Shown here: piece by piece, positions 1 to 64,000 of the stretch | How the letters are laid out: each line of letters starts with the position of its first letter | Numbering within the stretch: the first letter of the stretch is position 1 | Assembly: GCF_014647915.1 (NCBI RefSeq) | Contig: NZ_BMQC01000005.1 | Coordinates: forward strand, 124,001 to 188,000 | Source: Pilimelia terevasa | GTDB taxonomy: Bacteria > Actinomycetota > Actinomycetes > Mycobacteriales > Micromonosporaceae | Direction of reading: 5' to 3' | Length of the DNA stretch: 64,000 nucleotides | Translations under genes and position numbers: made by a program | Notes under the pieces: generated by a model | What the model saw: the letters and a program-made list of their open reading frames with translations, nothing else | Told to the model about the DNA's origin: nothing | Databases searched by the model: none

Positions 1-284
1 GCCGCACCGTGTGGACCGACCGCGTGCGCACCTCGTCGCTGCCGCGGCTGTCCATGCCGGACCGCGTGCTGTACGTGATGGAGCAGCTCGGGCCGCTGGC
101 CAACGACCTGGGGCCGTACGCGCTGGCTCCGGTCGACGCGGACACCGGCGCCGTCGGCACCCGCACGCCGGTGGGCTTCAGCCTGGTCAACCCGCTGCGG
201 CTGGGGGCGACCGTCACCCCGGACCGGGTGCTGTACCAGGGCACCGTCACCGGCGTGCTGCGGTTGGCGCCGACCGGCTGGTAG
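1..284 (+). CDS. 3' end of an unrecognised protein (truncated by the window edge)
   Basis: An open frame enters from the left edge (first full codon at base 3) and ends at TAG 282-284, giving 93 visible residues. The tail is rich in short hydrophobic and beta-type stretches (LGPYAL, GFSLVNPLRLG, VLYQGTVTGVLRLAP) and has no motif I recognise. Codon positions show the strong third-position GC of the neighbours, so it is a real gene rather than noise. It converges on the acyltransferase gene with a 9-base gap. No function is proposed; the N-terminal part lies outside the window. Confidence 0.6.
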   Translation, partial: RTVWTDRVRTSSLPRLSMPDRVLYVMEQLGPLANDLGPYALAPVDADTGAVGTRTPVGFSLVNPLRLGATVTPDRVLYQGTVTGVLRLAPTGW

Positions 285-293
285 CCGCCGGCC

Positions 294-1421
294 TCAGAAG
301 ACGGTGCGCAGGTACGGGACGCGGGCGGCGCTGAGCGAGACGGCGAAGGACGCGGCGAGGACCAGGGCGTACGCGCCGAGCATCACCGGCAGCGAGCGGC
401 CGGCGCCCGCCGCCGGCACCGCGGCCTTGACGGCCTCGTACACCAGCAGGTGGACGAGGAAGACCCCGAAGGTCGCGTCGGCGACCCGGACCAGCCGCCG
501 GCCGGCGGTCGGCCCGGGTCGCCACCGGTCGCCGAGGTTGACGCCGAGCAGGAACACGCCCAGCGCCGCCACGGCGACCGTCGGCCCGAGGTAGTTGACC
601 GGCAGGAGCACCTGCAGGGTCGGGTACGCCGGCCGCACTCCCCACTGCCAGACCAGCGCCGCCAGCAGCAGGGCGGTGCCGGCGGCGACGGCGAGCAGCG
701 CGCGGCGGCCCAGGTGCGCGCGGCGCAGCGCCCAGCCGGCGAGGAAGTAGCCGACGTACGGCCACCACATCGTCCACGCGCCGAGGTGCTGCGGGCGGGG
801 GGTGCCCAGCACCTGGTGGGCGCCGACGACGACGGTGGCGCCGAGCGTCCAGACCAGGGCGACGGCGGCGGTCCGCGCGGCGCGGCGCTGGCCGCCCTCG
901 CGCAGGAAGGCGGCGAGGACCGGGGCGACCAGGTACAGCCCGGCGATCAGCCAGAGGAAGTACAGGGCGGTGAACACCTTGGCGTCGAGCACCAGTCGCA
1001 CGATCCGGTCGAGGTCTAGCCGCTCGCCGCGCCACAGCATCCGCACGCCGACCAGGTACACCGCGTGCCACACCACGAGGGCGGGCAGGATGCGCAGGAA
1101 CCGGCGGCGGTAGAAGCGGGCCGGCCCGCCGGCGTGGCCGCGCGGGTCCAGCAGCAGGGCGCCGCTGATCATCACGAAGACCGGGACGGCCCAGACGAAG
1201 CCGATGTCGACGGCCGCCGCCGCCCACCAGGTGGCCGTCCCCCGCAGGTCGTCCTCGTTGAGGATCATCCCGACCACGTGGATCGCCACGACGCCGCAGA
1301 TCGCCACGACCCGCAGCAGGTCCAGGCCGTACCGGCGCGGCGGCGGGGCGGGCCGCGCGCCCGCGGGGTGGGGGATGCGGACGGCGGTGTCGCCGCTGCG
1401 CGACTCCACAGATACGGACAT
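294..1421 (-). CDS. Acyltransferase family 3 membrane protein
   Basis: A 375-residue polytopic membrane protein. Residues from about 30 read YGLDLLRVVAICGVVAIHV, the typical first helix of the acyltransferase-3 (OafA/WecH/NodX) family with the conserved R-x10-H pattern. About ten hydrophobic helices follow, with a RFYRRRFLRILP basic loop also typical of the family. These enzymes transfer acetyl or other short acyl groups to sugars of cell-surface polysaccharides or antibiotics at the membrane. The substrate cannot be read from sequence; the GT4 genes a few kb away make a surface glycan plausible. The ATG has no clear Shine-Dalgarno sequence, and the upstream region is the most AT-rich patch in this part of the window. 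Confidence 0.85.
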   Translation of the reverse strand: MSVSVESRSGDTAVRIPHPAGARPAPPPRRYGLDLLRVVAICGVVAIHVVGMILNEDDLRGTATWWAAAAVDIGFVWAVPVFVMISGALLLDPRGHAGGPARFYRRRFLRILPALVVWHAVYLVGVRMLWRGERLDLDRIVRLVLDAKVFTALYFLWLIAGLYLVAPVLAAFLREGGQRRAARTAAVALVWTLGATVVVGAHQVLGTPRPQHLGAWTMWWPYVGYFLAGWALRRAHLGRRALLAVAAGTALLLAALVWQWGVRPAYPTLQVLLPVNYLGPTVAVAALGVFLLGVNLGDRWRPGPTAGRRLVRVADATFGVFLVHLLVYEAVKAAVPAAGAGRSLPVMLGAYALVLAASFAVSLSAARVPYLRTVF

Positions 1422-1455
1422 AACGTCTATAACGCCCTATTTACACTATTAGTCG
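1422..1455. promoter_or_regulatory. AT-rich promoter island upstream of the acyltransferase gene
   Basis: The short spacer between the divergent acyltransferase and trmB genes has an AT-rich patch, unusual in this roughly 74% GC context, with two close ATAACG copies 8 bases apart. It probably holds the minus-strand promoter for the acyltransferase gene. No canonical -35/-10 pair stands out. Confidence 0.35.
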
Positions 1456-1517
1456 CGGTGCGTCCATCCGTCGGACCGGTACCCGGCTCGCCCGCGGGGA
1501 CGCGCCGGGCACCTCGC

Positions 1518-1523
1518 TAGAGT
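1518..1523 (+). promoter_or_regulatory. -10 box (TAGAGT) for a leaderless trmB mRNA
   Basis: TAGAGT fits the actinobacterial -10 pattern TANNNT and is followed after exactly 7 bases by GTG at 1531. Transcription would then begin at or next to the start codon. No good -35 is visible, which is common for this promoter class. Confidence 0.45.
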
Positions 1524-1530
1524 GCACGCG

Positions 1531-2319
1531 GTGCGGCGAGAGGTGGCGAGGGTGCGGGAGCAGGTCGGGGCGCGGGCGGTCGGCGGGGCGGTCCCGGGGC
1601 AGGTGGCGCGGCCCGCCCGGGTGCGGACGTTCACCATGCGCGGGCGACTCAGCGGCACCAACGCCGCCGCGGTCGTCGACCACTGGGCCGCCTACGGCGT
1701 CGACGTCGCCGACCGGCCGGCCGCGCCGCTGGACTTCGCCGCGCTGTTCGGGCGCACCGCGCCGGTCGTCCTGGAGATCGGCTTCGGCATGGGCACCGCC
1801 ACCGCCGCGATGGCCGCCGCGGACCCCGGCCGCGACTACCTGGCCACCGAGGTGCACGTCCCGGGCCTGGGCAACCTGCTGCGGCTGGCCGTCGACGCCC
1901 GCCTGAGCAACCTGCGCGTCGCCCGCGGCGACGCCCTGGACCTGCTGCGGCACCAGATCCCGCCGGGCTCCCTCGACGCCGTGCACCTGTTCTTCCCCGA
2001 CCCGTGGCCGAAGGTCCGGCACCACAAGCGGCGGCTGGTGCAGCCCGCGCACGTCGCGCTCCTGCGCTCGCGGCTGCGCCCCGGCGGCACGCTGTGGATG
2101 GCCACCGACTGGGCCGAGTACGCCGCGTCGGCCCTGGCGGCCCTGCGCGCCGACCCGGAACTGGTCAACCTGCACGCCGACTACGCCCCCCGGCCGCCGC
2201 AGCGGCCGGTGACCAAGTTCGAGCGGCGGGGCCTGCGCGCCGGACGGGCCGTGCGGGACCTGGCCTTCCGGCGGGCTGCCGAGGCGGTCGCGGCGCGCGG
2301 GGGCGACCAGGCAGGATAG
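1531..2319 (+). CDS. trmB: tRNA (guanine-N7-)-methyltransferase TrmB
   Basis: Makes 7-methylguanosine at position 46 in the tRNA variable loop with S-adenosylmethionine. The protein (262 residues from GTG 1531) has the family's RTFxxRGRLS segment near the N-terminus, the SAM-binding LEIGFGMG motif, the TEVH acidic end of strand 2 and the diagnostic LFFPDPWPKxRHHKRRLVQ motif followed by KFERRG near the C-terminus. An in-frame GTG at 1522 overlaps the -10 box TAGAGT, so I prefer GTG 1531, which gives a leaderless start. The helicase gene begins 8 bases after the stop, so the two may be co-transcribed. Confidence 0.93.
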   Translation: MRREVARVREQVGARAVGGAVPGQVARPARVRTFTMRGRLSGTNAAAVVDHWAAYGVDVADRPAAPLDFAALFGRTAPVVLEIGFGMGTATAAMAAADPGRDYLATEVHVPGLGNLLRLAVDARLSNLRVARGDALDLLRHQIPPGSLDAVHLFFPDPWPKVRHHKRRLVQPAHVALLRSRLRPGGTLWMATDWAEYAASALAALRADPELVNLHADYAPRPPQRPVTKFERRGLRAGRAVRDLAFRRAAEAVAARGGDQAG

Positions 2320-2327
2320 GGGCCATC

Positions 2328-4847
2328 ATGACGCTCTTCGACCTCCTGCCCCCGGACGGACCGGACGGCTCGCCGCCGGACGCCGACGCCGTGTACGACG
2401 CCTTCGCCACCTGGGCCGCGGGGCGGGACCTGACCCTGTACCCGCACCAGGACGAGGCCCTGATGGAGGTCGTCTCCGGGTCGCACGTGATCCTGTCGAC
2501 GCCCACCGGCTCGGGCAAGAGCCTGGTGGCCACCGGCGCCCACTTCCACGCGCTGGCGCGGCGGGTCCGCACCTTCTACACCGCACCGATCAAGGCGCTG
2601 GTCAGCGAGAAGTTCTTCGCCCTGTGCGACGTCTTCGGCGCCGCGCACGTCGGGATGCTCACCGGCGACGCGAGCGTCAACCCCGACGCCGACATCATCT
2701 GCTGCACCGCCGAGATCCTGGCCAACATCGCCCTGCGCGACGGCGACCGGGCCGACTGCGGGCAGGTGGTGATGGACGAGTTCCACTTCTACGCCGAGCC
2801 CGACCGCGGCTGGGCCTGGCAGGTGCCACTGCTGGAGCTGACGCGGGCGCAGTTCGTCCTCATGTCGGCGACCCTCGGCGACGTGACCCGGTTCGAGAAG
2901 GACCTGACCCGGCGCACCGGCCGGGCCACCGCCGTCGTCCGCTCCGTCCAGCGCCCGGTGCCGCTGATCTTCTCGTACGCCACCACCGCGCTGCACGAGA
3001 CGCTGGAGGAGCTGCTGCGCACGAAGCAGTCGCCGGTGTACGTCGTGCACTTCACCCAGGTGGCCGCGCTGGAGCGGGCCCAGGCCCTGCTGTCGGCGAA
3101 CGTGAGCACCCGGGCGGAGAAGGACCTCATCGCCGAGGCGATCGGCAACTTCCGGTTCTCCTCCGGCTTCGGCAAGACGCTGTCCAAGCTGGTCCGCAGC
3201 GGCATCGGGGTGCACCACGCCGGGATGCTGCCCAAGTACCGCCGGCTCGTGGAGACCCTCGCCCAGGCCGGCCTACTCAAGGTCATCTGCGGTACCGACA
3301 CCCTCGGCGTCGGCATCAACATCCCGATCCGCACGGTGCTGTTCACCGGGCTGTCCAAGTACGACGGCGTGCGGACCCGGCTGCTGTACGCCCGCGAGTT
3401 CCACCAGATCGCCGGCCGGGCCGGGCGGGCCGGCTTCGACACCATCGGCACCGTCGTCGTGCAGGCGCCCGAGCACGTCATCGACAACGAGCGCGCCCTG
3501 GCCAAGGCCGGCGACGACCCGAAGAAGCGGCGCAAGGTGGTCAAGAAGAAGCCGCCCGAGGGCAGCGTCGGCTGGGGCCAGCCCACCTACGACCGGCTCG
3601 TCGCCGCCGACCCGGAGCCGCTGACGTCCCGCTTCCGGGTCTCCCACGCGATGCTGCTCAACGTCATCGGCCGCCCGGGCGACCCGTTCGCCGCGATGCG
3701 CAGGCTGCTCACCGACAACCACGAGGAGCCGGCGGCGCAGCGGCGGCACATCCGCCGGGCGGTCGAGGCGTACCGGGCGCTGCTGGCCGGCGGCGTGGTC
3801 GAGCAGCTCGCCGTGCCCGAGCCGGACGGGCGGCGGGTGCGGCTGACGGCCGACCTGCCGTACGACTTCGCGCTCAACCAGCCGCTGGCGCCGCTGGCGC
3901 TGGCCGCCCTGGAGCTGCTGGACCGCGAGTCCCCCACGTACGCCCTCGACGTGGTCTCGGTGGTCGAGTCCATCCTGGACAACCCGCGGCAGGTCCTGTC
4001 GGCGCAGCAGCACAAGGCCCGCAGCGAGGCGATCGGCGCGATGAAGGCCGAGGGGATCGAGTACGACCAGCGCATGGAGCTGCTGGAGGAGGTCACCCAC
4101 CCGCGGCCGCTGGCCGAGCTGCTGGAGGCCGCCTACGAGATGTACCGCCGCGGCCACCCCTGGGTCGCCGACCACGAACTGGCGCCCAAGTCGGTCGTCC
4201 GGGACCTGTACGAGCGGGCGATGACCTTCACCGAGTACGTCAGCCTGTACGGGCTGGCGCGCTCGGAGGGGCTGGTGCTGCGGTACCTGGCCGACGCGTA
4301 CCGCACCCTGCGCCAGACGGTCCCGGAGGAGGCCCGGACCGAGGAGCTGACCGACCTCGTGGAGTGGCTCGGCGAGCTGGTCCGCCAGGTGGACTCCAGC
4401 CTGATCGACGAGTGGGAGCGGCTGCGCTCGCCGTCCGACGACCCGGCCGCGCCGGTCGCGCCGCCGGAGCCGGCGGGGGTCACCCGCAACGGGCGGGCGT
4501 TCACGGTGCTGGTGCGCAACGCCCTGTTCCGCCGGGTGGAGCTGGCCGCCCGCCGGCGCTGGGACGCCCTGGGCGAGCTGGACGGCGAGGCGGGCTGGGA
4601 CGCCGCCGCCTGGTCGGCGGCGATGGCGCCGTACTTCGCCGAGTACGCCGACCTCGGCACCGGGCCGGCGGCGCGCGGCCCCGCGTACCTGCTGCTGGAC
4701 AGGGGCGCGCGGGTGTGGACCGCCCGGCAGGTCTTCGACGACCCCGCGGGCGACCACGACTGGGGCTTCACCGCCGAGGTGGACCTGGCCGCCTCCGACG
4801 AGGCCGGCACGGCCGTGCTGCGGATCACCGGGGTAGGACCCCGCTGA
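2328..4847 (+). CDS. DEAD/DEAH-box superfamily 2 helicase, DUF3516 (Ski2-like) type
   Basis: An 839-residue superfamily 2 helicase of the actinobacterial type with a C-terminal DUF3516 region. Visible motifs in order: motif I TPTGSGKS at 58-65, TAPIKAL (Ia), TGD, motif II DEFH at 149-152, motif III SAT, the GVHHAGMLPKYRR segment, GTDTLGVGIN and motif VI QIAGRAGRAG. The order resembles Ski2/Mtr4-like RNA helicases. A lysine-rich insertion (KKRRKVVKKK) follows motif VI and may bind nucleic acid. The ATG at 2328 is chosen because it is preceded by AGGGG and lies just after the trmB stop; the frame upstream is antisense-like. Likely an RNA processing or ribonucleoprotein remodelling ATPase; the exact substrate is unknown. 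Confidence 0.88.
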   Translation: MTLFDLLPPDGPDGSPPDADAVYDAFATWAAGRDLTLYPHQDEALMEVVSGSHVILSTPTGSGKSLVATGAHFHALARRVRTFYTAPIKALVSEKFFALCDVFGAAHVGMLTGDASVNPDADIICCTAEILANIALRDGDRADCGQVVMDEFHFYAEPDRGWAWQVPLLELTRAQFVLMSATLGDVTRFEKDLTRRTGRATAVVRSVQRPVPLIFSYATTALHETLEELLRTKQSPVYVVHFTQVAALERAQALLSANVSTRAEKDLIAEAIGNFRFSSGFGKTLSKLVRSGIGVHHAGMLPKYRRLVETLAQAGLLKVICGTDTLGVGINIPIRTVLFTGLSKYDGVRTRLLYAREFHQIAGRAGRAGFDTIGTVVVQAPEHVIDNERALAKAGDDPKKRRKVVKKKPPEGSVGWGQPTYDRLVAADPEPLTSRFRVSHAMLLNVIGRPGDPFAAMRRLLTDNHEEPAAQRRHIRRAVEAYRALLAGGVVEQLAVPEPDGRRVRLTADLPYDFALNQPLAPLALAALELLDRESPTYALDVVSVVESILDNPRQVLSAQQHKARSEAIGAMKAEGIEYDQRMELLEEVTHPRPLAELLEAAYEMYRRGHPWVADHELAPKSVVRDLYERAMTFTEYVSLYGLARSEGLVLRYLADAYRTLRQTVPEEARTEELTDLVEWLGELVRQVDSSLIDEWERLRSPSDDPAAPVAPPEPAGVTRNGRAFTVLVRNALFRRVELAARRRWDALGELDGEAGWDAAAWSAAMAPYFAEYADLGTGPAARGPAYLLLDRGARVWTARQVFDDPAGDHDWGFTAEVDLAASDEAGTAVLRITGVGPR

Positions 4848-4868
4848 GGGGAGCCGCCGCGCGGCTAT

Positions 4869-4894
4869 CGAAACACATCACCGTTTCGTACAGT
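4869..4894 (+). promoter_or_regulatory. Palindromic operator plus -10 box before the subtilase gene
   Basis: CGAAAC (4869-4874) and GTTTCG (4883-4888) form an inverted repeat with an 8-base spacer, immediately followed by TACAGT (4889-4894), a good TANNNT -10. An operator between the -35 and -10 positions is a typical repressor arrangement, for example of TetR-type regulators. No regulator gene lies next to it, so the factor is unknown. Confidence 0.45.
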
Positions 4895-4929
4895 GTGGAG
4901 GCGCCTTCCCCACTCACCCGGAGGCCCCT

Positions 4930-6093
4930 GTGCACGTTTTCCGCATCCTCGCCGCCGCCCTCCTGCCCGCCGTCGCCGCCGGCACCCCCGCCGCGGCCGC
5001 CCCGCCCACCGCCGGGCGCGCCGCCGCCTCCGCCGCGGTCGCCGACAGCTACCTGGTCGCCCTGCGGCCCGCCCGGTCGTCCGTGCAGAGCCGGGCCGCG
5101 GGGCTGACCGCCCGGCACGGCGGCCGGGTCGACCGGCTGTACCGGCACGTCCTCGACGGCTACGCCCTGACCGCGAGCGCCGCCCAGGCCCGCCGCCTGG
5201 CCGCCGACCCGGCGGTCGCCTCGGTCGAGCAGGACCGGTGGTACCGCGCCAGCGCCGTCGCCTCGTGGGGGCTGGACCGCCTCGACCAGCGCAGGCTCCC
5301 CCTGGACGACACCTACCGGGTGCCCGACGGCGGCGGCGCGGGGGTGCACGCGTACGTGATCGACACCGGCGTGCGGACCACCCACGGCGACTTCGGCGGG
5401 CGGGCGGTCAGCGGCACCGACACCTACGACAACGACGACGACGCCACCGACTGCAACGGCCACGGCACCCACGTGGCGGGGACGCTCGGCGGCACCGCCC
5501 ACGGCGTGGCGCCGCAGGTGCGGGTGGTCGCCGTCCGCGCCCTGGGCTGCGAGGGCTCCGGCAAGACCTCGCAGGTGGTGGCCGCGCTCGACTGGGTGGC
5601 GGCGCACGCGCAGAAGCCGGCGGTCGCGAACATGAGCCTCGGCGGCCCGGCCTCCGCGACCCTCGACGACGCCGTGCGCCGGCTGGTCGCCGCGGGCGTG
5701 CCGACGGCCGTGGCGGCGGGCAGCGACGGCAACGGCGGCATGGACGTCGACTGCCGGTCCTCGCCCGCCCGCGTCGCCGAGGCGGTCACCGTCGGGGCCA
5801 CCGACCGCCAGGACCGGCTGGCCGGCTTCTCCAACTTCGGCAGGTGCGTGGACATCCTGGCGCCGGGCGTCGACATCGTGTCGACGACGATCGCCGACGA
5901 CGCCGCCACCACGAAGCTGACCGGCACGTCGATGGCGGCCCCGCACGCGGCCGGCGCGGTGGCCCTCCTGCTGTCGCGACAGCCGGCGGCCACGCCCGCG
6001 CAGGTCGAGTCGGCGCTGGTCGCCGCCGGGACGCCGGGGATCATCACCAACGCCGCCGGGCCGGTGCCCCACCGCCTGCTCCATGTCCAGTAG
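4930..6093 (+). CDS. Secreted S8 (subtilisin/proteinase K-like) serine protease
   Basis: A 387-residue pre-pro-protease. Residues 1-24 form a signal peptide (hydrophobic run ending in AAAA), about 38-105 resemble the inhibitor I9 propeptide (SYLVALRP, ending ASVEQD), and the catalytic domain follows. The triad is visible: Asp145 in VIDTG, His178 in NGHGTH and Ser334 in GTSMAAPH. The position that supplies the oxyanion-hole Asn in proteinase K (AAGN) reads AAGS here (Ser265), so activity may be altered. There is no C-terminal sorting or carbohydrate-binding domain. The start is GTG 4930 after CCCGGAGG. Its promoter carries a palindrome that suggests regulated expression. A second secreted protease gene follows. 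Confidence 0.92.
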   Translation: MHVFRILAAALLPAVAAGTPAAAAPPTAGRAAASAAVADSYLVALRPARSSVQSRAAGLTARHGGRVDRLYRHVLDGYALTASAAQARRLAADPAVASVEQDRWYRASAVASWGLDRLDQRRLPLDDTYRVPDGGGAGVHAYVIDTGVRTTHGDFGGRAVSGTDTYDNDDDATDCNGHGTHVAGTLGGTAHGVAPQVRVVAVRALGCEGSGKTSQVVAALDWVAAHAQKPAVANMSLGGPASATLDDAVRRLVAAGVPTAVAAGSDGNGGMDVDCRSSPARVAEAVTVGATDRQDRLAGFSNFGRCVDILAPGVDIVSTTIADDAATTKLTGTSMAAPHAAGAVALLLSRQPAATPAQVESALVAAGTPGIITNAAGPVPHRLLHVQ

Positions 6094-6121
6094 CTAGCCG
6101 CGGGCGCGGCGCGGCCGGCCC

Positions 6122-6249
6122 CGGCGGCTCACCCGCGGATTTCGGCCGGTGGTCCCCGGCCGCGGCGCCGAACGGCCGGTGCCCGTGCCGACCGGCGCCG
6201 GGCCCCGCGCGACCGCGCGCCCGGATCCGTCCCGGCGGGTGAGCCGCCG
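6122..6249. repeat. Perfect 15-bp inverted repeat between the two protease genes
   Basis: CGGCGGCTCACCCGC at 6122-6136 recurs as its exact reverse complement at 6235-6249, with about 98 bases between. It sits in the 253-base gap after the subtilase stop. It could form a large hairpin in the transcript or be a binding-site pair; no poly-T follows it. Nothing else was recognised in the gap. Confidence 0.5.
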
Positions 6250-6346
6250 ACCGCCGCCACCGGCGCAGAATCAGCGGCTCCGGCGGCGCCCGGCCCGCGT
6301 CGCGGGGCGGCGCCCGCGACGCTTCCGGGTCTGGGCTGGTGGAGAT

Positions 6347-6877
6347 TTGCGGTTCGGCGTACGGAGAATCCTGGCCGCGGCCGTCGTCGGCGCCCTCGGT
6401 GCCGGCACGATGGCGGCGCCGGCCGCCGCGGCGACGCGGGTGACGTACGTCAACGTGTCCGCGGGCGTGAAGGCCCGGTGGGGAGTCGGCGCCGCGGTGC
6501 GCGCGCTGGACCGGTACGCCGGGAGCACGGCGCGGTTCGGCCCGTGCCGCAGCGGCGCCAAGTGCATCGTGATCCGCGAGGCCCGCCGCACGCCCTGCGA
6601 CCGATACACCCGGGCCGGCTGGGCGGCCGGCTGCGCCGACCTGGCGCACCGCACGTGGCTGGCCCGGCGGTACACGATCACCCTGAACCCGCGGCTGCGC
6701 GACCCGGGCGACCGGTCCCGGGCCGCCCGGCACGAGCTGGGCCACGTCTACGGCCTGGCGTGGCACCACGCCGGCGACTGCCGGCTGATGATGTACCCGA
6801 CCACCCGCTGCCCCGACGGCCGCCCGACCCTGGGCCGGCTGACGAGCGCCGACCTGCGCCGGGTCCGGGCCAACTGA
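6347..6877 (+). CDS. Secreted snapalysin/matrixin-like zinc metalloprotease with atypical third ligand
   Basis: A small protein (176 residues from TTG 6347) with a signal peptide (RRILAAAVVGALGAG..AAAA, residues 6-29). Its zinc motif HELGHVYGL has His129, Glu130 and His133, followed by AWHH and a downstream MMY resembling a Met-turn. The layout GLxxHxxGxCxxLM resembles the small neutral protease snapalysin (M7) of Streptomyces and bacterial matrixins. At the usual third-ligand position (Asp in snapalysin, His in metzincins) there is Trp139, with His at 140 and 141. TTG 6347 is the only start that keeps the signal peptide; GGTGGAG precedes it closely. Six cysteines suggest disulfides. Codon use matches the neighbours. 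Confidence 0.72.
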   Translation: MRFGVRRILAAAVVGALGAGTMAAPAAAATRVTYVNVSAGVKARWGVGAAVRALDRYAGSTARFGPCRSGAKCIVIREARRTPCDRYTRAGWAAGCADLAHRTWLARRYTITLNPRLRDPGDRSRAARHELGHVYGLAWHHAGDCRLMMYPTTRCPDGRPTLGRLTSADLRRVRAN

Positions 6878-6893
6878 CGCGGGCCGGCCCGGC

Positions 6894-9548
6894 TCAGCTC
6901 AGGAAGTCGGTGAGGATGCGCGCCGTCATGGCGCCGTCGTGGAAGGTGCGGGCGTAGGCGGCGGAGGCCGCCCCGAGCGCCGCGGCGCGGTCCCGGTCGG
7001 AGACGAGCTGCTCGATCGCCCCGCCGAGGTCGGCGACGCCGACGTTGACGATCGGCAGGTCCGCGCCCACCACGGCGGCGACCTCCTCGGTGATGTGGCC
7101 GAGGACCGGCCGGCCGGCGGCCATCGCCTCGACGGCGAAGGTGCCGAAACTGCCGGTGGTGAACTGGTCGAGGACGATGTCGCAGCGCTGCACGAGGTCC
7201 CGGACCTGCGCCCAGGGCACGTTCTCGGCCAGCACCAGCTCGATCATGCCCTTGCGCTCCAGCTCCTCGACGACGGGCAGGATGTGGTCGGTGCCCTTGG
7301 TCCAGCGCTTGGACGGCGCGTGCAGCACCATCGGGCGCGGGCGGCGCATGACCGGCTCGTCGGAGGCCCAGGCGGCGACGTCCACCACCAGCGGCACCCA
7401 CGTCGCCGTGGGCACGTCGGCCAGCAGGTCGGGCGTGGTGACGTAGACGGGCAGCTTGCCGGCGGCGACGATCTTCAGGTTCTGCTCGACGCGGCCGGTC
7501 AGGTTCTCCACCATCCACGCCGGGGCGTCGCGGAACATCGACCACTTGTGCCGGTCCATGTGGTGCAGGGGGTGGCGGATCTCGCTGCCGTGGGCCAGGA
7601 TCGCGGTCTTGATCCCGGCGCGGCGCAGGATCGGCAGCTCCTTGTCGATGGCGCTGCCGTACAGGTGGCCGAACACCGGCAGGAACGCGTCGGCCAGCAC
7701 GTGGGTGTACCGCTCCAGGATGCTCTTCATCCGCTGTGCCTGGACGTCGGCGTCGGGCAGGCAGTCCACGTCGAGGTACTCGTCGGCGGGGTAGTCGAAG
7801 GACTCCGGCTGGCGCCACATGACGACCTCGGCGCCGACGTCGGGGCGGCGGCGGCAGATCGCGCTGGCGAACGCCGCGCCCTGCCCGGCGTAGTTGGCCG
7901 GCCCGAGCCCGAGCCGGATCCGCGACTCGGGCGTGATCTTGCGCCAGTGCGCGGTGACCGCGGGCGCCTCGACCGGCGGCTCCTCGTCCTCGGCGTCCTC
8001 CTCGCCCGTGCCGTCGCCGGTGCGGACCCGGCTGACCCGCGCGCCCTCCTCCAGGCCCCAGGGCAGGTCCGGGCGCGGCGCGGGCGCCGGCAGCGGGGAC
8101 AGCGCCTGGTACACCTCCAGCAGCACCTCGGTCTGCTTCTCCCAGGACAGCTCGTCGAGCAGGCTGTCGGTGATTTGCGCCCGCCGGCCGTCCCGGTCGG
8201 CCATCACCGCGCGGATGGCCGTGACCAGGCTCGCCGGGTCCCCGGCGGTGAAGACCTCGCCGACCCCGCGGTCGTGGACGAAGGCGCTGGCGGCCTTCAC
8301 GTCGCTGACGATCACGGGCAGGCCGGCGTGCAGGTACTCGGCCATCTTGGTGGGCAGCGACAGCTCGTAGTTGAGGGTGCGCTTGGAGCAGATCAGTCCG
8401 ATGTCGGCGCTGGAGAGGTAGTCGGCGACGGTGTGCTGGGCAACGTAGGGCACGACGTGCACCCGGTCGGCGACCCCGGCGTCCTCGGCCTGGACCAGCA
8501 GCCCGTCCAGCTCCGGGTGCGAGCGGCCGGCGACGATGGCCAGGTGGAAGTCGGGCAGCAGCGCGAGCGCCCCGACGGCCGAGCCGAGCCCGCGCTCGGC
8601 GGAGATCCAGCCGGAGTAGACCAGCAGCGGGGTGTCGGGGTCCAGCCCGCAGACCTCCCGGACCGTCGCCTGCTCGGGGGCCCGGCCGACGCAGGCGCGG
8701 ACGGGGGTGTTGCGCACGACGCGGGGCGTCTGCCGCAGCGCGTACACCTGGCGGATCCGGTCGGCGATCTCCGGGGAGACGGTGACGACGGTGTCGGCCC
8801 GGCGGATGAAGGACTCCTCCAGGTCCAGGTAGGCGGCGCGCTGGTGCGGCGAGGGCCAGTCGACGCCGGGGACGAACTCGTGCGCGTCGTACAGCCACCG
8901 CACCGTCTCACCCCGGGCCCGCATCCGCGAGACGGCCTGGGCGACGACGCCGATGGTGGTGATGTCGTTGGCGTGGATCACGTCGGGGCGGATCCGCTCG
9001 ATGGCGGGGCCGAGCGAGTTGTCCAGGTCGACGAGCTGCGGCCAGTCCTTGTACCAGGTGCCGGCGGGCGCCCGCTTCTGCCGCTGCTCCCACAGGAAGG
9101 CCCGGCGCCGGAGCTGGTGGACGGCGCGGCGGACCTTGAGGCCGCCGGTGAGGGCCAGGCGGGCGGGGACGGCGGCGGCGGCGCCCGGCCCGCCGTTGCG
9201 CGCGGCGGCGCGCAGGTCGCCGATGCGCGCCGTGGTCCGCCGCTCGGCGGCGCGGTAGTTGGCGTCGAAGTACGGCAGGACGGTCCGGTGCCCGATGCCG
9301 AACTGGGTGAGCGCGCTGCGCCACGGGTGGGCGTTGGCGCTCGTGCGCACGTACGCGGGGACGACGACCCGGGAGACCCGGATCGGGCCCATCATCGACC
9401 GGCTGACCAGGCCGTCGGCGGCGACGCCGAGCAGGGCGACGTCCCAGCCGGCCCGGGCCGCGGCGATCGCCGACTTCTGCACCCGGGAGTCGCCGGTGAT
9501 CCCGTTCGCCACGACTACGGCCAGGCGGGGACGGCGAGGCTGGGACAT
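6894..9548 (-). CDS. Two-domain glycosyltransferase (GT4 fused to a second GT-B domain)
   Basis: An 884-residue protein. Residues 1 to about 480 form a GT4-type glycosyltransferase: an N-terminal VVANGITGDSRVQK segment, a central YDAHEF, RADTVVTVSPEIAD, LLVYSGWISAERG, and the C-terminal MAEYLHAGLPVIVSD nucleotide-sugar site. A Glu/Asp-rich linker follows, then a second region (about 525-884) with its own GT-B-like ending (APSKRWTKGTDH, FGTFAVEAMAAGRPVLGH). Fusions like this can add two sugars in one polypeptide. The start ATG is preceded by GGAGG at 7 bases. It is divergent from two related GT4 genes, which suggests one surface glycan pathway. Donor and acceptor sugars are unknown. Confidence 0.82.
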   Translation of the reverse strand: MSQPRRPRLAVVVANGITGDSRVQKSAIAAARAGWDVALLGVAADGLVSRSMMGPIRVSRVVVPAYVRTSANAHPWRSALTQFGIGHRTVLPYFDANYRAAERRTTARIGDLRAAARNGGPGAAAAVPARLALTGGLKVRRAVHQLRRRAFLWEQRQKRAPAGTWYKDWPQLVDLDNSLGPAIERIRPDVIHANDITTIGVVAQAVSRMRARGETVRWLYDAHEFVPGVDWPSPHQRAAYLDLEESFIRRADTVVTVSPEIADRIRQVYALRQTPRVVRNTPVRACVGRAPEQATVREVCGLDPDTPLLVYSGWISAERGLGSAVGALALLPDFHLAIVAGRSHPELDGLLVQAEDAGVADRVHVVPYVAQHTVADYLSSADIGLICSKRTLNYELSLPTKMAEYLHAGLPVIVSDVKAASAFVHDRGVGEVFTAGDPASLVTAIRAVMADRDGRRAQITDSLLDELSWEKQTEVLLEVYQALSPLPAPAPRPDLPWGLEEGARVSRVRTGDGTGEEDAEDEEPPVEAPAVTAHWRKITPESRIRLGLGPANYAGQGAAFASAICRRRPDVGAEVVMWRQPESFDYPADEYLDVDCLPDADVQAQRMKSILERYTHVLADAFLPVFGHLYGSAIDKELPILRRAGIKTAILAHGSEIRHPLHHMDRHKWSMFRDAPAWMVENLTGRVEQNLKIVAAGKLPVYVTTPDLLADVPTATWVPLVVDVAAWASDEPVMRRPRPMVLHAPSKRWTKGTDHILPVVEELERKGMIELVLAENVPWAQVRDLVQRCDIVLDQFTTGSFGTFAVEAMAAGRPVLGHITEEVAAVVGADLPIVNVGVADLGGAIEQLVSDRDRAAALGAASAAYARTFHDGAMTARILTDFLS

Positions 9549-9755
9549 GTAGAGACCTCCATCGGGGGTGTGCCACCGGACAGATCAACGACGGGGAGCC
9601 GGTCCGGCGGCGCGGGCCCGGGTGAACGCCGATCAGACAGCGCCGGAACACCTCAGGCCGAATTACCGGGGCGAATCCTATACGTCTGCCAGACACCATT
9701 CGCCGGGCTCGTCTGGTTTAGCGCCCCTTTCACCCGACAGAGTAGGCGCGCAAAA

Positions 9756-9784
9756 CCGACATATCTGGGTAAACGCCCTAGGCT
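9756..9784 (+). promoter_or_regulatory. Promoter for a leaderless GT4 mRNA
   Basis: CCGACA at 9756-9761 (4 of 6 to the -35 consensus), a 17-base spacer, then TAGGCT at 9779-9784; 7 bases later is the ATG at 9792. There is no Shine-Dalgarno sequence before the ATG, in agreement with a leaderless transcript. The remainder of the 243-base divergent gap shows no further clear signal. Confidence 0.5.
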
Positions 9785-9791
9785 GCGCTGG

Positions 9792-11441
9792 ATGATCGCC
9801 CACGACTCCGCGCCGCCCTCCCGGACGCAGGACCGGCCGGCGGCCGACGGCCGGCCGCCCGGCCGTGTCGTCATGCTCGTCGACAACGACGTGGCCCGGG
9901 ACTCCCGCGTGCAGAAGGCGGCCCGCAGCACCGCCGCGCTCGGCTGGGACGTGACCCTGCTCGGCGTCACCAGCGACGCCACGGCGCGCTGGGCGGTCGG
10001 CGACGCGGTGGCCCAGACGTACCCGGTGGCCCCGCTGCCGCGCCCGCGGCGCCGGGACTTCCGCCGCTCGCTGCGCCACCCGCTGGCCTACCCCACCCCC
10101 CAGCACGCCGACCACTTCGGCAAGCTGGCCCAGCTCCGCCGCACCGACCGGGTGTTCCTGGCCGGCGCCCGCCCCGTCGCGCCCCGGACGCCCCGGTGGG
10201 CCGCCCGCAAGGTCACCGGCCTGCTGCGGCGGGTCCAGGACCGGTGGGTGGCCGCCCGGGTCGCGCAGACCGCCGCCAAGGAGGCCGGGCACCTGCGCAT
10301 CACCCGCCGCGACGCGCTCGGGTACCGGCTGGCGGGCGCCGTGCGCGGCCACCGCGCCTGGCGGTCGCTGGAGCCGTACCTGTGGCGCTACGAGGTGGCC
10401 CTGGGCGCGGCCGTCGACGCCCTGGCGCCCGACATCATCCACGCCAACGACGTGCGGATGCTCGGGGTGGGCGCCCGCGCCGTCCGCCGGGCCCGGCTCG
10501 CCGGCCGGGAGGTCGCCCTCGTCTGGGACGCCCACGAGTACCTGCGCGGCCTGCGCCAGCCCGGCGCGCAGCGGCGGTGGCTGCCGGCGCACCTGGGCTA
10601 CCTGGAGGAGTACCTGCCGTTGGCCGACGCCGTGGTGACGGTCTCCGAGCCCATCGCCGACCTGCTCCAGCGCGACCACCAGCTCGCCGCGCGGCCGCTC
10701 GTGGTCCAGAACGTGCCCTCCGTCGACCGGCCGGTCACCGACGAGGACCGGCGGCGGTACGGCGACATCCGCGCCGCCTGCGGCCTCGGCCCCGACACCC
10801 CGCTGCTGGTGTACAGCGGGGCCGCCGCCGCCCAGCGGGGCATCGGCAACGCGGTCACCGCGCTGCGGCTGCTGCCCGGCGCGCACCTGGCGCTCGTGGT
10901 CGGCCAGTCCGGCCCCCGCTACGTCGCCCGGGTCCTGGAGCAGGCGGTGCGCCAGGGCGTCCGGCAGCGGGTGCACCTGGCCTCGTACGTGCCGCACTGG
11001 TACGTGCCGGAGTTCCTGTCCACCGCCGACGTCGGGCTGATCCCGCTGCACCACTGGCCCAACCACGAGCTGTCGCTGATCACCAAGTTCTTCGAGTACT
11101 CCCACGCCCGCCTGCCCCTGGTCACCAGCGACGTCGCCACGATGGCCGCCATGGTGCAGCGCACGGGGCAGGGCGAGGTGTTCGCGGCCGAGGACTGCGA
11201 GGACCTCGCCCGCGCGGTGCGCGCCGTGCTCGCCGACCCCGCCCGGTACCGCGCCGCCTACGACAACCCCGCGCTGCTGTCGCGGTGGACGTGGGAGGAG
11301 GAGGTCCAGGTGCTGCACCAGCTCTACGCGCGCCTGCGCGGCGTCGGGGCGGCGGCCGAGGCCGGCGTCCCCGTCCCGGGCGGCCGCACCCCCGACCGCG
11401 CGCGGGCGCGGGTCGGCGCCGCGGCCGAGCCGGCAGAGTGA
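9792..11441 (+). CDS. GT4 family glycosyltransferase
   Basis: A 549-residue GT-B fold glycosyltransferase. Landmarks are VVMLVDNDVARDSRVQK near residue 27, IIHANDVRMLGVGARAV, VWDAHEYLRG, the VTVSEPIADLL hinge strand, LLVYSGAAAAQRGIGNAV at the start of the donor domain, and LITKFFEYSHARLPLVTSD, which carries the conserved E-x7-E-type nucleotide-sugar site. Very similar in layout to the next gene, so the pair looks like an ancient duplication. Probably cytoplasmic or membrane-associated, adding a sugar to a lipid-linked or surface polysaccharide. The start fits a leaderless promoter; a 77-base gap separates it from the next GT4. Confidence 0.88.
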   Translation: MIAHDSAPPSRTQDRPAADGRPPGRVVMLVDNDVARDSRVQKAARSTAALGWDVTLLGVTSDATARWAVGDAVAQTYPVAPLPRPRRRDFRRSLRHPLAYPTPQHADHFGKLAQLRRTDRVFLAGARPVAPRTPRWAARKVTGLLRRVQDRWVAARVAQTAAKEAGHLRITRRDALGYRLAGAVRGHRAWRSLEPYLWRYEVALGAAVDALAPDIIHANDVRMLGVGARAVRRARLAGREVALVWDAHEYLRGLRQPGAQRRWLPAHLGYLEEYLPLADAVVTVSEPIADLLQRDHQLAARPLVVQNVPSVDRPVTDEDRRRYGDIRAACGLGPDTPLLVYSGAAAAQRGIGNAVTALRLLPGAHLALVVGQSGPRYVARVLEQAVRQGVRQRVHLASYVPHWYVPEFLSTADVGLIPLHHWPNHELSLITKFFEYSHARLPLVTSDVATMAAMVQRTGQGEVFAAEDCEDLARAVRAVLADPARYRAAYDNPALLSRWTWEEEVQVLHQLYARLRGVGAAAEAGVPVPGGRTPDRARARVGAAAEPAE

Positions 11442-11518
11442 CGGCCCGTGCCCTGGAGCGTTGACCCGAACGATCCGGCCATGCCGCGGGCGGCCGGGAA
11501 CCCGCCTGGAAGGAACCG

Positions 11519-13030
11519 ATGAACCCGACCGAGGAGACCCCGACCCACCGGGGCCGGATCGTCATGCTCGTCCACCGCGAGATCCACAACGACTCGCGGG
11601 TCCAGAAGATCGCCGTCTCCGCCGCCGAGGCGGGGTGGGAGGTCTTCCTGCTCGGGCGGGCGCCCCGCTCGTCCACCCGGCAGCTCGGCGGCGCGACCGT
11701 ACACATGCTGCGGCCGGCCACGGGCGTCGCGCTGCCGCGGCACGGCCTGCACCGGTCGTGGCTGCGCCACCCGCTGGCGTACCCGCCCAACGGCATCGCC
11801 GGGTACCGCCGCGAGTGGATCTCCTCCTGGGAGGCCAGCATCAACGAGCGGCGCGACGTCAGCCGGTACGCCGGGGGGCGGCCGCCGGCCTGGCTGCGCG
11901 CCGAGTCGCTGGTGCACAAGGTGGGCCGGCGCTGGGTGCGGCTGCGCACCAACCAGCTCACGGCCGCCCGCCAGCCGCGCCGGCACCACGGGCCGATCGA
12001 CCGCGGGTACGCGGCGCTGTGGCGCGCGCTGGCCGGCAGCCGGAGCTGGCGGCGGCTGGACCCGACGCTGTGGGAGTACGAGCTGACGTTCGGGCCGACC
12101 ATCGACCGGCTCAAGCCCGACCTCATCCACGCCCACGACTTCCGGATGCTCGGCGTCGGCGCCCGCGCGGCGATGCGCGGCCGGCTCAAGGGCCGGCAGG
12201 TCAAGCTCGTCTGGGACGCCCACGAGTACCTGCCGGGCATCCGCTCCTGGGTGGACAACGTGCGCTGGAAGCAGGCGAACATGGACCACGAGCGGGAGTA
12301 CGCCCGGTACGCCGACGCCGTGGTGACCGTCTCCGACACCCTCGCCGAGATGCTCCGCGAGCGCCACCGCCTGCCGCGCACCCCGCACGTGATCCTCAAC
12401 GCCCCGTCCACCGCCGAGATCACCGCGGACGGCACCGCGCCCAGCCTGCGGGCGCAGTGCGGCCTGGCCGCCGACACCCCGCTGGTGGTCTACAGCGGCG
12501 GGGCGGCCGAGCAGCGCGGCCTGCGCACCATGGTCGAGGCCATGCCCCTGCTGGACGACGTGCACGTGGCGTTCGTGGTCAACGCGCCGGACAGCCCGTT
12601 CGTCACCGCGCTGCGGGAGCAGGCCGCGGCCCTGGGGGTGGCCGGCCGGCTGCACGTGCACCCGTTCGTGCCGCACGACCAGGTGGTGCCGTTCCTGTCC
12701 AGCGCCGACATCGGCGTGATCCCCATCCACCACTACCCGAACCACGAGATCGCGCTGATCACCAAGTTCTTCGAGTACTCGCAGGCCCGGCTCCCGATCG
12801 TGGTCAGCGACGTGAAGACGATGGCGGCCACCGTCCGGGAGTCGGGGCAGGGCGAGGTGTTCCGGGCCGAGGACGCGGCCGACTACGCCCGCGCCGTGCG
12901 GGCCGTGCTCGCCGACCCGGCCCGGTACCGCGCGGTGTACGAGACCGACCTGCTGGACTCGTGGACGTGGGAGGCGCAGGCGAAGGTCCTGGACAGCCTG
13001 TACTCGCAGCTCCTCGAACCGGCCTCCTAG
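11519..13030 (+). CDS. GT4 family glycosyltransferase (paralogue of the preceding gene)
   Basis: A 503-residue GT-B glycosyltransferase with IVMLVHREIHNDSRVQK at the N-terminus, LIHAHDFRMLGVGARAA, VWDAHEYLPG, VTVSDTLAEML, LVVYSGGAAEQRGL and LITKFFEYSQARLPIVVSD. These blocks match the upstream gene nearly word for word, but the region about 60-190 differs, which is the acceptor-binding half. The ATG has a good GGAAGG site 5 bases upstream. Together with the two-domain GT and the acyltransferase gene it suggests synthesis and decoration of an exported glycan. No flippase, Wzy or export gene is in the window. Confidence 0.88.
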   Translation: MNPTEETPTHRGRIVMLVHREIHNDSRVQKIAVSAAEAGWEVFLLGRAPRSSTRQLGGATVHMLRPATGVALPRHGLHRSWLRHPLAYPPNGIAGYRREWISSWEASINERRDVSRYAGGRPPAWLRAESLVHKVGRRWVRLRTNQLTAARQPRRHHGPIDRGYAALWRALAGSRSWRRLDPTLWEYELTFGPTIDRLKPDLIHAHDFRMLGVGARAAMRGRLKGRQVKLVWDAHEYLPGIRSWVDNVRWKQANMDHEREYARYADAVVTVSDTLAEMLRERHRLPRTPHVILNAPSTAEITADGTAPSLRAQCGLAADTPLVVYSGGAAEQRGLRTMVEAMPLLDDVHVAFVVNAPDSPFVTALREQAAALGVAGRLHVHPFVPHDQVVPFLSSADIGVIPIHHYPNHEIALITKFFEYSQARLPIVVSDVKTMAATVRESGQGEVFRAEDAADYARAVRAVLADPARYRAVYETDLLDSWTWEAQAKVLDSLYSQLLEPAS

Positions 13031-13061
13031 CCGGCGGCCGTGACCCGGCGGCGGGGCGTCG

Positions 13062-13067
13062 TAGGAT
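13062..13067 (+). promoter_or_regulatory. -10 box (TAGGAT) before the Lon-substrate-binding-domain gene
   Basis: TAGGAT fits TANNNT and lies 72 bases before the ATG at 13139, just downstream of the last GT4 stop. No convincing -35 is seen. Confidence 0.3.
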
Positions 13068-13138
13068 GTCCGCGTCGCCCGGCGCCGGTCAGGACCGCAC
13101 CGCCGGACGCGGCGGCGGAGGCCGGTTGGGGTGGTCGG

Positions 13139-13822
13139 ATGAGTGCGCGGCTGGCGCTGCTGCCGCTGCCCACCGTGCTCTTCCCGGGGCTGGTCCTGCC
13201 GCTGCGGGTGGTCGAGGAGCGGTACCGCGCGCTCGTCCGCCGGCTCGTCGCGCTGCCGGCGCGGGTGCCGCGCGAGTTCGGCGTGGTCGCCATCCACCGC
13301 GGCAACGCGCTGCTCGACCGGCCGGTCGACGCCACCGGGCGCGCGGTCACCCTGCACGCGGTCGGCTGCGCCGCGGTCGTCCGCACGATCACCGCCCACG
13401 CCGACGGCCGGTACGACGTCGTGGTGGTGGGCCGCCGCCGGTTCGAGGTCGAGGGGCTGGACACCGTGGCCGCGCCGTACCTGACCGCCGAGGTCCGGTG
13501 GCTGCCCGAGCCGGCCGGCGCCGGGGCGGCGGCGCTGGTCCCGCAGGTGTGCGCCGCGCTGCGCCGGTACCTGGCCGCGCTCGACGGCGACACCGCCGCC
13601 ACCGAGCAGTTGCCGACCGACCCCCGGGTGGTGTCCTACCTGGTCGGCGCGGTCGCCTCGCTGAGCGTGGACGACCGCCAGCTCCTGCTCGCCGCGCCGG
13701 ACACGGCCGCGCGGCTGCGCACGGGCCAGCGGCTGCTCAGCCGGGAGGCGGCGCTGCTGGGCCGGATCCGGGCGGTGCCGCAGCCCCTGGCCCGGTGGAC
13801 CACCCATCCCCTGCCGAACTGA
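13139..13822 (+). CDS. Stand-alone Lon substrate-binding (LON) domain protein
   Basis: A 227-residue protein that starts LALLPLPTVLFPGLVLPLRVVEERY, the hallmark of the LON N-terminal (PUA-like) domain, with FGVVAIHRG and the RYDVVVVGRRRFEV strand further on. It lacks the AAA+ and Ser/Lys protease domains of Lon, so it is not a protease by itself. Such stand-alone proteins are common in actinobacteria and their role is uncertain (substrate recognition or adaptor). Its last 86 bases overlap, head to head, the 3' end of the DUF2567 gene on the other strand. Confidence 0.85.
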   Translation: MSARLALLPLPTVLFPGLVLPLRVVEERYRALVRRLVALPARVPREFGVVAIHRGNALLDRPVDATGRAVTLHAVGCAAVVRTITAHADGRYDVVVVGRRRFEVEGLDTVAAPYLTAEVRWLPEPAGAGAAALVPQVCAALRRYLAALDGDTAATEQLPTDPRVVSYLVGAVASLSVDDRQLLLAAPDTAARLRTGQRLLSREAALLGRIRAVPQPLARWTTHPLPN

Positions 13823-14588
13823 CCGGACCCGCACCGGCGCCGGGTCCGCCGCCGCCGGCAGCCTGCGCCCCGCCGTCCGCCTGCACTCCGCCCTCGGCCT
13901 GCGCCCCGCCGTCCGCGCCGGGGACGCCCGCAAGGACCGGCCAGGCCGGTCGGGCCCAGGCCAGGGCGTCCTCCTCGTGCCGGCGCAGGGTGGTGAACCG
14001 GGACCAGCCGGCCAGCAGGGTGTACGCCGTCGCCGCGCACAGGGCCGGCGCGAGCACGTCGCCGCGGACCAGCGGCAGGACCCCGCCGAGCCGGTACACC
14101 TGCGTCGCCCGCAGGTCCGCGGGCTTGGCCAGCCTGGTCCCCGCCGCGGAGTCCAGCAGCGCCCGGTAGTCGGCGAGGCCGATCTGCCGGCCGACCCACC
14201 ACGCCACGACGCCCGCGGCGACCGCGCCCAGGACCAGCGCGCCGAGCTGCCCGACGCCCCGGTACCGGCGCAGGAGCACCCAGGCCGCCACCGCGGCCGC
14301 GCCGCCGAGACCCGCGCCCAGCATCGTGAACCACGCGTCGGCGGCGGCGAACTGCTCCGGCTGCGGACTGGTCAGCGCCGGGCCGGCGGCCGTCATCCGC
14401 AGCGGCACGTCGGGGGCCAGCGCCTGCCACAGCAGCCCGAGCGGCACGCCGGCCACCGCCAGCGCGCCCACGAGCGCAGCGTGCCGGACCCAGCCGCCGC
14501 GCCGCGCGGGCCGCGGCGCGGCGAGGGCGGCCGCCTCCGCCGCCCCCACGCCCACCGGCGCCGGCCAGGCCGGCCCGTCGGTGCTCAC
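13737..14588 (-). CDS. DUF2567-like membrane protein with a repetitive C-terminal tail
   Basis: A 283-residue protein with four predicted membrane helices (about 35-57, 88-110, 117-138 and 180-200) and conserved [12 protein letters not shown] and PLVRGDVL loops; the layout matches DUF2567 proteins of actinobacteria. GTG 14588 overlaps the dnaE stop by 4 bases (GTGA), so it is translationally coupled to dnaE. The last 60-70 residues are low complexity, built from GGAQA-type hexapeptides encoded by an 18-bp tandem repeat, and the frame runs 86 bases into the convergent LON-domain gene. This suggests the original stop was lost. Function unknown. Confidence 0.7.
13861..13914. repeat. Three tandem 18-bp units in the DUF2567 tail
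   Basis: Units 13861-13878 and 13897-13914 are identical; the middle unit 13879-13896 differs at a few positions. In frame they encode the hexapeptide pattern (D/E)GG(A/V)QA. Copy number may vary between strains. Confidence 0.7.
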
Positions 14589-17500
14589 CCGGTCACCGCA
14601 CTCGGGCCGAGCAGGGCCTTGAGGTCGGCCTTCAGCGCCGTGGTCGGCGCCACCCGGTGCGGGTTCAGGCGCAGCAGCCGGACCCGGCTGCCCTGGGTCA
14701 GCCGGACGTGCACCTCGGCGTTGCCCGGGTGGCTGACCAGCACCTCCCGCAGCCGGTCGACCGTCGGCGGGGTGCACCGCGGCGTGGGCAGGTTCAGCAC
14801 CAGCGGCCGCACCTCGTCGACGGCCGTGATCTCCGGGACGGACAGGTCCATCGCCATCAGCCGGGGCTGGTCGTCGCGCCGGTCGACCCGGCCCTTGACC
14901 ACCACGATCGCGTCCTCGGCGATGTACTGGCCGACCAGCTCGTAGGTGTTGGGGAAGAACAGCACCTCGACCGCCCCGCCCAGGTCCTCCAGCGTGGCCG
15001 AGGCCCACGCCCGGCCCTGCTTGGTGATCCGGCGCTGCACCCCGGACAGGATCCCGGCCAGCGCCAGCACCTGGCCGTCGCCGACCCCGCCCTCCTCGCC
15101 GAGCGCGGCGATGGGCATGTCCGCCGCGGCCGAGAGCACGTGCTCGACGCCGAGCAGCGGGTGGTCGGAGACGTACAGCCCGAGCATCTCGCGCTCGAAG
15201 GCCAGCAGGTCGGCCTTGTCCCACTCCGAGGCGGGGATGCTGGGCGTGACGGTCATGGGGGTGCCGGTGTCGCCGCCGGCCCCGAACGCGTCGCCGAACA
15301 GGTCGTACTGGCCGACCGCCTCGTTCTTCTTCAGGTCCATGAACGACTCGACCGCGTCGGCGTGCACGGTCAGCAGCCCGCGCCGCGGGTGGGTCATCGA
15401 GTCGAACGCGCCCGCCTTGATCAGCGACTCGATCGACTTCTTGTTGCAGGCCACCGCGTCGATCTTGCGCAGGTAGTCGTAGAAGTCGGTGTAGGCGCCC
15501 TTCTCCCGGCGGCAGCGCACGATCGACTCGACCACGTTGGTGCCGACGTTGCGGACCGCGGCCAGGCCGAACCGGATGTCGGTGCCGACGGCGGCGAACC
15601 GGGCGCGGGACTCGTTGACGTCCGGCGGCAGCACCTTGATGCCCATCCGCCGGCACTCGGCCAGGTAGATCGCCGACTTGTCCTTGTCGTCGCCGACGCT
15701 GGTCAGCAGCGCGGCCATGTACTCGGCCGGGTGGTTGGCCTTGAGGTAGGCCGTCCAGTAGGAGACCAGGCCGTACGCGGCGGAGTGGGCCTTGTTGAAG
15801 GCGTAGTCGGAGAACGGGACCAGGATGTCCCACAGGGTCTTGATCGCCGCTTCGGAGAAGCCCTTGGCCTTCATCCCGTCGGAGAACGGGACGTACTCCT
15901 TGTCCAGGATCTCCTTCTTCTTCTTGCCCATGGCCCGGCGCAGCAGGTCGGCGGCGCCGAGGGTGTACCCGGCGAGCTTCTGCGCGATCGCCATGACCTG
16001 CTCCTGGTACACGATCAGCCCGTAGGTGTCGCCCAGGATGTCCTCCAGCGCGTCGGCCAGCTCCGGGTGGATCGGGACCACCGGCTTGCGCTTGTTCTTG
16101 CGGTCGGCGTAGTCGTTGTGGGCGTTGGCGCCCATCGGGCCGGGGCGGTAGAGGGCGCCGACGGCGGAGATGTCCTCGAAGTTGTCCGGCGCCATCGAGC
16201 GCAGCAGCGCGCGCATCGGCCCGCCGTCGAACTGGAACACGCCGAGGGTGTCGCCGCGGCCGAGCAGCTCGTAGGTGGCCCGGTCGTCCAGCGGCAGCGT
16301 CTCCAGGACCAGGTCGACGCCCTTGTTGTCGCGGATGCCGTCGAGGCAGTCGTCCATGATGGTCAGGTTGCGCAGGCCCAGGAAGTCCATCTTGAGCAGG
16401 CCGATGTTCTCGCACGCGCCCATGTCCCACTGGGTGATGATCGCGCCGTCCTGCTCGCGCTTCTGGATCGGCAGGACGTCCACCAGCGGGTCGCGGGACA
16501 GGATCACGCCCGCGGCGTGCACGCCCCACTGGCGCTTGAGGCCCTCCAGGCCCTTCGCCGTGTCGACGATCTTGGCGACCTCGGCGTCGGACTCGTAGAG
16601 CTGGCGGAACTCCACCGCCTCCGGGTACCGCTTGTGCGAGGGGTCGAAGATGCCGGTCAGCGGGATGTCCTTGCCCATCACCGCGGGCGGCATCGCCTTG
16701 GTGATCCGGTCGCCCATGGCGAACGGGTAGCCCAGGACCCGGGAGGCGTCCTTGATCGCGGCCTTCGCCTTGATCGTGCCGTAGGTGATGATCTGCGCCA
16801 CCCGGGCGTCGCCGTACTTCTCCGTGGCGTAGCGGATCATGTCGCCGCGGCGGCGCTCGTCGAAGTCCATGTCGATGTCGGGCATCGAGATGCGGTCGGG
16901 GTTGAGGAAGCGCTCGAACAGCAGGCCGTGCTGCATCGGGTCCAGCTCGGTGATGCCCAGCGCGTAGGCGATCAGGGCGCCGGCCGCGGAGCCGCGCCCC
17001 GGGCCGACCCGGATGCCCTCCCGCTTGGCGTAGGCGACCAGGTCGGCGGTGACCAGGAAGTAGCCGGGGAAGCCCATCGTGAGGATGACGTCCAGCTCGT
17101 ACTCGGCCTGCTTCAGCCGGTCCTCCGGCACCCCGCCCGGGAAGCGGCGGCGGAGGCCGGCGAACACGTCGCGGCGCAGGACCGACTCCTCGGTCTCCCC
17201 CGGCGGCACCGGGAACTGCGGCATCAGGTTGCGGGCGGCGAACACCGAGGAGTAGTCGCCGATCTTCTCCGCCACCTCCAGCGTGTTGTCGCAGGCGCCG
17301 GGCACCTCCGCGTCCCACAGCGCGCGCATCTCCGCGGCGGACTTGAGGTAGAAGTCGCGGGCGTCGAAGCGGAACCGCTTCGGGTCGGCCATGGTGGAGC
17401 CGGACTGCACGCACAGCAGCACCTCGTGCGCGTCGGCGTCCCGGGCGTACGTGTAGTGCAGGTCGTTGGTGGCCAGCGGCTTGAGCTGGAGCCGGCGGCC

Positions 17501-18118
17501 CAGCCGGATCAGGTCGGCGCGGACCCGGTTCTCGATGTCCAGGCCGTGGTCCATCAGCTCCAGGTAGAAGTTGTCGCGGCCGAAGATGTCGGCGAACTCG
17601 CCGGCCGACTCGCACGCCTTCTCGAAGTTGCCGATCCGCAGCCAGGTCTGGATCTCGCCGGACGGGCACCCGGTGGTGGCGATGACGCCCCTGCCGTACG
17701 CGTGCAGCAGCTCCCGGTCGGCCCGCGGCTTGAAGTAGTAGCCCTCGATGCTGGCCCGCGACTGCATCCGGAACAGGTTGTGCAGGCCCTCGGCGTCGGC
17801 GGCCAGCATCGTCATGTGGGTGTAGGCGCCGCCGCCGGAGACGTCGTTCTCCCCGCCCTCGGCCCAGCGGACCCGGGTGCGCTCCTGGCGGGGGGTGTTC
17901 GGCGTGACGTAGCTCTCCACCCCGATGATCGGCTTGACGCCCGCCCGGGTGGCCTGCTGGTAGAAGTCGTACGCGCCGAACATGTTGCCGTGGTCGCTCA
18001 TCGCCAGGGCCGGCATCTGGAGCCGGTTCGCCTCGGCGAACAGGTCGCCGAGCCGGGCCGCCCCGTCCAGCATCGAGTACTCGGTGTGGACGTGCAGGTG
18101 CACGAACGGGTCCGTCAT
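14585..18118 (-). CDS. dnaE: Replicative DNA polymerase III alpha subunit DnaE
   Basis: The 1177-residue catalytic subunit of the replicase. The N-terminal PHP domain opens with [16 protein letters not shown] and includes MSDHGNM. The polymerase palm carries [18 protein letters not shown], with the catalytic aspartates; GPGRGSAAG and [28 protein letters not shown] are also present. A C-terminal OB-fold domain ([13 protein letters not shown]) follows. Length matches actinobacterial DnaE1. The ATG has AAGGAGCCGC before it. A second, error-prone homologue (dnaE2) lies near the right end of the window. The DUF2567 gene is coupled at its 3' end. Confidence 0.97.
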
Positions 18119-18218
18119 GCGGCTCCTTCACGGGACGGCTGATCCACGGGGCGGCCGCCGGCAGGCGCGGACCGGCAGGCGCGCCGGCCGGTACCGGGGC
18201 GGAATCTCGACCTCCGAC

Positions 18219-18224
18219 ACCCTA
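18219..18224 (-). promoter_or_regulatory. Putative -10 (TAGGGT) for dnaE
   Basis: In the 145-base gap between the ParA-like gene and dnaE, the minus strand has TAGGGT about 100 bases before the dnaE ATG. A short GGGGA/TCCCC hairpin lies just upstream. It implies that dnaE has its own promoter. Confidence 0.35.
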
Positions 18225-18263
18225 TCGCTGCGCGGGGACATCCCCGGCCGGGTACCGCCGCGG

Positions 18264-19991
18264 TCAGCCGGTGAACGGCTCCATGATCGCTCCGGCGGCG
18301 CGCAGCCAGGCCGCCCGGGTCTCCGGGCGCAGCTCGTGGTGGTCGATGGAGGAGCCGGCCTCCAAGGCCGGGTCGTAGGGCACGCTGACCACGGCACGGG
18401 TCCGGGTGGCGAAGTGCCGCTCCAGGTCTTCGGCGAGCGCCGAGCGTGCCGGCGTCGTACTCGACACCAGGGTCACCGACCGGTCGGCGAGCGCGCCCAG
18501 GCCGACCTCGTGCAGCAGGTCCAGCATCCAGTCGGCGGCGAAGGCGGCGTCCTCGCGCGGGACCGTGGTCACCACGAGCTGGTCGCAGCCGCGCAGGACG
18601 GTCTGCCAGTTGGCGCTCTGCACGTTGTTGCCGGTGTCGACGCACACGACGTCGTGGGTCCGCCGCAGCAGGTCCAGGACCCGCTGGACGGTGACGGCGT
18701 CGAGCTGCTGGGCGAACCGGGGGTTCTCCTCGCCCGCGAGGATGTCGTAGGAGCCGTCGGGGGCGTGCCGCAGGTAGTCGTCGAGCTCGGAGCGCAGCGC
18801 GGCCGGCGGCGCCTGTTCGATGCGCTCCAGGTCGCCGACCAGGTGCCGGATGGTGCGCGCGTGCCGCGCGCTGCCCGCGCGCAGGCCCAGGGTGCCGCGC
18901 AGCTCGTTGTCGTCCCAGGCCACCACGCCCCGCCCGCGGACGGCGCCGATGGTCGCGGCGGCCAGGACCGTGGCGGTGGTCTTGTGGACGCCGCCCTTGG
19001 GGTTGGCGAACGCGATCACCCGGGGGCCGCCGAAGCCGCGCCGCAGCCGCACGGCCGGGTCGTCGCCGTCGCGGGGGGCGGCGGCGTGGAACGACAGCTC
19101 GCCGCCGAAGTCGGCCAGCAGGGCGGCGCCGTACCCGGGCAGGGCGCCGGGGTCGACGTCCAGGCGGGGGTAGCCGGCGGCCGGCGGCTGGCGGGTCCAG
19201 TCGGGCGCGCGTGCCGCGGGGTCGTGCGGGGTCAGCGGGTCATCGGCGCCCGCGGGCCGGCGGACTCCGTGGTCGGCGGCGTCAGCGGGCCGGCGGACAG
19301 CGGCGGCGCTGTCGGTGTCGGTGTCGGCGGTGTCGATGTCGGTGTCGGTGGCAGGAGGGGTGGCGGCGTGGTACCCGGGCGGACCGGTCCACGCCGCGTC
19401 CGGCACCAGGTCGCGCTCGTCGCGGTCGTCGTCGCGGTCGCGGCGGTGGTCGTGGCGGTCGTGCGGATGATGGCGGGCGTGGGGGTGATGGCGTGCGTGC
19501 GGGTCTCGGGGCCGCGCGGGCGGGTCGCCGGTGGGGTGCTCGTCGTCCCCGTCCGGGTCGCCGGGCGCCGCCCACTCCCCCGGCCCGGCGCCGGAGTCCC
19601 GGTCCGGGTGGCCGGCGGGGCGCCAGGGGGCGGCGGTCTCGGCGGACCAGCGCGCGTCCGGCGGCGCGACGTCCGCGGTCGGGTCCGCGCCGTCCCAGCG
19701 GTCGTCCTCCGGCGCGGGCGCCCACTCCTCGGCCGGCGGCGCGGCGAGCCGCTGCTGGGGCGGCTCCCAGATCGGCTCCGACAGGCGGGCCAGCGGGTGG
19801 CGGGCGGCGGCGCTGACGTAGGTGGCGCCGCCGCGCTCCGGCCAGCCGGCGGCCGGGTCGAGCCAGGACAGGTCGTCCTCCGCCGCGGCCGGGGCGTCCT
19901 CGGGCCGGGTGCCGCGCGCCCGGTCCAGCAGCGCGCGCCATCGCGGTGCGGGGTGTCCCCCACGCTCCCGATCGACTTCGGCGCCCTCCAC
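18264..19991 (-). CDS. ParA/MinD-like ATPase with long low-complexity N-terminus
   Basis: A 575-residue protein. Residues about 320-575 are a MinD/ParA-type (SIMIBI) P-loop domain: VIAFANPKGGVHKTTAT (332-339 is the deviant Walker A, where His replaces the usual Gly of KGGVGKT), VAWDDNE, VCVDTGNNVQSANW (Walker B region) and LVVTTVPREDAA. Residues 1-320 are Pro/Ala/Asp/Arg-rich, with a His-rich block (about 163-194) and a TD repeat, and are probably disordered. GTG 19991 is chosen because GGGAGG lies 5 bases upstream; the longer open frame upstream is antisense noise. The membrane-anchored gene upstream is a possible partner. Such ATPases act in positioning or secretion; the cargo is unknown. 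Confidence 0.8.
   Translation of the reverse strand: MEGAEVDRERGGHPAPRWRALLDRARGTRPEDAPAAAEDDLSWLDPAAGWPERGGATYVSAAARHPLARLSEPIWEPPQQRLAAPPAEEWAPAPEDDRWDGADPTADVAPPDARWSAETAAPWRPAGHPDRDSGAGPGEWAAPGDPDGDDEHPTGDPPARPRDPHARHHPHARHHPHDRHDHRRDRDDDRDERDLVPDAAWTGPPGYHAATPPATDTDIDTADTDTDSAAAVRRPADAADHGVRRPAGADDPLTPHDPAARAPDWTRQPPAAGYPRLDVDPGALPGYGAALLADFGGELSFHAAAPRDGDDPAVRLRRGFGGPRVIAFANPKGGVHKTTATVLAAATIGAVRGRGVVAWDDNELRGTLGLRAGSARHARTIRHLVGDLERIEQAPPAALRSELDDYLRHAPDGSYDILAGEENPRFAQQLDAVTVQRVLDLLRRTHDVVCVDTGNNVQSANWQTVLRGCDQLVVTTVPREDAAFAADWMLDLLHEVGLGALADRSVTLVSSTTPARSALAEDLERHFATRTRAVVSVPYDPALEAGSSIDHHELRPETRAAWLRAAGAIMEPFTG
19311..19350. repeat. Imperfect GGTGTC hexanucleotide tract
   Basis: A run of near-identical 6-base units encodes the Thr-Asp alternation (TDTDIDTADTDTD) in the disordered half of the ParA-like protein. 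Likely prone to length change. Confidence 0.55.
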
Positions 19992-20090
19992 GCTTGCCTC
20001 CCAGCACCGTCCGCTCGCCGTCGCCGGCCGCGAACCTCTCCGACCTCGGCCCGTGGACCGGCCACGCGGGGGCGGCGGTCCACCGGGCGG

Positions 20091-20137
20091 GCATCCGCCC
20101 ATCGGGAGTTTCAACGCGGCACAAGAAGGGCGGATGC
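20091..20137 (-). terminator. Hairpin after the membrane-anchored gene
   Basis: A 10-bp perfect stem (GCATCCGCCC at 20091-20100, GGGCGGATGC at 20128-20137) with a 27-base loop begins 3 bases after the stop of the gene ending at 20141. There is no U-tract, so it could be a processing or attenuating hairpin rather than a full terminator before the ParA-like gene. Confidence 0.4.
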
Positions 20138-20140
20138 GAC

Positions 20141-20968
20141 TTAGCGCGTATTCGGCACTTTCGGGACACATCCGCTGGACGTTCCGCCCCCGCACTCCTG
20201 GTCCGGCAGCGGCGGGAGGAACACGGTCCGGTCCAGCCGCCGGACCTCCGGCGCCGGGTCGACGATCCGCACCTCCGGCTGGGTCGCCACCCGCGCCAGG
20301 ACCGCGTGCGGCGCCCGCACCACCAGGGCGTACACGCAGGAGCAGGCGGCCCGCATGGCGGCGGCCTCGGTGCCGACCACCCGGCGCTGCGCCTCGTACG
20401 ACGCGCGCAGCCGGCGGGCCTTCTCGTCGGTGCCGGCCGCGCGCGCGAGCAGCTCCTGGTAGTCGAGCACCTCGCCGTCGAAGCGCAGCGCGACCTGGCC
20501 CATGCCGGCCACCACGTCCTCGGGCACCCGGAACGCATCGATCTTGACCACCCGGGTGTCCACGCCGGGCAGCGGGACCTTGGCGAAGACCGCCGAGACC
20601 GACAGTCCGCCGACCAGCGGCGGGAGCCGGTCCGGCGCCAGGTAGGCGGTGAGGGTGACCAGGGCGTACGCCTCCTCGGCCGGCGCCGCCGCGGCCAGCG
20701 CCCGGAGCTGGGCGCGGCTGGCCTTCAGGTACCCGGTCACGCTCTCGCCCGGCCCGGCACCCACCCGGGCCGAGGGCTCGGCGGCCGCCCGGCTGCCCGG
20801 CCGGCCGCCCTGCCACACGGCGAAGCTCAGCAGCAGCACCAGCCCCAGGCCGCCGGCCGACAGGGGCACCCGCGCGCGGCGGCACCGGCGCATCAGCCCG
20901 CGCAGGCCCGCCGCCAGCCGGGGCAGCGCCCACGCGTCCAGCCGACGCAGCGCGGCGGCCAGACGCAC
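20141..20968 (-). CDS. Membrane-anchored protein of unknown function
   Basis: A 275-residue protein with a basic N-terminus, one membrane helix at about 37-53 (LSAGGLGLVLLLSFAVW) and a C-terminal domain that should be extracytoplasmic. That domain contains YALVTLTAYLAP, GLSVSAVFAKVPLPGVDTRVVKI and a CSC motif near residue 206. I recognise no family. GTG 20968 lies one base after the rluD stop, so it is in the same operon, between rluD and the ParA-like ATPase. Its position beside a MinD/ParA-like protein suggests a membrane partner, which is inference only. Confidence 0.72.
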   Translation of the reverse strand: MRLAAALRRLDAWALPRLAAGLRGLMRRCRRARVPLSAGGLGLVLLLSFAVWQGGRPGSRAAAEPSARVGAGPGESVTGYLKASRAQLRALAAAAPAEEAYALVTLTAYLAPDRLPPLVGGLSVSAVFAKVPLPGVDTRVVKIDAFRVPEDVVAGMGQVALRFDGEVLDYQELLARAAGTDEKARRLRASYEAQRRVVGTEAAAMRAACSCVYALVVRAPHAVLARVATQPEVRIVDPAPEVRRLDRTVFLPPLPDQECGGGTSSGCVPKVPNTR

Positions 20969-20969
20969 C

Positions 20970-21898
<929 letters not shown>

Positions 21899-21902
<4 letters not shown>

Positions 21903-22489
21903 GCCTGTACCTCCGTCGTGTCGCCGCGCCGCGATCCGTCGCGGGGCCGGCCGGTGAACTCCAGGAACACGGCCAGGACGACGCCGCAGACCAGGGCGCT
22001 GTCGGCGAGGTTGAACACCGGCCAGATCCGGCCGTAGGGGTCGAACAGCGAGACCATGTCGACCACGTGCCCCCGGAACACCCCGGGCGCCCGGAAGACC
22101 CGGTCGGTCAGGTTGCCGAGGACGCCGCCCAGGATCAGCCCGAGCGACACCGCCCAGGGAAGCGACCGCACGCCGCGGGCGAGCCAGACCAGGAACCCGA
22201 TCATGATGACCGCGAAGATCGGGAAGATCCACGTGTAGTCGCCGCCGAGGCTGAACGCGGCGCCGCTGTTGCGGGTGAGCGACAGGTAGAGCACGCCGCC
22301 CCACAGCCGGACCGGCACCTCGTCGGCGAGCTGCGCCAACGCCACCTGCTTGGTGACCACGTCGCCGGCCAGGATCGCCGCGGCCAGGCCGCCCAGCAGC
22401 CACACCGCCCGCCCCGGACCCGACGGCGCGCCCGCCGACCCGCGCTCTGGACCCACGCCCCACCTCCCACGCCCGGTCGCCCGGGGCAT
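21899..22489 (-). CDS. lspA: Lipoprotein signal peptidase LspA
   Basis: A membrane aspartyl peptidase (196 residues) that cleaves the signal peptide of prolipoproteins after lipidation. Four helices are visible, with the two catalytic Asp motifs GNLTDR and FNLADS, plus [12 protein letters not shown] choose ATG 22489 because the minus strand has a TAGATT -10 at 22506-22511, which places the transcript start near 22499, downstream of a possible earlier start at 22549. AAAGG just before the ATG is a usable ribosome site. It leads the lspA-rluD-membrane protein-ParA-like set. Confidence 0.92.
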
Positions 22490-22505
22490 CCACCTTTGTC
22501 GGAGC

Positions 22506-22511
22506 AATCTA
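22506..22511 (-). promoter_or_regulatory. -10 box (TAGATT) for lspA
   Basis: TAGATT on the minus strand, 16 bases before the lspA ATG, predicts a leader of about 10 nt that still contains AAAGG. No strong -35 is visible. Confidence 0.4.
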
Positions 22512-22587
22512 CTAGGCGCGGCCGCGACGACGCGGACGCGCCGAGCCAACTACGCACAGTAGCGGGAAAGGAGAGGTCGTGGACGGG

Positions 22588-23583
22588 TCAGCGGCGCTCG
22601 GCGAGCTGCTTGCACGGGATACACAGCGTGGCGATCGGGAAGGCGGCCAGCCGCTCCACCGGAATCGCGTTGCCGCACCGCTCGCACCAGCCGTAGCCGC
22701 CCTCGTCGAGCCGCTCCAGGGCGCGCTCCACCTGGCTCACCCGGTCGGCGAGGTTGTTGACGAGGGTGATCTCCTGCTCGCGCTCGCCGGTCTTGGTACC
22801 GGTGTCGGCCTGGTCGTCGCCCGCGGAGTCGGACAGCCGGCCGCGCTGCAGCGCGGTGATCTCGACCATGGTCTGGTCGTACTCCTCGGTCAGCTCCGCG
22901 AGGCTGGCGGTCAGCGCGGCGCGGATCTCGGCCTCCTCCCCGGCGCTGCGGCTGCGGCGGGGCGGGGTACCGGCCCCGGCCTTCGACAGCCTCGCCGCGC
23001 CCTCGGCCGGCTCGGCCACCCGGCGGCGGCGGGACGGGGCAGCCGGGCGGGGCGCCGCCGGAGCGCCGGTGCCCTCGTCCGGCGCACCGGACGGCCCCCC
23101 GTCGGCGCGGTCGGGGAGGTCGCCGCCGGGCACCGCCGCTGCGGTGGCGGCCTTCCGGGCGGTCGTCGTGCCGGCGCCCTTCTTGACTGCCGTGCTCTTG
23201 GCCACCGTGCTCTTGGCTGCCGTGCTCTTGGCGCCGGGTGCAGGGGCGGTCGAGGTCTTGGCCGCCGGAGTCCTGGCCGTCGGAGCGACGGCAGCGGACT
23301 TCCTGGTGGCCGCTTGCTTGGCGGCGGGCGTCTTCGGTGCTGGAGTCGTCTTCGATGCCGGGGGCTTCGGTGTGGCGGTCTCAGATGCCGGGGCGGGGGT
23401 CGACGCCTTCGGGGCCGCGGGCTTGGTCGAGCGGGTCGCCTTGGCGGGGGACTTCGCGCCCGACGCCGCGGTCCGGGCGGCCCCCCGGGCCGGCCGCCCG
23501 GTCGCGGGCGGGCCGTCGGCGGGCCGGTCGCCGCCGGCCGTCCGCGTCGTCGCTGCCCCGCGCTTCACCGCACGCTCGGCCAT
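22588..23583 (-). CDS. DksA/TraR C4-type zinc-finger protein with histone H1-like N-terminus
   Basis: A 331-residue protein in two parts. The N-terminal 200 residues are Ala/Lys/Pro/Thr-rich with repeated AAKST/VAKST units, like linker histone tails. The C-terminal about 110 residues have a coiled-coil (ELTEEYDQTMVEITALQ, then LADRVSQVERALERLDEGGYG) and a four-cysteine zinc finger (Cys300, 303, 321, 324), as in TraR/DksA. The usual DksA role is binding RNA polymerase through the secondary channel; the basic tail suggests DNA association. The ATG at 23583 has GGGGGA upstream. The acidic DxxDA tip of classical DksA is not obvious, so function may differ. Confidence 0.85.
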   Translation of the reverse strand: MAERAVKRGAATTRTAGGDRPADGPPATGRPARGAARTAASGAKSPAKATRSTKPAAPKASTPAPASETATPKPPASKTTPAPKTPAAKQAATRKSAAVAPTARTPAAKTSTAPAPGAKSTAAKSTVAKSTAVKKGAGTTTARKAATAAAVPGGDLPDRADGGPSGAPDEGTGAPAAPRPAAPSRRRRVAEPAEGAARLSKAGAGTPPRRSRSAGEEAEIRAALTASLAELTEEYDQTMVEITALQRGRLSDSAGDDQADTGTKTGEREQEITLVNNLADRVSQVERALERLDEGGYGWCERCGNAIPVERLAAFPIATLCIPCKQLAERR

Positions 23584-23773
23584 GGCGTCCCCCGTCCACC
23601 CGGTGCGCGACCGGCCGTCGCGCACACCGCCCCCGACGCCGGCGCGGGCCGGCAGGCCCCGCCGTGCCGCCGCGCGGGACCTGTTGGTCACCGCTCGCCC
23701 ACCCCGCCGGGCGCGGGCGCGTCGGACCAGCATAAAAGGTCACCAAACACCGGGCGCACGCGAAGCGCGGAGA

Positions 23774-25276
23774 TCACTCCGACGCATGGCCCTCCTCGCC
23801 GAGCCACCGGGCCACCCGGCCGCGGCGGCTCACCGCCCGCAGCCGGCGCTCCGCGGTGTCCCGGACCTGGCCGGTGGCGACGATCAGCAGGCTGTCCCCG
23901 GTCCGTAGGCGGGTCGAGGCCGCCGGGACGAACGCCTCCGCGTCCCGGACGACGAGGGTCACCGCGGCGCCGGGCGGCAGCCGCAGCTCGTCGAGGTAGA
24001 CGCCGCACAGCCGCGAGCCCTCGGGCACGTCGAGCTGGAGCAGGTCGGCGCCCATCCGGTCCAGCGGCGCGGTCTCGACGCTCAGCTCCGTGGCCTCGTC
24101 CCCCGCCGCGGTCACCCCGAGCCGCCGGGCGAGCGAACCGATGCCGCTGACCTGCGCGAAGGTGAACACCACGACCAGGACGAACACGGCGTTGAACAGC
24201 TCCCCGGCGCCCGGGTAGCCGGCCGACAGCGGAATGGTCGCCAGGACGATGGGCACCGCGCCGCGCAGGCCCGCCCAGGACAGGAACGCCTGCTCGCGCA
24301 GCGGTATCCGAAACGGCCACGCGCTGACCCACACCGACAGCGGCCGGGCGAAGACCAGCAGCGCCACCCCGACCACCAGCGCCGGCAGCACGGCGGAGGG
24401 TAGCTGCGCCGGGGAGACCAGCAGGCCGAGCATGACGAACAGGCCGATCTGGGCCAGCCAGGCCACCCCGTCGGCGAAACCGAGGATCGCCTGCCGGTGC
24501 GGCAGCCGCGCGTTGCCCAGCACCACCCCGGCCACGTACACCGCGAGGAAGCCGGAGGCGTGCGCGGCGGCGCCGACGGCGTACGCGAGGACCGTCAGCG
24601 CGACCGCCGCGATCGGGTACAGGCCGGCCGAGGGGAGCGCCGCCCGGCGCAGGGCGGCCCGGCCGGCGAAGCCGACCGCCAGCCCGATCGCCGCGCCGGC
24701 CGCCAGCTCGTACGCGACCAGCAGCAGCTCCTGCCACCACGGCCGGCTGCCGAACTCCCCCGTCGCCAGCAGGATCACGAGGAGGGCGACCGGGGCGTCG
24801 TTCATGCCGGACTCGGCCTCCAGCACCGTGACCAGCCGGCGCCGCAGCTTGAGCCGGCGCAGCGTCGAGAACACCGCCGCGGCGTCGGTCGAGGAGAGCA
24901 CCGCGCCGTACAGCAGGGCCAGCCGCCAGTCGAGCCCGAGCGCGTAATGGGCGACCAGGCCGACGGCGGCGATGCTGACCAGGACGCCGAGCGTGGACAG
25001 CGTCGAGGCCAGGCCGAGGACCGGGCGCAGGGCGGTCCACCGGGCGGTCAGCCCGCCCTCGGCGATGATCAGGATGAGCGCGACGAAGCCGAGCACCCGG
25101 GCGAGTTCGGCGTCGTCGAACTCGATGCCCAGGCCGCTCTCGCCGAGGGCCACGCCGAGCAGCAGGTACACCAGCAGGCTGGGCAGGCCGGCGCGCGCGG
25201 ACAGCCGGACGGCCGCCACCGACACGAGCAGGACCGCCGCGCCGATCAGCAGGACGACGTCGAGCCCGGTGGTCAC
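23774..25276 (-). CDS. K+/H+ antiporter, CPA1 type with C-terminal RCK (TrkA_C) domain
   Basis: A 500-residue transporter. About 12 hydrophobic helices cover residues 1-385, with the family motifs LLLGVALGESGLG, LIIAEGGLT and SSTDAAAVFSTLR, followed by AESGMNDAPVALL. A TrkA_C-like domain follows (EGSRLCGVYLDELRLPPGAAVTLVVRD). This arrangement is the NhaP2/CvrA group, which exchanges K+ (or Na+) for H+ and is gated by a cytoplasmic nucleotide-sensing domain. It probably serves cation and pH homeostasis. GTG 25276 has no strong ribosome site. Confidence 0.9.
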   Translation of the reverse strand: MTTGLDVVLLIGAAVLLVSVAAVRLSARAGLPSLLVYLLLGVALGESGLGIEFDDAELARVLGFVALILIIAEGGLTARWTALRPVLGLASTLSTLGVLVSIAAVGLVAHYALGLDWRLALLYGAVLSSTDAAAVFSTLRRLKLRRRLVTVLEAESGMNDAPVALLVILLATGEFGSRPWWQELLLVAYELAAGAAIGLAVGFAGRAALRRAALPSAGLYPIAAVALTVLAYAVGAAAHASGFLAVYVAGVVLGNARLPHRQAILGFADGVAWLAQIGLFVMLGLLVSPAQLPSAVLPALVVGVALLVFARPLSVWVSAWPFRIPLREQAFLSWAGLRGAVPIVLATIPLSAGYPGAGELFNAVFVLVVVFTFAQVSGIGSLARRLGVTAAGDEATELSVETAPLDRMGADLLQLDVPEGSRLCGVYLDELRLPPGAAVTLVVRDAEAFVPAASTRLRTGDSLLIVATGQVRDTAERRLRAVSRRGRVARWLGEEGHASE

Positions 25277-25340
25277 GAGGCGGGGCCGCGCGGGGGACGC
25301 CCGCCGGCCGCGGGGCGGTCCGGGCGCGCCGCTGCTGTCG

Positions 25341-25772
25341 TCACGACCGGCGGGCCGCGGGGCGCAGCAGCGCCTCGGCGGGCTGGCACCACCGGCAGGA
25401 CGCCAGCCCGGCCGACACCGCCGCGCCGACCGGGACCTGCCGGCCGCCGTCGGCGGCCAGGTCGCCGCAGCCGTCGAGGTGGAACGACGCGCCGCCCTCG
25501 GTCACCCGCACGGCCGCGGTCATCGCCGCCAGCCGGGCCAGGTTGCCCGGCGTGACCTGCCGCGGCGTGCGGGTGGGGCGCGGGATCCGGGGCCCGCCCG
25601 CGGGTGCGGCTGCCGGCGGCGTCGCCTGCCGGACGCCGACCAGCAGCGCGGCGCCGGCCAGGAGGCTGACGAGGATCGATCCGCCGAACAGCGGGCCGGA
25701 GCCGGCGGCGGCGCCGATGCCGAACAGCGCGACCGCGGCGAGGATGAGCAGCAGGCTACCGACCACCATCAC
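25341..25772 (-). CDS. Small two-helix membrane protein with His/Cys C-terminal motif
   Basis: A 143-residue protein. Two membrane helices (3-24 and about 28-45) are followed by a Pro-rich linker and a soluble tail with FHLDGC and, about 30 residues later, SCRWCQPAE. The H-x3-C ... CxxC spacing resembles small zinc-binding or Ada-like modules seen at the ends of actinobacterial membrane proteins. I do not recognise a named family. GTG 25772 or the ATG next to it can start it. It sits just downstream of divIVA on the same strand. Confidence 0.6.
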   Translation of the reverse strand: MMVVGSLLLILAAVALFGIGAAAGSGPLFGGSILVSLLAGAALLVGVRQATPPAAAPAGGPRIPRPTRTPRQVTPGNLARLAAMTAAVRVTEGGASFHLDGCGDLAADGGRQVPVGAAVSAGLASCRWCQPAEALLRPAARRS

Positions 25773-25807
25773 TCATCCCCACCGCGTCGCGTCACGTCCG
25801 ACGGGGC

Positions 25808-26632
25808 TCAGCGGCCGCCGGCGTCGATGCCGGTGCGGCCGTACGGCCCGGACAGGCCGGCGGTGGCGAGGCCGCCCCCGGCGGCGGCAGCGGCTCCGCG
25901 GGCGGCGTCCGCGCGGCTCATCTCGGCCTCCAGGCCCTGGCCCCGCCCGTCGAGGTCCCGGAGCTGGCTCTCCAGGTACGCCTTGAGGCGGGTGCGGTAC
26001 TCCCGCTCGAACTGCTTGAGCTCCTCGATGTGCTTCTGCAGCGCCGACCGCTTGGCCTCCAGGCCGCCCATGGCCTCCTGGTGCCGCTGGCGGGCGTCGC
26101 GCTCCAGGGCGTCGGCCTTGGCGCGGGCCTCGCGGGTGACCTCCTCGGCCTTGGACCGGGCGTCCGAGAGGAGCTTGTCGGCCTCGCGGCGGGCGTCGTT
26201 GACGTGGTCGTCGGCGGTGCGCTGGGCCATCATGAGGACCCGCAGTGCCTGCTGCTCGCCGTCAGCGGTGGTCTGCGGCGCGGCGGCCGGCGCCGGCGCC
26301 GGGCCCTGGGCACGCATCTGCTCCAGCTCGCCCTGCATGGCGCGGGCGGCCTGCTCGGCGGCGGCCTTGTCCCGCTGCACCCGGTCGAGCTGCGCCTTCA
26401 GGTCGTTCATCTCGGCGGCCATGCGCGGGTCGCCCCCCGCCGCCGCCGGGGCACCCCGGCCACCGCCGCGCTCCACCTGGGCGCGCAGCTCGTTGTTCTC
26501 CTCGATCAGACGGGCGAGTTCGCGCTCGACCTCGTCCAGGAAGGCGTCGACCTCCTCCTCGTCGTAGCCCCGTTTGCCAATCGGGGGCTTCTTGAAGGCG
26601 ACGTTGTGCACGTCGGCCGGGGTCAGCGGCAT
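25808..26632 (-). CDS. divIVA: DivIVA/Wag31 polar growth protein
   Basis: A 274-residue coiled-coil protein. The N-terminal membrane-binding domain reads [34 protein letters not shown], then a linker rich in Ala/Gly/Pro, and a long second coiled-coil (about 145-235: [19 protein letters not shown], then [19 protein letters not shown]). DivIVA binds curved membrane and recruits the cell wall machinery at poles and septa in actinobacteria. GGAG lies about 5 bases before the ATG. It closes the sepF-yggT-divIVA side of the dcw cluster. Confidence 0.95.
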
Positions 26633-26684
26633 CGAAACTCCTCGGGTCAGTTGCGGCCGCGAGGCGTACTGGTCGCGTGGGCGG

Positions 26685-26984
26685 TCAGGCCCCGGCGATC
26701 AGCCGCCCTAGCAAACTCATCAGCACGAACAGGATAACCAGCAGCACAAGGGAGGCCAGGTCGAAGCTCACGGTACCAACCCGCAACGGGGGGATCACAC
26801 GCCTCAACGCCCGCAGTGGCGGATCCGTAACGCTCCACACCGTCTCCATCGTCGCGGCCGCGCCGCGCCCCGGTTGCCAGCGGCGGCCGTACTGGAGGAC
26901 AGCTTCCAGGACGAACCTGGTCAGCAGAACCAGGAGGAAGACGTAAACCAGCAGGTACGCGACCTGGCTGACGATCGACAGCAC
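26685..26984 (-). CDS. YggT-family membrane protein (YlmG)
   Basis: A 99-residue protein with two hydrophobic helices (residues about 5-27 and 76-96) separated by the family motif [18 protein letters not shown], typical of YggT/YlmG. The family lies between sepF and divIVA in most actinobacteria and is linked to division or membrane organisation. GTG 26984 is the start; GGAG lies 10 bases upstream, which is long. The first residues [15 protein letters not shown] confirm the start. Confidence 0.88.
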
Positions 26985-27077
26985 AGTGGCGGCACTCCAT
27001 TCGGTCAGCGCTGGTGCAGAGGCGACGACCGGCGGAGCCTAACGCAGCGTGCATCCCCGCGCCGCGTCGGCGGGTCC

Positions 27078-27740
27078 TCAGCTCTGGTTGAAGAACCCGC
27101 CCTCCGCGATCTTGGCCTTGTCCTCGGCGGTTACCTGCACGTTGGCTGGTGAGAGCAGGAACACCCGATTCGTGACGCGTTCGATCGTACCGCGCAGACC
27201 GAACGCCAGGCCGGCGGCGAAGTCGACGAGCCGCTTCGCGTCCGACTCGTCCATCTCCGTCAGGTTCATGATCACCGGGACGTCGTCGCGGAAGTGCTCG
27301 CCGATCGTGCGCGCCTCGTTGTATGTGGTGGGGTGCAGCGTGGTGATCTGGTACCGGCGCTCGGGCTCCTCGACCGCGACGGGCCGCTCGCGCGGCGTGG
27401 GCGGGGCCGTCTGCGTGGCCAGGGCGAGGTTGTCCTGGGTAGCGAAGCCGCCCCCGCCAGTGGTCGGGCCGGTCCGGGTGATCGAGCGCACCCGGGCGCC
27501 CGCGGCGGCGCGCTCCGCGCGCTCGGCCCGCTCCGCGCGCATCTCGGCGACCCGCTCCCGCGCCCGGGGCACCGGCGGCTCGTCGTCGTCCTCGTCCTCG
27601 TCGTCGTAGCTGTCGGCCACGGGGCGCGACCGGTAGCCCGACTCCCGGTAGCCCGGCTCGTCGTACTCCCGGTCGTACGCGCGGTCGTCATCCTCCTCGA
27701 TGAGTCCGAGCCACACTCCGGCCTTGCGCATTGCGCTCAC
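27078..27740 (-). CDS. sepF: Cell division protein SepF
   Basis: A 220-residue FtsZ membrane anchor. The N-terminal amphipathic helix ([17 protein letters not shown]) is followed by an acidic/Arg-rich linker and the SepF domain (about 125-220: [62 protein letters not shown]). Actinobacteria lack FtsA, and SepF takes its place in tethering FtsZ. GTG 27740 is preferred to the ATG three codons later because GAGGTGG lies upstream. It has its own 130-base upstream gap with a palindrome and is probably transcribed separately from yggS-ftsZ. Confidence 0.93.
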
Positions 27741-27824
27741 GCGCCCACCTCGCTCCGCTGGCGTCTTTCCGCCACTCACCCACACACCGACCCCGATGAT
27801 CTTTCGGCATCATGCCCGGCTGGT

Positions 27825-27845
27825 AACGGTCTAAACAACACCGTT
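27825..27845 (-). promoter_or_regulatory. Palindrome upstream of sepF
   Basis: AACGGT (27825-27830) and ACCGTT (27840-27845) form an inverted repeat with a 9-base spacer, about 85 bases before the sepF start and just after the yggS stop. It may be an operator for the sepF-yggT-divIVA unit. No clear -10/-35 pair is visible around it. Confidence 0.35.
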
Positions 27846-27870
27846 GTCATTAGGTGCGAACGGCGCCAGG

Positions 27871-28698
27871 TTACCCCGGCGTCGCACGCTTTCCGAGGAC
27901 GGCGCTGCCGACCCGCACATGTGTCGCACCGCACGCCACCGCCTCCTCCAGATCTCCACTCATGCCCGCCGACAGCAGCGCCGCCTGCGGGTACGCCGCG
28001 CGCACGCGCGCGGCGAGATGCTGCAACCGGTCGAACGCCGCCGCCGGCCGCTCCCCCAGTGGCGCGACGGCCATCAGCCCCCGCAGCCGCAGCGCCCCGG
28101 CGCCGGCCACCGCCGCCAGCACCCGGTCCAGCCCCGTGTCGGGGTCGTCGCCGGACACCGCCCCGCCGCGCGCGGCCGCGTCGGGCCCGGCGTCCAGCGA
28201 CACCTGCACCAGCACGTCCAGCGGCGCCGGCCGCAGCCGGGCCGCGGCGCCGGCCAGCGCCCCGGCCAGCCGGACGCTGTCCACCGAGTGGACGGCGTCG
28301 GCGTAGGTGACCACCGAGGCGGCCTTGTTGCGCTGGAGCTGGCCGATGAAGTGCCAGCGCGGCGCGGGGCCGGCCGCCGCGACGGCGGCCGCCTTCGGTG
28401 CGGCCTCCTGGTCGCGGTTCTCGCCGACCTCGGTGACGCCGAGGGCGACCAGGTGGCCGACGTCCGCCGCCGGGTAGGTCTTGGTGACCACGACCAGGGT
28501 CACCGCGTCGGCCGCCCGACCGGCGGCGGCCGCGGCCGCGGCGACGCGCGCGCGGACCGCGGCCAGCCCGGCGGCGATCTCCGCCCGACGCGCCGCTGAC
28601 CGGTCGGGGTCGGCCCGCCGCGGCGCGGCGGGGTCGGGGCCGGCCGGCACCGGCCGCCGTACTGTCCCGGGACCGTCCGGCGAGGGGGAGCCGGACAC
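27871..28698 (-). CDS. YggS-family PLP-binding protein (YlmE)
   Basis: A 275-residue PLP homeostasis protein. After an unconserved 35-residue head, the fold type III barrel is visible: LVVVTKTYPAADV (the Lys binds PLP), VTEVGENRDQEA, WHFIGQLQRNK, HSVDSVRLA, LRGLMAVAPLGE and LSAGMSGDLEEAVACGATHVRVGSAVLG. It has no enzymatic activity in the known family and buffers pyridoxal phosphate. GTG 28698 starts 4 bases after the ftsZ stop. In many actinobacteria ylmD/pgeF separates ftsZ and this gene; here it is missing. Confidence 0.92.
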   Translation of the reverse strand: MSGSPSPDGPGTVRRPVPAGPDPAAPRRADPDRSAARRAEIAAGLAAVRARVAAAAAAAGRAADAVTLVVVTKTYPAADVGHLVALGVTEVGENRDQEAAPKAAAVAAAGPAPRWHFIGQLQRNKAASVVTYADAVHSVDSVRLAGALAGAAARLRPAPLDVLVQVSLDAGPDAAARGGAVSGDDPDTGLDRVLAAVAGAGALRLRGLMAVAPLGERPAAAFDRLQHLAARVRAAYPQAALLSAGMSGDLEEAVACGATHVRVGSAVLGKRATPG

Positions 28699-28702
28699 GG
28701 GT

Positions 28703-29833
28703 TCAGGAGCCGTTCTTGAGGAAGTCCGGCACGTCCACGTCGTCGAACAGCACCCGCCGCGCGGGCTGGGCCGGCGGCGGCGCGGCCGGCGCGGGGGCCG
28801 GGGCGGGCGGAGCCGCGGCCGGTACCGGGTGGGCGGGCAGGGGCTGCGGCACGATCCGCGCGGTCTCCGCCGGCCGGTAGGCCGGGGTGCCGCCGTCGAA
28901 GCCGGCTGCTATGACCGTCACCCGGACCTCGTCGCCGAGCGCGTCGTCGATGACCGCGCCGAAGATGATGTTGGCATCGGGGTGGGCGGCGTCGGTGACG
29001 AGCTGCGCCGCGTCGTTGATCTCGAACAGGCCCAGGTCGGAACCGCCCGCGATCGACAGCAGCACCCCCCGGGCGCCGTCCATGCTCTGCTCCAGCAGCG
29101 GGCTGGAGATGGCCGACTCGGCGGCGTCGACGGCCCGCTTCTCGCCGCGGGCGCTGCCGATGCCCATGAGCGCGCTGCCGGCGCCGCTCATGACGCTCTT
29201 GACGTCGGCGAAGTCCAGGTTGATCAGGCCGGGCGTGGTGATCAGGTCGGTGATCCCCTGCACCCCGGAGAGCAGGACCTGGTCGGCCTGGCGGAACGCG
29301 TCCATCATGCTCATGCCGCGGTCGCCCAGGGCGAGCAGCCGGTCGTTGGGGATGACGATGAGCGTGTCGCACTGGTTGCGCAGCTCCTCGATCCCGGCCT
29401 CCGCCTGGACCTGGCGGCGCTTGCCTTCGAAGGAGAACGGCCGGGTGACGACGCCGATGGTCAGCGCGCCGAGCTTGCGGGCGATCTGCGCCACGACAGG
29501 CGCGCCGCCGGTACCGGTGCCGCCGCCCTCGCCGCACGTGACGAAGACCATGTCGGCGCCCTTGAGCACCTCCTCGATCTCGTCGCGGTGGTCCTCCGCG
29601 GCGTTCTTGCCGACATCGGGCTGCGCCCCGGCGCCGAGCCCGCGGGTCAGCTCCCGGCCGACGTCGAGCTTGACGTCGGCGTCACTCATGAGCAACGCCT
29701 GGGCATCGGTGTTGATCGCGATGAACTCGACGCCCTTGAGGCCGACCTCGATCATCCGGTTGACGGCGTTGACGCCGCCACCACCGATGCCCACGACCTT
29801 GATGACCGCGAGGTAGTTGTGCGGAGGTGTCAT
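28703..29833 (-). CDS. ftsZ: Cell division GTPase FtsZ
   Basis: The 376-residue tubulin homologue that forms the Z ring. Key parts are [23 protein letters not shown], the tubulin signature [45 protein letters not shown] and the T7-loop aspartates. A 60-residue Ala/Pro linker leads to the conserved C-terminal peptide [12 protein letters not shown], which binds SepF/FtsW partners. The gene has its own promoter (29935-29963) in the 273-base gap after ftsQ. The leader is about 95 nt and has AGGGA before the ATG. Confidence 0.97.
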
Positions 29834-29934
29834 CGGAGCGAAGTTCCCTTCGGGATTGGTCGATGCGGTTCGCGCGGCCCGCCAGACGCGCGATCGGTCA
29901 CCGCGGTGTACGCGAAGGCGGGGGAAACCCTCAC

Positions 29935-29963
29935 CCTCTACAAGAGCCTTAGACTTCTGTCAA
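29935..29963 (-). promoter_or_regulatory. ftsZ promoter (TTGACA-17-TAGAGG)
   Basis: On the minus strand a perfect -35 TTGACA (29958-29963), a 17-base spacer and a -10-like TAGAGG (29935-29940) predict initiation near 29928, 95 bases before ftsZ. This is the best consensus promoter in the window. The rest of the 273-base ftsQ-ftsZ gap has no other confident element. Confidence 0.65.
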
Positions 29964-30106
29964 CTACTGACCTGCAATTCGCAACGTAAGCGCCCCATGC
30001 TCGTGATCCAAGGACCGCGTCGGCGTGTCGCCACGCCATGAGAGCCGTACCACGTCATGGGCCTGATCGTTAACACGCCCCGCCGTCGGATGTCGACGCT
30101 CCGTGG

Positions 30107-30901
30107 TCAGCCACCCGCACGGGGACCCGTCGACCCGCGCCGCAGCGACACCACGTCCACGGAGCTGACGTCGATGGTGCGCTCGGCGTTCTCCAGCAGC
30201 CCCAACGCCAGGCGCGCCTTGGTCTCGCTGTCGGCCGAGTCGCCCCACACCACGGTACGGCCGTCGCGCATCGCCAGCGTGATCCGCGCGGAGGACGCCA
30301 CCACCAGTTCGCGGACGCGGTCGGCCAGCGCGGCGGGCATCGCGGCCAGGACCCGCAGCGCCCCGCGGGTCGCCGGGTCCTCGGGGCCCGGCGCCGCCAG
30401 CTTGACCAGCGGCACCCCGGGCGGCTGGCCGTCGGAGTGGAACGCCACACCGGCGGCGTCCAGCCACAGGTACTGCTGGCCGCGCGGGACCGCCGCCACC
30501 GGCGTGCGCTCGTGCACCCGGACCCGCACCGTACGCGGCCAGTCCCGCTCCACCTCGACGGACCCGACCACGGGCAGCGCGGCCACCCGGCGCCGGACGC
30601 CGACGGTGTCCACCCGCGCCAGCGGCGTGCCCAGGTCGACCTCCGCGGCGGCGGTGACCTCGAACGGCGTCAGCAGCGAGGTGCCGCTGACCTGCACCGC
30701 GCGGACGGCGAACAGGCCCGTGTCGCGCACGACCCACCAGCCGGCCCCCGCCAGCCCCAGGACCGCCAGACCGGCCGCCCAGGGTGCGGCGGCGCGCAGC
30801 CGGCGGCGCCGGGCGCGCTCGGAGAAGCGCCGCACCGACGGCGGGACCGGCCCGGTGCGCGTGCGGGCCAGCCGCCACCGACGCCCGGCCGCCGGGCTCA
30901 T
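30107..30901 (-). CDS. ftsQ: Division protein FtsQ
   Basis: A 264-residue bitopic division protein. A basic cytoplasmic head (about 40 residues), one membrane helix (APWAAGLAVLGLAGAGWWV), then the POTRA domain (FAVRAVQVSGTSLLTPFEV ... GTPLARVDTVGVRRRVAALPVVGSVEVERDWPRTVRVRVHER) and a C-terminal FtsQ domain. It links early and late divisome proteins outside the membrane. The ATG overlaps the murC stop (ATGA). Confidence 0.92.
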   Translation of the reverse strand: MSPAAGRRWRLARTRTGPVPPSVRRFSERARRRRLRAAAPWAAGLAVLGLAGAGWWVVRDTGLFAVRAVQVSGTSLLTPFEVTAAAEVDLGTPLARVDTVGVRRRVAALPVVGSVEVERDWPRTVRVRVHERTPVAAVPRGQQYLWLDAAGVAFHSDGQPPGVPLVKLAAPGPEDPATRGALRVLAAMPAALADRVRELVVASSARITLAMRDGRTVVWGDSADSETKARLALGLLENAERTIDVSSVDVVSLRRGSTGPRAGG

Positions 30902-32331
30902 CGGGCCTCCGCCCCCGCCCGCGCCAGCGCGTCCAGCAGCACGTCGCCCAGCAGCGAGATCGGCGGCGCGCCCATCGTCACCACGACATCGCCGGGCCGC
31001 GCGCGGCGGACCACCTCGGCGGGCACGTCGGCCTCCGAGGCCACGAACAGCCGGCGGTCCCCGGGCAGCGCGACGGCCGCGGCCAGCGCGGCGCCGCCGT
31101 CGCCGGGCGCGCGCTGCTCGCCCGGCCCGAAGACCTCCAGCACCAGCGCCTCGTCGGCCAGCGCCAGCGCGGCGGCCAGGTCGTCGCGCAGCTCGCGGGT
31201 GCGGTACACGCGGTAGGGCTGGAACACCACCAGCAGGCGGCCGTCCCCGGCCACCGTGCGCAGCGTCCGCAGCGCCAGCGTCATCGACGTGGGGTGGTAG
31301 GCGTACTCGTCGTACACCCGCACGCCCCCCGCGGTGCCCTTGAACTCGAACCGCCGCCGCACGCCCGGGAACGCCGCCAGCGCCTGCGCGACCGCCGCGG
31401 CCGGCACCCCCAGGCGGCGGGCCACCAGCAGGGCCGCGGCGCTGTTGAGTCCCATGTGCCGGCCGGGCAGGGCGAGCGTGAACTCCCCCAGCGGCGCGCC
31501 GTCGAGGTGGGCCAGGTACCGCACGCCCTCGGCGGTCGAGGTCAGCTCGCTGACCCGCAGGTCGGCGTCGGCGGCCTCGCCGTAGGTGTACACCGTCCGG
31601 CCGGCCGCGCGCAGCCGGGCGGTCAGGCGCGCGGCGCCGGGGTCGTCCGCGCACGCGACGACGAAGCCGTCGGGGTCCACCAGGTCGGCGAACTGCGCGA
31701 AGCCGGCCTCCAGGCCGGCCAGGTCGCCGTAGGTGTTCAGGTGGTCGGGCTCGATGTTGGTGACGACGGCGACGTGGGGCCGGTACAGCAGGAAGGAGCG
31801 GTCGCTCTCGTCGGCCTCGGCCACGAACAGGTCGCCGGTGCCGTGGTGGGCGTTGGAGGCCGCCGCCGAGATCTCCCCGCCGATGACGAACGACGGGTCG
31901 GCCCCGGCGTGCTGGAGGATCAGCGTCATGATCGACGTGGTCGTGGTCTTGCCGTGCGTACCGGCGACCGCGACCGTGCGCCGCCCGGTCATCGCGGCGG
32001 CGAGCGCCTCGGACCGGTGCAGCACCCGCAGCCCGCGCCGCCGCGCCTCGGCCAGCTCGACGTGGTCGGCGGGGATGGCGGTGGAGTAGACGACGGTGTC
32101 GACCCCGTCGAGGTTCGCGGCGGTGTGCTCCCGGTGGACGACGCCGCCGAGCGCGCGCAGCCCGGCCAGGGACGGCCAGTCCTTCAGTTCGCTGCCGGTG
32201 GTCGGCACGCCGCGGGTCAGCAGGAGGCGGGCCAGGCCGCTCATGCCGACGCCGCCCACCCCGATCAGGTGCACGGTCCCCAGGTCCTCGGCGGTGAGGA
32301 CGCCGGCCGGGGTGAGGTTGCGGATGTCCAC
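30898..32331 (-). CDS. murC: UDP-N-acetylmuramate-L-alanine ligase MurC
   Basis: A 477-residue Mur ligase that adds L-Ala to UDP-MurNAc. The N-terminal UDP-binding site HLIGVGGVGMSGLARLLL, the ATP-binding VAVAGTHGKTTTTS, FVAEADESD, ILNIEPDH-like TNIEPDHLNTYGD and DEYAYHPT are visible. GTG 32331 is preceded by GGAGGGG, and murG ends 8 bases upstream. It is followed by ftsQ with a 4-base overlap. Length matches the family. Confidence 0.96.
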   Translation of the reverse strand: MDIRNLTPAGVLTAEDLGTVHLIGVGGVGMSGLARLLLTRGVPTTGSELKDWPSLAGLRALGGVVHREHTAANLDGVDTVVYSTAIPADHVELAEARRRGLRVLHRSEALAAAMTGRRTVAVAGTHGKTTTTSIMTLILQHAGADPSFVIGGEISAAASNAHHGTGDLFVAEADESDRSFLLYRPHVAVVTNIEPDHLNTYGDLAGLEAGFAQFADLVDPDGFVVACADDPGAARLTARLRAAGRTVYTYGEAADADLRVSELTSTAEGVRYLAHLDGAPLGEFTLALPGRHMGLNSAAALLVARRLGVPAAAVAQALAAFPGVRRRFEFKGTAGGVRVYDEYAYHPTSMTLALRTLRTVAGDGRLLVVFQPYRVYRTRELRDDLAAALALADEALVLEVFGPGEQRAPGDGGAALAAAVALPGDRRLFVASEADVPAEVVRRARPGDVVVTMGAPPISLLGDVLLDALARAGAEAR

Positions 32332-32339
32332 GGCCCCTC

Positions 32340-33446
32340 CTACCAGCGCACGGATTCGAGGAGGAACGCGCGCAGGGCCTCGTCGCCGTCGCGGCGGCCG
32401 TAGGCGCCGGCCGCGGAGCCCATGGTCGCCAGCCGCGCCGGCGCGGTGATCAGCGGGATCAGCTCGGCCTCGATCCACGCGGGGGTCAGCTCGGCGTCGT
32501 CCACGAGCAGGCCGCCGCCGGCCTCGACGACGGGGCGGGCGTTGCGGTACTGCTCGCGGTTGTGGTGCGGGTAGGGCACGTACACGGCCGGCATCCCCAC
32601 CGCGGCCAGCTCGGCGCAGGTCAGCGCGCCGCCGCGGGCGAGCATCAGGTCGCCGGCGGCGTAGCCCAGCTCCATCTCGGCCAGGTACGGCACGGTCACG
32701 TACGGGGTGCTCAGGTCGGCGGGCGGCTCGACCGGCTCGTTGCGGGCGCCGATGACGTGCAGCACCTGGACGCCGGCGCGGGAGAGCTGCTTGGCGGCGC
32801 CGGTGACGGCGAGGTTGATGGACCGCGCGCCCTGCGAGCCGCCAGAGACGAACAGCGTCGGGCGGTCGGGGTCGAGGCCGAAGTGGGCGCGCGCCTCGGC
32901 GCGGGACGCCGCGCGGTCGAGGCCGGAGATCTGCCGGCGCAGCGGCACGCCGACCAGGCGGGCGCCGGCCAGCAGCTCGGACTGCGCGAGCTGGTGCGGG
33001 AAGCCGACCGCGACGTTCTTGGTGATCTTCATCGCGAGCCGGTTGGCGACGCCGGGCGGCACGTTGACCTCGTGGACGACGATCGGCAGCTCGCGCTTCC
33101 AGGCCGCCAGGTACGCCGGCACCGCCACGTAGCCGCCGAAGCCCACGACGGCCTGCGCGCCCACCTCGTCCAGGACCGCGCCGGCCGCGCGGGCGGCCCG
33201 CCACATCCGGGCGGGGGTCTTGGCCAGGTCCAGGTTGACGGCGCGGGGGAGCTGGTGGGCGGGGATCCGCCGCAGCGGGTAGCCGGCGGGCGGGATCAGC
33301 TCGTTCTCCAGCCCCTTCGCCGTACCGAGGCAGGTGATGGTCACCGTCGGGTCGTGTCGTCGCAGGCAGTCCGCGAAGGCGAGCAGCGGGTAGACGTGTC
33401 CACCCGTGCCGCCGCCGGCCAGGACCACCGAGCGCAGCGCGCTCAT
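32340..33446 (-). CDS. murG: Lipid II synthase MurG
   Basis: A 368-residue GT28 glycosyltransferase that adds GlcNAc from UDP-GlcNAc to lipid I at the inner membrane face. Motifs: VVLAGGGTGGHVYPLLA, VVGFGGYVAVPAYLAA, VVHEVNVPPGVANR (variant of the usual HEQNAxPGxANR), LFVSGGSQGARSIN, and LARGGALTCAELAAVGMPAVYVPYPHHNREQYRNA for the donor site. The ATG overlaps the ftsW stop (ATGA). Confidence 0.96.
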   Translation of the reverse strand: MSALRSVVLAGGGTGGHVYPLLAFADCLRRHDPTVTITCLGTAKGLENELIPPAGYPLRRIPAHQLPRAVNLDLAKTPARMWRAARAAGAVLDEVGAQAVVGFGGYVAVPAYLAAWKRELPIVVHEVNVPPGVANRLAMKITKNVAVGFPHQLAQSELLAGARLVGVPLRRQISGLDRAASRAEARAHFGLDPDRPTLFVSGGSQGARSINLAVTGAAKQLSRAGVQVLHVIGARNEPVEPPADLSTPYVTVPYLAEMELGYAAGDLMLARGGALTCAELAAVGMPAVYVPYPHHNREQYRNARPVVEAGGGLLVDDAELTPAWIEAELIPLITAPARLATMGSAAGAYGRRDGDEALRAFLLESVRW

Positions 33447-34864
33447 CGTCGGTCTCTCCTCTCGCCCCCGGGGCCGCTGCGGCCCCGGCCGGTCCGCGCC
33501 CCGGCGCGCTCGCGCCGCGGGGACCCGCTGCCGGCCCGGGCCGCGGGCGGCCGCCGGGCGGCGCCGCCCGGCCGCGGGGCCGGACCCGTGTCGTCGCCGA
33601 TCGGCGGCAACGGCGCCCAGAGTAGCCGGGCCCAGCGGGCCGGCGGCCGGGCGTGCAGGGCGCGGGCGGCATCGGGCTCGGTGCGGGCGAACGAGGCGAG
33701 CATCCCCACGGCGACGAGCGTCACGACCAGCGCGCTGCCGCCGTCGGAGATGAACGGCAGCGGCACGCCGGTGATCGGCAGCAGGCCCACCACGCCGCCG
33801 AGGTTGATCACGGCCTGGACGATGAGCCAGCTCATCGCCCCCGCGGCGGCCAGCCGGCGGAACGGGTCGGCCACCCGGCGGGCGATCCGCAGCCCGGTGT
33901 AGGCGAACACGCCGAGCAGCACCAGCACGACCGTGCAGCCGACGACGCCCAGCTCCTCGCCGATGATGGCGAAGATGAAGTCGTTCTCGCCGGCCGGCAG
34001 CCAGCCCCACTTCAGGGACGCGTCGCCGAGGCCGACGCCGAACCAGCCGCCGTCGGCGAGGGCGTACCGGGCCTGGTTGGCCTGGTAGCAGTCGTTGGGG
34101 TCGCAGGCGCCGCCGACGCTGAGGTAGGAGGTCAGGCGCTCCAGCCGGTACCCGCTCTTGCCCGGCAGGGCCAGCAGCGCGGCCAGGCCGAGGCCGGCCA
34201 GGACCGCCATCCCGCCGAACACCCGGCCCCGCACGCCCGCGGCCCAGAGCATCCCGACGAACAGGCCCAGCAGGACCACGAGGCTGCCGAAGTCGTTGTA
34301 CCCGATCAGGACGAACAGCGCCGCCACGGCCAGGAACAGCGGCCGGGTCAGCGCCCGCCAGTGGACCACCGCGGCGCCCTTGCGGGCCAGCACGTCGGCC
34401 GCCCACAGCACCAGCGACAGCTTGGCGAACTCGGCCGGCTGCACCTGGACCGGGCCGATGTGCAGCCACAGCGCGTCGGCGAACACCGGCCCGAGGCGGG
34501 GGGCCGCCAGCAGGTGGAACGCCTTCAGGGCCAGCAGGGTGTCCAGCAGCGCGAGCGCGGCGAAGGACAGGACCATGAAGGGGAAGCCCAGGACGCGGAA
34601 CGTGCGGCCCGGCAGGCGCTGGGCGATCCAGAAGCCGAGCAGGCCGACGAGGGCGTACAGGGCCTGGCGGCCGATCAGGGCGAACGGGTTGCCGTCGGTG
34701 GCGTACGCCTTGACGCTGGTGGCCGAGAACACCATCGTCAGGCCGATCACCAGCAGCAGGCCGGCGCTGGAGACGAGCAGGTAGTACGAGGCCAGCGGGC
34801 GGGCGAGCAGGCCGCGCAGGGCGGCCAGGCCGATCCCGCGGCGGGCCGCGGGCGCGGTACTCAC
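33443..34864 (-). CDS. ftsW: SEDS peptidoglycan glycosyltransferase FtsW
   Basis: A 473-residue polytopic SEDS enzyme that polymerises lipid II at the septum with FtsI. About ten helices, VQPAEFAKLSLVLWAADVL, GGWFGVGLGDASLKWGWLPAGENDFIFAIIGEELG and the C-terminal GVPLPFISDGGSALV are diagnostic. The common P-D-(L/F)-G-T segment reads YNDFGS here, keeping the Asp but not the Pro. A roughly 70-residue Arg/Gly/Pro-rich cytoplasmic tail follows. GTG 34864 overlaps the murD stop (GTGA). Confidence 0.94.
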   Translation of the reverse strand: MSTAPAARRGIGLAALRGLLARPLASYYLLVSSAGLLLVIGLTMVFSATSVKAYATDGNPFALIGRQALYALVGLLGFWIAQRLPGRTFRVLGFPFMVLSFAALALLDTLLALKAFHLLAAPRLGPVFADALWLHIGPVQVQPAEFAKLSLVLWAADVLARKGAAVVHWRALTRPLFLAVAALFVLIGYNDFGSLVVLLGLFVGMLWAAGVRGRVFGGMAVLAGLGLAALLALPGKSGYRLERLTSYLSVGGACDPNDCYQANQARYALADGGWFGVGLGDASLKWGWLPAGENDFIFAIIGEELGVVGCTVVLVLLGVFAYTGLRIARRVADPFRRLAAAGAMSWLIVQAVINLGGVVGLLPITGVPLPFISDGGSALVVTLVAVGMLASFARTEPDAARALHARPPARWARLLWAPLPPIGDDTGPAPRPGGAARRPPAARAGSGSPRRERAGARTGRGRSGPGGERRDRR

Positions 34865-36255
34865 GGCCGGCCCGCCAGCCGGTCGACGGCGGCGGCGAAC
34901 GCCCGGCCGCGCGCCGGGTAGCCGCTGTACATGTCCTTCGACGCGGCGGCCGGGGCCAGCAGCACGGTGTCCCCCGGTGCGGCGAGCGCGGCGGCGGCGC
35001 GTACGACCTCGTCCATGGCCCCATCATCGACGCTGGCCACCTCCACGACCGGCAGGCCGGGGGCGTGTCGCCGCAGTGCCGCGGCCACGGCGGCCCGGTC
35101 GACGCCGAGCAGCACCGCCCCGGCGAGCCGGCCGGCGACCGCCGCGACCAGCGGGTCGACGTCCACGCCCTTGAGCTGGCCGCCGGCCACCCAGACCACC
35201 CGCGGGTAGGAGGTGAGCGAGGCGTGCGCGGCGTGGGGGTTGGTGGCCTTGCTGTCGTCGACGTACCGGACCCCGGCCACGGTGGCGACCGCGGCGTTGC
35301 GGTGCGGCTCGGGGGTGTAGCCGCGCAGCCCGGCGGCCACGGCCGCGGCCGGCACGCCGGCCGCGCGGGCCAGCGCGGCGGCGTGCAGGGCGTTGGCGAC
35401 GTTGTGCGCCCCGGCCGGCCGGACCGCCGCGGCCTCGACCAGCGGCGTCGGCGCCGCGCACGGCGCGGACTCGACCAGCGTCCCGTCCAGCACCCCGAGC
35501 ACGTGCCCGTCGCCGACCTGCGGCGGGCGCAGGGTCACGCCGATCCGGTCCCCGGCCACGGCGCGCAGCAGGGCGGCGACCCGCGGGTCGTCCAGGTTGC
35601 CCACGGCGGTGCCGTCGGCGGCCGCGGACCGCCAGATCGCCGTCTTGGCCTCCTGGTACGCGGCGAAGGAGCCGTGCCAGTCGAGGTGGTCGTCGGCGAG
35701 GTTCAGCAGCGCGCCGGCCTGCGGCGCCAGCAGCCGGGACCAGTGGAGCTGGAAGCTGGACAGCTCCACGGCCAGCACGTCGTACGCCGGGTCCGCCGCG
35801 GCCTCGACCAGCGGCGTGCCGATGTTGCCCAGCGCGGCGGTGCGGCGGCCGGCGGCCGCGAGGATCGCCGCGAGCATCGTGACGGTGGTGGTCTTGCCGT
35901 TGGTGCCGGTGACCGCCAGCCACCCGGGCGCGCCCGGGCCGCGCAGCCGCCAGGCCAGCTCCGGTTCGCTGTACACCTCGATGCCGGCGGCGGCCGCGGC
36001 GGTGACCAGCGGGTGCGTCGGCGGGAAGCCCGGCGAGACGACGACGTCGGTGACGCCGGCCAGCAGCTCCGGCGACGGGGTGTCGGCCACGACGAACGCG
36101 GCGCCCGCCGCGGCCAGCTCCTCCCCCGCCGCGGTCGCGCTCCGGTCCACGACCGTGACCGCGGCGCCCCGGCGCAGCAGGGCGGTGGCGGCCGCGCGGC
36201 CGGCGACGCCGGTCCCCCCGACGACGGCCACCCGGCGCGACCAGTCGAACCGCAC
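34861..36255 (-). CDS. murD: UDP-MurNAc-L-alanine:D-glutamate ligase MurD
   Basis: A 464-residue Mur ligase. Visible motifs: VAVVGGTGVAGRAAATALL (uracil-binding), VVVSPGFPPTHPL, ATP-binding LAVTGTNGKTTTVTML, ALGNIGTPL, VELSSFQLHW, NLADDHLDWHGS, YVDDSKATNPHAAHAS and VLLAPAAASKDMYSGYPARG. GTG 36255 is 3 bases after the mraY stop, so expression is coupled. The product feeds MurE/MurF upstream in the operon. Confidence 0.96.
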   Translation of the reverse strand: MRFDWSRRVAVVGGTGVAGRAAATALLRRGAAVTVVDRSATAAGEELAAAGAAFVVADTPSPELLAGVTDVVVSPGFPPTHPLVTAAAAAGIEVYSEPELAWRLRGPGAPGWLAVTGTNGKTTTVTMLAAILAAAGRRTAALGNIGTPLVEAAADPAYDVLAVELSSFQLHWSRLLAPQAGALLNLADDHLDWHGSFAAYQEAKTAIWRSAAADGTAVGNLDDPRVAALLRAVAGDRIGVTLRPPQVGDGHVLGVLDGTLVESAPCAAPTPLVEAAAVRPAGAHNVANALHAAALARAAGVPAAAVAAGLRGYTPEPHRNAAVATVAGVRYVDDSKATNPHAAHASLTSYPRVVWVAGGQLKGVDVDPLVAAVAGRLAGAVLLGVDRAAVAAALRRHAPGLPVVEVASVDDGAMDEVVRAAAALAAPGDTVLLAPAAASKDMYSGYPARGRAFAAAVDRLAGRP

Positions 36256-36258
36256 GGC

Positions 36259-37389
36259 TCAGCCCATCTTGGCGAGGAAGTCGCCGTAGAAGATACCGAG
36301 GCCGACCGCCACGCCGAGGCCGGCGACGATCCAGAACCGGACGACGATGTTGACCTCGCTCCAGCCGGACAGCTCGAAGTGGTGCTGGAGCGGCGACATC
36401 TTGAACACCCGCTTGCCGGTGGTACGGAACGAGATGATCTGGATCACGACCGACATCGTGATGATCACGAACAGCGCGCCGAGGATCGGCAGCAGCATGA
36501 TCGTCCGGGTGGACATCGCCAGGCCGCCGATCAGGCCGCCCAGGCCCAGGGCGCCGGTGTCGCCCATGAAGATCCGGGCCGGCGACGTGTTCCACCACAG
36601 GAACCCGACGCAGGCCCCCGCCGCCGCCCCCGCGATGAGGGCGATCTCCAGCGGGTCGCGCACCCGGTAGCAGTACTCGGCCACCGCACCGTAGTTGGCG
36701 TCGGCGCACCAGTGCCGGTACTGCCAGAACGCGATCAGCGCGTACGCCCCCAGCACCATCACCGAGGTCCCGGTGGCCAGGCCGTCCAGGCCGTCGGTGA
36801 GGTTCACGCCGTTGGTGCTGGCCAGCACGACGAAGATGAAGATGATCACGGCGCCGACCTTGCCGACGTCCAGCCAGGCGATGTCCCGGACGAAGGACAG
36901 GGTGGTGCTGCCGACCGACTCGAAGTTCGACGGCCGCCCCTCCAGGTCCAGCATGCTGCTCTGGAAGCCGAGCGCCACCATGCCGAACACGGCGCCCACC
37001 AGGAGCTGCCCGATCAGCTTGCCCCGCTTGTTCAGGCCCGCGCTGTTGCGCTTGCGCACCTTGAGGAAGTCGTCGACGAAGCCGACCGCGCCGCAGAACA
37101 CGAACAGGCCCAGCAGCACCAGCCCGGTGACCGTCGGCTGGACCTGGAAGATCTGCTCCGCCGGCAGGGTGGTCAACGCCAGGTGCCCCGCGACGTACGC
37201 GACGAGGGTGGCGATGATGAACACCACGCCGCCCATCGTCGGCGTCCCCCGCTTGCCCTGGTGCATCTGCGGACCGTCGGCGCGAATCGGCTGCCCGGCC
37301 TTGAGCCGGGTGAAGACCTTGATCGCCACCGGGGTGCCGAGAAGCGAGACCAGGAACGCGACCGCGGCCGCGACGATCACCGCCCGCAC
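36259..37389 (-). CDS. mraY: Phospho-MurNAc-pentapeptide translocase MraY
   Basis: A 376-residue membrane enzyme that makes lipid I from UDP-MurNAc-pentapeptide and undecaprenyl phosphate. Ten helices with [10 protein letters not shown], the catalytic [44 protein letters not shown] and [15 protein letters not shown] 37389 is chosen because its residues ([19 protein letters not shown]) match the family start; longer upstream frames run into murF. It is 4 bases after the murF stop. Confidence 0.96.
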
Positions 37390-37393
37390 TGTG

Positions 37394-38875
37394 TCATCCT
37401 TCCGATGCTGAGCCATTGGCCGACGCCGTCGGCGTGCCGCCATGGGCCGACGAGGCCGGCGCTTCATTGTGGATGACCTGTTCACCGACCCGGAAGCCGG
37501 CGTCGTCCCGGAGGGCGTCGGCCACGTCCCACGTCCGGTACCGCGAGCCCTTGACCAGGACGACGTCGCCCGGTGTCAGGACCCGGCGCAGGTGCGCGAC
37601 GGCCGCCGCCTGGTCGTCGACGAGGGTCACCCGTCCGGCGTACCCCGGGACCGCCCGCGCCGCCGCGTGGGCGGGCGCCGCCTCCCGGCCCACGACGACC
37701 AGCTCCGCGACGGCCAGCTCCGCCGCCAGCCGGCCGACCTCCGCGTGCCCGTCGGCCTCGGCGTGGCCCAGCTCGGCCATGTAGCCCAGCACGGCCACGG
37801 TCCGGCGGCCGGCGCCGAGCGCCGCCAGCGCCCGCAGCGCCGCCGCGGTCGAGGCGGGGTTGGCGTTGTACGAGTCGTCGATGACCGTCACCCCGTCGGG
37901 GCGGTCGTAGACGTCCATCCGGCGCGCGGACACCGGGCGCAGCGCGCCCAGCGCGGGGCCGAGCCGCGCCAGCGGGAACCCCAGCCGCAGGGCGACCGCC
38001 GCGGCGGCGAGCACGTTGCCGACCTGGTGGGCGCCGGCCACGCCCAGCCGCACCGGTACCTCGCCCTCAGGCGCCACCAGCGTGAACGCCGCGCGGCCCC
38101 GGGCGTCGAGCGCGACGTCGCGGGCGCGGACCCGCGCGTCGGGGGCGGTACCCACCAGGACCACCTCGGCGGCGGTCCGCGCGGCCATCGCCCGGACCCG
38201 CGGGTCGTCGGCGTTGAGGACGGCCAGGCCGCCGGCCGGCAGCGCCTCGACCAGTTCGCCCTTGGCGGCCGCCGTCGCCTCCAGGGAGCCGAACTCGCCC
38301 ACGTGCGCCGCGCCGACGTTGAGGACCACGCCGATCGCCGGGGGCGCCACCTGGCACAGGTGCGCGATGTGCCCGGCCCCGCGCGCCCCCAGCTCCAGGA
38401 CGAGGAAGCGGGTGTCGGGGCCGGCCTGGCAGACGGTGTACGGGTGGCCCAGCTCGTTGTTGAACGACCCCGGCGGCGCGACCGTCGGGCCGATCTGGGC
38501 CAGCAACTGGGCCAGGTGGTCCTTGGTGGTGGTCTTGCCGGACGAGCCGGTCAGGCCGACGACGGTGAGCCGCGGCAGCCGGTCCACGACCGCGCGGGCG
38601 AGCGCGCCGAGCGCCGCCAGCGGATCGGCGACCACGACCGTCGGCAGCGCGGGCAGCGCCCGGGTGGCCAGGGCCCCGACGGCGCCGGCCGCCGCGGCGG
38701 CGGGCGCGAAGTCGTGCCCGTCCACCCGCTCCCCGGCGATGGCGACGAACAGCCCGCCGGGGCCGGCGCGCCGCGAGTCGAACTCCACGGCTCCGGTGAC
38801 CAGGGCCGCCGCGCCGCCGCCGACGACGGTCCCGCCGACGGCGGCGGCGACCTCGGCCAGGCTCATCGCGATCAC
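37394..38875 (-). CDS. murF: UDP-MurNAc-tripeptide:D-Ala-D-Ala ligase MurF
   Basis: A 493-residue Mur ligase that adds D-Ala-D-Ala. It starts [15 protein letters not shown] and has [75 protein letters not shown] and [23 protein letters not shown] 38875 is preferred to ATG 38866 because the family usually begins MIxMxLAEIA and GGGGAGGGG lies upstream. It follows murE after 52 bases. Confidence 0.95.
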
Positions 38876-38927
38876 CGCCGACCCCTCCCCCGCGTGCGGC
38901 GCGGCGCCGGGCCGCGTCGGGCCGGCG

Positions 38928-40442
38928 TCACCGCGCCAGCCCCGGGGCGTGGGCGGCGAGGGCCGCGGACAGCTCCTCGCGGTCGTCGAAGGGCAGCACC
39001 TCGACGCCGACGACCTGGCCGCGCTCGTGCCCCTTGCCCAGGACCGCGACCACGTCGCCCGGCCGGGCGCGGGCCACCGCCGCGGCGATCGCCTCGCGCC
39101 GGCCCGGTACCTCCACGACCTGTGCGGGCCCGCCGGCCGCGCCGGCCAGCACGGCCGACCGGATCGCCGCCGGGTCCTCGGTGCGGGGGTTGTCGTCGGT
39201 GACGACGACGAGGTCGGCGCCCCGGGCGGCCGCGGCACCCATGAGCGGGCGCTTGCCGGTGTCCCGGTCGCCGCCGGCCCCGACGACGCAGATCACCCGG
39301 CCGCCGTCGGCGTCGGCCAGGTCGCGCAGCGCGCGCAGGACCGCCACCATCGCGTCGGGCTTGTGCGCGTAGTCGACCACGCCGCGCACACCCCCGGCCG
39401 CGGGCACCTCCTCCAGCCGGCCCGGGATCACGGTGACGCCGGCCACGGCGCGCGCGGCGACCTGCGGGTCGACGCCCACCGCGGTGAGGGCGGCGAGGGC
39501 CAGCAGGGCGTTGGCGACGTTGTGCCGCCCCGGGAAGGCCACCCCGGCGGACAGCACGAGCCCGCCGGGCCCGTGGGCGGTGAACCGCTGGGCGCCGGCC
39601 CCGGCGACGTCGGCGGCCCGCCAGGTCGCCCCCGCCCCAGCGGCCGAGTAGGTGACCGTACGCGGCCCGGCGAGCGCCGCCAGGGCGGGGTCGTCGGCGT
39701 TGAGGACCTCGACCGCGCTGCGGCCGTCGAACAGCCGCGCCTTCGCGGCGAAGTAGGCGGCCGAGTCGGCGTGGAAGTCGAGGTGGTCCTGGCCGAAGTT
39801 CGTCCAGCCGCCGACGGCGAACCGCACGCCGCCCACCCGGTCCAGGGCCAGGGCGTGGCTGGAGACCTCCATCACCACGTCGGTGACGCCGCGCTCCCGG
39901 GCGGCGGCGAGCGCCGCCTGGAGGTCGGGTGCCTCGGGCGTGGTCCGGCTGCTGGGCACCACGAGGTCGCCGAGCCGGGTCTCGACGGTACCGATCAGGC
40001 CGGTGGTCCGGCCGGCGGCCCGCAGGCCCGCCTCCACCAGGTACGCCGTGGTGGTCTTGCCGGCGGTGCCGGTCAGGCCGATGACCGACAGCGCCGCGGT
40101 CGGGTCGCCGAAGACCGCGGCGGCGACGGCGCCCAGGACGGCGCGCGGGTCGGGTACCACCAGCGCCGGCAGCCCGGCCGCCGCCGCGGCGGCGGCGCCG
40201 GCCGGGTCGGTGAGCACCGCCACCGCGCCGCGCCGGGCCGCCTCCGCGACGTGCGCGGCGCCGTGCTGGCGGGCGCCGGGCAGGGCGGCGAACAGGTCGC
40301 CGACGCCGATCTCCCCGCTCACGTGGCTCATGCCGGCGACCGGGAGCGCGGCGTGCGCGGCCGGGGTCGGGGCGGCGGCGCGGCGGGCGAGGTCGCCCAG
40401 CGGGACGGCGGGCGCGGCGCGGGGGCGCGGATAGCTCGGCAC
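38928..40442 (-). CDS. murE: UDP-MurNAc-dipeptide:meso-diaminopimelate ligase MurE
   Basis: A 504-residue Mur ligase adding the third amino acid. Motifs: [77 protein letters not shown] and [21 protein letters not shown] is the meso-DAP recognition signature, so the cell wall should contain DAP at position 3, as in Micromonosporaceae. GTG 40442 is the only sensible start; its upstream site is weak (AGGGT). A 74-base gap separates it from ftsI. Confidence 0.95.
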
Positions 40443-40516
40443 GCCGAAAGACCCTACCCTGAGCGCTCCGCCGGACCCCGGGGCGCCGCGGCCGGCGGCC
40501 CCGCGGGCGTCGGCGG

Positions 40517-42820
40517 TCAGGGGAAGAAGACGAACGTCGGCGGCCGGACGGTGGTCGGCGGCACCTTCGCCCGGGTCAGGGCGAAGGCCATGATGTCGCG
40601 GAAGGCGGGCGCGGCGACGGCGCCGCCCTCGCCGCCGGGCGTGTGGGCGAACACGGCCACCACGAACCGGGGCGCCTCCGCCGGCGCCATGCCCACGAAC
40701 GAGGCCACCTCGCCGGGCGTGTACCGGCTGTCCACGACCTGCTTGCCGGTGCCCGTCTTGCCCGCCACCCGGTACCCGCGCACCGCCGCCCCGTTGCCGG
40801 TGGCGCCGCGCACGCTCACCACCGCCTCCATCGCGTGCCGCAGCGCCGCCGCGTTCGCGCTGTTGAGGACCGCCCGGCGGACCGGCGGAGGCCCGGGGCG
40901 GACCTTGCCGTCGGGGCCGATCACCTCCCGGACGAGGTGCGGCTGGATCCACGTGCCGTTGTTGGCGATCGCGGCGTAGGCGGCGGCGACCTGTACCGGC
41001 GTCGCGGCCACGCCGTGGCCGATGGGCACCGACCCGTACGACGACGGGCTCCACCGCTCGGGCGGCTGGACCAGGCCGGCGGCCTCGCCGGGCACGCCGA
41101 CGCCGGTCGGCTTGCCCAGGCCGAAGCGGCGCTGGTACTCGTACAGCTTCGGCGCGCCGAGCCGGTCAGCGATCTTGATGGTGCCGACGTTCGACGAGTA
41201 CGCCAGGATCCCGGCCAGCGACACGTCGCGCGGCCGGTAGTACGGGTGCGTGTCGGCAAACTGCGTGTCGCCCTTGGTGATCGTCGGCCCGATCTCGACC
41301 GCGGTGTCGGGGCGGATCGCGCCCTCCTGCAGCGCGGCGCCGAGCACGAGCGCCTTGTGGACCGAGCCGGGGTCCACGACCGCGCTGGTCGCCTGGTCCT
41401 CGCGGGCCTTGGCCGGCTGGCGCAGCGGGTCGGCGGCGTCGTACGTCGGGTAGCTGGCCTGCGCCACCACCTCGCCGGTGGCCGGGTCCAGCACGACGGC
41501 CGCCGCCCACGTGGCGCCGACCGAGTTCATGTGCTGGAACAGCGTGCGCTGGGCGTGGAACTGAAGGTCCCGGTCCAGGGTCAGCCGCAGCGAGCTGCCC
41601 GGCTGGGCGGGCGTCTCCTTCTGGTACCCGCCGGGGATCGCCATCGACTCGTAGGAGCCGCCGTCGGCGCCGCGCTCGAACACCCGCTCGCCGTCGCGGC
41701 CGCGCAGCAGCGAGTCGAATTTGGCCTCCATGCCCTCCAGGCCGTCGAGGTCGGCGCCGGTGAAGCCGATCAGGTTGGCGGCCAGGTCGTGGCCGGGTAC
41801 CTCGCGCCGCTCGTCGTGGGCGGTGTGGACACCGACGAGCCGGAGGGCGGCGACCTGCGCGGCGGTCTCGGGGGTGACGCCGCGCTGGAGGTACTCGAAC
41901 TCCGCGGGCCGGCCGTCGTCGCGGGCGTGCGGGGTCAGCTTGGGCAGCAGCGCCGAGCTGGCGACGCCGAGCAGGGGCGTGAGGAGCCGGGCCACGGCCG
42001 CCGGGTCCTCCACCTTGCTCGGGTCGGCGTAGATGTAGCGGGCCTCGACGCTGCGGGCCAGGACGGCGCCGGACCGGTCGAGGATCGCGCCGCGCTTGGC
42101 GGGCAGGGGCACGCTGTCCAGACGGCTGCGCAGGCCGTCGCGGGCGAACGCCGACGCGTCGGTGACCTGGAGGCCGACCAGGCGCACGCCGACGACGGCG
42201 AACATCGCCAGCGCCAGGAAGGTGGCCAGGCGCAGGCGGCGGGGGGGGTCGCCGAGCTTGGGGGGCGCGGGCCGGCGGGCCGCGGGACGGCGGCGCGGGG
42301 CGGCCGGGCGCGGCGCGGGCCGCGGCTGCGCGGCGCTCCCGGCAGCGGGCTCCCGGGTGCCGGCGCTGCGGACCGCGGCCTTCCGGCTCCCGGCGCCGCG
42401 GGTGCCGGTCCGGGTGCCGGTGCTCCGGGTGCCGGTGGATGCCGCGGTGCTCCGGCCCGCCGTGGGCTTCGCCGGGGCGGCACCCGCGGGCGGCGTGGCC
42501 GCGGGCCGCGGGCGGGGCGCCGCCGGGCCGCGGCGGACGCGGGCCGCGCGGGGCGCAGGTGCGTCGTCGTCGCCCTCGTCCGGGTCCTCGTCGGTGGGCG
42601 GGGCCGCGGGGCGCTGCCGCGCCGGGCGGCGCCGGGCCGGCGCGTCGGGACTCTCGCCGTCGACCACCCGCAGCGCCGGCCGGAACGGGTCGGCTGCCCG
42701 CGGCTGCTCGCGGACCGTCCGCCCGCGCGGCGTGTACCGCCGGGCGTCGCCGATCCTGCCGCGGCCGGCGCGGCGGGTGCCGGGGGCGTCGTCGTCGCCG
42801 GGCTCGGCGGGACCGGGCAC
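40517..42820 (-). CDS. ftsI: Septal transpeptidase (class B PBP) FtsI
   Basis: A 767-residue class B penicillin-binding protein. A 195-residue Arg/Pro/Ala-rich disordered cytoplasmic segment precedes one membrane helix (about 197-217). The dimerisation region ([39 protein letters not shown]) and the transpeptidase domain follow with SVHK (active-site Ser), SSN and KTGT motifs. FtsI cross-links septal peptidoglycan with FtsW. The N-terminal tail is long compared with E. coli FtsI (about 25 residues) and includes TGTR repeats. GTG 42820 lies 3 bases after the ftsL-like stop. Confidence 0.94.
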
Positions 42821-42823
42821 GCG

Positions 42824-43408
42824 CTACCTCCCGGCCCGTCGCTCGTTGCTTCTGGTGATGTCCTGTTTATCGGAACGTGACCCCGTCCGGGCGGCCACCG
42901 GATCGGTGAGCGGACTGGGCAGCTCGACCTTGCGACCGTTCGGCAGCGTGATGACGGCCGGCTGGCCGTCGTAGGTCATCCCCAGCCGCTCCGCGGCCCG
43001 GTACAGGGAGTTCGGCGCCTCGGCGTCCTCGATCTTCTTGCGCAGCTCCGCCTCCTCCTGGTCCAGGGCGGCGTGCTGCTGCTGGAGGGTCTGGAGCTTG
43101 AAGGCGTTCTCCATCACGGTCGTGTTGACCACGAGGATGCCCAGCACCCCGCCGACGACCACGAGCAGCAGCAGCGCGACGAACGGCGCGCGCGGGACCG
43201 CCACCGGTGCCGGCGGCGCCACGGTCAGCCACGACGCGGCGCGCCGCCGCGGCGCGGCGGGCTGCGCGGCGAGCGCGGTGGCCCCGTCGACCGGCGGCGC
43301 CGGCCGCCCGGCCCGCGCCTGGTCGGTGTGGTGCGCCGCGGTCCGACCCCCGGACCGCGGTGCACCGGTGCGGCGCCGTGCGGCCCCGCCCCCCGGTACG
43401 GCGTTCAT
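42824..43408 (-). CDS. FtsL-like septum formation protein
   Basis: A 194-residue bitopic protein. An approximately 75-residue basic, disordered head is followed by one membrane helix ([20 protein letters not shown]), then a coiled-coil ([31 protein letters not shown]) and a short tail with [11 protein letters not shown]. Position between rsmH and ftsI and this topology identify the FtsL/DivIC class. Sequence conservation of this family is low, so assignment rests on topology and position. The ATG overlaps the rsmH stop (ATGA) and has GGGAGG upstream. Confidence 0.85.
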
Positions 43409-44523
43409 GTCGCCTCCCCTGTCTCGTCCCCTGTCCCCCACGCCCCCGGGGGCGGTGTCCGCCGCTGGCCGGACCGTTCGCGGACGGTCCCCCCGGTGCG
43501 GCGGTACGGACGCCTCGCGGCGCCCCGGTCGGCCGTGGCAGCGGCCTGTGTGTCGAACGCGGCGATCCGCTCCGCGGCGCGCAGCCGGACCGACTGCGCG
43601 CGCGGGTTCGCCGCCACCTCCTGCTCCGAGGCCAGCTCGGCCCCCCGGGTCAGCAGCCGGAACGTCGGCCCCATGCCCGGCAGCTCCACCGGCAGCTCCA
43701 CCGGCGCGCTGCTGCGCACCCGCGGCGCCAGGACCTGTTTGGTGAGCCGGTCCTCCAGCGAGTGGTAGGACAGGACCACCAGGCGGCCGCCCGGCGCCAG
43801 CGCGTCCAGCGCCGCCGGCAGCGCCGCCTCCAGCGCCGCCAGCTCCTGGTTGACCTCCATGCGCAGGGCCTGGAAGGTCCGCTTGGCCGGGTGTCCCCCC
43901 GTCCGCCGGGCCGCCGCCGGGATCGCGTCCCGGACGAGGTCGGCCAGGCGGGCCGAGCTGACCAGCCGCCCGCGGGACCGTTCCCGGCCGATGGCCGAGA
44001 CGATCCGCGGAGCGAACTTCTCCTCCCCGTACACCCGCAAAACCCGGATCAGGTCCTTTTCGGAGTATTCGTTGAGGATCTCCTCGGCGGTGACGCCCGT
44101 GGACTGGTCCATCCGCATGTCCAGCGGCGCGTCCTGGGCGTACGCGAAGCCCCGGTCGGCCGCGTCGAGCTGGAGCGAGGAGACGCCCAGGTCGAACAGC
44201 ACGGAGTCGGCGTGCGGCAGGCCCAGCCCGGCCAGCGCCCCGGGAAGCCCGTCGTAGACGGTGTGCACGAGGCGCACGCGGTCACCGAAGGGCGCCAGGC
44301 GCGCCCGGGAGTGGGCCAGCGCCTCGGTGTCGCGGTCGAGGCCGACGACGACGACGTCCGGGTCCGCCCGCAGGACGGCCTCGGCGTGCCCGCCCAGGCC
44401 GACCGTGGCGTCCACGTGCACCGGCGTCCGCCCGGCGCCGGCCGCGGCCCGCAGCGCGGGGGTGAGCAGCGCCAGGCACCGCTCCAGGAGAACCGGCACG
44501 TGCGTGCCGCGCAGCTCCCCCAT
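43405..44523 (-). CDS. rsmH: 16S rRNA (cytosine1402-N4)-methyltransferase RsmH
   Basis: A 372-residue SAM methyltransferase. Starts [19 protein letters not shown], then [15 protein letters not shown] (SAM site), [67 protein letters not shown] and [12 protein letters not shown]. It modifies the decoding-site C1402 of 16S rRNA. It follows mraZ after a 206-base gap with an unusual inverted repeat; the ATG has GAGGGGG before it. Confidence 0.96.
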
Positions 44524-44571
44524 GTCGCCCCCTCACTGTGGTGCTGTCCGCCGGTCGTTCGCGCGACCGGC

Positions 44572-44694
44572 GCTGTCCGTACCGTCAAATCCCCATCCGC
44601 TCCCGCCCGTCCGAAACGGACCGGTGACTCGCGCCTGCCGCCGGGGAAGTGGCCTCAGGTGCCGAGCGGGTGGAGATTTGGCGGTACGGCGTGC
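44572..44694. repeat. Inverted repeat of a GGAGATTTG motif in the mraZ-rsmH gap
   Basis: Arms 44572-44598 and 44668-44694 match as reverse complements at 21 of 27 positions, with the cores CCGTACCG and CAAATC identical, separated by 69 bases that include a small GTCCG/CGGAC hairpin. The right arm is nearly identical to 6338-6360 before the metalloprotease gene. It could fold in the mraZ-rsmH message or be a protein site. Role unknown. Confidence 0.55.
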
Positions 44695-44729
44695 CGCGGT
44701 ACCAGGCTCGCCGCGCCCGGTGGCCGCCG

Positions 44730-45161
44730 CTACAGCCCGCCGGGCAGGACCCCCTCCCCGATCTCGGCGAAGTCGTCCTCGCTCGCGTCGAGGTAGGACT
44801 CCCACGCCGCCGCGTCCCAGATCTCGACCCGGCTGCTCGCCCCGATCACCGCGAGCTCCCGGGTCAGGCCCGCGTACTGGCGCAGGTGCGCCGGCAGCGT
44901 GACCCGCCCCTGCTTGTCGGGGGTCTCGTCGTGCGCGCTGGCGAAGAAGACCCGGCTGTACGCGCGGGCCGCCTTGTGGGTCATCGGCTGCGCCTGGAGC
45001 TGGGTGGCGATCCGCTGGAACTCGGCGACGGGGAACACGTAGAGACAGCGCTCCTGCCCTTTGGTGATCACGACGCCTCCCGCCAGCCCGTCCCGGAACT
45101 TCGCCGGCAGGATCAGCCGGCTCTTGTCGTCCAGGCGCGGGGTGTGCGTGCCGAGGAACAT
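44730..45161 (-). CDS. mraZ: Transcriptional regulator MraZ
   Basis: A 143-residue protein made of two AbrB-like MraZ repeats, each with a DxxGR/SRxxLP core: [14 protein letters not shown] (about 10-25) and [14 protein letters not shown] (about 85-100). MraZ forms a ring that binds tandem GTGGG-type repeats and controls its own dcw operon. ATG 45161 begins [12 protein letters not shown] as in the family; GGGGGG lies 8 bases upstream. The predicted operators lie about 315-340 bases upstream (45476-45501), giving a long leader of about 310 nt. Confidence 0.95.
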
Positions 45162-45475
45162 CGGCGGCACCCCCCTCGCTCCGGCGCCTGCCGCGCCGTG
45201 CCGGCCGGGACGGGCCACACAGCGCCGCACGCGCTGACGCAGTCCGGCTGCGGACCCCCACGGCCGGGTGCGCCCTACGAGCTCCCCCACGGTGGCCGAC
45301 GGTCACCGACCCCCACCGCGTCTCGCGCGCCGCGGCCCGCGTCCCGCACCTGGGCTGCGCGCCCGTCCGGGACCCGGAGTCCTGCACCCGTCTGGGCCGG
45401 AGCCCCTACCCCGCAGGACCGCATCCTGCGCTCGGCAGGACCGGAATCGGTGGCTACCCCCAGCGCACCAACGCC
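45162..45475 (-). other. Long 5' leader of mraZ
   Basis: The predicted mraZ transcript has about 310 nt before the ATG. It contains three GTGGGGG motifs on the minus strand (45255-45261, 45284-45290, 45310-45316) spaced 29 and 26 bases, not the 10-bp register of the true boxes. No supported gene or terminator was found here. Confidence 0.4.
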
Positions 45476-45501
45476 CCCCACTCTACTCCACTTCACTCCA
45501 C
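45476..45501 (-). promoter_or_regulatory. MraZ box array facing mraZ
   Basis: On the minus strand GTGGAG (45496-45501), GTGGAG (45486-45491) and GTGGGG (45476-45481) repeat with exact 10-bp periodicity. Three tandem repeats at one helical turn is the MraZ operator layout known from other bacteria. Confidence 0.75.
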
Positions 45502-45507
45502 CCGCAA
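45480..45507 (-). promoter_or_regulatory. mraZ (dcw) promoter overlapped by MraZ boxes
   Basis: Minus-strand TTGCGG (45502-45507), a 16-base spacer and TAGAGT (45480-45485) form a credible -35/-10 pair. Two MraZ boxes fill the spacer and the third begins in the -10, so MraZ binding should block polymerase: autorepression. Confidence 0.6.
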
Positions 45508-45554
45508 TCGGAATCATGCGTCCGGCTGATCTGGTCGCTCCCGCAAAACCGCAG

Positions 45555-45580
45555 GTCAGGCGCGGTGGAGCGCAGTGGAG
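45555..45580 (+). promoter_or_regulatory. Second MraZ box array facing murT-gatD
   Basis: On the plus strand GTGGAG occurs at 45565-45570 and 45575-45580 with 10-bp spacing; GTCAGG at 45555-45560 is a degenerate third unit in register. This array is in opposite orientation to the mraZ array and upstream of murT. No clear -10/-35 pair for murT was found near it. Confidence 0.6.
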
Positions 45581-45776
45581 CGAGAAGTTGATCACTGCAT
45601 GTCCACAATCCGACACCGGTGCCGAAACCGACGTCCGGTCACGGACGGGCACGGTCGGGCAGGAACCACGCGGCCCCGGCGCCGCCCGAACGCCCCGCGC
45701 CACGGCCGCCCGGGGCGCGCGCGGTGGGTCGGTCGGGCCGCGGTCCGGTACCCTCGCTCGCGTGTCGGATGCGAAT

Positions 45777-47030
45777 ATGCCGCTGCGGGCGCGCGTGGCC
45801 ACCTCGGTCTCCCGGACCGCCGCGGCCCTGTCCCGGGCCGCGGGCCGCGGCGACGGCTCCGTGATCGGCGGATGGATCGGCCTGAAGATCGAACCGGAAC
45901 TGCTGCGGCACCTGGCGGTGGGCCGGCGGATCGCCCTGGTCTCCGGCACCAACGGCAAGACCACCACCACCCGGCTCAGCGCCGCCGCCGTGGCGGTCGC
46001 CGGGCGGGTGGCCACCAACTCCTACGGCGCCAACATGCCCACCGGGCACACGTCCGCCCTGGCCAAGGCCGGCACCACCCCGTACGCGGTGCTGGAGGTC
46101 GACGAGCACTACCTGCCGCAGGTCATCGGCGCCACGGACGCCGAGGTCGTGGCGCTGCTGAACCTCTCCCGCGACCAGCTCGACCGGGCGAAGGAGGTGG
46201 CGATGATGGCCCAGCTCTGGCGCCAGTGCCTGGCCGCCCACCCGGCGGTGCGGGTCATCGCCAACGCCGACGACCCCATGGTCGTGTGGGCCGCGCACGC
46301 CGCTACGGCGGTCACCTGGTTCAGCGCCGGCCAGCGCTGGACCGACGACTCGTGGGTCTGCCCGGCCTGCGGGGCGCACATCGCCCGCGAGGAGGCCGAC
46401 TCCGGCGGCCTGCCGCCGGCCGGCCCCGGCGACTGGCGGTGCACCGGGTGCGACCTGCGCCGGCCCACCCCGCAGTGGAGCGTCGAGGACGACGGGATCG
46501 TCGGTCCCGACGGCCGCTGGCACAAGGTCGCCCTCCAGCTACCCGGCCGGGTGAACCTGGGCAACGCCGCGACCGCGCTGGCCCTCGCCGACGCCTTCGA
46601 CGTGCGCCCCGAGCGCGCCGTGCCGAAGCTGGCGGAGGTCACCTCGATCGCCGGCCGGTACGCGGTGGTGGAGCGCGACGGGCGGCGGATCCGGCTGCTG
46701 CTGGCCAAGAACCCGGCGAGCTGGCTGGAGGCGTTCGACATGGCGACACCGGCGCCGACCCTGCTGTCGATCAACGCGCGCGACCCCGACGGGCTCGACA
46801 CCTCATGGCTGTTCGATGTGGACTTCGCGCCCCTGCGCGGCCGGGAGCTGCTGATCACCGGGGACCGGGCGTACGACCTCGCGGTGCGACTGACGGTGAA
46901 CGATGTGCCGTTCCGCCACGTACCTACTTTCGCCGAAGCGGTCACCGGCGTGCCGGCCGGGCCGCTGGAGGTCATCGCCAACTACACCGCATTCCAGGAC
47001 ATCCGAGCGGAGCTGGACCGTGTCCTCTGA
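45777..47030 (+). CDS. murT: MurT, ligase subunit of the lipid II isoglutaminyl synthase
   Basis: A 417-residue Mur-ligase-like protein. ATP site LVSGTNGKTTTTRL (57-64), then LEVDEHYLPQVI, LLNLSRDQLDR, a four-cysteine zinc ribbon (Cys195, 198, 222, 225), LPGRVNLGNAATALA and the C-terminal DUF1727 region (LLAKNPASWLEAFDM, DVDFAPL). With GatD it amidates the alpha-carboxyl of D-Glu in lipid II. ATG 45777 is used; an in-frame GTG at 45762 is possible. gatD overlaps its stop. It diverges from mraZ across a gap with mirrored MraZ boxes. Confidence 0.92.
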   Translation: MPLRARVATSVSRTAAALSRAAGRGDGSVIGGWIGLKIEPELLRHLAVGRRIALVSGTNGKTTTTRLSAAAVAVAGRVATNSYGANMPTGHTSALAKAGTTPYAVLEVDEHYLPQVIGATDAEVVALLNLSRDQLDRAKEVAMMAQLWRQCLAAHPAVRVIANADDPMVVWAAHAATAVTWFSAGQRWTDDSWVCPACGAHIAREEADSGGLPPAGPGDWRCTGCDLRRPTPQWSVEDDGIVGPDGRWHKVALQLPGRVNLGNAATALALADAFDVRPERAVPKLAEVTSIAGRYAVVERDGRRIRLLLAKNPASWLEAFDMATPAPTLLSINARDPDGLDTSWLFDVDFAPLRGRELLITGDRAYDLAVRLTVNDVPFRHVPTFAEAVTGVPAGPLEVIANYTAFQDIRAELDRVL

Positions 47031-47736
47031 CAGCACCCTGCGGCTGGTCTGGGTGTACCCAGACCTGCTGTCCACCTACGGCGACCGGGGCAACCTGCTG
47101 ATCCTCGCCCACCGCGCCGCCGCGCGCGGCTTCCCCGTCGAGGCCGTCCAGGTGCGCTCCGACCAGGCTCTGCCCGAGAGCGCCGACATCTACCTGCTCG
47201 GCGGCGGCGAGGACGGCCCGCAGTCGCTGGCCGCCGACCGGATGACCGCCGACGGCGGCCTGCACCGCGCCGTCGAGCGCGGCTCCGTGGTGTTCGCCGT
47301 CTGCGCCGGGTACCAGATCCTCGGCCACTCCTTCAGCGCCAGGGGGGCGAGCTGCCCCGGCCTGGGCCTGCTGGACCTGCGGTCGGACCGCGACCCGCAG
47401 CGCGCCGTCGGCGAGCTGGCCGGCACCGTCGACCGGCAGCTCGGCCTGCCGACGCTCACCGGCTTCGAGAACCACGGCGGCCGGACGGCACTGGGCCCCG
47501 GCTGCGCCCCGCTGGCCCACGTCACGGCGGGTGTCGGCAACGACGGCCGGACCGAGGGGGCCTGGCACGGCAAGGTCCTGGGCACGTACGCGCACGGCCC
47601 CGCCCTGGCCCGCAACCCGGCGCTGGCCGACCTGCTGCTGCGCTGGGCGACGGGGGCCGCGGCGCTGGACCCCGTCGACGACACCTGGCCGGAGCGGCTG
47701 CGCGGACAGCGCCTCGCCGCGGTCGGTGCCGCATGA
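47020..47736 (+). CDS. gatD: GatD, glutaminase subunit of the lipid II isoglutaminyl synthase
   Basis: A 238-residue class I glutamine amidotransferase-like (CobB/CobQ type) protein. Starts LRLVWVYPDLLSTYGDRGNLL; LLGGGEDGPQ, the catalytic Cys95 in FAVCAGYQILG, GFENHGGRT and YAHGPALARNPALADLLL with the catalytic His. It supplies ammonia to MurT. GTG 47020 lies inside the murT end (11-base overlap), so translation is coupled, as for murT-gatD elsewhere. Confidence 0.93.
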   Translation: MSSDSTLRLVWVYPDLLSTYGDRGNLLILAHRAAARGFPVEAVQVRSDQALPESADIYLLGGGEDGPQSLAADRMTADGGLHRAVERGSVVFAVCAGYQILGHSFSARGASCPGLGLLDLRSDRDPQRAVGELAGTVDRQLGLPTLTGFENHGGRTALGPGCAPLAHVTAGVGNDGRTEGAWHGKVLGTYAHGPALARNPALADLLLRWATGAAALDPVDDTWPERLRGQRLAAVGAA

Positions 47737-48635
47737 TCTCTCGGATCCGGCGGCTGGCCGCCGAAGCTGGGGGCGTGCCGGACCACGTGCGTCGCCGCGT
47801 CCTCTGCCGCCTGCTGCCGCTGCTGGCCGCCGTGGCGGCCCTCGGGGTGGCCGCCACCCAGCTCCCGCTCGGCGAGATCCGCACCGCCGTGTCCGGTCTC
47901 GGGCCCGGCGCGCCGATCGTCACGATCGTGCTCGGCGCGGCCCTGATCTCCGTCCTCGTGCCCCGCACCGCCGTCTCGATGGCCTGCGGCGCGCTGTTCG
48001 GCACGCTGGCCGGGTTCGGCTGCGCGATGGCCGCCGCGATGGCCGCAGCGGTCGGCACCTACCTGCTGGGCCGCTGGGCCGGCCGCGGCCTGCTCGGCGC
48101 GAAGCTGGGCGGCCGGATGCACCGGCTGGACGGCTGGCTGGCCCGGCAGGGCGTCCTGGCCGTCGTCGTGACCCGGCTGCTGCCGCTGTCGCCGTACGGG
48201 CTGGTCGGATACGCCTACGGCACCACCACCGTGCGCGTGCGGCACTACCTGCTGGGTACCCTCCTGGGCGCCGTGCCGTCGAGCATCTCCTACGCCACGC
48301 TCGGCGCCGCCGTGGTCTCGCCGGGCAGCCTGAGCCCCGTCGCCGCGGTACCGGCGGTGTGCGGCATGGCGATCAGCACCTTCGCGGCCTGGCACTGGCG
48401 ACGCAAGGCCCGGGCGGCCCGCCTGGCCGCCGGCCGCGCGGGTGGGCCGCCGCGCCCGACCCCCGCCGGCCGGCCCGCCGCGGCCCCCCGGAGCGCACCG
48501 GCCGGCCGCACCGCGCCGGGTACCCGCGGCACGCCGGGCAACCGCCCCGCGCCGGTGCGCGGCACCGGCCCCCGGCAGCCGCTGCGCGGCAGGGCGGCCG
48601 GCACCGCCGTCGCGCCGGCCGCCGCCGCGGCCTGA
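47733..48635 (+). CDS. TVP38/TMEM64 (DedA-like, VTT domain) membrane protein
   Basis: A 300-residue membrane protein with about six helices. The VTT domain core is visible in ISVLVPRTAVSMACGALFGTLAGFGCAMAAAMAAAVGTYLLGR and in VTRLLPLSPYGLVGYAYGTTTVRVRHYLLGTLLGAVPSSISYATLG. An Arg/Ala/Pro-rich tail follows. VTT proteins include lipid scramblases and undecaprenyl-phosphate flippases (DedA group), so a role in lipid carrier recycling beside MurT/GatD is possible but inferred. The ATG overlaps the gatD stop (ATGA). Confidence 0.85.
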   Translation: MISRIRRLAAEAGGVPDHVRRRVLCRLLPLLAAVAALGVAATQLPLGEIRTAVSGLGPGAPIVTIVLGAALISVLVPRTAVSMACGALFGTLAGFGCAMAAAMAAAVGTYLLGRWAGRGLLGAKLGGRMHRLDGWLARQGVLAVVVTRLLPLSPYGLVGYAYGTTTVRVRHYLLGTLLGAVPSSISYATLGAAVVSPGSLSPVAAVPAVCGMAISTFAAWHWRRKARAARLAAGRAGGPPRPTPAGRPAAAPRSAPAGRTAPGTRGTPGNRPAPVRGTGPRQPLRGRAAGTAVAPAAAAA

Positions 48636-48697
48636 CCCGACCGGCCGTCCCGGACGAGACGCACCGCGGCGGCCAGCCGGGTTGACGCCCCGGGCGC

Positions 48698-51520
48698 TCA
48701 GCGGACGATCGAGACCATCCGCCCGGGTACCACGATGACCTTGCGCGGCGCGGCGCCGGCAAGCTGGTCGGCGACCGCCGCCAGCGCGGCCGCGCGCACG
48801 ACCTCCTCCGCCGCGTCCGCCGGCACCTCGACCCGGCCGCGCACCTTGCCGTTGACCTGTACCGGGTAGGTGACGGCGTCGTCCACCAGCAGCGCCGGGT
48901 CGGCGGTCGGGAAGGGCGCGTACGCCAGCGAGTCGGCGTGGCCCAGCCGGTGCCACAGCTCCTCGGCCACGTGCGGGGCGAGCGGGGCGAGCATCAGGGC
49001 CAGCGGCTCGGCGACCTCCCGCGGGGTCGCGGCGAGCTGGGTCAGGCCGTTGGTCAGCTCGATCAGCTTGGCGACCGCCGTGTTGAAGCGCAGCGCGGCG
49101 TAGTCGGCGCGGACCCCGTCGACGGTGCGGTGCAGCAGCCGCCGCAGCTTCTCGTCGGCGGGCGCGTCGGTGACCCGCAGCGCGCCACTCTCCTCGTCCA
49201 CGACGGCCCGCCAGGCCCGCTGCAGGAACCGGTAGGAACCGACGATGGCGCGCGTCTCCCACGGCCGGGAGGCATCCAGGGGGCCCATCGACATCTCGTA
49301 GACCCGGAACGTGTCGGCGCCGTACTCCGTGCAGAAGTCGTCCGGCGTGATGACGTTCTTCAGCGACTTGCCGATCTTGCCGAACTCGCGCCGGACCTCC
49401 TCGTCGCCGAGGTAGAACGCGCCGCCCCGCTCGACGACCCGGGCGGCCTCGACGTACTGGCCGCGCCCGTCGGTGTAGGCCGGCCCCTGGATCATCCCCT
49501 GGTTGACCAGCCGCCGGAACGGCTCCGGGTGCGAGACGTGGCCCAGGTCGAACAGGACCTTGTGCCAAAACCGGGCGTACAGCAGGTGCAGCACCGCGTG
49601 CTCGGCCCCGCCGACGTACAGGTCGACGCCCGGGTGCGCGCCGCCCATCCAGTACCGCTCGGCCTGCGGGTCGACGAAGGCGGTGTCGTTGGTCGGGTCC
49701 AGGTAGCGCATCTCGTACCAGCACGACCCCGCCCACTGGGGCATCACGTTGGTCTCGCGCCGGTACCGCCGGGGGCCCTCGCCCAGGTCCAGCTCGACCT
49801 CGGTCCACTCGCCGGCCCGGGACAGGGGCGTCTCGGGCGAGGAGGCGGCGTCGTCCGCGGCGAACGTGCGCGGGGCGAAGTCCTCGACCTCGGGCAGCAC
49901 GACCGGCAGCATCGACTCGGGCAGCGCCACGGGCAGGCCAGTCTCGTCGTAGACGATCGGGAACGGCTCGCCCCAGTACCGCTGCCGGCTGAACAGCCAG
50001 TCCCGCAGCCGGTAGCTGACGGCCCCCACGCCGTGGCCGGTCTCCTCCAGCCAGGCGACCGCCGCGGCCTTGGCCTGCGCGACGCCCAGGCCGTCCAGCC
50101 GCAGGCCGGTGCGCTCGTCGCTGCTGTTGACCGCCGGCCCCTCGCCGGTGAACGCCTCGCCGTCGAAGCCCTCGGGCGGGGCCACGGTGCGGACGATCGG
50201 CAGGGCGTACGCCTGGGCGAACTCCCAGTCCCGCGCGTCCTGCGCCGGTACCGCCATGATCGCGCCGGTGCCGTAGCCGGCCAGGACGTAGTCGGCGATG
50301 AACACCGGGATGCGGGCGCCGTTGGCGGGGTTGACGGCGTACCCGCCGGTGAAGACGCCGGTCTTCTCCTTGGCGTCGGCCTGGCGCTCGACCTCGGACT
50401 TCGCGGCGGCGAACGCGCGGTAGGCGCTCACCGCTCCGGCGGGCGTGGCGTGCCCGTCGGTCCACACCGCCGGCACGCCCGCCGGCCAGGCGTCGGCCGT
50501 CAGCGCGTCGACCAGCGGGTGCTCGGGTGCCAGGACCAGGTACGTGGCGCCGAACAGCGTGTCCGGGCGGGTGGTGAACACCCGGACCGGGCCGGCGTCG
50601 GTGGCGAAGTCGACGTGCGCGCCGGTGGACCGGCCGATCCAGTGGCGCTGCATCGCCGTGATGGCCTCCGGCCACTCCAGCAGCGCCAGGTCCTCGACGA
50701 GGCGGTCGGCGTACGCGGTGATCCGCATCATCCACTGCCGCAGCTTGCGCGGGTACACCGGGAAGTTGCCGCGCTCGCTGCGCCCGTCGGCGGTGACCTC
50801 CTCGTTGGCCAGCACGGTGCCCAGGCCGGGGCACCAGTTGACCGGCGCCTCGCTGACGTAGGCGAGGCGGTGGTCGTCGACCAGCCGCCGCCGGTCGACC
50901 TCGGGCAGCTCCGCCCACGGGCGGCCGTCGGGGGTGGGGCGGGTGCCGGCGGCGAACTCGGCGACCAGGTCGGCGATCGGCCGGGCCCGGCGGGCCTGCG
51001 GGTCGTACCAGGACCCGAACACCTGGAGGAAGATCCACTGGGTCCAGCGGTAGTAGGCCGGGTCCATGGTCCGCACCGTGCGCCGGTCGTCGTGGGCCAG
51101 CCCCAGGCGGCGGAGCTGGGCGGCGTACCGGGCGATGTTGGCCTCGGTCGTCGCCCGCGGGTGGGTGCCGGTCTGGATCGCGTACTGCTCCGCCGGCAGG
51201 CCGAACGCGTCGTAGCCCATGGCGTGCAGCACGTTGTGCCCGGCCATCCGCTGGTACCGGGCGTAGACGTCGGTGCCGATGTAGCCCAGCGGGTGGCCGA
51301 CGTGCAGGCCGGCGCCAGAGGGGTAGGGGAACATGTCCAGCACGTACATCTGCGGCGCCCCGGCGCGCGGGTGCCCGGGGTCAGCGAGCGGGCCGGTCGG
51401 GTTGGGCGCCCGGAAGGTGCCCTCGTCGGCCCAGCGGCGCTGCCAGCGCGCCTCGATCTCGTTGGCCACGGCCGCCGTGTACCGGTGCGGCGGGGTGTCC
51501 GCCGCGCTCGCCTCGCTCAT
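48698..51520 (-). CDS. leuS: Leucyl-tRNA synthetase
   Basis: A 940-residue class I synthetase. The HIGH-type motif is in [16 protein letters not shown], the CP1 editing domain includes [21 protein letters not shown], and the KMSKS loop reads [14 protein letters not shown]. The C-terminal domain ends [15 protein letters not shown] 51520 has AAGGTGG 5 bases upstream. Between the presumed promoter and the ATG is a hairpin followed by five T residues, so expression may be attenuated. No T-box stem I or specifier element was recognised. Confidence 0.96.
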
Positions 51521-51566
51521 GTCGCCACCTTCTCGCGTCGTGGGTGGGCCGTGGCCGCCGGGCACG

Positions 51567-51592
51567 AAAAAGCCCCTCGCTGGAGGAGGGGC
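51567..51592 (-). terminator. Intrinsic terminator/attenuator in the leuS leader
   Basis: On the minus strand, GCCCCTC (51586-51592), a 7-base loop and GAGGGGC (51572-51578) are directly followed by TTTTT (51567-51571). It ends 46 bases before the leuS ATG. No minus-strand gene lies upstream, so a plain end-of-gene terminator makes no sense; attenuation of leuS is the best reading. Confidence 0.65.
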
Positions 51593-51624
51593 CGCGGCAG
51601 CCGGGCGGGACGCGCCGTGCGCCC

Positions 51625-51630
51625 AGCATA
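51625..51630 (-). promoter_or_regulatory. Possible -10 (TATGCT) for leuS
   Basis: TATGCT on the minus strand fits TANNNT and lies just upstream of the attenuator hairpin; it would give a leader of about 100 nt. No -35 matches well. Confidence 0.35.
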
Positions 51631-51806
51631 GCGCGCGGGGCCGGCCCCGCCGCGCACCGCGGGCCGCCTGCCGCCCGCGGGACGACCGGTATGTCTGATA
51701 GGCCGGCACCCGCCGCATCACCGACTGATTTCCGACGCGCACACGGGGTCGATCATGCCGCCACGGACGGCTAGCCTCTGGAGGGAGTACCCGTCAGGAG
51801 GACCTG

Positions 51807-52859
51807 TTGACCGCCGCCCACACCTGGCCGGAGCCGCACGCCGTCGACCCGGCCACCGCCGGCGGTCCCGCCGCGGCCGGGTCGGCCGACGTCGCCGCGG
51901 TGAGCGCCGCGTCGTTCCAGGCGACCACCGCCCGGATCGTCGCCGGCATGGAGACGGTGATCTCCGGCAAGCGGGAGACGCTGCGGCTGGCCCTGGCGGT
52001 CCTGCTCGCCGAGGGCCACCTGCTGATCGAGGACGTGCCCGGCGTCGGCAAGACGACCCTGGCCAAGGCCCTGGCTCGGACAGTCGAGGCGTCGGTGCGC
52101 CGGATCCAGTTCACCCCCGACCTGCTGCCCAGCGACGTGACCGGCGTCAGCGTGTACGACCAGGAGCGGCGCGACTTCGAGTTCAAGCCCGGCGCCGTCT
52201 TCGCCAACATCGTCATCGGCGACGAGATCAACCGGGCCTCGCCCAAGACGCAGTCGGCGCTGCTGGAGTGCATGGAGGAGCGGCAGGTCACCGTCGACGG
52301 GGTCACCTACCACCTGGCGGCGCCGTTCATGGTGGTGGCCACCCAGAACCCCATCGAGATGGCCGGCACGTACCCGCTGCCCGAGGCGCAGCGCGACCGG
52401 TTCACCGCCCGCATCGCGATGGGGTACCCCGACGCCGCCGCGGAGCTGGCGATGGTCGAGGGCCACGGCGCGGCCGACCCGCTGGAGGACGTCCGGCCCG
52501 TCGTCGACGCCGCGGGCGTGCAGGCCCTGATCGGGTACACCCGGCGGATCCACCTCGCCGCGGCCGTCACGCAGTACGCCGTCGCGCTCGTCCAGGCCAC
52601 CCGCCACTGCGCCGAGCTGCGCCTGGGCGCCTCCCCGCGGGCGACGCTGCACCTGCTGCGCACCGCCCGCGCGGTCGCCGCCCTCGCCGGGCGGGACTTC
52701 GTGGCCCCCGACGACGTGCAACTGCTCGCCGGGCCGGTCCTGGCCCACCGGGTGATCCCCACCGACGAGGCCGCGCTGCACCGGGGGGCCCACCAGATCG
52801 TGGCGGACCTGGTCGCGCGGGTGCCGGTGCCCGCGGCCCCCCGGCGGCAGGGGGCCTAG
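51807..52859 (+). CDS. MoxR-family AAA+ ATPase
   Basis: A 350-residue AAA+ ATPase. Walker A EDVPGVGKTTLAKALA, IQFTPDLLPSDVTGVSVYD, Walker B IVIGDEINRASPKTQSALLECMEERQVT, VVATQNPIEMAGTYPLPEAQRDRF (sensor 1) and SPRATLHLLRTARAVAAL (sensor 2). MoxR ATPases work as chaperones with the DUF58 partner downstream. TTG 51807 is fixed by AGGAGG 6 bases before it; TAGCCT at 51772-51777 is a likely -10. First gene of a three-gene operon. Confidence 0.93.
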   Translation: MTAAHTWPEPHAVDPATAGGPAAAGSADVAAVSAASFQATTARIVAGMETVISGKRETLRLALAVLLAEGHLLIEDVPGVGKTTLAKALARTVEASVRRIQFTPDLLPSDVTGVSVYDQERRDFEFKPGAVFANIVIGDEINRASPKTQSALLECMEERQVTVDGVTYHLAAPFMVVATQNPIEMAGTYPLPEAQRDRFTARIAMGYPDAAAELAMVEGHGAADPLEDVRPVVDAAGVQALIGYTRRIHLAAAVTQYAVALVQATRHCAELRLGASPRATLHLLRTARAVAALAGRDFVAPDDVQLLAGPVLAHRVIPTDEAALHRGAHQIVADLVARVPVPAAPRRQGA

Positions 52860-52860
52860 G

Positions 52861-54141
52861 GTGCGGGCGGCGCTGGGGGGACTGACGACCCGGGGCCGCT
52901 CCTTCCTGGCCGCGGGCGTCGCCGCCGTCCTCGCCGCCGTCGCGCTCGGCGAGCGCGACCTGCTGCGGGTGGCCGTCCTGCTGGCGCTGCTGCCGCTGCT
53001 CGGCGCGTGGTACGTCGGGCGCGGGCGGCACCACCTGCGCACCCGGCGCGAGCTGAGCCCCCCGCGGGTGGCCGCCGGCACGCCGGTGCGGGTCCGGCTG
53101 CACCTGCGCAACGCCGCCCGCCTGCCGGTCGGGACCCTGCTGCTCGCCGAGGGCCTGCCCGGCGCGCTCGGCGCCGCCCCGCGGCTGGTGCTGGAGCGGC
53201 TCGGCCCCCAGGCGTCCACGGACGTCGCGTACACGCTGGAGCCCGCCCGCCGCGGCCGGTACCCGATCGGCCCGCTGCGCGCCCGGGTGACCGACCCGTT
53301 CGGGCTGTGCAGGCTCGACCACACGTGCGCGGAGCGCGAGTCGCTCACGGTCGTCCCACGGACCGAGCCGCTGCCCGCCGGCCCGCTGCGCGGCGCGCAC
53401 GCCGGTGCCGGGGAGGCCCGGGGGCGGGCCGTGTCGGTGCACGGCGAGGACGACACCGGCACCCGGGAGTACCGGCACGGCGACGACCTGCGGCGCGTCC
53501 ACTGGCGGTCGACGGCCCGCGCGGGCGAGCTGATGGTGCGCCGCGAGGAGCAGCCGTGGGAGAACCGCGCGCTCGTCCTGCTGGACAACCGGGCGCCCGC
53601 CCACCACGACGCCGACGGGCCGGCCGACACGTTCGAGTGGGCGGTCGGCGCGGCCGCCAGCGTCGCCGCGCACCTGCGACGCGGCGGGCACCGGGTCCGG
53701 CTCGTCTGCGCCGCCGCCGACCGCGACGGGCTCCGCCACCCGGCGCTGGACCACCTCGTCCACGACGCCGCCAGCGAGCAGGCGGCGCTCGACCGCCTCG
53801 CCGACGTCGACCTGCGGCACGGCGAGGACCTCGCGCCGCTGGTCGCCCAGGCCCGCCGCGTCAGCGACCAGGGGCTCACCGTCGCGGTGCTGGGCGGCTG
53901 CGACACCGCCGCGGCCCGCCGGCTGGCCGCGCTCGGCGGCCCCCGCGGCCAGGCCGTCGCCCTGGTGGCCGACCCGCGGGACTGGGGTCCGGGCGCGGCG
54001 GCGGTCTGGGGCGCGGGGGCGGCGCTGCTGCGCGCCGCCGGCTGGCGGGTGGCGGCGTACCGGCCCGACCGGTCGGTCGCGCAGGTGTGGGCGGAGCTGG
54101 CTGCGGTACCGGGGCCGACCGCCGTCGGCGGTGCGCGGTGA
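52861..54141 (+). CDS. DUF58 domain protein
   Basis: A 426-residue protein with two N-terminal membrane helices (about 14-30 and 34-52), an RTRRELSPPRVAAGTPVRVRLHLRN segment and the DUF58 block with REYRHGDDLRRVHWRSTARAGELMVRREEQ. The C-terminal half resembles a VWA-like fold. GTG 52861 is one base after the moxR stop. MoxR/DUF58/TgpA trios are common; the complex may remodel or activate a surface enzyme, but the substrate is unknown. Confidence 0.88.
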   Translation: MRAALGGLTTRGRSFLAAGVAAVLAAVALGERDLLRVAVLLALLPLLGAWYVGRGRHHLRTRRELSPPRVAAGTPVRVRLHLRNAARLPVGTLLLAEGLPGALGAAPRLVLERLGPQASTDVAYTLEPARRGRYPIGPLRARVTDPFGLCRLDHTCAERESLTVVPRTEPLPAGPLRGAHAGAGEARGRAVSVHGEDDTGTREYRHGDDLRRVHWRSTARAGELMVRREEQPWENRALVLLDNRAPAHHDADGPADTFEWAVGAAASVAAHLRRGGHRVRLVCAAADRDGLRHPALDHLVHDAASEQAALDRLADVDLRHGEDLAPLVAQARRVSDQGLTVAVLGGCDTAAARRLAALGGPRGQAVALVADPRDWGPGAAAVWGAGAALLRAAGWRVAAYRPDRSVAQVWAELAAVPGPTAVGGAR

Positions 54142-56543
54142 GCGCGCCGCGGCGGCTCAGCGTGGTGGCCGGCGCCGCGACGCTGCTGGGCGCCGCGCCC
54201 CTGTGGAGCCTGTTCGCCACGCCGAGCTGGGCGTTCCACGCCCTGGTGGCCGTCGCCCTGACCGCCGCGGCGTCGGCCCTGGCCACCCGCCTCGGCGGGG
54301 CCTGGTGGCTGCGGGTACCGCTGCTGCTGGCCGGCCTGGCGGTGGCCCTGACGCTGCTGTTCCCCAGCGGCGGCGAACTGCTGCGCGTCCTGCCGACCGC
54401 CGACACGCTGCGCGGGTTCGCCGCGCTGGCCGCCGCCGTCCCCGAGGCGCTGCGCACCCACGCCATCGCCGTCCCCGACCTGCCGCCCCTGCTGCTGCTG
54501 AGCACGGCGGGCGTCGGCGCCACCGCCGTGCTCGTCGACCTGCTGGCCGTCGGCCTGCGCCGGCCCGCCCTGGCCGGGCTGCCGCTGCTCGTCGTGTACG
54601 CCGTCCCGGTGGCCATCCACGCCGACAGCGCGCCGAGGGCCCCCTTCGCGGTCGGGGCGCTGGGCTTCCTGTGGCTGCTGGTCGCCGACAACCTCAGTCG
54701 GGTCCGGGCGTTCGGGCGCCGGTTCCGCGGCGACGGCAGCAGCGTCGACGCCTGGGAGCCGTCGCCGCTGGGCGCCTCGGCCCGGCGGCTGGGCGTCGTC
54801 GGGGTGGCCGCGGCCGTCCTGGTGCCGCTGGCCGTCCCGGGCCTCAGCGTCGGCGTCCTGTCCCCGCGCGCGGCCGGGCCGGGCGCGGGGCGGGGCAGCG
54901 GCCGGGCCGTCGACCTGTTCGCCGACCTCAGCGGCCGGCTCAACCAGCCGCAGGTCGAGGAGCTGGCCCGGTTCCGCACCACCGACCCCGACCCCGGGTA
55001 CCTGCGCTTCGCGGTGGCCGACGCCCTCGACGAGCAGGGTTTCCGGGCCGCCGGGTGGTCCGGGCTGCCGATCGACCAGGCGACCCTGCCGGTCTCCCAC
55101 GGCGAGGAGCGGTACCGGGCGCAGGTCACCCTCAGCAAGCGTTTCTCGATGCGGATGCTGCCGGTCTACCAGGGGCTGGCCCGCACCGACCTCGACGGCG
55201 CGTGGCAGTACGACGCCGAGCGCGGGACCGTCTTCTCCACGGTCGCCTCCGGCGCGGGGCGACGGTACGAGTTCGGCTTCACCCGCGAGGCGCCCGAGGC
55301 CCGGCAGCTCCGCCGCGTCCCGCCGCTGGCGCCCGACGACCCGCTGCGGCGGTGGACCGAGGTGCCGCGCAACGACCGGGTCGCCCAACTCGTCGCCGAC
55401 CTCACCCGGGGCGCCCGCACCGACTACGACAAGGTCGACCGGCTCCGCCGGCACTTCGACCCGGCCAACGGGTACCGGTACGACCTGCGGACCGAGCCGG
55501 GCACGACCGGTGCGGCGATCACCGACTTCCTGGACCGCAAGGTCGGCTTCTGCCAGCAGTACGCGGCGGCGCTCGCCTGGCTGGCCCGCGCGGCCGGCGT
55601 CCCCGCGCGGGTGGCGATCGGCTTCACCCTCGGCAACGACAACCGCGACGGCGAGCGGATCCTGACCAACCGCAACCTGCACGCGTGGACCGAGATCTTC
55701 TTCCCGGACGCCGGGTGGCTGCCGTTCGACGCCACGCCCCCGGCCAGCATCGTGGGCGGCGTCAGCCCGCGGTACGCGCCCCGCGACGTGGACGTCTCGC
55801 CGACCCGGCCGGCCCCGGGCTCCGACTCCGGCGCCGGCCCGGCCGGCCCGGCGCCGACCGGCGCGCCGGACCGCCGGCCCGGCCGGGACATCGACGCGGG
55901 CGCGCCGGGCGCCGCCCCGGCCGCGGCCGGCGGGGACCGGCGGTCCTGGCTGTGGCTGCTGGCGCTGCCCCTGCTGGCGGTCGCGGCACTGCCCGCGCTG
56001 CGCCGCCGCCAGGTCCGCCGCCGCCGGGTGGCCGCCCCGCGCGCCGGCCGGGCCGGCGGCGCGGCCCGGCTCGGCGGTCGGCCGGCCTGGGAGCCCGAGG
56101 ACGGGTGGCGGGCGCGGGCGCACGCCGCCTGGGCGGAGCTGACCGACACGCTGGCCGACTACCGGGTGCCGGCCGGCGGCAACGACACCCCGCGGCAGCA
56201 GGCCGACCGGGTCGCCGTCGACCTGGCGCTGCCCGCGGCGGCGCGGGCGCAGGTGCGGGAGTTGGCGGCCGCGGAGGAGCGGGCGCGCTACGCCCGCACG
56301 GCCGGCGGCGCGGGCGACCCGGCCGCGGCGCTGCGCGCGGTCCGGCAGGCCTGCGCGGCGCGGGCGTCGCGGCTGGACCGGGTCGCGGCCGTCGTACTGC
56401 CCCGCTCGGTCCTGCGGCGGACCCGCGCGGCACTGGACGGGCGCGCCGCGCGGGCGCGGGAAGCGGTCGACCGGTGGCGCGGCGAGGGTGGCCGAGGCGG
56501 CGACCTGCGGCTGGGGGACGCCTCGGCGGCCCGGGACGGCTGA
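54138..56543 (+). CDS. TgpA-type membrane transglutaminase (DUF3488 + transglutaminase + DUF4129)
   Basis: An 801-residue membrane protein. Six or so N-terminal helices (DUF3488), then an extracytoplasmic transglutaminase-like domain with the triad in GFCQQYAAALAWLARAAGVPARVAIGF (Cys), NRNLHAWTEIFF (His) and LPFDATP (Asp). A Pro/Gly-rich linker, another helix (SWLWLLALPLLAVAALPAL) and a cytoplasmic tail (DUF4129-like) follow. GTG 54138 overlaps the DUF58 stop by 4 bases. Possibly a peptidase or cross-linking enzyme at the cell surface. Confidence 0.9.
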   Translation: MSAPRRLSVVAGAATLLGAAPLWSLFATPSWAFHALVAVALTAAASALATRLGGAWWLRVPLLLAGLAVALTLLFPSGGELLRVLPTADTLRGFAALAAAVPEALRTHAIAVPDLPPLLLLSTAGVGATAVLVDLLAVGLRRPALAGLPLLVVYAVPVAIHADSAPRAPFAVGALGFLWLLVADNLSRVRAFGRRFRGDGSSVDAWEPSPLGASARRLGVVGVAAAVLVPLAVPGLSVGVLSPRAAGPGAGRGSGRAVDLFADLSGRLNQPQVEELARFRTTDPDPGYLRFAVADALDEQGFRAAGWSGLPIDQATLPVSHGEERYRAQVTLSKRFSMRMLPVYQGLARTDLDGAWQYDAERGTVFSTVASGAGRRYEFGFTREAPEARQLRRVPPLAPDDPLRRWTEVPRNDRVAQLVADLTRGARTDYDKVDRLRRHFDPANGYRYDLRTEPGTTGAAITDFLDRKVGFCQQYAAALAWLARAAGVPARVAIGFTLGNDNRDGERILTNRNLHAWTEIFFPDAGWLPFDATPPASIVGGVSPRYAPRDVDVSPTRPAPGSDSGAGPAGPAPTGAPDRRPGRDIDAGAPGAAPAAAGGDRRSWLWLLALPLLAVAALPALRRRQVRRRRVAAPRAGRAGGAARLGGRPAWEPEDGWRARAHAAWAELTDTLADYRVPAGGNDTPRQQADRVAVDLALPAAARAQVRELAAAEERARYARTAGGAGDPAAALRAVRQACAARASRLDRVAAVVLPRSVLRRTRAALDGRAARAREAVDRWRGEGGRGGDLRLGDASAARDG

Positions 56544-56591
56544 CGCCCGCCGCGGGCGGTACCCGGGGCTTTCGGAGCGCCGCTCAGGAGG

Positions 56592-56975
56592 TCAGCGGTG
56601 GCTCTCGGGGCGACCGCGCCAGCGTGCCTCCAGGCGGTCCACCAACGTGGCGCGGCGGGCGGGGCGCGGGGCGGCGGCGGTGCCGCCGACGACGCGGAGC
56701 TGGGGGGTCTGGCCGCGGCGGTAGGAGTGCGTGGCCAGCGCGGCGGCGGCGAGCATGACCACGAAGCCGGCGACGCCGACCAGCATGCTCTTGATGGCGG
56801 TGCCGTAGACCACGAGGCCGAGACCGGCGAGGACCACGAGCACCGCGATGACCACGCGCCGCCGTGCGTGCAGGCGCGGGTCGTTGGCCCGCACCGCCGA
56901 GGCGAACTTGGGGTCGTCGGCGAGCGAGCGTTCGATCTGCTCGAACAGGCGCTGTTCGTGCTCCGAAAGCGGCAC
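56592..56975 (-). CDS. DUF3040 membrane protein
   Basis: A 127-residue protein beginning MPLSEHEQRLFEQIERSLADDPKFASAV, the DUF3040 signature, followed by RRRVVIAVLVVLAGLGLVVYG and a second helix. The tail is basic and short. GTG 56975 has AGGAG 5 bases upstream, so the longer frame is not used. Found beside dinB and the dcw cluster in many actinobacteria; function unknown. It converges on the transglutaminase gene. Confidence 0.9.
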   Translation of the reverse strand: MPLSEHEQRLFEQIERSLADDPKFASAVRANDPRLHARRRVVIAVLVVLAGLGLVVYGTAIKSMLVGVAGFVVMLAAAALATHSYRRGQTPQLRVVGGTAAAPRPARRATLVDRLEARWRGRPESHR

Positions 56976-57136
56976 GGCACTCCTCTCCCGCCCAGGACCG
57001 GGGGAACCGGCGTGGATAACCGGCGACCAGGTCACCGCACCGGTACCGACAGGCTCCGCGAGGTGCGTGGCCGAGGGCCCGCCCGCACGGAGTCACTACC
57101 GGCAGTCGATCCGACACCGCACCGCCTGACACCAGT

Positions 57137-58411
57137 CTACGAGGGGGATGACCGGTCGGAAAGCGGGACGACCGACGGGGAGTACGGATTTTCGGCCGAG
57201 GTTTCACCGCCCCGCGGCAGCAGACTGGCCGGACTCACTACAGAACGCCCGAAACGGGCAGAGACGGCGTCGGCTGCCCGTTCGGCCTCCGCCCACCCGT
57301 GGACCGCGGCGCCCAGCTCCGGCTGGCGGGCGGCGTCGGCGGCCGTGACCAGGCCCTCCACCCGTACGCCGAGCAGCCGGACCCGGTGCACGGGCGGCCG
57401 GCCGCCGGCCCGCAGCGCGCCCCACAGGTCCACGGCCGCGGTGTAGATCTCCCGGCCGACGTCCGTCGGGTACGGCAGGGTCCGCGAGCGGCTCAGGGTG
57501 GTGAAGTCCGGCAGCCGGACCTTGATCGCCACGGTGCGGCCGGCGTGGCCGCCCGCGCGCAGCCGCTCGCCCACCCGCCGGGCCAGGTCTAGCAGGACGC
57601 GGTGGACCGCCGCGTCGCCCCCGATGTCGGTGTCGAACGTCGTCTCGGCGCTGACGGAGCGCCCGGCGCGCTCGGGGGTCACCGGCCGCGGGTCCCGGCC
57701 GCGGGCCAGCTCCGCCAGGTGCGCGGCGGCCGCCCTGCCGACCGCCTGGCGCAGCAGCGCCGGGGGCGCGGCGGCCAGGTCGCCGACGCGGTGCAGGCCG
57801 TGCCGGCGCAGGGCCTGCGCCGCCCGCTCCCCGACCCCCCACAGCGCGCGGACCGGCAGCGGGTGCAGGAAGTCCAGGACGCGGCCGGCGGGGACGACCA
57901 GCACGCCGTCGGGCTTCGCCCGGGCGGAGGCGACCTTGGCGACGAACTTGGTCGGTGCCACGCCGACCGAGCAGGTCAGCCCCAGCTCGTCGGCGACCCG
58001 GGCCCGGATGTCGGCGGCGATCCGCGCCGGTTCGCCGAACAGCCGGACCGCGCCGCGGACGTCGAGGAAGGCCTCGTCCAGCGACAGCGGCTCGACCAGT
58101 GGAGTCACCGCGCGGAAGATCTCCATGACGGCGTGCGAGGCGGCCCGGTACGCGGCGTAGTCCGGCGGTACGCAGACGAGCGGGGCGCACCGCCGCCGGG
58201 CCTCGCCGACGGGCATCGCGCTGCGGACGCCGAACCGCCGCGCCGGGTAGCTGGCGGAGGCCACGACGCCGCGCGGCCCCAGCCCGCCGACGATCACGGG
58301 GCGCCCGCGCAGTTCGGGGCGCCGCCGCACCTCGACGGCGGCGAAGAACGCGTCCATGTCGACGTGCAGGACGCCGCACCGGGCGGCACCCGACTCCGAC
58401 TCCACGACCAC
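57137..58411 (-). CDS. dinB: Y-family DNA polymerase IV (DinB)
   Basis: A 424-residue translesion polymerase. Catalytic motifs: VLHVDMDAFFAAVEVRRRPEL, SYPARRFGVRSAM, SLDEAFLDV and GVAPTKFVAKVASARAKPDG; a helix-hairpin region LWGVGERAAQALRRHGL and the little-finger domain (RSVSAETTFDTDI ... GRTVAIKVRLPDF). The C-terminus lacks a clear QLxLF beta-clamp motif. GTG 58411 follows a TAGGGT box after 6 bases, so the mRNA may be leaderless. No LexA box was seen. A second mutagenic set (dnaE2, imuB) lies nearby. Confidence 0.93.
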   Translation of the reverse strand: MVVESESGAARCGVLHVDMDAFFAAVEVRRRPELRGRPVIVGGLGPRGVVASASYPARRFGVRSAMPVGEARRRCAPLVCVPPDYAAYRAASHAVMEIFRAVTPLVEPLSLDEAFLDVRGAVRLFGEPARIAADIRARVADELGLTCSVGVAPTKFVAKVASARAKPDGVLVVPAGRVLDFLHPLPVRALWGVGERAAQALRRHGLHRVGDLAAAPPALLRQAVGRAAAAHLAELARGRDPRPVTPERAGRSVSAETTFDTDIGGDAAVHRVLLDLARRVGERLRAGGHAGRTVAIKVRLPDFTTLSRSRTLPYPTDVGREIYTAAVDLWGALRAGGRPPVHRVRLLGVRVEGLVTAADAARQPELGAAVHGWAEAERAADAVSARFGRSVVSPASLLPRGGETSAENPYSPSVVPLSDRSSPS

Positions 58412-58417
58412 GCCCGC

Positions 58418-58423
58418 ACCCTA
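58418..58423 (-). promoter_or_regulatory. -10 box (TAGGGT) for dinB
   Basis: TAGGGT on the minus strand is 6 bases before GTG 58411, the spacing expected for a leaderless transcript. No good -35. Confidence 0.35.
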
Positions 58424-58481
58424 GCCGGACTCTCCGACATCCTGGGGCGCGCCGCGGTGGCCGCCGCGTGGTGGCCGCAGG

Positions 58482-59201
58482 TCAGGCGGGCTTGCGGGCG
58501 AGCAGGTGGAGCTGGGCGGCGACGTCGCGGAAGGGCGCCTGCGCGGACAGGCGCAGCTCCAGCTCGTCCAGGCTCTGCTGGTCGGCCTCGGCCAGCGCCG
58601 CCGGGATCAGGTCGCCCAGCACCCGCACCCCGTGCGTGTGCTCCACCGCCAGCCCGGCCGCCGCCAGCAGCGCCTGCGCGCCCGCGGCGTCGAAGCGCCG
58701 GGGGCGGGCCGACCCGCCGGTGTCCGCGGCGAGCGCGGCCGCCTCGGCGAAGTGGCCGGCGAGCGCCCGGCTCAGCACCGCCCCCGCCCGCCCGGCGACG
58801 AGTACGCTGGCCGCCCCGCCGGGGCGCAGCGCCGCCGCGATCGCGGCGGCGACCGCGGCGGCGTCGTCCACGACCTCCAGCACGGCGTGGCACAGCACCA
58901 GGTCGACCGAGCCGGGCGCGGCGACGGAGGCGATCTCGTCGGCGTCGGCCTGGCGGGCCTCGATGCGGTCGCCGACGCCCCGGTCGGCCGCGCGGCGGCG
59001 CAGCGCGGCCAGCGCGTCCGGGCTGGCGTCGATGACGGTGACCTCGTGGCCGCCCTCGGCGAGCGGGACCGCGAACCCGCCGGTGCCGCCGCCGACGTCG
59101 AGCACCCGCAGCCGGCGCCCGACGTACCGGTCGACCTCCGCGCGCAGGACCGCCCAGATCGCGGCGGTGTGCGGGGCCTGCCTGCTGGCTCTGCTGTCCA
59201 C
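58482..59201 (-). CDS. Class I SAM-dependent methyltransferase
   Basis: A 239-residue methyltransferase. SAM-binding motif RVLDVGGGTGGFAVPLAEGG, acidic end of strand 2 (VTVIDASPDAL), ARQADADEI and VDLVLCHAVLEVVDD (motif IV region). Substrate unknown; the overall layout resembles small-molecule or quinone methyltransferases of the Ubi/Coq type, but so do many others. GTG 59201 is favoured by length and conservation start; no strong ribosome site. Same strand as dinB, 70 bases upstream of it. Confidence 0.8.
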   Translation of the reverse strand: MDSRASRQAPHTAAIWAVLRAEVDRYVGRRLRVLDVGGGTGGFAVPLAEGGHEVTVIDASPDALAALRRRAADRGVGDRIEARQADADEIASVAAPGSVDLVLCHAVLEVVDDAAAVAAAIAAALRPGGAASVLVAGRAGAVLSRALAGHFAEAAALAADTGGSARPRRFDAAGAQALLAAAGLAVEHTHGVRVLGDLIPAALAEADQQSLDELELRLSAQAPFRDVAAQLHLLARKPA

Positions 59202-59314
59202 CCCCGCGAGCGTAGTGCAGCCCACCGGCGCCGCCGCGCTCGTCCCGCGCCGCGGGACCCGCCGATCCGCGGCCGCCCGCGCGAAACTGGCGGTCGTCGC
59301 CCAAAAGCGACAGC

Positions 59315-59320
59315 TACACT
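59315..59320 (+). promoter_or_regulatory. -10 box (TACACT) for the secreted orphan gene
   Basis: TACACT fits TANNNT and lies about 49 bases before GTG 59369. No convincing -35. Confidence 0.35.
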
Positions 59321-59368
59321 CGCCACCTGACATCGCCCGCAGGGGCGGACATCGAGGAGGGAACCTTC

Positions 59369-59947
59369 GTGCGTACCCGCCCGGCGGCCGGTGTGTCGGC
59401 AGTGCTTCTCCTGTTCTCGCTGCTCGTCGTCGCCGCGCCCGCCGCCGCCTCCGACGGCGGCTGCCGACCGGGCGAGGGCAACTCCGGCCGGATCACCGGG
59501 ATCGGGAGCCGGGTCCTGGACTCAGGCGCCGAGGTGCTCGCGGTGGCGGGCTGGGTGCGGTACTGCCACCCCTCGGCGGAGCACTCCGCCGTGGCGCGGA
59601 CGGCGTTCGCCACCCACGGTTTCCGGGACGGGCGATGGACGGGCGCCTCCCACAAGGCACAAGGGCCCTGGTACCCGGTCGAGGAGCAGTTCGTCCGCCG
59701 CTTCAGCCGGGCCGTCGGGACGATGTCCAACCCGGTCACCCCGATGGGTGGGCGCCTGCACTGCCTGTACGCGAACTTCGTGGCCCTGGACTGCTGGGCG
59801 ATCGAGGTGCGCCAGCTTCCCGTAGCCGGCCCCGACGGGTGGCCGCGCCACTCGCTGAAGGTGTTCGGCCGCGTCCCTGTCGTCGTCGCGCTGACCAAGC
59901 CGGGCACCGACAGTCCGGGCGACTCCTTCTGCGGTACCTGCTGGTAG
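59369..59947 (+). CDS. Secreted six-cysteine protein of unknown function
   Basis: A 192-residue protein with a clear signal peptide (residues 1-27, LLLFSLLVVAAPAAAS). The mature part has six Cys (GC, YCH, HCL, DCW and the terminal FCGTCW), likely three disulfides, and Trp/Tyr/His-rich segments such as GWVRYCHPSAEHS and QGPWYPVEEQFVRRF. I recognise no family. GTG 59369 has GGAGGG 7 bases upstream. Its stop directly abuts the dnaE2 stop on the other strand. Confidence 0.78.
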   Translation: MRTRPAAGVSAVLLLFSLLVVAAPAAASDGGCRPGEGNSGRITGIGSRVLDSGAEVLAVAGWVRYCHPSAEHSAVARTAFATHGFRDGRWTGASHKAQGPWYPVEEQFVRRFSRAVGTMSNPVTPMGGRLHCLYANFVALDCWAIEVRQLPVAGPDGWPRHSLKVFGRVPVVVALTKPGTDSPGDSFCGTCW

Positions 59948-62900
59948 TCAGCGGAAGTCGCGCGACGGCCGCGACGCGGGCGGCGTCACCGCCGCCAGGT
60001 GCTCCGCCACCAGGTTGACCACTGCACCCACGCGCTCCAGCCGCCCGCGCACGAGCAGCCCCGGGCTCGCCCCGGCCACTTTCCGGTACCGCCGCCACAG
60101 GCCGGGCGCGCACACCACGTTGAGCATCCCCGTCTCGTCCTCCAGGTTGACGAAGGTGATCCCGCCCGCGGTGGCCGGCCGCTGCCGGTGGGTGACCACG
60201 CCCCCGACCCGCACCCGCTCCCCGTGGCGGTACCGGGCCAGCGCGCCGACCGGGACGGCCCCGGCGGCGGCGAGGCTCTCCCGCAGGAACGCCACCGGGT
60301 GCGTGTCCGGCGCCAGCCCGGTGGCCCACACGTCGGCGACCAGCGTGTCCAGCGCGGACATGCCCGGCAGCGGCGGCGGGGCGGGGGTGGCCAGGTCCAG
60401 CCGGTCGGGGCGGGCCTGGGCGGCGGCGCCGGCCTGCCACAGCGCCTCCCGCCGGGACAGCCCGAAGCCGCGGAACGCGCCCGCCGTGGCCAGCGCCTCC
60501 AGGGCCGCCGCCGGGGCGCCGGTGCGGCGGGCGACGTCGGCGATGCCGGCGTACGGGCCGTCCGCCGCGCGGGCGCCCTCGATCGCGGCGGCCAGGTCGG
60601 CGCCGACGCCGCGGACCGCGGCGAGCCCCAGCCGCAGCACCGGACCGCCCACGCCCCACTGCGGGGGAAGCTCGTCCGGCAGGGCCGCCGTCCGGGTGCC
60701 CGGCTCCAGGCCGGCCCGGGCACCGCTGGCGTTGATCTCCGCCCGGCGCACCCGGACGCCGTGCCGGCGGGCGTCGTCCACGAGGGACTGCGGGGCGTAG
60801 AAGCCCATCGGCTGGTTGTTCAGCAGGGCGGCGCAGAACGCCGCCGGATGGTACCGCTTGAGCCACGCGCTGGCGTAGACCAGGAACGCGAAGCTCAGCG
60901 CGTGGCTCTCCGGGAAGCCGAAGTTCGCGAAGGCCACCAGCTTGTGGAAGATGTCGTCGCGGATGTGCGCCGGGACGCCCCGGTCGGCCATCCCGGTGTA
61001 CAGCCGTTCCCGCAGCTCCCCCATCTTCTCCGCCGACCGCTTGGCGCCCATCGCCCGGCGCAACTGGTCGGCCCCGGCCGGGTCGAAGCCGGCCGCGTCG
61101 ATGGCGAGCTGCATCATCTGCTCCTGGAACAGCGGCACGCCGTAGGTGCGGGCCAGCGCGTTCTCCATCGTCTTGTGGGGGATCTCCCACTCCTCGCCGT
61201 TGCGGCGCCGGATGTAGGGGTGCACCGACCCGCCCTGGATCGGCCCGGGCCGGATGAGGGCGACCTCGACCACCAGGTCGTAGAACACCCGGGGCCGCAG
61301 CCGCGGCAGGGTCGCCAGTTGCGCCCGGCTCTCCACCTGGAACACCCCGACCGCGTCGGCCCGGCAGAGCATCTCGTAGACCTCGGGGTCCTCGGGCCGG
61401 AGGTCGCCGAGATCGAGGTCGCCGCCGATCATGTCGTACGCCTCGCGCAGCGCGCCGAGCATCCCCAGCCCGAGCAGGTCGAACTTGATCAGTCCGGCGG
61501 CGGCGCAGTCGTCCTTGTCCCACTGGAGCACGGTGCGGCCGGGTGTCCGCGCCCACTCCACCGGGCAGACCTCGATCACCGGCCGGTCGCAGATGACCAT
61601 CCCGCCAGAGTGGATGCCCAGGTGCCGGGGGGCCGCCTGGAGCTGGGTGGCGTACGCGAGCACGGGCTCCGGAACGCCCGTCACGTCGGCGGGGTCGATG
61701 TGGTGCCAGCGGTCGATCTGCTTGCTCCAGGCGTCCTGCTGGCCGGGCGAATAGCCGAACGCGCGGGCGACGTCCCGGACGGCGGAGCGCGGCCGGTACG
61801 AGATCACGTTGGCCACCTGGGCGGTGTGGTGCCGGCCGTACGTGGCGTAGACGTGCGCGATGACCTCCTCCCGGCGGCCGGACTCGATGTCGATGTCGAT
61901 GTCCGGCGGCTCCTTGCGGGCCGAGGACAGGAACCGCTCGAACAGCAGGTGGTGGTCCGCCGCGTCCACGTTGGTGATTCCCAGTGCGTAGCAGACGACG
62001 GAGTTGGCCGCCGATCCGCGCCCCTGGCAGAGGATCCCCTCCTTCCGGCAGAACGCGACGATGTCGTGGACGATCAGGAAGTACCCCGGGTACCCCAGCT
62101 CCTCGATGACGCCCAGCTCCCGCGCCAGCAGCGCGTGCGGCACCGGCCGGTCCCGGTACCGGCGGGCGGCGCCGTCGCGGACCAGCGCGCGCAGCCAGCT
62201 CGCCTCGGTGTGCCCGTCGGGCACCTCGCGGTCGGGCAGCGCCGGCGCCACCAGGTCCAGGTCGAAGGCCAGCTCGGCGCCCAGCGCGGCCGCCTGCGGC
62301 ACGGCGTCCGGAAACGCCGCGAACCGCCGGGCCATCTCCGCCCCGCTGCGCAGGTGGGCGGTACCGGCGGCGGGCAGCCAGCCGTCCACCTCGTCCAGGC
62401 CGCGCCGGGCGCGGACCGCCGCCACGACCGCGGCCAGCCGGCGCCCGGCGGGGGTGGCGTAGTGGACGTTGCCGCTGGCGACCAGCCGCAGGCCCCGCCC
62501 GGCGGCCAGCGCGGCCAGCACGTCGTGCCGCTCGTCGTCGGCCGGGTCGCCGTGGTGGGTGAGCTCCACGGCGACGCCCTCGCGCCCGAACAGCCGGACC
62601 AGGGTGTCCAGTTCCCGCGCGGCGGCGGCCGGGCCGCCCGTGCGCAGGGCCGCCGCCACGTGGCCCTTGCGACAGCCGGTCAGCACCACGACGTGGTCGC
62701 GCAGGGCGTCGGCGACCTCCGCCAGCGGCGGGTACGCCGGCCTCCCCTTCTCGCCGCCGGCCAGGTGCGCCAGGGAGATCGTCCGGGCCAGGCGGGCGTA
62801 CCCCCGCGGCCCGCGGGCCAGCGCCAGCAGGTGCCGGCCGGGCGGGTCGGCCGACCCGGCGCGGGGGGCCCGCAGGTCGAGGGAGAGCTCGCTGCCGAAG

Positions 62901-63250
62901 ACCGTGGGCAGGCCGATCCGGCGGGCGGCCCCGCTGAACCGGACCACCCCGTAGAAGCCGTCGTGGTCGGTGACGGCCAGCGCCGTCAGGCCGAGCCGCG
63001 CCGCCTCGGCGGCCAGCTCCTCCGGGTCGCTGGCGCCGTCCAGGAAGCTGAAGTTGCTGTGCGCGTGCAGCTCGGCGTACGCGGGCGCGGCGGGCTGGTA
63101 CTCCTGGTCGGGCGGCGGCGCGTAGGGCGGGCGGCGGCGGGAGAACCCGGGGCCGTCCCCGCCGTCGGCTTCGGCGAGCGGGTCCGCGACCCGCCCGTCG
63201 AGCCGGTCGGCGAGTTCGCCCCACGCCGTCGGCGGGTTGTTCCACCCCAC
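59948..63250 (-). CDS. dnaE2: Error-prone DNA polymerase DnaE2 (ImuC)
   Basis: A 1100-residue alpha-subunit homologue for damage-induced mutagenesis. PHP domain (YAELHAHSNFSFLDGASDPEEL, VTDHDGFYG), palm with PPDIDIDIESGRREEVIAHVY, CQGRGSAANSVVCYALGI, PLFQEQMMQLAIDAAGFDPAGADQLRRAMGAKRS, and a C-terminal OB fold (RVRVGGVVTHRQRP, INFVNLEDETG-like ITFVNLEDETGMLNVV). Shorter than DnaE1 here. It works with ImuA' and ImuB; imuB is just upstream. GTG 63250 has AGGAGG 8 bases before it. The gap carries 10-bp tandem repeats. Confidence 0.95.
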   Translation of the reverse strand: MGWNNPPTAWGELADRLDGRVADPLAEADGGDGPGFSRRRPPYAPPPDQEYQPAAPAYAELHAHSNFSFLDGASDPEELAAEAARLGLTALAVTDHDGFYGVVRFSGAARRIGLPTVFGSELSLDLRAPRAGSADPPGRHLLALARGPRGYARLARTISLAHLAGGEKGRPAYPPLAEVADALRDHVVVLTGCRKGHVAAALRTGGPAAAARELDTLVRLFGREGVAVELTHHGDPADDERHDVLAALAAGRGLRLVASGNVHYATPAGRRLAAVVAAVRARRGLDEVDGWLPAAGTAHLRSGAEMARRFAAFPDAVPQAAALGAELAFDLDLVAPALPDREVPDGHTEASWLRALVRDGAARRYRDRPVPHALLARELGVIEELGYPGYFLIVHDIVAFCRKEGILCQGRGSAANSVVCYALGITNVDAADHHLLFERFLSSARKEPPDIDIDIESGRREEVIAHVYATYGRHHTAQVANVISYRPRSAVRDVARAFGYSPGQQDAWSKQIDRWHHIDPADVTGVPEPVLAYATQLQAAPRHLGIHSGGMVICDRPVIEVCPVEWARTPGRTVLQWDKDDCAAAGLIKFDLLGLGMLGALREAYDMIGGDLDLGDLRPEDPEVYEMLCRADAVGVFQVESRAQLATLPRLRPRVFYDLVVEVALIRPGPIQGGSVHPYIRRRNGEEWEIPHKTMENALARTYGVPLFQEQMMQLAIDAAGFDPAGADQLRRAMGAKRSAEKMGELRERLYTGMADRGVPAHIRDDIFHKLVAFANFGFPESHALSFAFLVYASAWLKRYHPAAFCAALLNNQPMGFYAPQSLVDDARRHGVRVRRAEINASGARAGLEPGTRTAALPDELPPQWGVGGPVLRLGLAAVRGVGADLAAAIEGARAADGPYAGIADVARRTGAPAAALEALATAGAFRGFGLSRREALWQAGAAAQARPDRLDLATPAPPPLPGMSALDTLVADVWATGLAPDTHPVAFLRESLAAAGAVPVGALARYRHGERVRVGGVVTHRQRPATAGGITFVNLEDETGMLNVVCAPGLWRRYRKVAGASPGLLVRGRLERVGAVVNLVAEHLAAVTPPASRPSRDFR

Positions 63251-63300
63251 TGTCGTGCCTCCTGTCGCTTCCTGGTGCTTCCTGTCGCTTTCCGTCGTCC
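63251..63300. repeat. 10-bp tandem repeats in the imuB-dnaE2 gap
   Basis: Five consecutive 10-base units: 63261-63270 and 63281-63290 are identical (CCTGTCGCTT), 63271-63280 differs at two bases, and the flanking units 63251-63260 and 63291-63300 are more degenerate. On the minus strand each unit offers an AGGAAG/AGGAGG-like element before dnaE2. Confidence 0.6.
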
Positions 63301-63337
63301 CTCGTGCGGCGGCGTGCTGGTCGGTGGGGGCGCCCGG

Positions 63338-64000
63338 TCAGTCGTAGAAGGCGCGGACCTCCCAGCGGCCGCCGGTGAGGGCCGCCAGGGCGGCGCGGCC
63401 GTCGGCGAGGGTGAGCTGGAACCGGGCCTGGCGCCGCGGGCTGTCGGTCCACCAGCGCTCGTCGACCGGCCACGGCCCCGCCCAGCCGGTCACCCCGAGG
63501 CGCCGCCGGTCCAGCAGCAGCAGGGCCGGCGGGGCGGACAGCGCCAGCCGGGCGCTGACCGTCACCGGCGCGCCGGCCGCGTCGCGGACCTCCGCCGGCA
63601 CCGGCACCGGCGGGACCACCGCCGGTGCCGGTGCCGGAAGCCGGCCCGGCCACGGCGCGTCGTCCCCGGCGGGGCGGTCCTCCCCCCACGGCACGTACCG
63701 GGGGCGGTCGTCCGGGGAGCGGCCGCCGCCGAGGAACGCCGTCACCACCGCCCCGAAGCCGAGCAGCCCCTGCACCCGGGACAGGGCGCGGTCGGCCCGC
63801 GCGCCGCCCTCCCCGGCCTCGCCCCACAGCCCGGGCTGCTGGCCGGCCTGCCGCACCACCCCGTCCGGGACCAGGCGCAGGGCGACGAGGCCCGAGGTGG
63901 GCCGGGCGGCGTCCCCGCGGGCGGGGGTCAGCCAGCCGTCGAGCTGCCAGCGCACCCGGTCGGCGATGGCCGCCGCGGTGAGCAGGCCGTCGTGCCGCCA
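63338..64000 (-). CDS. imuB: C-terminal part of ImuB (Y-family polymerase-like mutasome protein), truncated by the window edge
   Basis: The frame enters from the right edge and ends at TGA 63338-63340; 220 residues are visible. The start shows DGLLTAAAIADRVRWQLDGWL, as in the C-terminal region of ImuB/DNA polymerase Y proteins, followed by LVALRLVPDGVV, GFGAVVTAFLGGGRSPDDR, VPWGED and GWAGPWPVDERWW...RRQARFQLTLADG, a typical ImuB ending. ImuB lacks catalytic residues and serves as the beta-clamp-binding hub for DnaE2. Gene order imuB-dnaE2 supports the call. The N-terminus is outside the window. Confidence 0.85.
   Translation of the reverse strand, partial: WRHDGLLTAAAIADRVRWQLDGWLTPARGDAARPTSGLVALRLVPDGVVRQAGQQPGLWGEAGEGGARADRALSRVQGLLGFGAVVTAFLGGGRSPDDRPRYVPWGEDRPAGDDAPWPGRLPAPAPAVVPPVPVPAEVRDAAGAPVTVSARLALSAPPALLLLDRRRLGVTGWAGPWPVDERWWTDSPRRQARFQLTLADGRAALAALTGGRWEVRAFYD

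What the first reader, a model, noticed from the sequence alone, without database searches (positions are those of the whole stretch)
18264..20968. ParA-like ATPase with KGGVHKTT Walker A, His-rich tail and a membrane-anchored neighbour
The ATPase has His in place of the second conserved Gly of KGGVGKTT, a change that should affect nucleotide handling, and carries a 320-residue disordered head with a HARHHPHARHHPH block. The gene upstream encodes a one-helix protein with an external domain. Together they could be an unstudied positioning or export pair linked to dnaE and lspA.
Basis: partly seen in the sequence, partly recalled or inferred. Interest (0 to 1): 0.55.

Follow-up and report, generated by a model that had tools for sequence, protein, structure and literature searches.

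The report
Family-wide ParA-like protein beside divIVA
A soil-bacterium family (Micromonosporaceae) keeps, at the end of its cell-division gene cluster, an apparently unstudied ParA/MinD-like protein with an unusual but fixed histidine in its nucleotide-binding loop; the membrane protein beside it is a frequent but seemingly dispensable companion.

Summary
The ATPase gene is 18264-19991 (-), 575 aa; the membrane gene is 20141-20968 (-). The His position is a free X in the deviant Walker A consensus KGGXXK[S/T]; SopA has Tyr there (PMC9178275), and relatives have His, Ser or Ala. Both lysines and, in alignment, the catalytic acids are kept. The HARHHPH block overlaps an 18-bp tandem repeat and does not recur. 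The membrane gene was not found in 20 of 61 family genomes, 19 of which have the ATPase. dnaE adjacency is patchy; rluD linkage is strong. New here: a conserved N-terminal tag (PRWRALLDRAR-like) on a variable Pro-rich linker; a place after ftsZ-sepF-divIVA-lspA-rluD; plasmid relatives often beside conjugation genes. Best reading: a chromosomal ParA/MinD-type positioning ATPase for envelope growth or division. Function is inferred.

The parts
18264..19991 (-). ParA/MinD-like ATPase gene, 575 aa, GTG start, GGGAGG with a 5-nt spacer
   Evidence: orthologues
18975..18998 (-). deviant Walker A KGGVHKTT; H aligns with MinD G15, the following K with K16, the first K with K11
18264..19049 (-). conserved ATPase core, ParA/MinD fold (288-residue model, mean pLDDT 86.0; VIA Z 25.3, rmsd 2.9, 231 aligned residues to P. 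furiosus MinD)
19914..19991 (-). conserved N-terminal tag VEGAEVDRERGGHPAPRWRALLDRAR
   Evidence: pattern in 34 of 38 loci and 73 of 80 (6 of the 7 misses are cut by a contig end and the seventh has a near form); 0 of 30 outgroup heads
19050..19913 (-). low-complexity Pro/Gly/Ala-rich linker of variable length; disorder inferred from composition only
19461..19499 (-). HARHHPHARHHPH block, inside an 18-bp tandem repeat of 2.9 copies (19453-19504); not conserved
20141..20968 (-). single-pass membrane protein, 275 aa; patchily kept companion
20807..20860 (-). predicted helix, residues 37-54, read as the transmembrane helix
   Evidence: helix; hydrophobicity and N-terminus-inside orientation read by eye (inference)
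20336..20344 (-). C-x-C (C209, C211), both columns invariant in 25 aligned sequences
20970..21902 (-). rluD-type RNA pseudouridine synthase; ends 1 nt before the membrane gene
   Evidence: PseudoU_synth_2; start read by eye
21899..22456 (-). lspA (signal peptidase II), overlapping the rluD start
   Evidence: Peptidase_A8; start read by eye
25808..26632 (-). divIVA-family gene of the same cluster
   Evidence: DivIVA
14585..18118 (-). dnaE (DNA polymerase III alpha), next gene downstream here
   Evidence: adjacency

Best explanation
It is the Micromonosporaceae form of an actinobacterial ParA/MinD-like ATPase lineage, fixed on the chromosome at the end of the ftsZ-sepF-divIVA-lspA-rluD run. It most likely works as a positioning switch for envelope growth or division: it binds ATP, dimerises through the deviant Walker A lysine, and is brought to its place by a conserved N-terminal tag (PRWRALLDRAR-like) on a long flexible linker. 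In many species the one-helix neighbour couples it to the outside of the membrane. SHOWN: the fixed His, retained lysines and acidic pair in alignment, ParA/MinD-type predicted fold, N-terminal tag, gene neighbourhood, relatives beside plasmid transfer genes, and a patchily present membrane gene. INFERRED: ATP-driven cycling, linker flexibility, localisation, the division or tip-growth role, contact between the two proteins, and descent from a mobile-element ATPase.
For: Orthologues in 59 of 61 Micromonosporaceae genomes (the window's own included; one, G005, is a contig-end fragment); apart from these two, core identity to the window is 61-76%. H invariant in 39 of 39 aligned sequences and 80 of 80 named loci. 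One clade, 100/100. K11 and K16 equivalents invariant; D38/D40 equivalents: DDN in 36 of 39, DNN in 3. FleN, Soj, MinD and ParA head the fold matches (best E 4.0e-12; first 24 rows Z 22.1-25.3). rluD upstream on the same strand in 33 of 38 loci. Window cluster confirmed by Pfam for MraW, a transpeptidase, MraY, Mur ligase, FtsW, FtsZ, SepF, YggT, DivIVA, SPase II, pseudouridine synthase and DNA polymerase III. N-terminal tag in 34 of 38 and 73 of 80, 0 of 30 outgroup heads. Nearest named NCBIfam models include MinD and the actinobacterial septum-site protein Ssd, but far below cut-off. The genome has nine AAA_31 places, seven scoring higher than this one, so segregation is probably served elsewhere.
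Against: Neighbourhood in a stable core cluster is weak evidence of function; in three loci (L066, L068, L069) no rluD lies near. The best NCBIfam match is a partition ParA, not a division protein (34.5 bits, cut-off 180). The alignment with MinD is weak (hhalign probability 43.7, E 0.00024) and shows no MinD-like C-terminal membrane helix. The N-terminal tag is no more amphipathic than its shuffles. Partners such as ParB or MinC were not searched for by model. The membrane gene is often missing. No expression or activity data. The head (beyond the core) was not modelled.
Confidence: 0.45

Rival explanations
1. Nucleotide-handling variant: the invariant His before the Walker lysine makes a slow or non-cycling ATPase, a ParA-type scaffold that binds nucleotide but hardly turns over.
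For: H is fixed across the family; the position is Gly in most listed superfamily members (Table 1 of PMC9178275, passage); the MinD D40-equivalent is Asn in 3 of 39, and D40A blocks MinD ATPase activity in B. subtilis (PMC13246001, passages).
Against: The consensus allows any residue there and SopA has Tyr; relatives carry KGGAHKT, KGGASKT, KGGAAKT; both lysines and, in 36 of 39, both acids are kept.
Confidence: 0.2
2. Conjugation- or secretion-type ATPase kept on the chromosome, still serving a transfer or export machine together with the membrane protein.
For: Plasmid relatives in 373 records; of five neighbourhoods read, four have SCO6880-family, TraM-recognition or type IV DNA-transfer genes and a cell-wall peptidase nearby.
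Against: No transfer family among the 18 window proteins scanned around it; the membrane protein has no match in plasmids at E 0.01 nor in ORFs of the 30 relative loci; the fifth plasmid stretch showed no such genes.
Confidence: 0.15
3. Two-gene positioning pair, the membrane protein being the dedicated receptor.
For: Same strand, between rluD and the ATPase, in 24 of 38 loci plus the window; found in 70 of 80 named loci (7 of the 10 misses have no rluD in the stretch held).
Against: Not found in 20 of 61 family genomes (16 of the 57 good assemblies), 19 of the 20 having the ATPase; 10 changes on the tree, at least 5 forced; a short remnant in L059.
Confidence: 0.15

Closest known systems
Paralogue in the same genome (KGGAGKT, G000:C10), beside an adenylosuccinate synthetase-like gene (name from my reading)
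   Same: About 40% core identity, long Pro-rich head, W-D-N-N-E and D-T-G-N-N motifs
   Different: Gly before Lys, no N-terminal tag, other locus; I know no family name for it
ParA-like ATPases of actinobacterial plasmids with transfer genes (Microbacterium sp. J1-1, Cryobacterium arcticum pP27867_2)
   Same: 41% core identity; KGGAHKT, so His before Lys also occurs here
   Different: Plasmid-borne beside transfer genes (PLSDB types the first as non-mobilizable, the second as mobilizable); head without the tag; outside the chromosomal clade
MinD / Soj / FleN (ParA/MinD superfamily)
   Same: Fold and deviant Walker A with signature lysine
   Different: No MinD C-terminal membrane helix in alignment; no PDB sequence match at E 0.001 for the profile, marginal ones above
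SopA (ParA of F plasmid)
   Same: Non-Gly residue before the Walker lysine, KGGVYKT (PMC9178275 Table 1, passage)
   Different: SopA is a type Ia ParA with an HTH head (type Ia described in the passage; SopA's place in it recalled); no HTH domain in this head by Pfam

Membership tests
ParA/MinD superfamily (deviant Walker A ATPases) | KGGXXK[S/T] with signature lysine | tested here: met
   K45, G46, G47, K50, T51 invariant in 39 of 39; consensus from PMC9178275, passage
ParA/MinD superfamily (deviant Walker A ATPases) | ParA/MinD three-dimensional fold | tested here: met
   model mean pLDDT 86.0, pTM 0.85; Foldseek E 4.0e-12 to FleN; VIA Z 25.3, rmsd 2.9, 231 residues to MinD
ParA/MinD superfamily (deviant Walker A ATPases) | catalytic acid of switch I (MinD D40) | tested here: met
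   D74 aligns with D40 in a weak profile alignment and in MAFFT; D in 36 of 39, N in 3
MinD | C-terminal amphipathic membrane helix | tested here: not met
   the family sequence ends before the last 21 residues of E. coli MinD
MinD | passes the curated NCBIfam MinD cut-off | tested here: not met
   16.8 bits against 212.9 for the window core
Chromosomal or plasmid partition ParA | cognate parB gene beside it | tested here: inconclusive
   no ParB family among 18 window proteins scanned with Pfam; not every small ORF was scanned
Chromosomal or plasmid partition ParA | passes the NCBIfam ParA_partition cut-off | tested here: not met
   34.5 bits against 180 for the window core
Transfer-linked ParA-like ATPases of actinobacterial plasmids | transfer genes alongside | tested here: not met
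   division and core genes instead among 18 proteins scanned
Transfer-linked ParA-like ATPases of actinobacterial plasmids | same clade as the plasmid proteins | tested here: inconclusive
   separate 100/100 clade; deep joins weak and long branches meet
Any of these | ATP hydrolysis and dynamic localisation | not testable with these tools
   needs bench work

The most novel reading that the evidence does not exclude
A ParA-type ATPase from conjugative elements was captured into the division cluster of Micromonosporaceae and close families, where it became a family-wide spatial regulator of hyphal tip growth or septation. It is recruited by a new N-terminal tag and works with a histidine-bearing P-loop that alters its nucleotide cycle.
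Probability: 0.15. Interest if true: 0.65.

Novelty: new variant of a known kind. Interest (0 to 1): 0.4.

Why it matters
How mycelial actinobacteria without a classical Min system (recalled) place division and growth sites is an open question. A family-wide ParA/MinD-like gene in the run after ftsZ, sepF and divIVA, with a fixed P-loop variant and a short conserved tag, gives a concrete gene to delete and image in Micromonosporaceae, which make many antibiotics (recalled). It also widens the natural range of residues seen before the Walker lysine.

Tried and rejected
Drift of the His: rejected. In 298 genomes of the order the KGG[V/A]HKT pattern hit 52 of 54 in the family, 3 of 3 in f5, 4 of 5 in f13 and 0 of 236 elsewhere. 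The three misses were checked: G594 has a copy cut by a contig end; G519 (380 contigs) and G495 show only a paralogue-like match, so loss there is not excluded. In 394 genomes of the class 3 hit KGGVHKTT, the three family members in that sample.

His-rich block as metal site: rejected as a family feature. Head His content is 5.4% in the window against 0-3.8% in the 38 orthologues' open head frames.

N-terminal tag as an amphipathic membrane helix: hydrophobic moment no better than shuffles, so not claimed.

Membrane protein identity: no Pfam, NCBIfam or PHROGs family at E 1; one member of 25 touched SteA-like_C at E 0.077, taken as chance; PDB sequence profile best E 1.2; Foldseek best E 0.2; VIA best Z 7.9, mostly over the helices, within that tool's stated background. 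PADLOC: none for either protein. Structural absences are not used as evidence.

ATPase by sequence in PDB: nothing at E 0.01 for the single protein or 0.001 for the profile.

Absence of the membrane gene rests on a first look in which at most 41 candidates per genome were scored, so 'not found' is the claim. For several of the genomes an independent search of the rluD-ATPase stretch also found none (L033, L037, L044, L051, L052, L055, L063, L064).

Papers: KGGVHKTT is in no paper of the held library. Searches listed nothing on this gene, judged from titles and abstract starts of the rows shown (20 of 43, 10 of 24, 5 of 5). That library is partial. Searches were further listings.

Rows dropped: G005's contig-end fragment was not fetched, so 38 of 39 other orthologues were used. 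In the tree, L049 was scored as having the membrane gene because one search finds it on another contig of G018; L054 was scored absent although its contig ends there; L059's remnant was scored absent. Five of the 15 plasmid rows shown (373 records) were opened.

Full report
What is there. On the minus strand the window carries a division-type cluster. Pfam names MraW (43405-44523), a transpeptidase (40517-42820), MraY, a MurD-like ligase, FtsW, FtsZ (28703-29833), SepF (27078-27785), YggT, DivIVA (25808-26632), a Na/H exchanger, a DksA/TraR zinc finger, signal peptidase II (lspA), a pseudouridine synthase (rluD type) and, downstream, DNA polymerase III alpha; two of the 18 proteins scanned (27871-28698, 25341-25772) had no match. 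The membrane gene (20141-20968) and the ATPase gene (18264-19991) lie between rluD and dnaE. The ATPase frame is open far upstream, but GTG at 19991 behind GGGAGG, and the conserved N-terminal tag starting there, make 575 aa the likely protein.

Whose genome. That identification is an inference.

Is the His drift? No. Of 61 genomes (own plus 60 relatives) 58 gave some match. Orthologues at 56% core identity or more were in 39 genomes, the own included, plus one contig-end fragment (G005). I fetched the other 38. In all 38 and in the window the residue before the Walker lysine is His; Val varies once to Ala, in L068. The tree puts the 39 in one clade, 100/100.

Where does the motif occur? In the order sample, in this family and two neighbouring families only: 59 of 298 genomes, 0 of 236 outside those three. 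In the class sample 3 of 394, all in the family. Outside the clade, two plasmid relatives read KGGAHKT, so His there is not unique.

Does the His break the ATPase? Probably not. A review gives the consensus KGGXXK[S/T] and lists SopA as KGGVYKT (PMC9178275, passages). Against E. coli MinD (NC_000913), His takes the place of G15, the lysines match K11 and K16, and the acidic pair matches D38 and D40 (hhalign probability only 43.7); the second acid is Asn in 3 of 39. The predicted core has the ParA/MinD fold. Turnover is untested.

The head. Heads vary in length and are rich in Pro, Gly and Ala. They start with a conserved tag, commonly close to V[E/D]GTETGWGRPAEPAPRWRALLDRAR. A five-residue pattern for its core is met in 34 of 38 loci (the misses are L049, cut by a contig end, L066 with a near form, L059 and L069) and in 73 of 80 named loci; six of those seven misses are cut by a contig end and the seventh has a near form. 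A slightly wider pattern is met in 0 of 30 paralogue and plasmid heads. The tail DRAR is less constant in the distant members. The His block lies in an 18-bp tandem repeat and does not recur.

The neighbour. It has an N-terminal stretch, one likely TM helix and an external domain with an invariant C-x-C, with no known family or fold at my thresholds. It lies between rluD and the ATPase in 24 of 38 loci and was found in 70 of 80 named loci. Genome-wide it was found in 41 of 61 family genomes, 41 of 57 good assemblies; the ATPase in 59 of the same 61 (exceptions G469, 82% complete, and G452, 630 contigs, with only the paralogue but a cut membrane gene). Nineteen genomes thus have the ATPase without it. 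In one pair of congeners (G003, G253) one has it and one does not; L059 holds a short remnant. On the ATPase tree its pattern needs 10 changes, and 125 of 500 shuffles do as well. It is a common companion, not a required partner.

Neighbourhood. rluD lies upstream on the same strand in 33 of 38 loci; two misses are contig ends and three have no rluD near, and rluD is in 73 of 80 named loci. dnaE is within 400 bp downstream in 15 of 38 and matched in 11 of 80 named loci.

Wider kin. The genome holds a 40% identical paralogue with KGGAGKT elsewhere; such a second match is in 54 of 61 family genomes. Nine AAA_31 places exist in the genome. In plasmids 373 records match, all below 60% identity. 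I opened five: four contain transfer-type genes, one did not in the stretch read. Three phage-collection records match. This suggests, without proving, a mobile-element background. That partition proteins can help conjugation is in the title of PMC4949242 (listing); that Streptomyces ParA works with a tip-polarity protein is in the title of PMC3718342 (listing).

Conclusion. The inferences from the His, the His block, the obligate pair and the dnaE link do not stand. I file it as a ParA/MinD-superfamily ATPase, new variant of a known kind, probably a positioning factor for envelope growth or division (0.45).

Noticed in passing
window 14585-44523, minus strand: A long division-type cluster (mraW, mraY, ftsW, ftsZ, sepF, divIVA, lspA, rluD) lies in one run with the finding.
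   Followed up: partly
L070:7183-9180 (G000:C10): Paralogue with KGGAGKT and a long Pro-rich head, near an adenylosuccinate synthetase-like gene (name by eye); a 38-43% identical second match occurs in 54 of 61 family genomes.
   Followed up: partly
L192 and L195: Plasmid ParA-like ATPases near SCO6880-family and DNA-transfer genes carry KGGAHKT, an apparently separate occurrence of His before the Walker lysine.
   Followed up: partly
L071:5164-6306: A KGGAAKT ParA-like gene in a Micromonosporaceae genome downstream of a gene that reads like a lytic-transglycosylase/lectin protein; possibly an integrated element.
   Followed up: no
window 20336-20344: C-x-C in the external domain of the membrane protein, both Cys columns invariant in 25 aligned sequences.
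   Followed up: no
window 27871-28698, minus strand: ORF between ftsZ and sepF that I read as yggS but that has no Pfam match at E 0.01.
   Followed up: no

Follow-up and report, generated by a model that had tools for sequence, protein, structure and literature searches.

The region between mraZ and murT of Pilimelia terevasa carries two tandem GTGGAG arrays on opposite strands, one within the predicted mraZ promoter (O1) and one upstream of it and facing murT (O2). We propose, with a probability of roughly 0.6, that the upstream array serves the mraZ/dcw promoter as an auxiliary MraZ operator and is not an operator of murT, a reading drawn from its conservation, orientation and helical phasing among relatives. 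The presence and spacing of the array follow mraZ, not the divergent gene.

Two opposed arrays between mraZ and murT

In most bacteria, the dcw cluster begins with mraZ. In the window, by which we mean the whole 64,000-nucleotide stretch analyzed here, mraZ and rsmH lie on the minus strand and murT, gatD and a VTT/TVP38-like gene on the plus strand, with the two opposite-strand tandem arrays between mraZ and murT. This divergent order of mraZ and murT is common in Micromonosporaceae. The following features of the locus are referred to below:

43405-44523, minus strand: rsmH, with mraZ at the head of the dcw cluster
44730-45161, minus strand: mraZ, first gene of the dcw cluster, encoding MraZ of 143 aa (TIGR00242 at 131.8 bits, above cutoff; PF02381 in two stretches)
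45476-45501, minus strand: O1, putative primary MraZ operator GTGGAG-TGAA-GTGGAG-TAGA-GTGGGG, read from sequence and kept in relatives
45480-45485, minus strand: predicted mraZ -10 box TAGAGT, overlapping the third O1 box
45502-45507, minus strand: predicted mraZ -35 box TTGCGG, read from sequence and abutting the first O1 box
45551-45558, plus strand: conserved element GCAGGTCA, 6 bp before O2 box 1, containing GTCAGG
45565-45580, plus strand: O2, putative inverted auxiliary MraZ-type array GTGGAG-CGCA-GTGGAG, read from sequence and kept at about +88 from O1
45610-45615, plus strand: conserved element CCGACA, beyond O2
45749-45754, plus strand: predicted murT -10 box TACCCT, 7 nt before the GTG start at 45762
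45762-47030, plus strand: murT, lipid II isoglutaminyl synthase subunit (PF08353 and PF08245; NF045635 below its cutoff)
about 47020-47736, plus strand: gatD
47733-48635, plus strand: VTT/TVP38-like gene (VTT domain)

O1 consists of three minus-strand boxes in a 10-bp register (GTGGAG at 45496-45501, GTGGAG at 45486-45491 and GTGGGG at 45476-45481). TTGCGG and TAGAGT are separated by a 16-bp spacer, which the first two boxes take up. Of 233 deduplicated relatives, 210 have a TANNNT motif after the O1 box pair. By this promoter anatomy, which we infer from the letters, O1 would be a classical MraZ operator. At the mraZ promoters of E. coli, Burkholderia cenocepacia and Mollicutes, the MraZ operator likewise consists of GTG-containing boxes repeated in tandem every 10 bp, and both O1 and O2 have this form upstream of mraZ. 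E. coli K-12 carries a three-box promoter array, GTGGGAAATTGTGGGGCAAAGTGGGA, just before mraZ, like O1. Its 600 bp upstream of mraZ contain no inverted array such as O2, the best match being 6/10.

O2 has two plus-strand GTGGAG boxes (45565-45570 and 45575-45580). An earlier sequence-only reading of this DNA had described a second, opposite-strand GTGGAG array at 45565 and 45575, in the same 10-bp register and facing a divergent murT-gatD-TVP38 operon; the array is there, and gene calls and domains agree with the gene order. The two arrays had been put about 65 bp apart, and we measured an inner gap of 63 bp (45502-45564) and an offset of O2 from O1 of 88 bp.

Single GTGGAG hexamers are not enriched (46 in the window vs 43 expected). 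The paired form GTGGRG-N4-GTGGRG occurs 11 times in the 4.54 Mb genome, three times at this locus, and the only two genomic copies of the strict GTGGAG-N4-GTGGAG are O1 and O2. Across 18 genomes, the source genome included, GTGGAGNNAAGTGGAG gave 19 matches, each a short way upstream of mraZ; the reversed pattern, used as a control, gave none. Like auxiliary operators, the extra copies thus lie away from the promoter and are specific to the regulated gene.

Three further observations concern mraZ and its surroundings. The mraZ leader (45162-45475, minus strand) separates the ATG from the O1 array by 314 bp, compared with about 50-150 bp in nearly all relatives, apparently a lineage-specific expansion; we rejected a structured RNA as its content because it is not unusually structured (fold z -1.5). 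Between mraZ and rsmH, the expected place, lies a weak but full-length match to the mraW RNA family RF01746 (44567-44695, minus strand; 28.3 bits vs a gathering threshold of 50). One family (f18) had no mraZ match in any sampled genome (7-10 Mb), although nearly every other genome of the class sample has mraZ.

The inverted array and its gene neighbors

We drew mraZ loci from named genomes and from genomes of the family, order, class and phylum, and deduplicated them to 115 Micromonosporaceae and 118 other loci. An inverted array was counted at 11/12 or better, no more than 300 bp upstream of the mraZ array, and the chance expectation was taken from dinucleotide shuffles. Inverted arrays were present in 105 of the 115 Micromonosporaceae loci (1.2 expected) and in 50 of the 118 loci from other actinobacterial families (3.1 expected), so that more than half of the loci outside Micromonosporaceae were without one at 11/12. 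An additional array in the O1 orientation occurred at only 1 Micromonosporaceae and 6 other loci. The nearer inverted array starts at +88 in most Micromonosporaceae loci. The plus-strand repeats are thus shared across the family, as the sequence-only reading would have it, and sequence comparison indicates that the inverted array is old and conserved. Chance as the source of the arrays was rejected on their rarity in the genome, the shuffle expectation, the specificity of GTGGAGNNAAGTGGAG and the conserved position.

If the array were an operator of the divergent gene, its presence should depend on that gene. In Micromonosporaceae, an inverted array was found at 47 of 51 loci where murT is adjacent, 24 of 25 where murT lies more than 950 bp away with another gene between, and 37 of 39 where the stretch examined showed no murT. 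At many murT-distant loci the gene in between encodes an NlpC/P60 protein and lies on the mraZ strand with its 3' end toward the array; such a peptidoglycan hydrolase gene stands between mraZ and murT in L045, L094, L128 and similar loci. Inverted arrays also occur in other families where murT is not near mraZ, their neighbor there being a gene for a MoxR-type AAA ATPase (with what we take to be a DUF58 gene after it), leuS (identified by its own sequence and the leuS of the window), or DUF3040, EspG or HNH genes. At E<=1e-30, murT was undetected in 20 of 30 other-family genomes, and these include genomes that have inverted arrays at their mraZ loci (G154, G169, G176, G201 and G181, the last only 74% complete).

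Nor is the distance to murT fixed. At murT-adjacent loci the array lies 144-647 bp from murT, and its distance from O1 is 88 bp at both quartiles. A -10 box, present at O1 in 210/233, accompanied O2 in 1/123 and O3, a further upstream array described below, in 0/116, so that only O1 overlaps the mraZ promoter and the arrays were rejected as promoters of the divergent gene. murT seems to have a promoter of its own: TANNNT stands exactly 7 nt before the murT start in 26 of 34 deduplicated murT-adjacent loci, typically as CCGGTAACCTCGCTCGC-GTG, which suggests that the murT transcript is likely leaderless and starts from a conserved promoter about 170 bp beyond O2 (168 bp in the window). Arrays as a general feature of murT were rejected as well, since 11/12 was reached at only 1 of 10 remote murT loci and at 2 of 38 distant ones.

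These results bear on the proposal of the sequence-only reading that mirrored MraZ arrays couple the dcw cluster to murT-gatD, with MraZ tying lipid II amidation to dcw expression through the plus-strand array. The array and its conservation hold up, and the coupling to murT does not, as the array tracks mraZ. The array is oriented like murT, murT is divergently adjacent to mraZ in many Micromonosporaceae, and the amidation of lipid II is part of the same pathway as the dcw cluster; a literature search on MraZ together with murT gave no lead. Set against this are the retention of the array without murT, its unconserved distance from the gene, the separate predicted promoter and the murT genes located elsewhere without arrays. 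We consider control of murT-gatD through the array improbable. The target of O2 is probably not murT, and an indirect effect of O2 on murT may exist where the two are adjacent.

Helical phasing of the upstream arrays

Many relatives have a further inverted array, O3, mostly at +192 to +270 from O1; the window itself contains O1 and O2 only, with no O3 at 11/12. O3 offsets cluster near 193, 203, 214, 225, 236, 247, 256 and 267. We measured phasing at a period of 10.5 bp, using one offset per locus after strict deduplication, and the p-values assume independent loci, which these are not fully. O1-O3 phasing gave R 0.59-0.60 (n=66-84), with 0.79-0.82 within Micromonosporaceae and 0.41-0.43 outside. 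The phasing of O2 with O3 gave R 0.77-0.78 at essentially zero phase. As controls, the distance from O1 to the murT start gave 0.09-0.15, mraZ ATG to O3 0.19-0.20 and mraZ ATG to O1 0.26-0.27. At loci missing O2, the phasing of O3 was not significant (R 0.30-0.33, n=20-23).

Box choice within one array as an artefactual source of this periodicity was rejected, since it would peak at T=10; R was 0.37-0.41 at a period of 10.0 vs 0.57-0.61 at 10.5-11. Of 23 differences in spacing state between related loci, 22 amount to 8.2-12.5, 21.5 or 33 bp (the remaining one is 58), or about one, two or three helix turns, with states within 3 bp merged so that very small steps go uncounted. Such whole-turn steps within related groups are a less ancestry-dependent form of phasing evidence. 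The spacing of the arrays thus tracks the helix repeat, as that of auxiliary operators does, more weakly outside Micromonosporaceae. Because relatives keep the copies on the same helix face whatever gene lies beyond, O2 more likely aids MraZ control of mraZ than of murT.

Paired upstream inverted arrays that lie close together are often 22-23 or 33-34 bp apart (L003, L071, L073, L094, L172, L188 and others).

A possible bridging mechanism and its alternatives

Repressors of the lac, gal and ara type loop DNA between a primary operator at the promoter and distant extra operators, with spacing constrained by helical phase and an oligomeric regulator. The mraZ region shares with them an operator at the promoter, distant copies, phased spacing and an oligomeric regulator, and a primary promoter operator with nearly always inverted, phase-locked and promoterless upstream copies resembles the auxiliary operators of a bridging repressor. 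It differs from their palindromes in its tandem direct-repeat arrays, ring protein and strictly inverted extra arrays, and looping here is a prediction. MraZ has been described as an octameric toroid (PMC7761207). Several MraZ structures are present in the PDB (we found no paper for the recent ones), and together with the toroid they make bridging plausible.

In such a mechanism, MraZ would bind O1, which occupies the spacer between the predicted -35 and -10 boxes and overlaps the latter, and one or two upstream arrays in inverted orientation (O2 near +88, O3 in the range of about +192 to +270), which would be held in fixed helical phase relative to O1. Oligomeric MraZ at O1 and at the inverted arrays would touch or bridge, bending or looping the DNA and making dcw autorepression tighter and more cooperative. 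Binding of MraZ at O2 and O3, and bridging as the cause of the kept phase, are what we infer from the arrays themselves, whose specificity, orientation, conservation, promoter overlap (at O1 only) and helical phasing can be read directly. At 63 bp, the inner gap between O1 and O2 leaves little length for a free DNA loop; bent DNA or direct contact may therefore be required for bridging. A tentative model, to which we give slightly less than even odds, is that actinobacterial MraZ represses dcw by looping the DNA, its ring-shaped oligomers joining the operator at the promoter to the strictly inverted, phased arrays, one or two in number, that lie upstream.

Other accounts of the arrays have to explain the same orientation and phase. 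The upstream arrays could have a role unrelated to O1, as decoys that store MraZ or as a roadblock to transcription entering from the upstream gene; they do sit between mraZ and that gene, which often points at mraZ. Neither role, though, calls for helical phasing, a constant orientation or a constant position at +88, and we regard both as unlikely. To about the same degree we doubt that another DNA-binding protein organizes the region, with the MraZ boxes placed around it. Two conserved elements give that idea its substance, GCAGGTCA and CCGACA, which flank O2 at the same offsets in most Micromonosporaceae loci. GCAGGTCA, in many loci in the form GCACGTCA, is found at 132 of 175 loci with O2, with a gap of 6 bp to box 1 in 120 of the 132; of 294 loci, 128 have CCGACA, usually between +133 and +137. 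GTCAGG at 45555, previously taken for a degenerate third MraZ box, was rejected as such, since it belongs to GCAGGTCA. In Dietzia, MtrA binds the mraZ promoter (PMC9602371), so another regulator, a reader of GCAGGTCA or a response regulator such as MtrA, could use either element. The repeated and phased units, however, are the GTGGAG arrays, which match the operator in the mraZ promoter. Finally, the O1 and O2 boxes are mutually reverse-complementary and might form the arms of an RNA hairpin or DNA cruciform instead of protein sites. This is very improbable: the spacers are unpaired (O2 mostly CGGA or CGAA), the loop would be 63 nt, multiple phased copies would go unexplained, and the predicted mraZ promoter starts downstream of O2, which would place O2 outside the mraZ transcript.

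The auxiliary-operator reading also differs from what is known of divergent regions and of MraZ. As in shared operators of divergent gene pairs, two divergent units, mraZ and murT, flank the region, but here the presence and spacing of the array go with mraZ. The tandem repeats described in two papers lie at the mraZ promoter, in promoter-proximal position only (PMC7761207, PMC8475190), and in M. genitalium the motif occurs once per genome and mraZ acts only in cis (PMC8475190, PMC7761207). A literature search that missed most subscription papers turned up neither inverted or phased MraZ arrays nor looping dcw autoregulation.

An array that faces a neighboring operon need not regulate that operon, which corrects the inference from which this analysis set out. 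The conserved inverted, phase-locked arrays suggest that an MraZ oligomer may bridge separate sites, and if this is true, a looping autoregulatory switch would stand at the head of the division gene cluster.
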